Shown here piece by piece: positions 1 to 21,442 of a stretch of DNA of 21,442 nucleotides. Each line of letters begins with the position of its first letter. Positions within the stretch are counted from its first letter, which is position 1. The DNA comes from a virus. Under the pieces are notes generated by a model. That model did not search any database, was not told the origin of the DNA, and saw nothing but the letters and a program-made list of their open reading frames with translations. A program made the translations under genes and the position numbers. Location of the stretch: positions 1 through 21,442 of the IMG/VR virus record IMGVR_UViG_3300030943_000190. One strand, written 5' to 3'.

Positions 1-494
1 ATTTCAGATGCCTTCAACGAAGAAGACAAACCGTCAAGAAGAGCATTCTGTTCAGCGGTAAGGTGGACAGTATCATCCGCAGCATGAGCAACAAAAGCAG
101 CCTTGTCGGTGATAGTGATCCACTTGGTGCTGTCCCAGTACTTCAGTTCCTTGGCGGAAAGATCCAGCCAGAGTTGACCATTGGTTGGGACTGATGGAGC
201 TGCAGCAGAGACTTGGGTGCCAGTTGACAACCACGAGACACCATTCCAGTAACGGATCGTTTCGGTGCCATGGTCATACCAGATTTGACCCTTGGTCTTG
301 ATTGCCGGAGCAGTTGCACTACAGAAGTTCTCAAGCAGGCGCAGCATGTTCTCTTGGATGCCTTCACCATAATTCGGTGAACCTTTACCAAAAAGAGTGA
401 GAGCGCTAGTTGAGGTGTCTTTCGTATTGAGATTCAGAACGAATGGAGCTTTGACGGTATCGTCAGTCCAATTCATGTAATATTCGCCAGCCAT
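1..494 (-). CDS. Phage tail-fibre-like protein, N-terminal part (runs off left edge)
   Basis: The first 164 codons are present and the 3' end lies outside the window. The ATG at 494 is preceded by a strong Shine-Dalgarno (AAGGAGG, 500-506) with 5-base spacing, so the start is secure. Residues 34-57 (LFGKGSPNYGEGIQ then ENMLRLLENF) are a pattern I associate with N termini of fibre or structural proteins in large T4-like phages. Two copies of a tryptophan-rich hairpin follow: GQIWYD at 69-74 ending at W88, and GQLWLD at 106-111 ending at W125, 37 residues apart. Residues 143-157 (VHLTAEQNALLDGLS) resemble linkers of tail fibres. The gene has its own late promoter (567-574) downstream of the terminator of the preceding fibre gene. 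The N terminus probably attaches to the virion and the missing C terminus may bind the receptor. The class is fairly sure; the exact fibre is not. Confidence 0.75.
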   Translation of the reverse strand, partial: MAGEYYMNWTDDTVKAPFVLNLNTKDTSTSALTLFGKGSPNYGEGIQENMLRLLENFCSATAPAIKTKGQIWYDHGTETIRYWNGVSWLSTGTQVSAAAPSVPTNGQLWLDLSAKELKYWDSTKWITITDKAAFVAHAADDTVHLTAEQNALLDGLSSSLKASE

Positions 495-508
495 TTGGGC
501 CTCCTTAA

Positions 509-526
509 ATTGTGCCGATTCACAAT
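509..526 (-). promoter_or_regulatory. Small hairpin beside the ribosome binding site of the left-edge fibre gene
   Basis: On the minus strand ATTGTG and CACAAT form a perfect 6-bp stem around a 6-base loop. It ends two bases before the AAGGAGG Shine-Dalgarno of the gene starting at 494. The leader from the predicted promoter is unusually long, about 70 bases against 28-45 for the other late genes here. The hairpin could modulate translation or protect the RNA end, but a 6-bp stem of this composition may also be chance. Confidence 0.25.
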
Positions 527-566
527 GAACATCTCGTACTCGGTTTCTGTTGTACGGGAGCTCTTT

Positions 567-574
567 TATTTATC
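567..574 (-). promoter_or_regulatory. T4-type late promoter for the left-edge fibre gene
   Basis: GATAAATA on the minus strand, 73 bases upstream of the ATG at 494 and just downstream of the terminator of the 732-residue fibre gene. It matches the late-promoter -10 box of T4 (TATAAATA) and the NATAAATA form described for T4-like cyanophages. In that system the phage late sigma factor gp55, with a sliding-clamp activator, recognises only this element. The same motif recurs in front of five other genes here. Confidence 0.7.
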
Positions 575-614
575 GATTGGTTGATTTGTAAAGACTTTTT
601 GATTCGAGATAACA

Positions 615-640
615 AAAATGGAGGCCGAAGCCTCCATTTT
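615..640 (-). terminator. Rho-independent terminator with C(UUCG)G loop after the fibre gene
   Basis: Perfect 11-bp stem (AAAATGGAGGC pairing with GCCTCCATTTT) closed by a C-UUCG-G tetraloop on the minus strand, followed by UUUUUG. It lies 25 bases after the stop codon of the 732-residue fibre gene. UUCG loops are typical of T4-family terminators. The loop has this stable form only on the minus strand, which sets the direction. Confidence 0.9.
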
Positions 641-664
641 CAGATCAAACAGCGAACTGTTTAA

Positions 665-2863
665 TTACACACCCATCAGAACAACCTTGATGGCCAGCGA
701 AACGTTCAGAGTCACAACGACGTTGCCATCGTTGAACTTGACGCTTTGCGGGATGATTTGCTCATCGGTGGTTGCATCGATCACGGTCACATTCACGTAG
801 CGTTGAGCCAGCGTGTGGGTGATGGTGTGAACGGTAGCAGCAGCACCGTCGTACAGCTTGTACGAGTTGGTAACACGAGCATCGAGAGTAGCGACAGAGG
901 CTGCAACAGCAGCTTCAGCAGCACGAGCAGCAGTAGCTTCATCAGCGATTGCCGTAGTCAGGACACCTTCAGCAGCACGAGCAGTCGTTGCTTCAGCAGC
1001 AACAGCAGTCGTCAGAGCAGCTTCAGCAGCACGAGCGGTCGTTGCTTCAGCAGCAACAGCAGTCGTCAGGACACCTTCGGCTGCAGCAGCACGAGCGGCT
1101 TCAGAAGTCAGGTTCGACGTGAGCAGGGTTTCAGCAGCACGAGCAGTCGTTGCTTCAGCAGCAACAGCAGTCGTCAGGACACCTTCGGCAGCCACTGCAC
1201 GGGCAGCTTCAGCAGCAATAGCTGCATCAGAAGAACCGGTCAGAGCAGCAACAGCATTCGACACAACCTTAACAGCGGCGTCGAGCTTGAAGTCAGCATC
1301 TTTCAGAGAAATAGCTGAGTCCAGGTAGTTCGAACCAGTAGCAGCGACGTAAGCACCGGTTGCTTCCAGACCAGCACCAGCTTGAGTCACATTCAGCTCG
1401 CCTTGGATGCCAGCTTCGACACCGAATGCACGAGCGGTTTCAGCATCAAGAGCAGCTTGGAACGCGGTATCAGCATTGGTACGAGCAACAGTTTCAGCAG
1501 CAACAGCGTCAGCAACAACCTTGACTTGGGTGTCAAGGACGAAAGCACCACCGAAGACGGTAGTAATACCGTTGAGGTAGTTGGTGCCAGTGACTGGGAT
1601 GACGGCGCCATCGGAATCAAGACCGATAGAAGCTTGAGTCACATCCAGTTCAGCTTGCAGAGCAGCATCAGCAGACATACGCAGAGCAGCTTCAGCAGCG
1701 ACACGAGCAGCATCAGTCGTGTTGTCCAGAGCGATCTGAGTGGTAACCCAGTTTTCGATCGTGGTGGTCAGAGCAGCATCACCGTCAGCACGGAGTTGAG
1801 CTTCGTTAGCCAGGCCAGAAGCAAGAGCAGCTTCAGCACCGATTGCACGAGCCTTTTCAGCGGTCAGAGCCGTATCCAGAGCAACGTCAGCACCCTTGAG
1901 GGAAGTGACATCAGCCAGGTAGGTCGTGTTTGCTGGGGCGGTGAAAGAACCGTCAACATTCAGACCGGCAGAGGCTTGGGAAGCATCGAGCTCAGCTTGG
2001 ACAGCATCAACGCGCACACCGAGAGCAGCATCACCAGAGAGGCGAGCAGCAGTTTCAGTAGCGAGAAGATCCGAGTTGGCATTACCGAGAGCAGCATCAG
2101 CAGCGACACGAGCAGCGGTTTCAGCAGAATCAGCAGCACCACGAGCAGTAACTTCAGCGGCCAGATCACCGGTCAGCTTGGTTTCAGCAGCGCGAGCAGC
2201 CGTAGCTTCAGCAGCCAGGTCGGTAGCGAGTTGAGATTCAGCAGCACGAGCAACAGTAGCTTCAGCAGCAAGAGCAGCGGCAGCAGCGGTATCAGCAGCA
2301 CCACGAGCAGCAACTTCGGTTGCCAGGTCAGCAGCGACAGCAGCTTCAGCAGCACCAGCACGAGTGACTTCAGCAGCCAGATCACCAGTGAGCTTGACTT
2401 CAGCAGCACGGGCAGTCGTAGCTTCAGCAGCAACAGCAGTCGTCAGAACGACTTCGGCGGCAGCAGCGCGAGCGGCTTCGTCAGAGACAGCAGTCGTCAG
2501 AGTAGCATCAGCAGCAGCACGAGCAGAAGCTTCGGTACCAACAGCAGTTTGGACAGCGCCTTCAGCAGCAAGAGCACGAGTAACTTCAGCAGCGAGATCG
2601 CTGGCGAGTTGAGCTTCGACGCCTTGAGCACGGGCGATCTCGGCAGTCAGACTGGCAGCCAGTTGATCAGCGTTGCCGCCGGTCGCGATGGAAGCCCATT
2701 CGGTGCCGTTGTTGAAATACAGCTTGCCTGTAGTTTCGATGTAGAACAGACGACCTTTTTCAAGGCTGTCAAACGTCGGGAGAGCGGTACCCTTTTCGAC
2801 GTGCAGGTTGAAGATGCGGGAAGCACCCAGACCGTTTAGTTCAAGATGGCCATTAAGTTTCAT
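665..2863 (-). CDS. Repeat-built tail fibre protein (732 aa, 18-residue helical repeats)
   Basis: An elongated virion fibre protein. Residues 1-62 form a small N-terminal domain with a tryptophan hairpin (GRLFY at 37-41, NGTEWASI at 52-59) like those of the next fibre gene. From residue 63 to about 250 there are ten or more back-to-back 18-residue repeats, consensus AAExxLTTAVAAEATTAR, and five to six more at 558-660. They are Ala-rich and helical, probably a trimeric coiled coil. Between these blocks lie three copies of another module (residues 289-332, 403-446, 487-530) containing EL(D/N)xxQAxxGL and YL motifs. Residues 677-732 are a compact beta domain shared with two other proteins here. 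The start has GGAGG nine bases upstream and a late promoter at 2897-2904. It may be a long or side tail fibre; receptor binding is inferred. Confidence 0.85.
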   Translation of the reverse strand: MKLNGHLELNGLGASRIFNLHVEKGTALPTFDSLEKGRLFYIETTGKLYFNNGTEWASIATGGNADQLAASLTAEIARAQGVEAQLASDLAAEVTRALAAEGAVQTAVGTEASARAAADATLTTAVSDEAARAAAAEVVLTTAVAAEATTARAAEVKLTGDLAAEVTRAGAAEAAVAADLATEVAARGAADTAAAAALAAEATVARAAESQLATDLAAEATAARAAETKLTGDLAAEVTARGAADSAETAARVAADAALGNANSDLLATETAARLSGDAALGVRVDAVQAELDASQASAGLNVDGSFTAPANTTYLADVTSLKGADVALDTALTAEKARAIGAEAALASGLANEAQLRADGDAALTTTIENWVTTQIALDNTTDAARVAAEAALRMSADAALQAELDVTQASIGLDSDGAVIPVTGTNYLNGITTVFGGAFVLDTQVKVVADAVAAETVARTNADTAFQAALDAETARAFGVEAGIQGELNVTQAGAGLEATGAYVAATGSNYLDSAISLKDADFKLDAAVKVVSNAVAALTGSSDAAIAAEAARAVAAEGVLTTAVAAEATTARAAETLLTSNLTSEAARAAAAEGVLTTAVAAEATTARAAEAALTTAVAAEATTARAAEGVLTTAIADEATAARAAEAAVAASVATLDARVTNSYKLYDGAAATVHTITHTLAQRYVNVTVIDATTDEQIIPQSVKFNDGNVVVTLNVSLAIKVVLMGV
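869..1192 (-). repeat. 54-nt / 18-residue tandem repeats, C-terminal block of the fibre
   Basis: Six consecutive units (residues 558-665) inside the fibre gene. An identical 32-base word starts at 984, 1038 and 1146, that is at exact multiples of 54. The match between the first and third copies extends to 48 bases. The near-identity at DNA level suggests recent duplication or ongoing homogenisation. Such units can gain or lose copies in frame. Confidence 0.9.
1274..1405 (-). repeat. Fibre interspersed module, copy 3
   Basis: Residues 487-530 of the fibre. It shares the layout Q-x-E-L-N-x-T-Q-A...G-L...Y-L...LD with the copies at 1526-1657 and 1868-1999. It probably forms a small globular break between helical stretches. 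Confidence 0.75.
1526..1657 (-). repeat. Fibre interspersed module, copy 2
   Basis: Residues 403-446 of the fibre, beginning QAELDVTQAS and containing TNYL. It starts 84 residues before copy 3 and 114 residues after the start of copy 1. The spacing is irregular because different numbers of helical residues separate the copies. Confidence 0.75.
1868..1999 (-). repeat. Fibre interspersed module, copy 1
   Basis: Residues 289-332 of the fibre, beginning QAELDASQAS and containing TTYL and VALD. It directly follows the first long block of 18-residue repeats. Confidence 0.75.
2084..2677 (-). repeat. 54-nt / 18-residue tandem repeats, N-terminal block of the fibre
   Basis: About eleven units in strict 18-residue register from residue 63 to about 260, each beginning near A-A-E/D and ending near A-R. 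Units are more diverged here than in the C-terminal block. Eighteen residues equal five turns of an alpha helix at 3.6 residues per turn, an unusual period for a coiled coil. Confidence 0.9.
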
Positions 2864-2896
2864 TACGATTTTCCTCCGAAGAAATAGGGAACGATC

Positions 2897-2904
2897 TATT
2901 TATT
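2897..2904 (-). promoter_or_regulatory. T4-type late promoter for the repeat fibre gene
   Basis: AATAAATA on the minus strand, about 34 bases upstream of the ATG at 2863, in the 57-base gap after the DUF5659-like gene. It fits the NATAAATA late consensus. No convincing -35 box is seen, as expected for this promoter class. Confidence 0.7.
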
Positions 2905-2920
2905 ATGCGACTATTACTTT

Positions 2921-3142
2921 TTATCTACGTGACGCGGTAGTTAGTGCCTTGACTGCGTTGTTAAACCCAGCCGGTTCCACCAGAAGTCTTCCGAGGTCAT
3001 AGTCGTTAATGACCTCATCCGTTACATCGGCGAAGAAAAAAGTACCTTTGCTTCCGTTCTTTTCGATGTGGGTCAGTTGATAACCCAACACCTTAAGTGA
3101 AGCACCTAGGACAATATCAGTTGTTTCAAAAGTGTTGCTCAT
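2921..3142 (-). CDS. Small DUF5659-like protein (73 aa)
   Basis: A small protein of unknown function. The pattern FETTDIVLGASLKVLGYQL, then a beta hairpin (KGTFFFAD), then LLVEPAGFNNAVKAL and a basic end (SRR), resembles DUF5659, a family of short, mostly phage-encoded proteins of about 70 residues; this match is from memory. I chose the ATG at 3142 over an in-frame one ten codons upstream. AAAGGA lies six bases before 3142, and the longer form would start inside the leader, eight bases from the promoter core at 3177-3184. The gene has its own late promoter and sits among fibre and baseplate genes, so it may be a minor virion part or assembly helper. No catalytic motif or membrane segment is visible. 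Confidence 0.75.
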   Translation of the reverse strand: MSNTFETTDIVLGASLKVLGYQLTHIEKNGSKGTFFFADVTDEVINDYDLGRLLVEPAGFNNAVKALTTASRR

Positions 3143-3176
3143 TCGATTTCCTTTGTGAATTCGCTTTATCACTTTA

Positions 3177-3184
3177 TATTTATC
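3177..3184 (-). promoter_or_regulatory. T4-type late promoter for the DUF5659-like gene
   Basis: GATAAATA on the minus strand, followed by TAAAG, 35 bases upstream of the ATG at 3142 and 25 bases after the stop of the 190-residue gene. It matches the late box found in front of the other transcription units. Confidence 0.7.
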
Positions 3185-3208
3185 AACTTAGTCGTCCTAG
3201 ATTCTTAT

Positions 3209-3781
3209 TTACGACACACTGATGGTCAGGGTGTACGTGATAAGGATGCTGCGATTGGCCGTCTTTTCAATCGGGTTGAACACGATGTGCGAGAGCAGCA
3301 AGCCATCCGGTGAGTACAAACCGAGTTCGTCGAAAGTGAACGTGCTGTCCGGGTTGGTGGTAATACCATCAGAAACGGCCTGGCCGTTCGGTTCGGTGGC
3401 ATCGAGTTCCATCGTACACGTCACGATGGAGGTAATTGCTGGGGCCGGAGAAGCGGCCGAAATGACAGAGTTCGTCGACGGAGTGCCGGCGGTCTGGTCA
3501 TCAATTTGCTCTTCATACGTACCGTTGTACAGCGTAGCTTCAGTACCGCTGACATTCGGTGTCAGGTACGTGATTTGCAGGCTCGTGTTGATGTGCGTGC
3601 CGCCATTCCCAAGGCCCATCTTTAGGACATAGGAATTGGCTTCATGGGCCAAGCCACGGGCAATGACACGGGCCATGTTCTGAGGGTGGATCGCGTTTTT
3701 CTTGTCGATCAGAACTTCTTTCGTGTCCTGGTCGATAGCATGAACGTGACCAACGATCTTGAATTGTGCTCCAGTTTCCAT
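3209..3781 (-). CDS. Virion structural protein (190 aa), probably tail- or baseplate-associated
   Basis: I recognise the general type but no named family. The N terminus (residues 1-45) has a short beta segment (FKIVGHVHAID), then INKKN-like polar residues and a helix (QNMARVIARGLAHEAN). The rest is beta-rich and Ser/Thr-rich, with YLTPN near 70 and NGTYEEQIDD near 86-95. The end (FDELGLYSPDGLLLSHIVF, then ILITYTLTISVS) resembles C-terminal strands of structural proteins in T4-like marine phages. There is no signal peptide or transmembrane segment. AGGAG stands seven bases before the ATG at 3781, and a late promoter lies at 3813-3820. A phage-collar, baseplate or fibre-adaptor role is possible; its position between two large structural genes and a fibre gene supports a virion location. 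Confidence 0.75.
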   Translation of the reverse strand: METGAQFKIVGHVHAIDQDTKEVLIDKKNAIHPQNMARVIARGLAHEANSYVLKMGLGNGGTHINTSLQITYLTPNVSGTEATLYNGTYEEQIDDQTAGTPSTNSVISAASPAPAITSIVTCTMELDATEPNGQAVSDGITTNPDSTFTFDELGLYSPDGLLLSHIVFNPIEKTANRSILITYTLTISVS

Positions 3782-3812
3782 TAGAAACTCCTGTTTGTGA
3801 ATATGTTGAATC

Positions 3813-3820
3813 TATTTATC
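3813..3820 (-). promoter_or_regulatory. T4-type late promoter overlapping a stop codon
   Basis: GATAAATA on the minus strand. The two bases G-A belong to the TGA stop codon of the 1085-residue gene (3819-3821), so stop and promoter share sequence (TGATAAATAG). It lies 32 bases upstream of the ATG at 3781 of the 190-residue gene. Confidence 0.7.
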
Positions 3821-6800
3821 AAGCTACGACAGTCACTACAACTTTGAATTTTTGTGCAATAGTGAAGTCAATCTCAATTTGTTCTGGGCTGATGATCAGG
3901 TTGTCAGGGATGATCTGGTTGATGTTCAAACCATCAAGCGATAGAGCATAAACGGTAACCGTATCGACCACAGTTCCTAGAGGAATAATCAAGAACAGTT
4001 TGTTGGTGTCAGAAGTTTGGACCTGGACCAGATCCGAACCAAGTTCAGCGGTGGTGACGACCTCAACAGCAAAATTCAGGTTATCGACAAGGATATCGGC
4101 TGGATCATCAAACCCAACGGTATCGGAATCAAGAAGGTCGAGACCGTCTGGAACCAAAATTTTCTCAGGTCCAACTCTAGTTTTGATCGTGAATGAAACA
4201 TGGTCGGCGAGAGAGGTAATCGCTGTAGAGTCGGCTGGGGTATCGACATCAGAATTGAATGGTGAGGCACTAAATGGATCACCATCGAATTTTGAGTGTA
4301 CTAGAGAATCAACGGGACCTCTTACCAAGATCGGATCGAGGAAGCTTGAGGTATTACGAATCAGCACGCGGTCGCTGAGGGTCGTAGATTGCGAGTCGAA
4401 CAGCTTGTATCCAACGTCATAGTCCATTGCGTCAATGATCGTGGCCACAGCAATATCGCTAAATCCTGGGATGCGGTCGATGTTGGTATTGATCTTCAGA
4501 TTCTCAGCAAACCCAATAGAGAATGAGTCAGAGTAAAAGTCTTTGGTTGTGAATGAGATAATGTCCAGTACCGAGGTCGGGAGAGAATCTGTTTCACCAT
4601 TTCTGAAGGATGTGAGATATTCATCAGAGATTGCTACCCCAACAACCCCACCGTTAATATTGGTGTACTCGTCGTCAAATCTGATTCTCAATGCATCCGC
4701 GATCGAAGCATTGAAAAGGTCTGCATAGTGGTCTCTCAGAGTAGTCGAGAAAGATTCGCCAAAAGCAGCTTCAGCCGATTGGAGGTTCGGGACTGAATCA
4801 AGAACATCAAGGTGATCGACTAGCGTTGACGAAATATTAGTCGAGTATGTATGAGCGTTGGAAGTGAACAGAGAATCTGTGGTGGTGACCGCGACAGTAT
4901 CGAGGTATCTCTCGAATCCAAGAGCTTTGAAACTTTCAGCCATCGAGACATTGAATTGGTCTTTATGGCGACTCATGTCCAAGAATTGAACAGTTTCTGA
5001 AATCGAAGTCTGTGTCCATCCGTTATACGTGTTGTACTGCTCGACTTGGAACTCAATTCTGTCACCAGCAGCTGGCACGAAAGAGAACTCAAAAGTGTAG
5101 TACTTTTGGTCATACACATCGTTAACCACAAGCAGCGATCCAAGATGAAGGTATCGCTGACCGTTGAGATCAACTTCTTCAAATCTCGTCTCTTGAATAG
5201 CTTGTTCTGATTTCGATTTTGGCTTCGACAGATAGTTTGGAGTGTCAAAGAAAGTCTGGTCGATCGTGTAAATGTCGAAGGCCAGTTGACCATCAATCTC
5301 AGAAAGGATCGTGTTGTCGTACTGGACGAAATAGGATAGCCACCCGTCGTCCTTCAGCGTAGTGGTATCTGTCACACCAGCTGGAATATATCGAATGAAG
5401 AGTCTGTCGAAATTGTAGAGATTGAACTGGACTGAGTCTCCGTACTTTGGTTCACGATCTTTCAAGAAGGTGATGTATGCACGGTCAGGAGTCGAGATGA
5501 CATAATCGACCCCGTTAGTCTTTTCGACTCCATTGACCTGGACGACAACAGCATCATTGTACGGGATGCGATAGGTTCTACTGCCACCATCAGTGAAAGA
5601 GATCTGATTCTTCTTCAAGAAGTTTCTGCTCACGATGCTGGCAAACAATGCCTCGTTGATGAGCTTGTTGGTGTCAAGTTCAATGGCCATTGCCAAGTCT
5701 GGGAATTGCTTCAGATCGAAAACTTCATAGTCTTCTTGGTAGACCACGATGAGGTTTGGAGCCGGAACGAAATAATCAGTCCCTTTGACGAGGATCTTTT
5801 GGACACCATCCTTGGTGTTGTAGATCAAGAGGTTTGGCATCTGGTCAATGTTGCGATCCATTGTAAGATGGATTCGATACTTGATCATTGCCGTTGGGTT
5901 CTCATGTCGGAGAACTTCGATCATGCCAGTTTCGTCGATCCCTTCTCCATCAATCCCGAGAAGGTCAAAACCGTCTTCAACAGAGATCAGCTGATAGTCT
6001 GGGACCGTTGTGACCTGAATATCGACGAACTCAATCTTTGATGAGACGATACTCAGAAGTGGGACCGAGATCTCATCCTTGACACCGACTTGGTGCGATG
6101 GAGTAGATCGAATCGGAATGCGATCACCGAAAGGATTTGCCAGACCGTCAACGAAAGTATAGTCGTTGTCGTACATGAGCTTGTACGCAATGCTTTCAGA
6201 GAGCAGGTCTTTATCGAGGATCTCTTTGTTTAAAAAGAGCAGATCGAAATCGACCTCACGGTCACCAAACTTTGCATACGATTTTGTAATGATCGAACCG
6301 TTAGCGAGGACTTGCTGTCTCGTGAACTCTTCAACTACAATATCAGTTTGGAGATTGATCAGAATCTTGGAGCCGACACGTTCACCATCTAGATTGATCC
6401 ATGGCATGACAGAATACAGATAGCCATCGATGAACTGTCGATTGACATAGCCAGACAGTTCTGGATAGTCTTCAAGGATCGTGTCAGTGTAGAAGAATGT
6501 GTAATTGTATGAGACGTGAATCTTTGGATTCTCATTGAGATACTTTGGATCTCTGCGCTGATAAAGAATCTCAGTAGTGTTATCGAATACTGAGGTGGTC
6601 GCGTAAACAAGATTCTCAGTTTGGTCGTACTCGGTCACATCGAAGCCATCCTCAGCCAACGTGTCGATGTAGTCAAACACTTGAGACAGAGCCTCAATCT
6701 TGATCTCTTTATTCTGGTACGGGAGGAACACTGGGTCTCGGTATTGGAAGCCAATACCGAGGTTATTCCCAACTGGTTGTTTCTTATCAGTATCTACCGA

Positions 6801-7076
6801 GTAGCGCGGCATGACCGTCGCTGGAAGACGCCATTTTTTGTACTTGACAGACCCATCAGCAAGTCCAGACATTCTGGACTTTGTGTTCGCTGATTTCTTG
6901 TTCCAGTTGCTGGACAGGTTCACTCTGAAGCTATGCTCACGATCATCAATACCGACAGCCAGTGCATCGTCATACTGGTAATCGACTGTGATGTTCGTGA
7001 GCTTAGTGTGGAATGGCTTAATGTCCTGAATGAACTGAACTAGTGAGTTGACGTCTTTCAGGTCGGACTTGAACAT
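3819..7076 (-). CDS. Large virion structural protein (1085 aa), partner of the giant protein
   Basis: A late structural protein without a named family that I can assign. The N terminus carries FIQDIKPFHTKL (residues 15-26), a motif I associate with large tail or baseplate structural proteins of T4-like marine phages. The middle is beta-rich with many Asp, Tyr and Phe. From about residue 690 to 1000 it breaks into loosely repeated segments with S-x-x-L-x-D patterns, likely a chain of small beta units. Residues 1040-1085 form a beta module (VTVYAL, IIPDN, KVVVTVVA) also seen at the C terminus of the 732-residue fibre. Its ATG lies three bases after the stop of the 2834-residue gene. The Shine-Dalgarno is weak and there is no promoter between them, so it is probably translated by coupling and made in proportion to the giant protein. 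Confidence 0.8.
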   Translation of the reverse strand: MFKSDLKDVNSLVQFIQDIKPFHTKLTNITVDYQYDDALAVGIDDREHSFRVNLSSNWNKKSANTKSRMSGLADGSVKYKKWRLPATVMPRYSVDTDKKQPVGNNLGIGFQYRDPVFLPYQNKEIKIEALSQVFDYIDTLAEDGFDVTEYDQTENLVYATTSVFDNTTEILYQRRDPKYLNENPKIHVSYNYTFFYTDTILEDYPELSGYVNRQFIDGYLYSVMPWINLDGERVGSKILINLQTDIVVEEFTRQQVLANGSIITKSYAKFGDREVDFDLLFLNKEILDKDLLSESIAYKLMYDNDYTFVDGLANPFGDRIPIRSTPSHQVGVKDEISVPLLSIVSSKIEFVDIQVTTVPDYQLISVEDGFDLLGIDGEGIDETGMIEVLRHENPTAMIKYRIHLTMDRNIDQMPNLLIYNTKDGVQKILVKGTDYFVPAPNLIVVYQEDYEVFDLKQFPDLAMAIELDTNKLINEALFASIVSRNFLKKNQISFTDGGSRTYRIPYNDAVVVQVNGVEKTNGVDYVISTPDRAYITFLKDREPKYGDSVQFNLYNFDRLFIRYIPAGVTDTTTLKDDGWLSYFVQYDNTILSEIDGQLAFDIYTIDQTFFDTPNYLSKPKSKSEQAIQETRFEEVDLNGQRYLHLGSLLVVNDVYDQKYYTFEFSFVPAAGDRIEFQVEQYNTYNGWTQTSISETVQFLDMSRHKDQFNVSMAESFKALGFERYLDTVAVTTTDSLFTSNAHTYSTNISSTLVDHLDVLDSVPNLQSAEAAFGESFSTTLRDHYADLFNASIADALRIRFDDEYTNINGGVVGVAISDEYLTSFRNGETDSLPTSVLDIISFTTKDFYSDSFSIGFAENLKINTNIDRIPGFSDIAVATIIDAMDYDVGYKLFDSQSTTLSDRVLIRNTSSFLDPILVRGPVDSLVHSKFDGDPFSASPFNSDVDTPADSTAITSLADHVSFTIKTRVGPEKILVPDGLDLLDSDTVGFDDPADILVDNLNFAVEVVTTAELGSDLVQVQTSDTNKLFLIIPLGTVVDTVTVYALSLDGLNINQIIPDNLIISPEQIEIDFTIAQKFKVVVTVVA

Positions 7077-7079
7077 TGT

Positions 7080-10000
7080 TTATTGTCTCGTGTTGATCAG
7101 CTTGATCGAGTGCGCAGAAATCATAGACGTCTTGAAGATGTCGGTAAATTCAAAATTCAATGACAGCGCATCGTAGAGCAGAGTGAAGAAGATTTCGTTG
7201 ATTTGGGTCGGTTTAGCGTTTTCCCAAACATCATCAAGGAACTTTCTTGTGCTTGCCGGGGTTTCGAAATATTTATCGATATTCATAAGATCGAAACCAG
7301 TGAACGAGATGAAATCAGGAATCTCAATCACTGTGCTAGACTGATTGACAATTCGAAGACTTGTGCTCTTGATTGTGCTCTTGATCGATGCGACAGCCAG
7401 AGACTGATCGACAAAGATTTGATCTTTACCAAAGCCATACTTCTTCTTCGTGTTGTGCTTCTCATCATAGCGAATGAGCTTCGTTGAAGGGATCGATTCT
7501 CCGATATGGTTCTGGCCTACGGCAGCGTCGGTGATCAAGTCCCAAAGCTTCTTCGGAATGCGAGTCTTCTGAGATGGTTTGATCAGAGTCCACTCGGTAT
7601 GAGTGTTCTTGTGATCCAAACCATCCAAAGAATCACGAAGAGTAAAGTCTTTCGTGAAGCGAATCTTGTACGAATCATCGCGGCGAGCAAACTGATTCAG
7701 ACCGTAGATGATGAACTGATTGTAGCGGGTCGGATACTCTTCGTACTCGATCTTCGCTCCTTGAAGGATTGCGAAAGTATTGGTGTTTGTCTTGAGAAGA
7801 GCAGCAGCACTTTGGAGAGTAATGTTACGACCGTCGGCCACCACATTCTTACCGGAAACCCAGAAATAGTACTTGGTCTGGACCAATGTGCCTTCAGAGT
7901 TGTAGATGTCTTTCGTGGTGTACTGATAGTCGTACTTGTACTGGACGAGCTTGAGCGGCTTGTCGGCTGTTGGATTCGTCGATGGTTCGAAAGAAAGCTC
8001 TTCATCCGAAGGTTGATACTTTCGGATGACGACTTTGATCTTGTCGCCGACGTTGATCGCCGAGTTGATAGTGACCAGATTTCCGGTGATGCCATAGTTG
8101 GTGTCGGCCAAGAACATGCCATTCTTGTAGACAAAGACGCGATCAGTGATCAGCTCGAGATTCTGCGAGAACTCAAGTTGTTTGACAACACCATCAAACT
8201 TCATGGTCTTGATCTCGTCATTCATCAAGACCCACGAACCCCACTCGTAGACATACTTGCTAATCGTCTTACCAAGGTGGGTACGACCATCTTTAAGCCA
8301 GGCTTGAATGTCTTCATGGATCGAAGGAAGTTCTTGATCGATAGCGACATAGTCGCCGTACACTGGTTCCCAGTTGTTGTATGGAACATCATTGTCAGCA
8401 GCAAGTTGAGACACCGTTGGTTCAATCCAGGCGGCCCACTTAGAGACACCAGTCGAAGGTTCGAGGTCAGTAGTGATGAACGGCATCTTCACATTAGCAT
8501 TGATCACTGAGAATGCATACACATCATGAGAAGCATTCCCAAACTGGTCAGCAATGACTACAGTCTTATTTGGATCATTGAAATACGCGCCAGTCGTCTT
8601 AGCTGAGATCGTGATGCCAAGAATATCGAAGTTGAAGCTGACACGAACGCCATTCACTGCCGGAACTGTAGAAATTTCCAGGCGTTGCGAGAGACCTGTG
8701 GTCACTGACGTAGCCACCAAGTAAGTAGCCGTCCCAACCACTTCTTTTCTGAAGATGATCTGGCCAAGATTGTTCTTGATCAGGCCAATCGAATCGTCAG
8801 CATTGACTTCGATCTTTCCGTCAACAAAGAACGTTGGGTCAAAGACCAGACCGTTATGGACCGGTTGGTTGTTGTACTCGATGAATGGGTCGGTCGAGGT
8901 GCCAATGACACAGTACTCAGCACCAATGAGCTCGGCCGTACCAATGAGCTTTCCATCAGTCTGGCACGAGAGGTAAGCACCTTCCACCAGACCATGAGAT
9001 GACAACGAACCAACCAAAGCTGCAACCACAGTTGCACCAAGAGAAACAGTCGCCGAAGCAGAGAAGAGTTTGACCCCAGTGTCAGCAGATTCGATGAATG
9101 ATCTTTGGCTGAGGATTGGGTTCTTTGAGTGCTTCCATCCAACAACACGATACTTCCAAGATCTGGTTCTCGAGTACAATTCTTTAAAGGCCGGGACACC
9201 AGAGTAACGCTGTCTAGGACTGACGGTAGGATCATCCTTTTGAGTCTCGATGTAAGCAACCCAATTGTTTGGATGGACTACCGACTCAGTCCATTCAGCG
9301 ACTTCGACCAGTGAGGCGTCAGAGATAGCACCCCATCTCGAGATACGCTCATTGACGTCCGGGAAGATCTTGTCATCGTAGTACGGGACATAGTCGAGGT
9401 TCTTGGTATTCCACCAGACTTTACCAACCTCATTCTCACCCCATGGGTGAAGCAGATCGTAGTTCTGATTCTTAGTCGTTCTGGTCGAGTAGTTGTACTT
9501 CGCTGGGTTCACGCTCGACTTGATATCGATGATCTCGATAGCCTCAGAAGGATGCGAATCACGAGCCGGATCCCAGAGAATGATGTTGTCGTAGATCACT
9601 GAGTTGTTGCGATAGTCGATGATCTTCGCTGGATTGAACTTATCGAAAGCTGGACCATAGCAACGCACGGTGACTCTAGTGATTGGGACTCCACCAATCT
9701 CATTAGAATTGAATTGAATGGTGGTCGAATTGATACGTTCAAACATCAAGTTGTTGTTCTCAAGCAGCATTGAAGTTGAATCGTACGGGATCAGTGAGTC
9801 ATCCATGCTTTCAACGTCAAAACCGGTTTCGATACGACCGAGTTCGGTCCCATCAGGAAGGAACACGCGGACCAAGTCGGCAATGATCTCTTTCCCATTG
9901 GAATCAACCAGGTCGTAAGGCACACCGAGCAGCAGACCAGTTGGTTGAAAGATCTCAACTGATCCAATTTCATTTGCCACAAAATAGATCTTGCTGGCGG

Positions 10001-13000
10001 CGGTATCGTCAGGAGAGAACCACATGTCTTCATTTGTAGGTTCAACAGCGATGAAGCCAGTAGGAACTTCCTCGATTGCATATTTGTTGTCTTCGAGGAA
10101 CAAGAACTTCGTGAACTGTGTCGAGACCATGTTTGCATCGATCTTCAGTTCTGGGAAGACCTTTGGACGTGAGTCGCCGAATTCTGCAACCTTATAAGCC
10201 CAGTACTCATCAATCATGGCTTGCTTGTAGCGAACAGAGTTCACAAAAGCATCGATTGAGAAGTTCGAACCCTTGTTGTTGATCAGACCACGCCAGAAGC
10301 CGAACATGGATCTATCGGACATGTTCAGATCTTTAAAGTAATCCGGAACCTTGTAGCCGATCAGATCTCTAGCAGCAGAAGTCATCTGTGCATTAGAAGT
10401 TTGGTATTGTGGGTTGTAAACATTTTGCAGATCGTCAATCGTTGCATCGATGTTTTTGGTGACCTGGTGGTCAGTGACAAAGTGGCCACCAAATGAGATG
10501 CGGCCCGTGTAGTTAGCTTGTTTCTCACCTTCAATAAGCAGGCGACTGACGCGAACACCAAGGAACTCGTCGTACAACATCTGACCGCCGTTGGTGTAAG
10601 AATCAAACAAGACTACGTGTTCGTACTCATTGATGATCGCATTCAAGTTGAACATCGGAACGTCGGATACGATTTCAGTGATGTCATCATCTCTGAATAC
10701 ACGGATTGAACTGCTACCGATGCTCTCATTGCCGATGTCAGTGATGTACTGATTGATTCTCGAGTCATACACTTGGCTTGTGCCAAAGTTCGCAACCATG
10801 CCTCGTGGAGTCTTGATCCATACTTTGGACTTGAACGGGTTGAGGACAAAGCCAGCACCAGCATCAAGACCGGAATACTGGAGGTCAATGAACTTCTCAA
10901 TCTCCAAATTCCAGTTAGAGCTACGGCCAGTAGCCTCATCAATGATTGGCTCTTCGAAGTTGTTGAAGACCCAACCAGCATCTTCAAGGAACTTCATGTA
11001 TCCAAAGATGAAGCTTGCTACGTTCTGGATGCCTGTGATGGTGAACGGGGTGATTGCAGTGTAAATGTTGGTTGGGACCAGATATTGTTTCCAAGCGACC
11101 GGAGTGTTGCTACCGCCAAGAGCTGTGAAGCTGATCATTTTGCTGAGCTTCTCATTCTTCGTGGCCTGGTCATCGGTGGATTCGATCACTGGTTGTTCGA
11201 ATCCATAGAACGAAACGATAGGCAGTGACGGATTGAAAGTTTCAATCTTGTACACCCAATCAGAGCCATCACCGACAGGCACGTCGGTATTGTTCTTTCT
11301 TTCGATCGAGCCACGCTTAGCAAGCTGGACACGAATAGCCGTCAGCTGCTTCGAATCAGTGTTTGGATTCTCTTTGATTCGAACCATCATGTTCGTCGAA
11401 TCGATCTTGAATTGGTCCGTAGAGATCTTAAGGTTCTCGGTACTGATCAGACCACCAACTCTGTACCCAAGCATGACGACCCAGCTCTTGAGGATGCTTG
11501 AGCTCAACGAGATGTTCAGATCCTCGGAGGTAGCACGAGCCACTTGAGAAAAGACCTGCGACATGCCATGAATGATTCGAACCTTTGTCGGTTCGAATGT
11601 CGTAGTGATAGTTTCCAAGTCCGAGTTGTACTTAATCACAAAGCGATCACCGTTTCGGAACCCGTATTGATTCTGAGTTACGAGGAATCGAATGTCTGAG
11701 CTTTGGAACGGAACATCGACATGGCCGAAGCCAATGAACTTACCATCGGCAGCAACAGCGAACAGCTTATCGATAGCTGATTTGACCTCGACGGTAAAGA
11801 CACGATCAGCAGTCGCTACTTGGTAAGAGTAGACTTCAATAGCTCCATTCTGCGCGGTGTCGGTTACACTCTCATTGTGAACAACCAACTCTGATTGCTT
11901 CGGCTTACGAACGAGGTGGCGATCGATTTCGTACTCGTCCACTACGACTGTGTCCAGACCCCAAGTCTTAGTCACAAAGGTAAGCGGGTCAAGTTTGAAG
12001 TAAGCAATCAGCTCGGCGTACTTGAACTCGATCGACTTTCTCCAGATCAGTTCGATCAGACCATGATCACCGAACTCGTAACGAGCATCAATGCCAGAAG
12101 GAATCTTCTTCAAAAGCGCCTCGGACGCTTCAGGGAGCGCAGCATTGACATACGGTGGTAACAACGTATTGTCAGCAACGTTGACGCTCAGGGGGCGGCC
12201 TCCGATAGCCTCTTTGACATATGTCCACATTGCCGGCGTGAACGGAATAATCTGCAGCGAGTACATAACTGAAGCAAAGGTCTGCTTCTCCATTCCGACC
12301 ACTACCCAAGGTTCAAGGTTTGGACGGGCTGTACCGTACACTGCTTTGTACACGCTCTGCCAAGTAGCATAGCCAGTCCCAGCGGTGAACACAGCATTGC
12401 GGTAGTTCCACGTGAAAGCATCTTGCGAATCATAGCTCGTCGAGTAGATGTCAATGCCGTATTTCGCACCAAAGCGAGAGAACTCGTATTGCATCAAGCG
12501 AGTGAACTTCTCGGCTTGATTCACCTTCATCGTGTCGATATCCAATTTGACACCCGCAATAGGTGGGACACCGTCGTGAAGAACTGTTTCGACTTTGAGG
12601 ATCAGGTTGTTGACGATCAGGTCAAACTTGAGATTGGTCCAGGCACTTTTATTATCGCCAAGTTCCTGCCAGTAGGTCAAGGTTTCCTGACCGTTGAATA
12701 CACTCATTCTTTTTCTGAGAACGTTGGTATCACGATCGTACCAATAGTCACCAACTCTAGGACCGACAGGCTCAATAGCGAAGGAGTCAGATAGCACATT
12801 GTAGTAGTACACAGTGTTCGCCACCGTGTCGTACCAGAACTGTCCCTTGAATGGTTTGCTAGGCGGGATACCAGCGGTGATAATACCTGGGAGAGTCTGT
12901 CCGTTGGCGCGCTTGAACATCTTGCTTACGATCTTTTTGGCGTAGTCCGGGTCGAACTCGTAGGCTTTGGAAACGTGACCATCGTGGTGGACGATGACAT

Positions 13001-15584
13001 TCATGCCGAGATCGTTGTCAAACTTGAACATTGGCTTGACTTTGTCAGTCAGTCCAAGATAAGGAAGAGTCACAACGCAGTTCGGAATTGCTGAGGTGGT
13101 GTCGTTGAACAGTCGAGCCACATTATCGTCGATCACGGATGACGAAGAAAGCACTACGTTGTTTTGGCGGCTGTTGAAGGCGATGAAACGATCATAGATC
13201 GTGTCATTGAAATCTTCGATCTGAAGATTGATGCCTTCATCAGTGATCATCTCTGGGAGATTCTGTAGGACAAACTCTCTCATCGATGAAATGAAGGCAT
13301 CGTACTTTGAACGCATGAACTCAACCATGCTCATCGGTGAATTAGCTTCTTGAAGCATCAAGCCAATGAACAGGTTGTAATCACCATTGAACTGTTTGAT
13401 ATGACCACCAAGACCAAGGTCAACGTTCAAAAGCTTTCTGTAATTGTTCACACCAAAGTTCGAACCAGCAAAGCCGGATTGAGCCCCAATCACAGCGATG
13501 AAGTGCGAATGGAGGTCGCCTTGCTTGAATTGCGATTTCACAACATTGGAGATGTTGTGGAACAGTTGCTTAGGAATTTCCCAAGTGCCGTCATTGGCAT
13601 CCGGAGAGGTTTCAACAACACCGGCCGGTGGTGGCACCAAGAACTGACTTTGGTTCGAGTAATGCTTGAGAAGAGTGCCAAGCTTGTAGTAGCGAACAAC
13701 TCTGGTCAGAGTATCGACTTCGTTATTCACGAGGTCGGTCTTGAACATGAAAGTGCCAAGCTTGTAGAGCCACTTCGAGATAGGATCGTTTATGGCAGGC
13801 ATGACATCTTCGAAGTGTTCGAAGGCCGACCCTTCCATCAAGAACTGCCCAGCCTCATTGTAAAGCTTGAACTTTGGATGTTGGTTGTGTGTGGTCTTTG
13901 AAAGCGACGAGACCGCAAGTTCGGCTTCCATTGAGAGATTGAACTCAACAATAGGCATGGTTGCTTGGATCAGACTTCCAAGATCAAAGTTTGCTGCTTT
14001 CGCATCGCTGACATGAACCCAGAAGTTGCCAGTACTCCAACCAGAAGTACCACCCATCTCGATCACATGATACTCAGGATTGCCAAACTGATTGTGAGTC
14101 GGCTTGGTATCAAGAAGGTGACCGAACCAGTAGTAGTCTTTGTAGTTCTTGAGCTTCTGCGTATTGATCAGGTGGCCAGAAGTATCCGGCTTCACGTAGC
14201 GCGGCTTCACGATTTCGCCTGGAGCCCAGATCGATTTCAGAGCGCCACCCTTCTTGTAGAAATAGCTTTCGACAGTGTCAGCATCGATCAGACCATGTTC
14301 GAACAGATAGTCACCATTCGAATCAGAAACAATGCGGCGACCAATCACCGAGTCCAATGGCACTTCATTAGATTCAGAGTAGTAGAAGATCGAGCTAGCT
14401 TTTTTGGCGTGTGATCCATCAGCATGGTAAAGATTAAACAACGGGAGCTGATTGAGCTTCGTCTTGACTTGGTAGTAGAACTCACCGGTATCGGAAGGTG
14501 AACCTTCGCTGGTATGTTGATTGAGTTCCGACTCCATGAACAGTGAGTACTCGATAATTGGACGCGTGGCCTGGATACAATCAGGCAGTGAGAAGCCAAG
14601 ACCTGCAACATCATCAAGGTGGACCCAGAAATTCCCAACAGACCAATCAGAAACACCACCTCGTTCGATGAGGTAGTATTCTGGAACTGTGAGCTTGTTG
14701 AACTCGTATTCGATCGCCACAAGCGCAGTGTTGCTGTTCAGGAGTCTTGCAGTCCCGATGACCGGATTCTTGAAGTGAATAATCAGGTGGTTCTTATCAA
14801 CGTATTCAACGTTTGTCGGTTCGACATAACGTTGTTTGACAGTGTCAAAAACGCTGATCACTTTCGGATTGAAGCCGAGCTCGTGTCGAATCGACCAATC
14901 AGTTTGTGCGACACTGACCGAGAAGTGTGAGACGTAAATATTTTCGTTGAAATAGAAGTTTTCAACGCCAGCAGTGACATCAGACGTATCATCCATGATG
15001 CTGTACTGATCATCAAACGTAGTGACGTCCAGGCCATTGGTTACAACGGTCTTCTTCAGTGCGCTCAAAGATCTTCTGTAAGCCGGAGTGAGACGTTGAG
15101 TCTCTGAGACCAGCGAGTTGACCTGAGTATCATAGACCAGGTCGTACTTTGGGATCGACTCACAAAGGTGACCAACCCAGTAGTACTTGTTGTAGTTGCT
15201 GAACTTATCGAAGTGGATTGGAGGGGCGAAGTTGAAGCTCTTCGTCTTGCCCCATTCAGCAAAGTTCTTCACATCAACGCCCATGAGTTCCATCTTGTTC
15301 AGAACATCAGCGAACGAGTAGATTTTCTCTTCGGTACCGTGCTTGAGATAGATCAACGGTTGAAGGTCGTTGATTCTGCGATCAATGGTTTGTTGTGGGA
15401 CGTACGGGGAGTACGGATCGTAATCCTCTGAACGATTTCCAACGAACCCATAAACCGGCACGCTTTCTGATTTCGTAACGTACTTATTGAACATGTTACG
15501 AATCAGCGACGTGATAGTTTTGTCGCGGAACTGCTGCGGAAGCAGATTGCTTAAGTCAAGAAACGGCTTTTGGTAGTCTGACAT
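7080..15584 (-). CDS. Giant virion structural protein (2834 aa), baseplate/tail-associated
   Basis: One uninterrupted frame for a protein of roughly 320 kDa. It resembles very long structural proteins of T4-like cyanophages and other large myoviruses, which often follow the gp6 gene. Landmarks: LLPQQFRDKTI (14-24); a HFDKFSNYNKYYW segment (124-136) echoed by DYYWFGHL (483-490); a beta module at 231-284; a duplicated block at about 303-354 and 504-556 (GNFWVH, IQAT, PIxE); GQFWYD and GDYWYD at about 914 and 945; IDEYWAYKVAEFGD near 1790; VGKVWWN near 2045; HTEWTLIKPSQKTRIPKKLW near 2665-2685; YGFGKDQIF near 2715. No enzyme motif, signal peptide or membrane segment was noticed. Its only Shine-Dalgarno is a GAGG 12 bases upstream, so initiation may be modest. 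It heads a transcription unit with the 1085-residue gene. A scaffold role around the baseplate or tail is inferred. Confidence 0.85.
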   Translation of the reverse strand: MSDYQKPFLDLSNLLPQQFRDKTITSLIRNMFNKYVTKSESVPVYGFVGNRSEDYDPYSPYVPQQTIDRRINDLQPLIYLKHGTEEKIYSFADVLNKMELMGVDVKNFAEWGKTKSFNFAPPIHFDKFSNYNKYYWVGHLCESIPKYDLVYDTQVNSLVSETQRLTPAYRRSLSALKKTVVTNGLDVTTFDDQYSIMDDTSDVTAGVENFYFNENIYVSHFSVSVAQTDWSIRHELGFNPKVISVFDTVKQRYVEPTNVEYVDKNHLIIHFKNPVIGTARLLNSNTALVAIEYEFNKLTVPEYYLIERGGVSDWSVGNFWVHLDDVAGLGFSLPDCIQATRPIIEYSLFMESELNQHTSEGSPSDTGEFYYQVKTKLNQLPLFNLYHADGSHAKKASSIFYYSESNEVPLDSVIGRRIVSDSNGDYLFEHGLIDADTVESYFYKKGGALKSIWAPGEIVKPRYVKPDTSGHLINTQKLKNYKDYYWFGHLLDTKPTHNQFGNPEYHVIEMGGTSGWSTGNFWVHVSDAKAANFDLGSLIQATMPIVEFNLSMEAELAVSSLSKTTHNQHPKFKLYNEAGQFLMEGSAFEHFEDVMPAINDPISKWLYKLGTFMFKTDLVNNEVDTLTRVVRYYKLGTLLKHYSNQSQFLVPPPAGVVETSPDANDGTWEIPKQLFHNISNVVKSQFKQGDLHSHFIAVIGAQSGFAGSNFGVNNYRKLLNVDLGLGGHIKQFNGDYNLFIGLMLQEANSPMSMVEFMRSKYDAFISSMREFVLQNLPEMITDEGINLQIEDFNDTIYDRFIAFNSRQNNVVLSSSSVIDDNVARLFNDTTSAIPNCVVTLPYLGLTDKVKPMFKFDNDLGMNVIVHHDGHVSKAYEFDPDYAKKIVSKMFKRANGQTLPGIITAGIPPSKPFKGQFWYDTVANTVYYYNVLSDSFAIEPVGPRVGDYWYDRDTNVLRKRMSVFNGQETLTYWQELGDNKSAWTNLKFDLIVNNLILKVETVLHDGVPPIAGVKLDIDTMKVNQAEKFTRLMQYEFSRFGAKYGIDIYSTSYDSQDAFTWNYRNAVFTAGTGYATWQSVYKAVYGTARPNLEPWVVVGMEKQTFASVMYSLQIIPFTPAMWTYVKEAIGGRPLSVNVADNTLLPPYVNAALPEASEALLKKIPSGIDARYEFGDHGLIELIWRKSIEFKYAELIAYFKLDPLTFVTKTWGLDTVVVDEYEIDRHLVRKPKQSELVVHNESVTDTAQNGAIEVYSYQVATADRVFTVEVKSAIDKLFAVAADGKFIGFGHVDVPFQSSDIRFLVTQNQYGFRNGDRFVIKYNSDLETITTTFEPTKVRIIHGMSQVFSQVARATSEDLNISLSSSILKSWVVMLGYRVGGLISTENLKISTDQFKIDSTNMMVRIKENPNTDSKQLTAIRVQLAKRGSIERKNNTDVPVGDGSDWVYKIETFNPSLPIVSFYGFEQPVIESTDDQATKNEKLSKMISFTALGGSNTPVAWKQYLVPTNIYTAITPFTITGIQNVASFIFGYMKFLEDAGWVFNNFEEPIIDEATGRSSNWNLEIEKFIDLQYSGLDAGAGFVLNPFKSKVWIKTPRGMVANFGTSQVYDSRINQYITDIGNESIGSSSIRVFRDDDITEIVSDVPMFNLNAIINEYEHVVLFDSYTNGGQMLYDEFLGVRVSRLLIEGEKQANYTGRISFGGHFVTDHQVTKNIDATIDDLQNVYNPQYQTSNAQMTSAARDLIGYKVPDYFKDLNMSDRSMFGFWRGLINNKGSNFSIDAFVNSVRYKQAMIDEYWAYKVAEFGDSRPKVFPELKIDANMVSTQFTKFLFLEDNKYAIEEVPTGFIAVEPTNEDMWFSPDDTAASKIYFVANEIGSVEIFQPTGLLLGVPYDLVDSNGKEIIADLVRVFLPDGTELGRIETGFDVESMDDSLIPYDSTSMLLENNNLMFERINSTTIQFNSNEIGGVPITRVTVRCYGPAFDKFNPAKIIDYRNNSVIYDNIILWDPARDSHPSEAIEIIDIKSSVNPAKYNYSTRTTKNQNYDLLHPWGENEVGKVWWNTKNLDYVPYYDDKIFPDVNERISRWGAISDASLVEVAEWTESVVHPNNWVAYIETQKDDPTVSPRQRYSGVPAFKELYSRTRSWKYRVVGWKHSKNPILSQRSFIESADTGVKLFSASATVSLGATVVAALVGSLSSHGLVEGAYLSCQTDGKLIGTAELIGAEYCVIGTSTDPFIEYNNQPVHNGLVFDPTFFVDGKIEVNADDSIGLIKNNLGQIIFRKEVVGTATYLVATSVTTGLSQRLEISTVPAVNGVRVSFNFDILGITISAKTTGAYFNDPNKTVVIADQFGNASHDVYAFSVINANVKMPFITTDLEPSTGVSKWAAWIEPTVSQLAADNDVPYNNWEPVYGDYVAIDQELPSIHEDIQAWLKDGRTHLGKTISKYVYEWGSWVLMNDEIKTMKFDGVVKQLEFSQNLELITDRVFVYKNGMFLADTNYGITGNLVTINSAINVGDKIKVVIRKYQPSDEELSFEPSTNPTADKPLKLVQYKYDYQYTTKDIYNSEGTLVQTKYYFWVSGKNVVADGRNITLQSAAALLKTNTNTFAILQGAKIEYEEYPTRYNQFIIYGLNQFARRDDSYKIRFTKDFTLRDSLDGLDHKNTHTEWTLIKPSQKTRIPKKLWDLITDAAVGQNHIGESIPSTKLIRYDEKHNTKKKYGFGKDQIFVDQSLAVASIKSTIKSTSLRIVNQSSTVIEIPDFISFTGFDLMNIDKYFETPASTRKFLDDVWENAKPTQINEIFFTLLYDALSLNFEFTDIFKTSMISAHSIKLINTRQ

Positions 15585-15628
15585 GAGATGGAGAACCTCG
15601 AAGGCTGAAATATTTGATGGGTCACTTC

Positions 15629-15636
15629 TATTTATT
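15629..15636 (-). promoter_or_regulatory. T4-type late promoter for the giant structural gene
   Basis: AATAAATA on the minus strand, 45 bases upstream of the ATG at 15584. It sits within an imperfect inverted repeat (15628-15652). It is the only match to the late box in the 101-base gap after the terminase-like gene. Confidence 0.7.
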
Positions 15637-15685
15637 TCTGGAGAAGAAATAGAAAAATGACCACTTTTCGGCCTAGGTTCTCACA

Positions 15686-16219
15686 TCACAGGCTTACTAA
15701 AAGTCTTCCATTGCTGCTGGCTAGACCAGGCAACAGACACGCATAGATCTCATCGTCAATGCTTTCCATCGTTCCACAGCTGAAATCAAGAAAGACGTGG
15801 TTCAGTGTCAAGCCTCTGAAATAGTTTGGGCCAGCCGGGGCGAAGTTAATTCTGGAACCATTTGTGAGTCTGAGTTGTTTTCTATTCTTTCCATCGAAAG
15901 CTTCGTAGAATCCAAAGTAGCCAAAGATGTCCTCAATGATTGACACAATCATGTCTCTGAAATTCTCCGCGATAGCCAGGCGCTGAGTCATAACCATTGA
16001 GAAGTTGTTAGGTTTCAGAACAGATTCACAGGCGATAATCCCCAACCCAAAGGTTGTTCGACCGCTAGCTCTATCACCACTGACGTGGGTGATTCTTTCA
16101 CCGGATTCATACTCTTCAAACCAACGTTCTTGGTCGGCATTGAGAGGTCCTTTTGTGACGAATCGTTGGAGAAGATTTCTCAGATTCAGTTCACTATAGT
16201 CTTTATAGATATTTGTCAT
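15686..16219 (-). CDS. Terminase large-subunit-like ATPase fragment (177 aa), probably inactive
   Basis: Resembles the N-terminal ATPase subdomain of T4 gp17-type terminases, the DNA-packaging motor. Landmarks in order: a predicted helix with NADQERWFEEY (28-37); GDRASGRTT (48-56), which aligns with the Walker A box SRQLGKTT of T4 gp17 but has Arg54 for the catalytic Lys; LRLTNGSRINF (116-126) and NYFRGLT (132-138), like the segment before Walker B; HVFLDF (141-146), a Walker B with Phe146 for the catalytic Glu. It stops at GRLLVSL, where motif III would begin, so the rest of the ATPase and the whole nuclease domain are missing (gp17 has 610 residues). No terminase sequence continues in frame after the TGA. 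An in-frame TAG 12 bases upstream fixes the start. The Shine-Dalgarno is poor and no exact late promoter precedes it. Options: decaying remnant, repurposed paralogue, or split terminase. Confidence 0.7.
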   Translation of the reverse strand: MTNIYKDYSELNLRNLLQRFVTKGPLNADQERWFEEYESGERITHVSGDRASGRTTFGLGIIACESVLKPNNFSMVMTQRLAIAENFRDMIVSIIEDIFGYFGFYEAFDGKNRKQLRLTNGSRINFAPAGPNYFRGLTLNHVFLDFSCGTMESIDDEIYACLLPGLASSNGRLLVSL

Positions 16220-16240
16220 TTTTATTTTTCTCTATAGGAT

Positions 16241-16264
16241 GATGGAGACCTTTCGGTCTCCATC
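16241..16264 (-). terminator. Perfect hairpin with GAAA loop between gp6-like and terminase-like genes
   Basis: GATGGAGACC and GGTCTCCATC form a perfect 10-bp stem with a GAAA (GNRA) tetraloop on the minus strand, beginning five bases after the gp6-like stop codon. No U-run follows (ATCCTATAG), so it is not a standard terminator. It may be a weak terminator, an RNA-stabilising 3' end, or a leader element of the terminase-like gene. Confidence 0.5.
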
Positions 16265-16269
16265 GCTAT

Positions 16270-19200
16270 TTACGCCTTCTGGCGAAGGTTGATTCTGTTG
16301 AACGTTTCCGTCACCTCGATATCGTTGATCGTGGCTGCGGACTGAAGCACTTCGTCGTAGCCGGCTTCGATGATGAACAGCGACCCAAAGTAGTTCTCAA
16401 CGAAGGTTGGGACGATCACCACCGATGAAACTTCAGAGGCCATGCGTTGGTGAATCAGCGCCAGCAGTTCAGTTGCATAGAAGGTCTGACCGAAGTCCCA
16501 ACGCTCAATGGTGAAATACTCATTGATGATATTCAATACACTGACCTTCACTTGGTCTTTGGTCATGGTGGCATCTGGGCTTTGGATGACTCTGAACTTT
16601 GAACGAAGCTGAGCATCAGCAAGTGTTCCAAAGAGAAGCTTGATTTTTCCAGAGTGCATGACCACGGTATCAGAGATCATCTTCTTGTCCAGAAGAGCAC
16701 GATATGAAGTTCTGAGCTCGAGAGAAGTTGGTGGCAGTGGCATCAGAGAAGAGACACCATTGACGTAGTTGATCACTTCAGAGTAGTACCCGCGAGTGAG
16801 GACAAACGTGTCGATGATGTTTGAGGTTGATGGGTCGATCAGATTGGTGTTCGGGCTGTAGTGAAGCCACAGGAAATCAAGCTCGTCTTTACCAATTTTT
16901 CTGACATATTCACCAGCCACGTCATCGACGTAGGTCAAACCTCTCACATATGGAGTAGCTACAACCGGTTGCAGTTTGTCATCAACGTTGTTCACTTTGA
17001 AGTAAACGTAGTCATAGTTGATGTTCACAAACTCAGTGAACTGAAGACTGTTGTCAGGAGCCCCATCACCAGACAGAAGTGAACCACTGCTATCGGTTGG
17101 CATCACCAACAAGGCGTTGTTGTTCACATCGCCATTGTTGTAGCGGACAGCATCCATGACATCGTAAACTTCATTCTTACCAAGAGCTATGTCGTAGAAC
17201 GAATCGTTAATCAAGCGCTTTCTGGTGTTCGACTTGAGAAGTGTCACTGAGTCTCTGACACGTTTCTTTGTGACACGGTCAACGATAAAGTTCTCATTGT
17301 TGTACCAGAACTTCGTGGTCGGGCTTTCAACAATCATTCGCAGATCACGGTAGATGATGTCCCAATGGAGAAGATTCCCTTCGATATCGTCAACACGCTC
17401 AACGATGATAAGCCAAGAGTTCACTGGGTCGTTTTGGTCGAATTTCATGTCGACGATATTGGCTGTGAGATCTGATTCTTCAATGATCTCCCAGCGTCCA
17501 GCCAAGTTCACGGTTGTTGCATCACCCCAGCCTTGAATAACAAACGAGTCGCCAAGAACGAAGTCGGTGAGGTCCGTGAGGTCCACCATGATCTTAAAGC
17601 TGATTTTGCCATTGGTGAAGTCCTCACCAACGCTTGTAGTCCAAGCTGCACCTGAGATGCTGCCGGTCACAAGGAAGGTGCCGCCGCCGGTCACTTCGTT
17701 GATGAGTTGGATATTCCAATCCTCATCATTTGAGCCAGAGATATCCAGATTTGTCAGTGTGCCGTTCCCGACCATATCGCGAGTGTTGATGTAACGGAGA
17801 CCGAATCTTTTGAATGCTTGGACTGTCTCTTGGATCCCAGAAACGCTGTCGGCGAAGTTATTGTAGGTCACAATACCATCGAGTGAGAGCTTCATGTTTT
17901 CGTCGTAGATTCGGTGGTCTGGATCGGTATCGACTACCGCATGAAGGACATCGTTGATCTTTACGACTCTTGATGGTTCGCCATAGAAGTGACGATCCAA
18001 GCGACCTTGAATCTCAGTCTTCTCAAGCAGTGGATGGTTCTGAGTATCTTTGCCGCGGTACAGGATTTTCGTTTCTTCGATAAACTTCTGTCTCGGATTG
18101 ATCACAAGCCCGGCAGTGATTGGATCCATGGCATTGATGTACGACACCATGTTGATCATACCGTTAGTCTTCAGGATTGGTTCAAGAACCGAATCAATCA
18201 GGTTGCGACTCGAAGAGTTAGAGATGAAAGATTGTTTCTTGAAATCCCAGTAGATTCGAAGATCGTTACCAAAGAGTTTGATGTTTTGATATTGGCCCGA
18301 TGCATCATTCCATTCAAGATATTTCGGCTGGCCGGCAAAGGTTCTGTTGACCGAGCGAAGACGAAGGATTGAAGGATCCTTGAGCATGAACGTATTGTAG
18401 TCTTGACCGTTGACCATACGGTTTTGCGAGTAGTAGGTCTTTGGAGCGGTCGATCGAATGTGCTCAATGTCTTCAGACATTGATCCATTTTGGAGGGTCG
18501 AGATCAGAGAGAATCTGAAAGTGGCAGATTCGTTGATGTCCAACTTCGAGATGTAACCGAACTGGAGGGACTTGTTGATGACCTTCGACTTTTGAAGTAC
18601 GAGGTTCTTGTTCAGAGACTGACGAACCCAAATGTGGAAAGTCCCAAGAGGGATTTCTGAGTAATCGCCATCACCAAAGTTCAAACGGATTCGATCGTTC
18701 TCAAGCGTCTCGACTTCATACTTCTTACGGCTTTTCTGCGTATTGAAGTAGATGTTCTGCGAGTTGATCGTCTCGGTCTTCTCCCAGATGTCAGCAATCT
18801 GACCAGAGAAGTCAACACGTTGAACCCAGACGTCAATGTCGTTGATGTTGTCGAGGGCGATATCGATGAAGTTATTTGGGATCGGATTTGACATCGTAAT
18901 TTCGAGACGTTGCAACGAACCTTGCTTAGTCATCATCATGAAGCCTGTCATTTCAGAGCCGTCACCGAGGCCGTCATTACAGTAAAGCATCGTCATCTGA
19001 GCCGTGAGCGAAGGAGTCTTCTCGAACGGGCCACTCTCGTCTAGGTCAGTTGGGGTCACTTCCATCTTGACGATTTCGTCACCGACGTTCACCGAGTAAG
19101 AGAACACGCCATTCTTGAAAACGTCACGGTCACCGACATTGTTCTTGAGTTCGTATTGTTGGAACACCACGTCATCAACTTGGAATGACTTCAACGGCTG

Positions 19201-19695
19201 TCCAAATGGCTTGGACATGATGCGGTCCATAACCAGGAAGAACTGATCTTTCCACAATGGATTATTCGGATCATTCCAAACGATGTTGCGGTTCGTGAGA
19301 TTATTCCCGTGAGAGTCAATCACCTCTTCAGAGCATGAAACAGCGCTGAGCTTTACAAGGCCACGAAGTGGGATATTTCTGGTCGCGTTGTAGGAGACCA
19401 GTTTAGCCAGTCGTAGAATTGATTGCTTGCGTTCGGCAGTCGAGATGAAGTTCTCATGAGCGACCATGTCGATACGGTATGCAAGCTGCTCAGCAACATA
19501 CGAAAAGACTTCGATCAGAGCAATGAATTGGCTTGACTCGATGTAATCGTTGAAGTCTTCGGGATAGTAGAACTTGACGTAATCGATCAGCGATCGCTTG
19601 ATCGTGTCGTAGTCGTAGCTTACGAAATTAACGTTCTCGAAAGCTGAGTAAATCTTATCCCAGGTCTCAGCCGCATAGAGGTTCTGAATGGCCAT
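16270..19695 (-). CDS. gp6: Baseplate wedge protein gp6-like (1141 aa)
   Basis: In T4, gp6 dimers join the six wedges into the inner ring of the baseplate. The N terminus fits the family: FVSYDYDTIKRSLIDYVKFY (24-43), then YPEDFNDYIESSQF and a helix ending in ENFISTAERKQSILRLAKL (81-99), the usual pattern of wedge proteins with a baseplate_J-type core. The C terminus is equally typical: RWDFGQTFYATELLALIH, SSVVIVP, FGSLFII and SAATINDIEV in the last 85 residues. At 1141 residues it is far longer than T4 gp6 (660). The extra length is mostly central and beta-rich (roughly 650-1000), containing YSPNTNLIDPSTSNIIDTF. It follows the gp25-like gene, an order also known from T4-like cyanophages. Its own late promoter lies at 19724-19731; the Shine-Dalgarno (TGGA) is weak. 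Confidence 0.9.
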   Translation of the reverse strand: MAIQNLYAAETWDKIYSAFENVNFVSYDYDTIKRSLIDYVKFYYPEDFNDYIESSQFIALIEVFSYVAEQLAYRIDMVAHENFISTAERKQSILRLAKLVSYNATRNIPLRGLVKLSAVSCSEEVIDSHGNNLTNRNIVWNDPNNPLWKDQFFLVMDRIMSKPFGQPLKSFQVDDVVFQQYELKNNVGDRDVFKNGVFSYSVNVGDEIVKMEVTPTDLDESGPFEKTPSLTAQMTMLYCNDGLGDGSEMTGFMMMTKQGSLQRLEITMSNPIPNNFIDIALDNINDIDVWVQRVDFSGQIADIWEKTETINSQNIYFNTQKSRKKYEVETLENDRIRLNFGDGDYSEIPLGTFHIWVRQSLNKNLVLQKSKVINKSLQFGYISKLDINESATFRFSLISTLQNGSMSEDIEHIRSTAPKTYYSQNRMVNGQDYNTFMLKDPSILRLRSVNRTFAGQPKYLEWNDASGQYQNIKLFGNDLRIYWDFKKQSFISNSSSRNLIDSVLEPILKTNGMINMVSYINAMDPITAGLVINPRQKFIEETKILYRGKDTQNHPLLEKTEIQGRLDRHFYGEPSRVVKINDVLHAVVDTDPDHRIYDENMKLSLDGIVTYNNFADSVSGIQETVQAFKRFGLRYINTRDMVGNGTLTNLDISGSNDEDWNIQLINEVTGGGTFLVTGSISGAAWTTSVGEDFTNGKISFKIMVDLTDLTDFVLGDSFVIQGWGDATTVNLAGRWEIIEESDLTANIVDMKFDQNDPVNSWLIIVERVDDIEGNLLHWDIIYRDLRMIVESPTTKFWYNNENFIVDRVTKKRVRDSVTLLKSNTRKRLINDSFYDIALGKNEVYDVMDAVRYNNGDVNNNALLVMPTDSSGSLLSGDGAPDNSLQFTEFVNINYDYVYFKVNNVDDKLQPVVATPYVRGLTYVDDVAGEYVRKIGKDELDFLWLHYSPNTNLIDPSTSNIIDTFVLTRGYYSEVINYVNGVSSLMPLPPTSLELRTSYRALLDKKMISDTVVMHSGKIKLLFGTLADAQLRSKFRVIQSPDATMTKDQVKVSVLNIINEYFTIERWDFGQTFYATELLALIHQRMASEVSSVVIVPTFVENYFGSLFIIEAGYDEVLQSAATINDIEVTETFNRINLRQKA

Positions 19696-19723
19696 GTGCT
19701 ATTCCAAATTTAGGTGGTCGAAG

Positions 19724-19731
19724 TATTTATT
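19724..19731 (-). promoter_or_regulatory. T4-type late promoter for the gp6-like gene
   Basis: AATAAATA on the minus strand, 28 bases upstream of the ATG at 19695, in the 48-base gap after the gp25-like stop. This is the shortest leader in the window. Confidence 0.7.
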
Positions 19732-19743
19732 TTAAGACGACGG

Positions 19744-20127
19744 TTAGTTTCTTGACTTGATTTCGATGTTGAACTCTTCGGTCACATTGAATTCGTTGAA
19801 GAGTAGGATTACCACGGCCACCAAAGCATTGTTGTCTGGGAACGTGAGGACATCCATCGATAGCAAAGTGACACGAGGATCTGCGTCGAAGACCATAGTC
19901 AGATCTTCTCTGACTACATCTGCAACCTCTTGATCATTTGGTTCGAAGGTTAGCGTAGGGATTCTCGTCCCCCAGGCAGGCATGTGAATGCGTTCACCTG
20001 GAATCGTGTAGATGTGATTGATGAGATCCTGCTTCACACATTCGATATTGTACGTTCCGAATGAGACACCATTCGCGTTGTACGACTTCGTGCTGAAGCC
20101 TTTGTAGAGGTTTCCAATAGTTGCCAT
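19744..20127 (-). CDS. gp25: Baseplate wedge protein gp25-like (127 aa)
   Basis: Matches the GPW/gp25 family, a baseplate component shared by contractile phages, type VI secretion (TssE) and related machines. It links sheath, wedge and hub. Family features: NIECVKQDLINHIYTIPGER (27-46), then HMPAWGT (48-54), FEPND (61-65), the helix ADVVREDLTMVF (69-80), DPRV (83-86) and two C-terminal strands. The length is close to T4 gp25 (132). Despite the family's lysozyme-like label, these proteins are structural. The ATG overlaps the stop of the gp5-like gene by one base (TAATG), with GGAAAG five bases upstream inside that gene, so translation is probably coupled. Confidence 0.93.
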   Translation of the reverse strand: MATIGNLYKGFSTKSYNANGVSFGTYNIECVKQDLINHIYTIPGERIHMPAWGTRIPTLTFEPNDQEVADVVREDLTMVFDADPRVTLLSMDVLTFPDNNALVAVVILLFNEFNVTEEFNIEIKSRN

Positions 20128-21356
20128 TATTCTTTCCAGTTCTTGTTTCTAGCTTTTTCTGGTGCAGGTCTAGACCATGGTTCATGCATCGGGATGATCA
20201 AGTCAAGTGAGAGGCCAGCAACTGCTGCGGCAGTACCAGCGCCGCCAGCAGACCCCATGTTGATCCCTCCGCCACCCATAATGTTGACTGTAGCACTAGA
20301 CTTGATATTGATTGCTCCGATCCCCTGAACGTTCACGCTACCGCCTGACGACAAGATATTGGTGGCCGAAGATGATGTAGCGTTAAGAGGGCCTCCAGAC
20401 TTAACATTCACCGCAGTCGAACCTTCCATGTTCATGCTGCCGCCAGCGGCTTTACCGTTGACGGTGACACCAGCTTCGTAGTTGACATTCTTTCCGGCTT
20501 GGAGATTGATGTCGTCCTTCGCTTGGAGGTTGATCGATTTGTCAGAGATCAGGTTGATGTTTTGTTCTGAATGGATCGAGATCTTCTGCTTACCGTAGAT
20601 GTGAATGTGTCCATCTTCATCCATCTCAATCCAGTTGTCACCACCACAGGTCGACATGTAGATTCGTTCATTCGAATCATCGAGAATGATCTGGTGACCT
20701 GCAATGGTTCTAATTCTGGTTCGACAATCAGAGCTTGAATCATCCATGACCATGTAATGGCCACCAGGCGAAGTCCATGAGAAGACTTGTGAGTCTAGTG
20801 CCTTCGTATTGGCGGGGTTGGCGTTATAGCCTTCTTTGCTCGTTTTGGCATTGGCCAGATCCTCGGCCACATTTCTCTGCCACCCACCACGACTGCGATC
20901 GTATCGACCAAGAAGGCCAGCTTTCTCAAGCTGCTTCTGCATATGGGTGATTGGTTTGTTGTCATTGGTTTTTGGGACGCCAGAACCACCATTCCCATTC
21001 CCAGAGTTCTTGCCACCTGGGAGGGTGAAGTTGTTGAACGTCGGGAAGAAGCATCCGAGGTAGATTCTGAAGTTTGGGTCGCCATTGAGGAATGCAACAA
21101 GGACTTGAGCACCAATCTTCGGAATGTTCCACATCCCATAAGCCTTCAGACCGCCAACTAAATCATCCTCGCGTCCAACCTTCAGGTCTTGTGCAGCACC
21201 GCCGAATGGTGACACATACATCGCCCATGGGAGATCCTCAGTACCAGCATTGGCTGAGTCGATCGTAGGGATAAAGATCTTGAGGCGGCCCATTTCATCA
21301 GGGTCTGAATTGCCTCGAACGATACCCATGGTTAGACCTTGCATCTCTTTGGCCAT
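20127..21356 (-). CDS. gp5: Baseplate hub spike protein gp5-like (409 aa), without a lysozyme domain
   Basis: The needle at the tip of the tail. Residues 1-110 form the OB-fold domain of gp5/VgrG proteins (GIVRGNSDPDEMGRLKIFIP at 11-30; IGAQVLVAFLNGDPNFRIYLG at 81-101, here cited only as family signature). A Gly/Asn-rich linker (113-127) and a polar helical region (135-190) follow. From about 190 to 370 are short repeating strands (ISIHSEQNINLISDKSINLQ and similar), the trimeric beta-helix spike. The end (IIPMHEPWSRPAP, 387-399) carries an HEPW motif also found after the spike in related proteins. T4 gp5 (575 residues) has a lysozyme domain between OB-fold and helix; nothing of that size or with a catalytic Glu motif is present here. 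The start has a strong GGAGG six bases upstream and overlaps the preceding stop (TAATG). Confidence 0.9.
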   Translation of the reverse strand: MAKEMQGLTMGIVRGNSDPDEMGRLKIFIPTIDSANAGTEDLPWAMYVSPFGGAAQDLKVGREDDLVGGLKAYGMWNIPKIGAQVLVAFLNGDPNFRIYLGCFFPTFNNFTLPGGKNSGNGNGGSGVPKTNDNKPITHMQKQLEKAGLLGRYDRSRGGWQRNVAEDLANAKTSKEGYNANPANTKALDSQVFSWTSPGGHYMVMDDSSSDCRTRIRTIAGHQIILDDSNERIYMSTCGGDNWIEMDEDGHIHIYGKQKISIHSEQNINLISDKSINLQAKDDINLQAGKNVNYEAGVTVNGKAAGGSMNMEGSTAVNVKSGGPLNATSSSATNILSSGGSVNVQGIGAINIKSSATVNIMGGGGINMGSAGGAGTAAAVAGLSLDLIIPMHEPWSRPAPEKARNKNWKE

Positions 21357-21442
21357 TACATTCCTCCTCTATTCAGCGCCGCTACAGAGGCCGCTATCTT
21401 GTCTTGCATCCCGGCCATCTCTTGTTTCGCCGATTCAACCGC
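21356..21442 (-). CDS. C-terminal end of an unrecognised gene (28 codons, runs off right edge)
   Basis: An open frame enters at the right edge and ends at TAA (21356-21358), which shares one base with the ATG of the gp5-like gene (TAATG). The 28 visible residues look like an amphipathic helix (EMAGMQDKIAASVAALN) ending in RGGM. The Shine-Dalgarno of the gp5-like gene lies within its last codons. In T4-like phages other baseplate genes such as 53 can precede gene 5, but too little is present to name it. Confidence 0.65.
   Translation of the reverse strand, partial: AVESAKQEMAGMQDKIAASVAALNRGGM

Follow-up and report, generated by a model that had tools for sequence, protein, structure and literature searches.

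A terminase-like ATPase domain with degenerate catalytic motifs in the baseplate gene cluster of a viral contig

Short TerL-like proteins of large phages

The phage packaging motor is usually viewed as a ring of one protein, the large terminase (TerL). In T4 (gp17) and P74-26, TerL is an active ATPase with a catalytic Walker-A Lys and Walker-B Glu, a subdomain II, and a nuclease domain. A truncated TerL has been described in Rak2-like phages and in PhiM12 and PhiN3, where it was termed unusual (PMC5259590), and XaC1 was reported to encode "two large terminase homologs in tandem" (PMC11273794). A literature search, with subscription journals mostly outside it, found these genes mentioned only briefly and no paper that treats the short copies as a class of pseudo-ATPases. 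Here, a further short TerL-like protein of 177 residues, designated P0001, is described from an entire IMG/VR contig of a giant phage (21,442 b; the window).

In large phages of the T4 superfamily, short TerL-like open reading frames (ORFs) typically lie directly 5' of terL. This arrangement is found in RaK2, 121Q, XaC1, Hallingskeid, CBB, and PhiM12 (gp17.2), and in the IMG/VR contigs G005, G006, L115, L146, L158, and L186. In these six phages and six contigs, the short gene and terL overlap or are separated by at most 62 nt. No gene occupies this place in the RaK2 relatives Munch and fENko-Kae01. Among 11 short TerL-like proteins, P0001 included, the catalytic Lys is kept in two and the catalytic Glu in one; the P-loop Arg is kept in 10, the RG Arg in 10, the RG Gly in all 11, and the Walker-B Asp in 10. 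In TerLs, the Lys, Glu, P-loop Arg, RG Arg, and Walker-B Asp are each retained in 31/31. Loss of the RG Arg is seen in the RaK2 and Phosso copies. The class thus spans a graded series from catalytically intact to dead. The copies of L186 (2-706) and L158 (2092-2748) are both directly 5' of terL, the former with Lys and Glu kept and the latter with Lys kept, and they represent early steps in the same type of duplication. Because the L186 copy nests among TerLs in the phylogenetic tree, the short TerL-like proteins probably have at least two origins.

P0001 shares a feature of this class, a standalone TerL ATPase domain without a nuclease domain, but it is not located directly 5' of terL. In Sinorhizobium phage PhiM12, gp17.2 (YP_009143010.1, 196 aa) is likewise an ATPase domain only, with its end just after motif III and with the RG motif and P-loop Arg kept. 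However, its catalytic Lys and Glu are intact, and it lies between terS (gp16) and terL (gp17). The Rak2-like truncated TerLs (CBB_274, GAP32; RaK2 ORF110 and 121Q gene 3, which correspond to phrog_27915) are about 227-235 aa long and, like P0001, lack the nuclease domain and have lost the catalytic Lys and Glu. They differ in lying directly 5' of terL and overlapping it, in reaching about 50 aa beyond motif III, and in having Leu or Thr in place of the Lys that is Arg in P0001. CBB_274 has the dead pattern and resembles P0001 in structure (TM 0.74). A profile comparison of the RaK2 and 121Q copies with TerL gave only a weak match (46% probability), and their placement in the class is based on gene position, a weak profile match to P0001 and the L115 copy, and the CBB paper (PMC5259590), in which the other Rak2-like phages are also described as having the truncated copy. 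ORF353 of Xanthomonas phage XaC1 is also a TerL ATPase domain without a nuclease domain (Lys to Thr, DE to DN), but it is longer and adjoins terL. The protein of Sinorhizobium phage Phosso (XYS97501.1) also breaks the positional rule: this dead TerL-like domain is distant from terL (52 kb) and beside the major capsid gene. Unlike P0001, it has 281 aa, a Lys to Ile change, no RG Arg, and another gene neighborhood. The Phosso gene (L221 4809-5654) is annotated as a terminase small subunit, yet its product is TerL-ATPase-like, with Lys changed to Ile and DE to DN.

Two other terL loci showed unusual arrangements. On the minus strand of L106 (IMGVR_UViG_3300010413_000004), terL is divided between a 296-aa N-terminal piece and a 384-aa C-terminal piece; their ends are intein-like, and a 506-aa ORF separates them. 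The arrangement resembles a split intein into which an ORF has been inserted. On the minus strand of L107 (contig G004), an opposite-strand gene of about 650 aa is inserted just before terL; by eye, it looks like an acetyltransferase/ParB-like fusion.

Motifs, predicted fold, and gene neighborhood of P0001

A first-pass annotation of the window had reported a 177-residue frame at 15686-16219 with a clean start and stop. The frame is confirmed, and it lies on the minus strand (16219..15686), on which the annotation was silent, running from ATG to TGA. The segments that it had aligned with T4 gp17 are all present: GDRASGRTT (residues 48-56), NGSRI (120-124), FRG (134-136), and VFLDF (142-146). 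On the minus strand, the adenine-binding Q-motif Gln, Q30, is encoded at 16130..16132; this residue is also present in 31/31 TerLs. The degenerate Walker A motif, G48-T56, follows at 16052..16078. Comparison of T4 SRQLGKTT with DRASGRTT of P0001 shows that the P-loop Arg is retained (R50), T4 Q163 is replaced by Ala (A51), and the catalytic Lys, present in 31/31 TerLs, is replaced by Arg (R54). The RG motif, R135-G136, is encoded at 15812..15817, and the degenerate Walker B motif, V142-F146, at 15782..15796; D145 is kept, and in the alignment F146 takes the place of the catalytic Glu of the DE pair found in 31/31 TerLs. The first-pass reading of a Lys to Arg and a Glu to Phe change therefore stands. 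So does its view that the protein ends at motif III and lacks the nuclease domain, since the C-terminus (...GRLLVSL) falls within the motif III strand (residues 172-177, RLLVSL; 15689..15706) and the stop codon follows directly, without subdomain II or a nuclease domain. Thus, P0001 shares with T4 gp17 and P74-26 TerL the fold, Q-motif, P-loop Arg, RG Arg, and Walker-B Asp, but not the catalytic pair or the downstream domains.

Trans arginine finger function has been assigned to R139 of P74-26 TerL (PMC5727402). Sequence alignment with the P74-26 R139A structure (4znj) identifies the RG Arg as R139, and its equivalent in P0001 is R135. In D6E TerL, the trans Arg is R158, which differs from the RG Arg, so not every TerL uses the RG Arg as its finger. 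Retention of the RG Arg may reflect folding instead of a finger role.

The relationship to TerL is visible by several methods. An HMM built from TerL ATPase domains only scored P0001 at 33.7 bits (E 2e-9), compared with 6.0 for the best of 2000 shuffles, and PHROG TerL profiles matched with E values of 2e-5 to 2e-4. A tblastn search of 50,697 phage records with P0001 returned TerLs only, mostly from RaK2/121Q/Munch-type jumbo phages and also from cyanophages. Among phages related to the window by gp6, contig G004 supplied the best match, its TerL (E 7e-9). A profile of P0001 and its L115 homolog matched a profile of 16 TerLs with 97% probability (E 4e-11). The AF2 model of P0001 is confident (pLDDT 88.1, pTM 0.87), and a Foldseek search of the PDB with this model placed the T4 gp17 ATPase first (E 1.4e-7, TM 0.75) and P74-26 TerL next. 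These results bear out the by-eye assignment to TerL. The shuffles, the profile comparison, and the fold search rule out a chance resemblance. Pfam assigned P0001 to no family and phmmer found no match in the PDB, so the homology is visible only with profiles or structure. Searching viral contigs with P0001 alone and phages with the window by megablast also returned nothing. Matches to P0001 within the gp6 coding region of L058, L062, and L073 were treated as chance. Taken together, these results make it almost certain that P0001 is a TerL-derived pseudo-ATPase.

The gene is flanked upstream by a gp6-like baseplate wedge protein of 1141 aa (16270..19695, minus; PHROG 10646) and downstream by a giant tail/baseplate protein of 2834 aa (7080..15584, minus); gp25 is at 19744-20127 (minus). 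The contig carries no terL. In related phages, no gene was found between gp6 and the giant gene in 46/46 junctions (22-270 nt), nor in the junctions of XacN1, PA5oct, and L195. This place had been called unexpected for a packaging gene, and no relative examined has a gene there; the 46 gene-free junctions and L195 rule out a general gene slot. The simplest reading is that a gene was inserted after gp6.

Several signals surround P0001. A strong hairpin, with a perfect 10-bp stem and a GAAA loop (16241..16264, minus), lies between the gp6 stop and the P0001 start and is not followed by a U-tract. The T4-late-promoter-like AATAAATA (15629..15636, minus) is upstream of the giant tail gene, within a long hairpin at 15590-15680. 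In relatives, the late-promoter-like NATAAATA recurs between gp6 and the giant gene; because the motif is the same, P0001 lies upstream of the old promoter. Across the window, NATAAATA occurs on the minus strand mostly upstream of genes (e.g., 567, 2897, 3177, 3813, 15629, and 19724). The T4-late-promoter-like motif TATAAATA, with one mismatch, has 11 matches in the window compared with 5.06 expected. A 17-nt inverted repeat, 88% complementary, flanks P0001 (15645-15661 and 16215-16231); it is AT-rich and may be chance. Elsewhere in the window, a 732-aa ORF (665-2863, minus) has a codon-position composition unlike that of the other window genes (GC1 0.73, GC3 0.40); it matches PHROG 13589 as well as a family of virion structural proteins.

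This setting, in a late baseplate operon between gp6 and the giant gene with late-promoter-like motifs around, would suit a neofunctionalized virion or tail-assembly protein whose fold was recruited to the baseplate. However, the position of a gene says little by itself, the class is linked to terL in other cases, and P0001 retains the TerL-specific Q30, R50, R135, and D145, for which there is no obvious structural-protein reason. Such a role is therefore unlikely.

A sister protein and retention of the reading frame

An IMG/VR profile scan identified an unannotated short TerL-like protein of 197 aa in contig L115 (IMGVR_UViG_3300036884_000092; 2878-3471). It is the only close homolog of P0001 found. 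The two proteins are 28-30% identical, and the L115 copy likewise has Arg in place of the Walker-A Lys (GRRQSGRSS), has lost the Walker-B Glu (VFIDCW, Glu to Cys), and ends at motif III (NKLIVSLGA). Unlike P0001, it is outside the baseplate cluster and is 20 aa longer, mainly on the N-terminal side. Its stop codon is separated by 1 nt from the GTG of an intact terL (start worked out from the translation), so the sister phage has a full-length terL alongside the short copy. Searching phages with the L115 copy and genome contigs with A3 returned nothing.

P0001 and the L115 copy group as sisters with support of 99/94 in the tree of all short copies and 100/100 in the tree of these two with TerLs; the branches are long, here and elsewhere in the tree. 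Four TerL rows were cut short in the tree with all short copies, and the rows were correctly cut in the reduced tree and the retention table. The TerL of L115 groups with those of the window relatives G004, G005, G006, and XacN1 (92/95).

The sister protein bears on whether P0001 is debris, a non-functional terL fragment copied into the baseplate cluster with its frame intact by luck. The absence of a gene at this place in the 46 junctions, L195, XacN1, and PA5oct would fit debris, as would the truncation, the loss of catalytic residues, and the codon usage. The latter, at -1.19 per codon, is the lowest among the sampled window stretches, about 2.9 SD below the mean, as would suit a recent acquisition or relaxed selection. 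It is nonetheless clearly in-frame and speaks for retention in being much nearer to the window genes (-1.00 +/- 0.06) than any other frame is (-1.34 to -1.52). However, the L115 copy, beside terL, has the same Lys to Arg change and the same 3' end. The two proteins are identical at 52/174 residues, and at fourfold codons of identical residues the third base is common in 4/20, no better than the 5.4 expected by chance, so synonymous sites are saturated. That both frames stayed open and kept their derived features across a divergence that saturates silent sites is the main argument against decay. The confident fold prediction also argues against debris, as does purifying selection on the class where it is measurable: dN/dS is about 0.03-0.2 in the RaK2-group copies, which are remote relatives of P0001. 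The corresponding RaK2 TerL comparison was excluded, since a divergent stretch close to the RaK2 intein raises its value. P0001 is thus probably not debris, an explanation with a rather low probability, and has probably been retained by selection. The L115 sister also supports the suggestion of the first-pass annotation that P0001 is a retained paralog.

Possible functions and significance

The reading favored here, which has about an even chance of being correct, is that P0001 is a standalone dead TerL ATPase-domain paralog that was maintained by selection, relocated from terL to the baseplate operon, and serves as a packaging partner. The protein presumably folds and is expressed at a late stage of infection, and it may well act on TerL or on packaging. 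We infer that it most likely partners or regulates the TerL motor without hydrolyzing ATP. P0001 would bind TerL via the surface used between TerL subunits, the arginine-finger face, which is retained in nearly all class members, and as a non-hydrolyzing partner it could blunt, cap, or tune the motor. T4 motors can incorporate ATPase-dead gp17 subunits and still assemble and package, more slowly (PMC8589836), which makes such a partner physically plausible; the mutation used, Q163A, falls at the site of A51 in P0001. Because subdomain II and the nuclease domain are missing, P0001 cannot be an ordinary ring subunit, and it more likely caps or regulates the ring than fills a complete place in it. 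That P0001 joins or caps the TerL ring is a tentative proposal with perhaps a modest chance. More doubtful is the idea that dead TerL domains offer a trans arginine finger to active TerL, forming heteromeric rings in some jumbo phages.

P0001 could instead bind DNA, the portal, or TerS in place of TerL during packaging initiation. The position of the PhiM12 short copy between terS and terL is consistent with this role. However, replacement of TerS is excluded because several relatives have separate TerS-like genes, and P0001 ends before subdomain II, with the T4 portal-contact region farther along the protein than this end. This role is therefore quite improbable. A further alternative is that P0001 is a decoy or antagonist of TerL-sensing host defense, in which the dead domain occupies the sensor. 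Avs proteins bind the TerL fold, and the TerL chain of the Avs3-TerL complex (8dgc) is among the matches to the predicted structure of P0001. The class is patchy and changes rapidly, in contrast to TerL (121Q and RaK2 are 31% identical in the short copy and 83% in TerL), and lost nucleotide binding would fit a non-triggering ligand. However, the strong tandem association with terL points to a role in packaging; the chance of a decoy is slim. Finally, P0001 is most improbable as the N-terminal half of a terL split by an intron, an intein, or a trans-acting break, with the other half elsewhere in the phage: although its end coincides with a conserved motif, where introns and inteins commonly insert, and intein-like insertions interrupt the TerLs of G003 and RaK2, this explanation is rejected because a motor made this way would be dead without the catalytic Lys and Glu, the L115 sister adjoins a complete and catalytically intact terL, and the window has no intein or intron signature and, in a six-frame scan, no C-terminal TerL half.

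The Lys to Arg form that ends at motif III and is placed between gp6 and a giant tail gene is new, and R54, F146, and R135 are concrete residues at which the packaging-partner reading can be tested. P0001 indicates that such a gene can separate from terL yet be kept. The class to which it belongs occurs in many large phages, where it loses catalytic residues and keeps a subunit-contact Arg. If the packaging-partner reading is true, the dead TerL domains beside terL would amount to a natural counterpart of the in vitro doping of T4 gp17.
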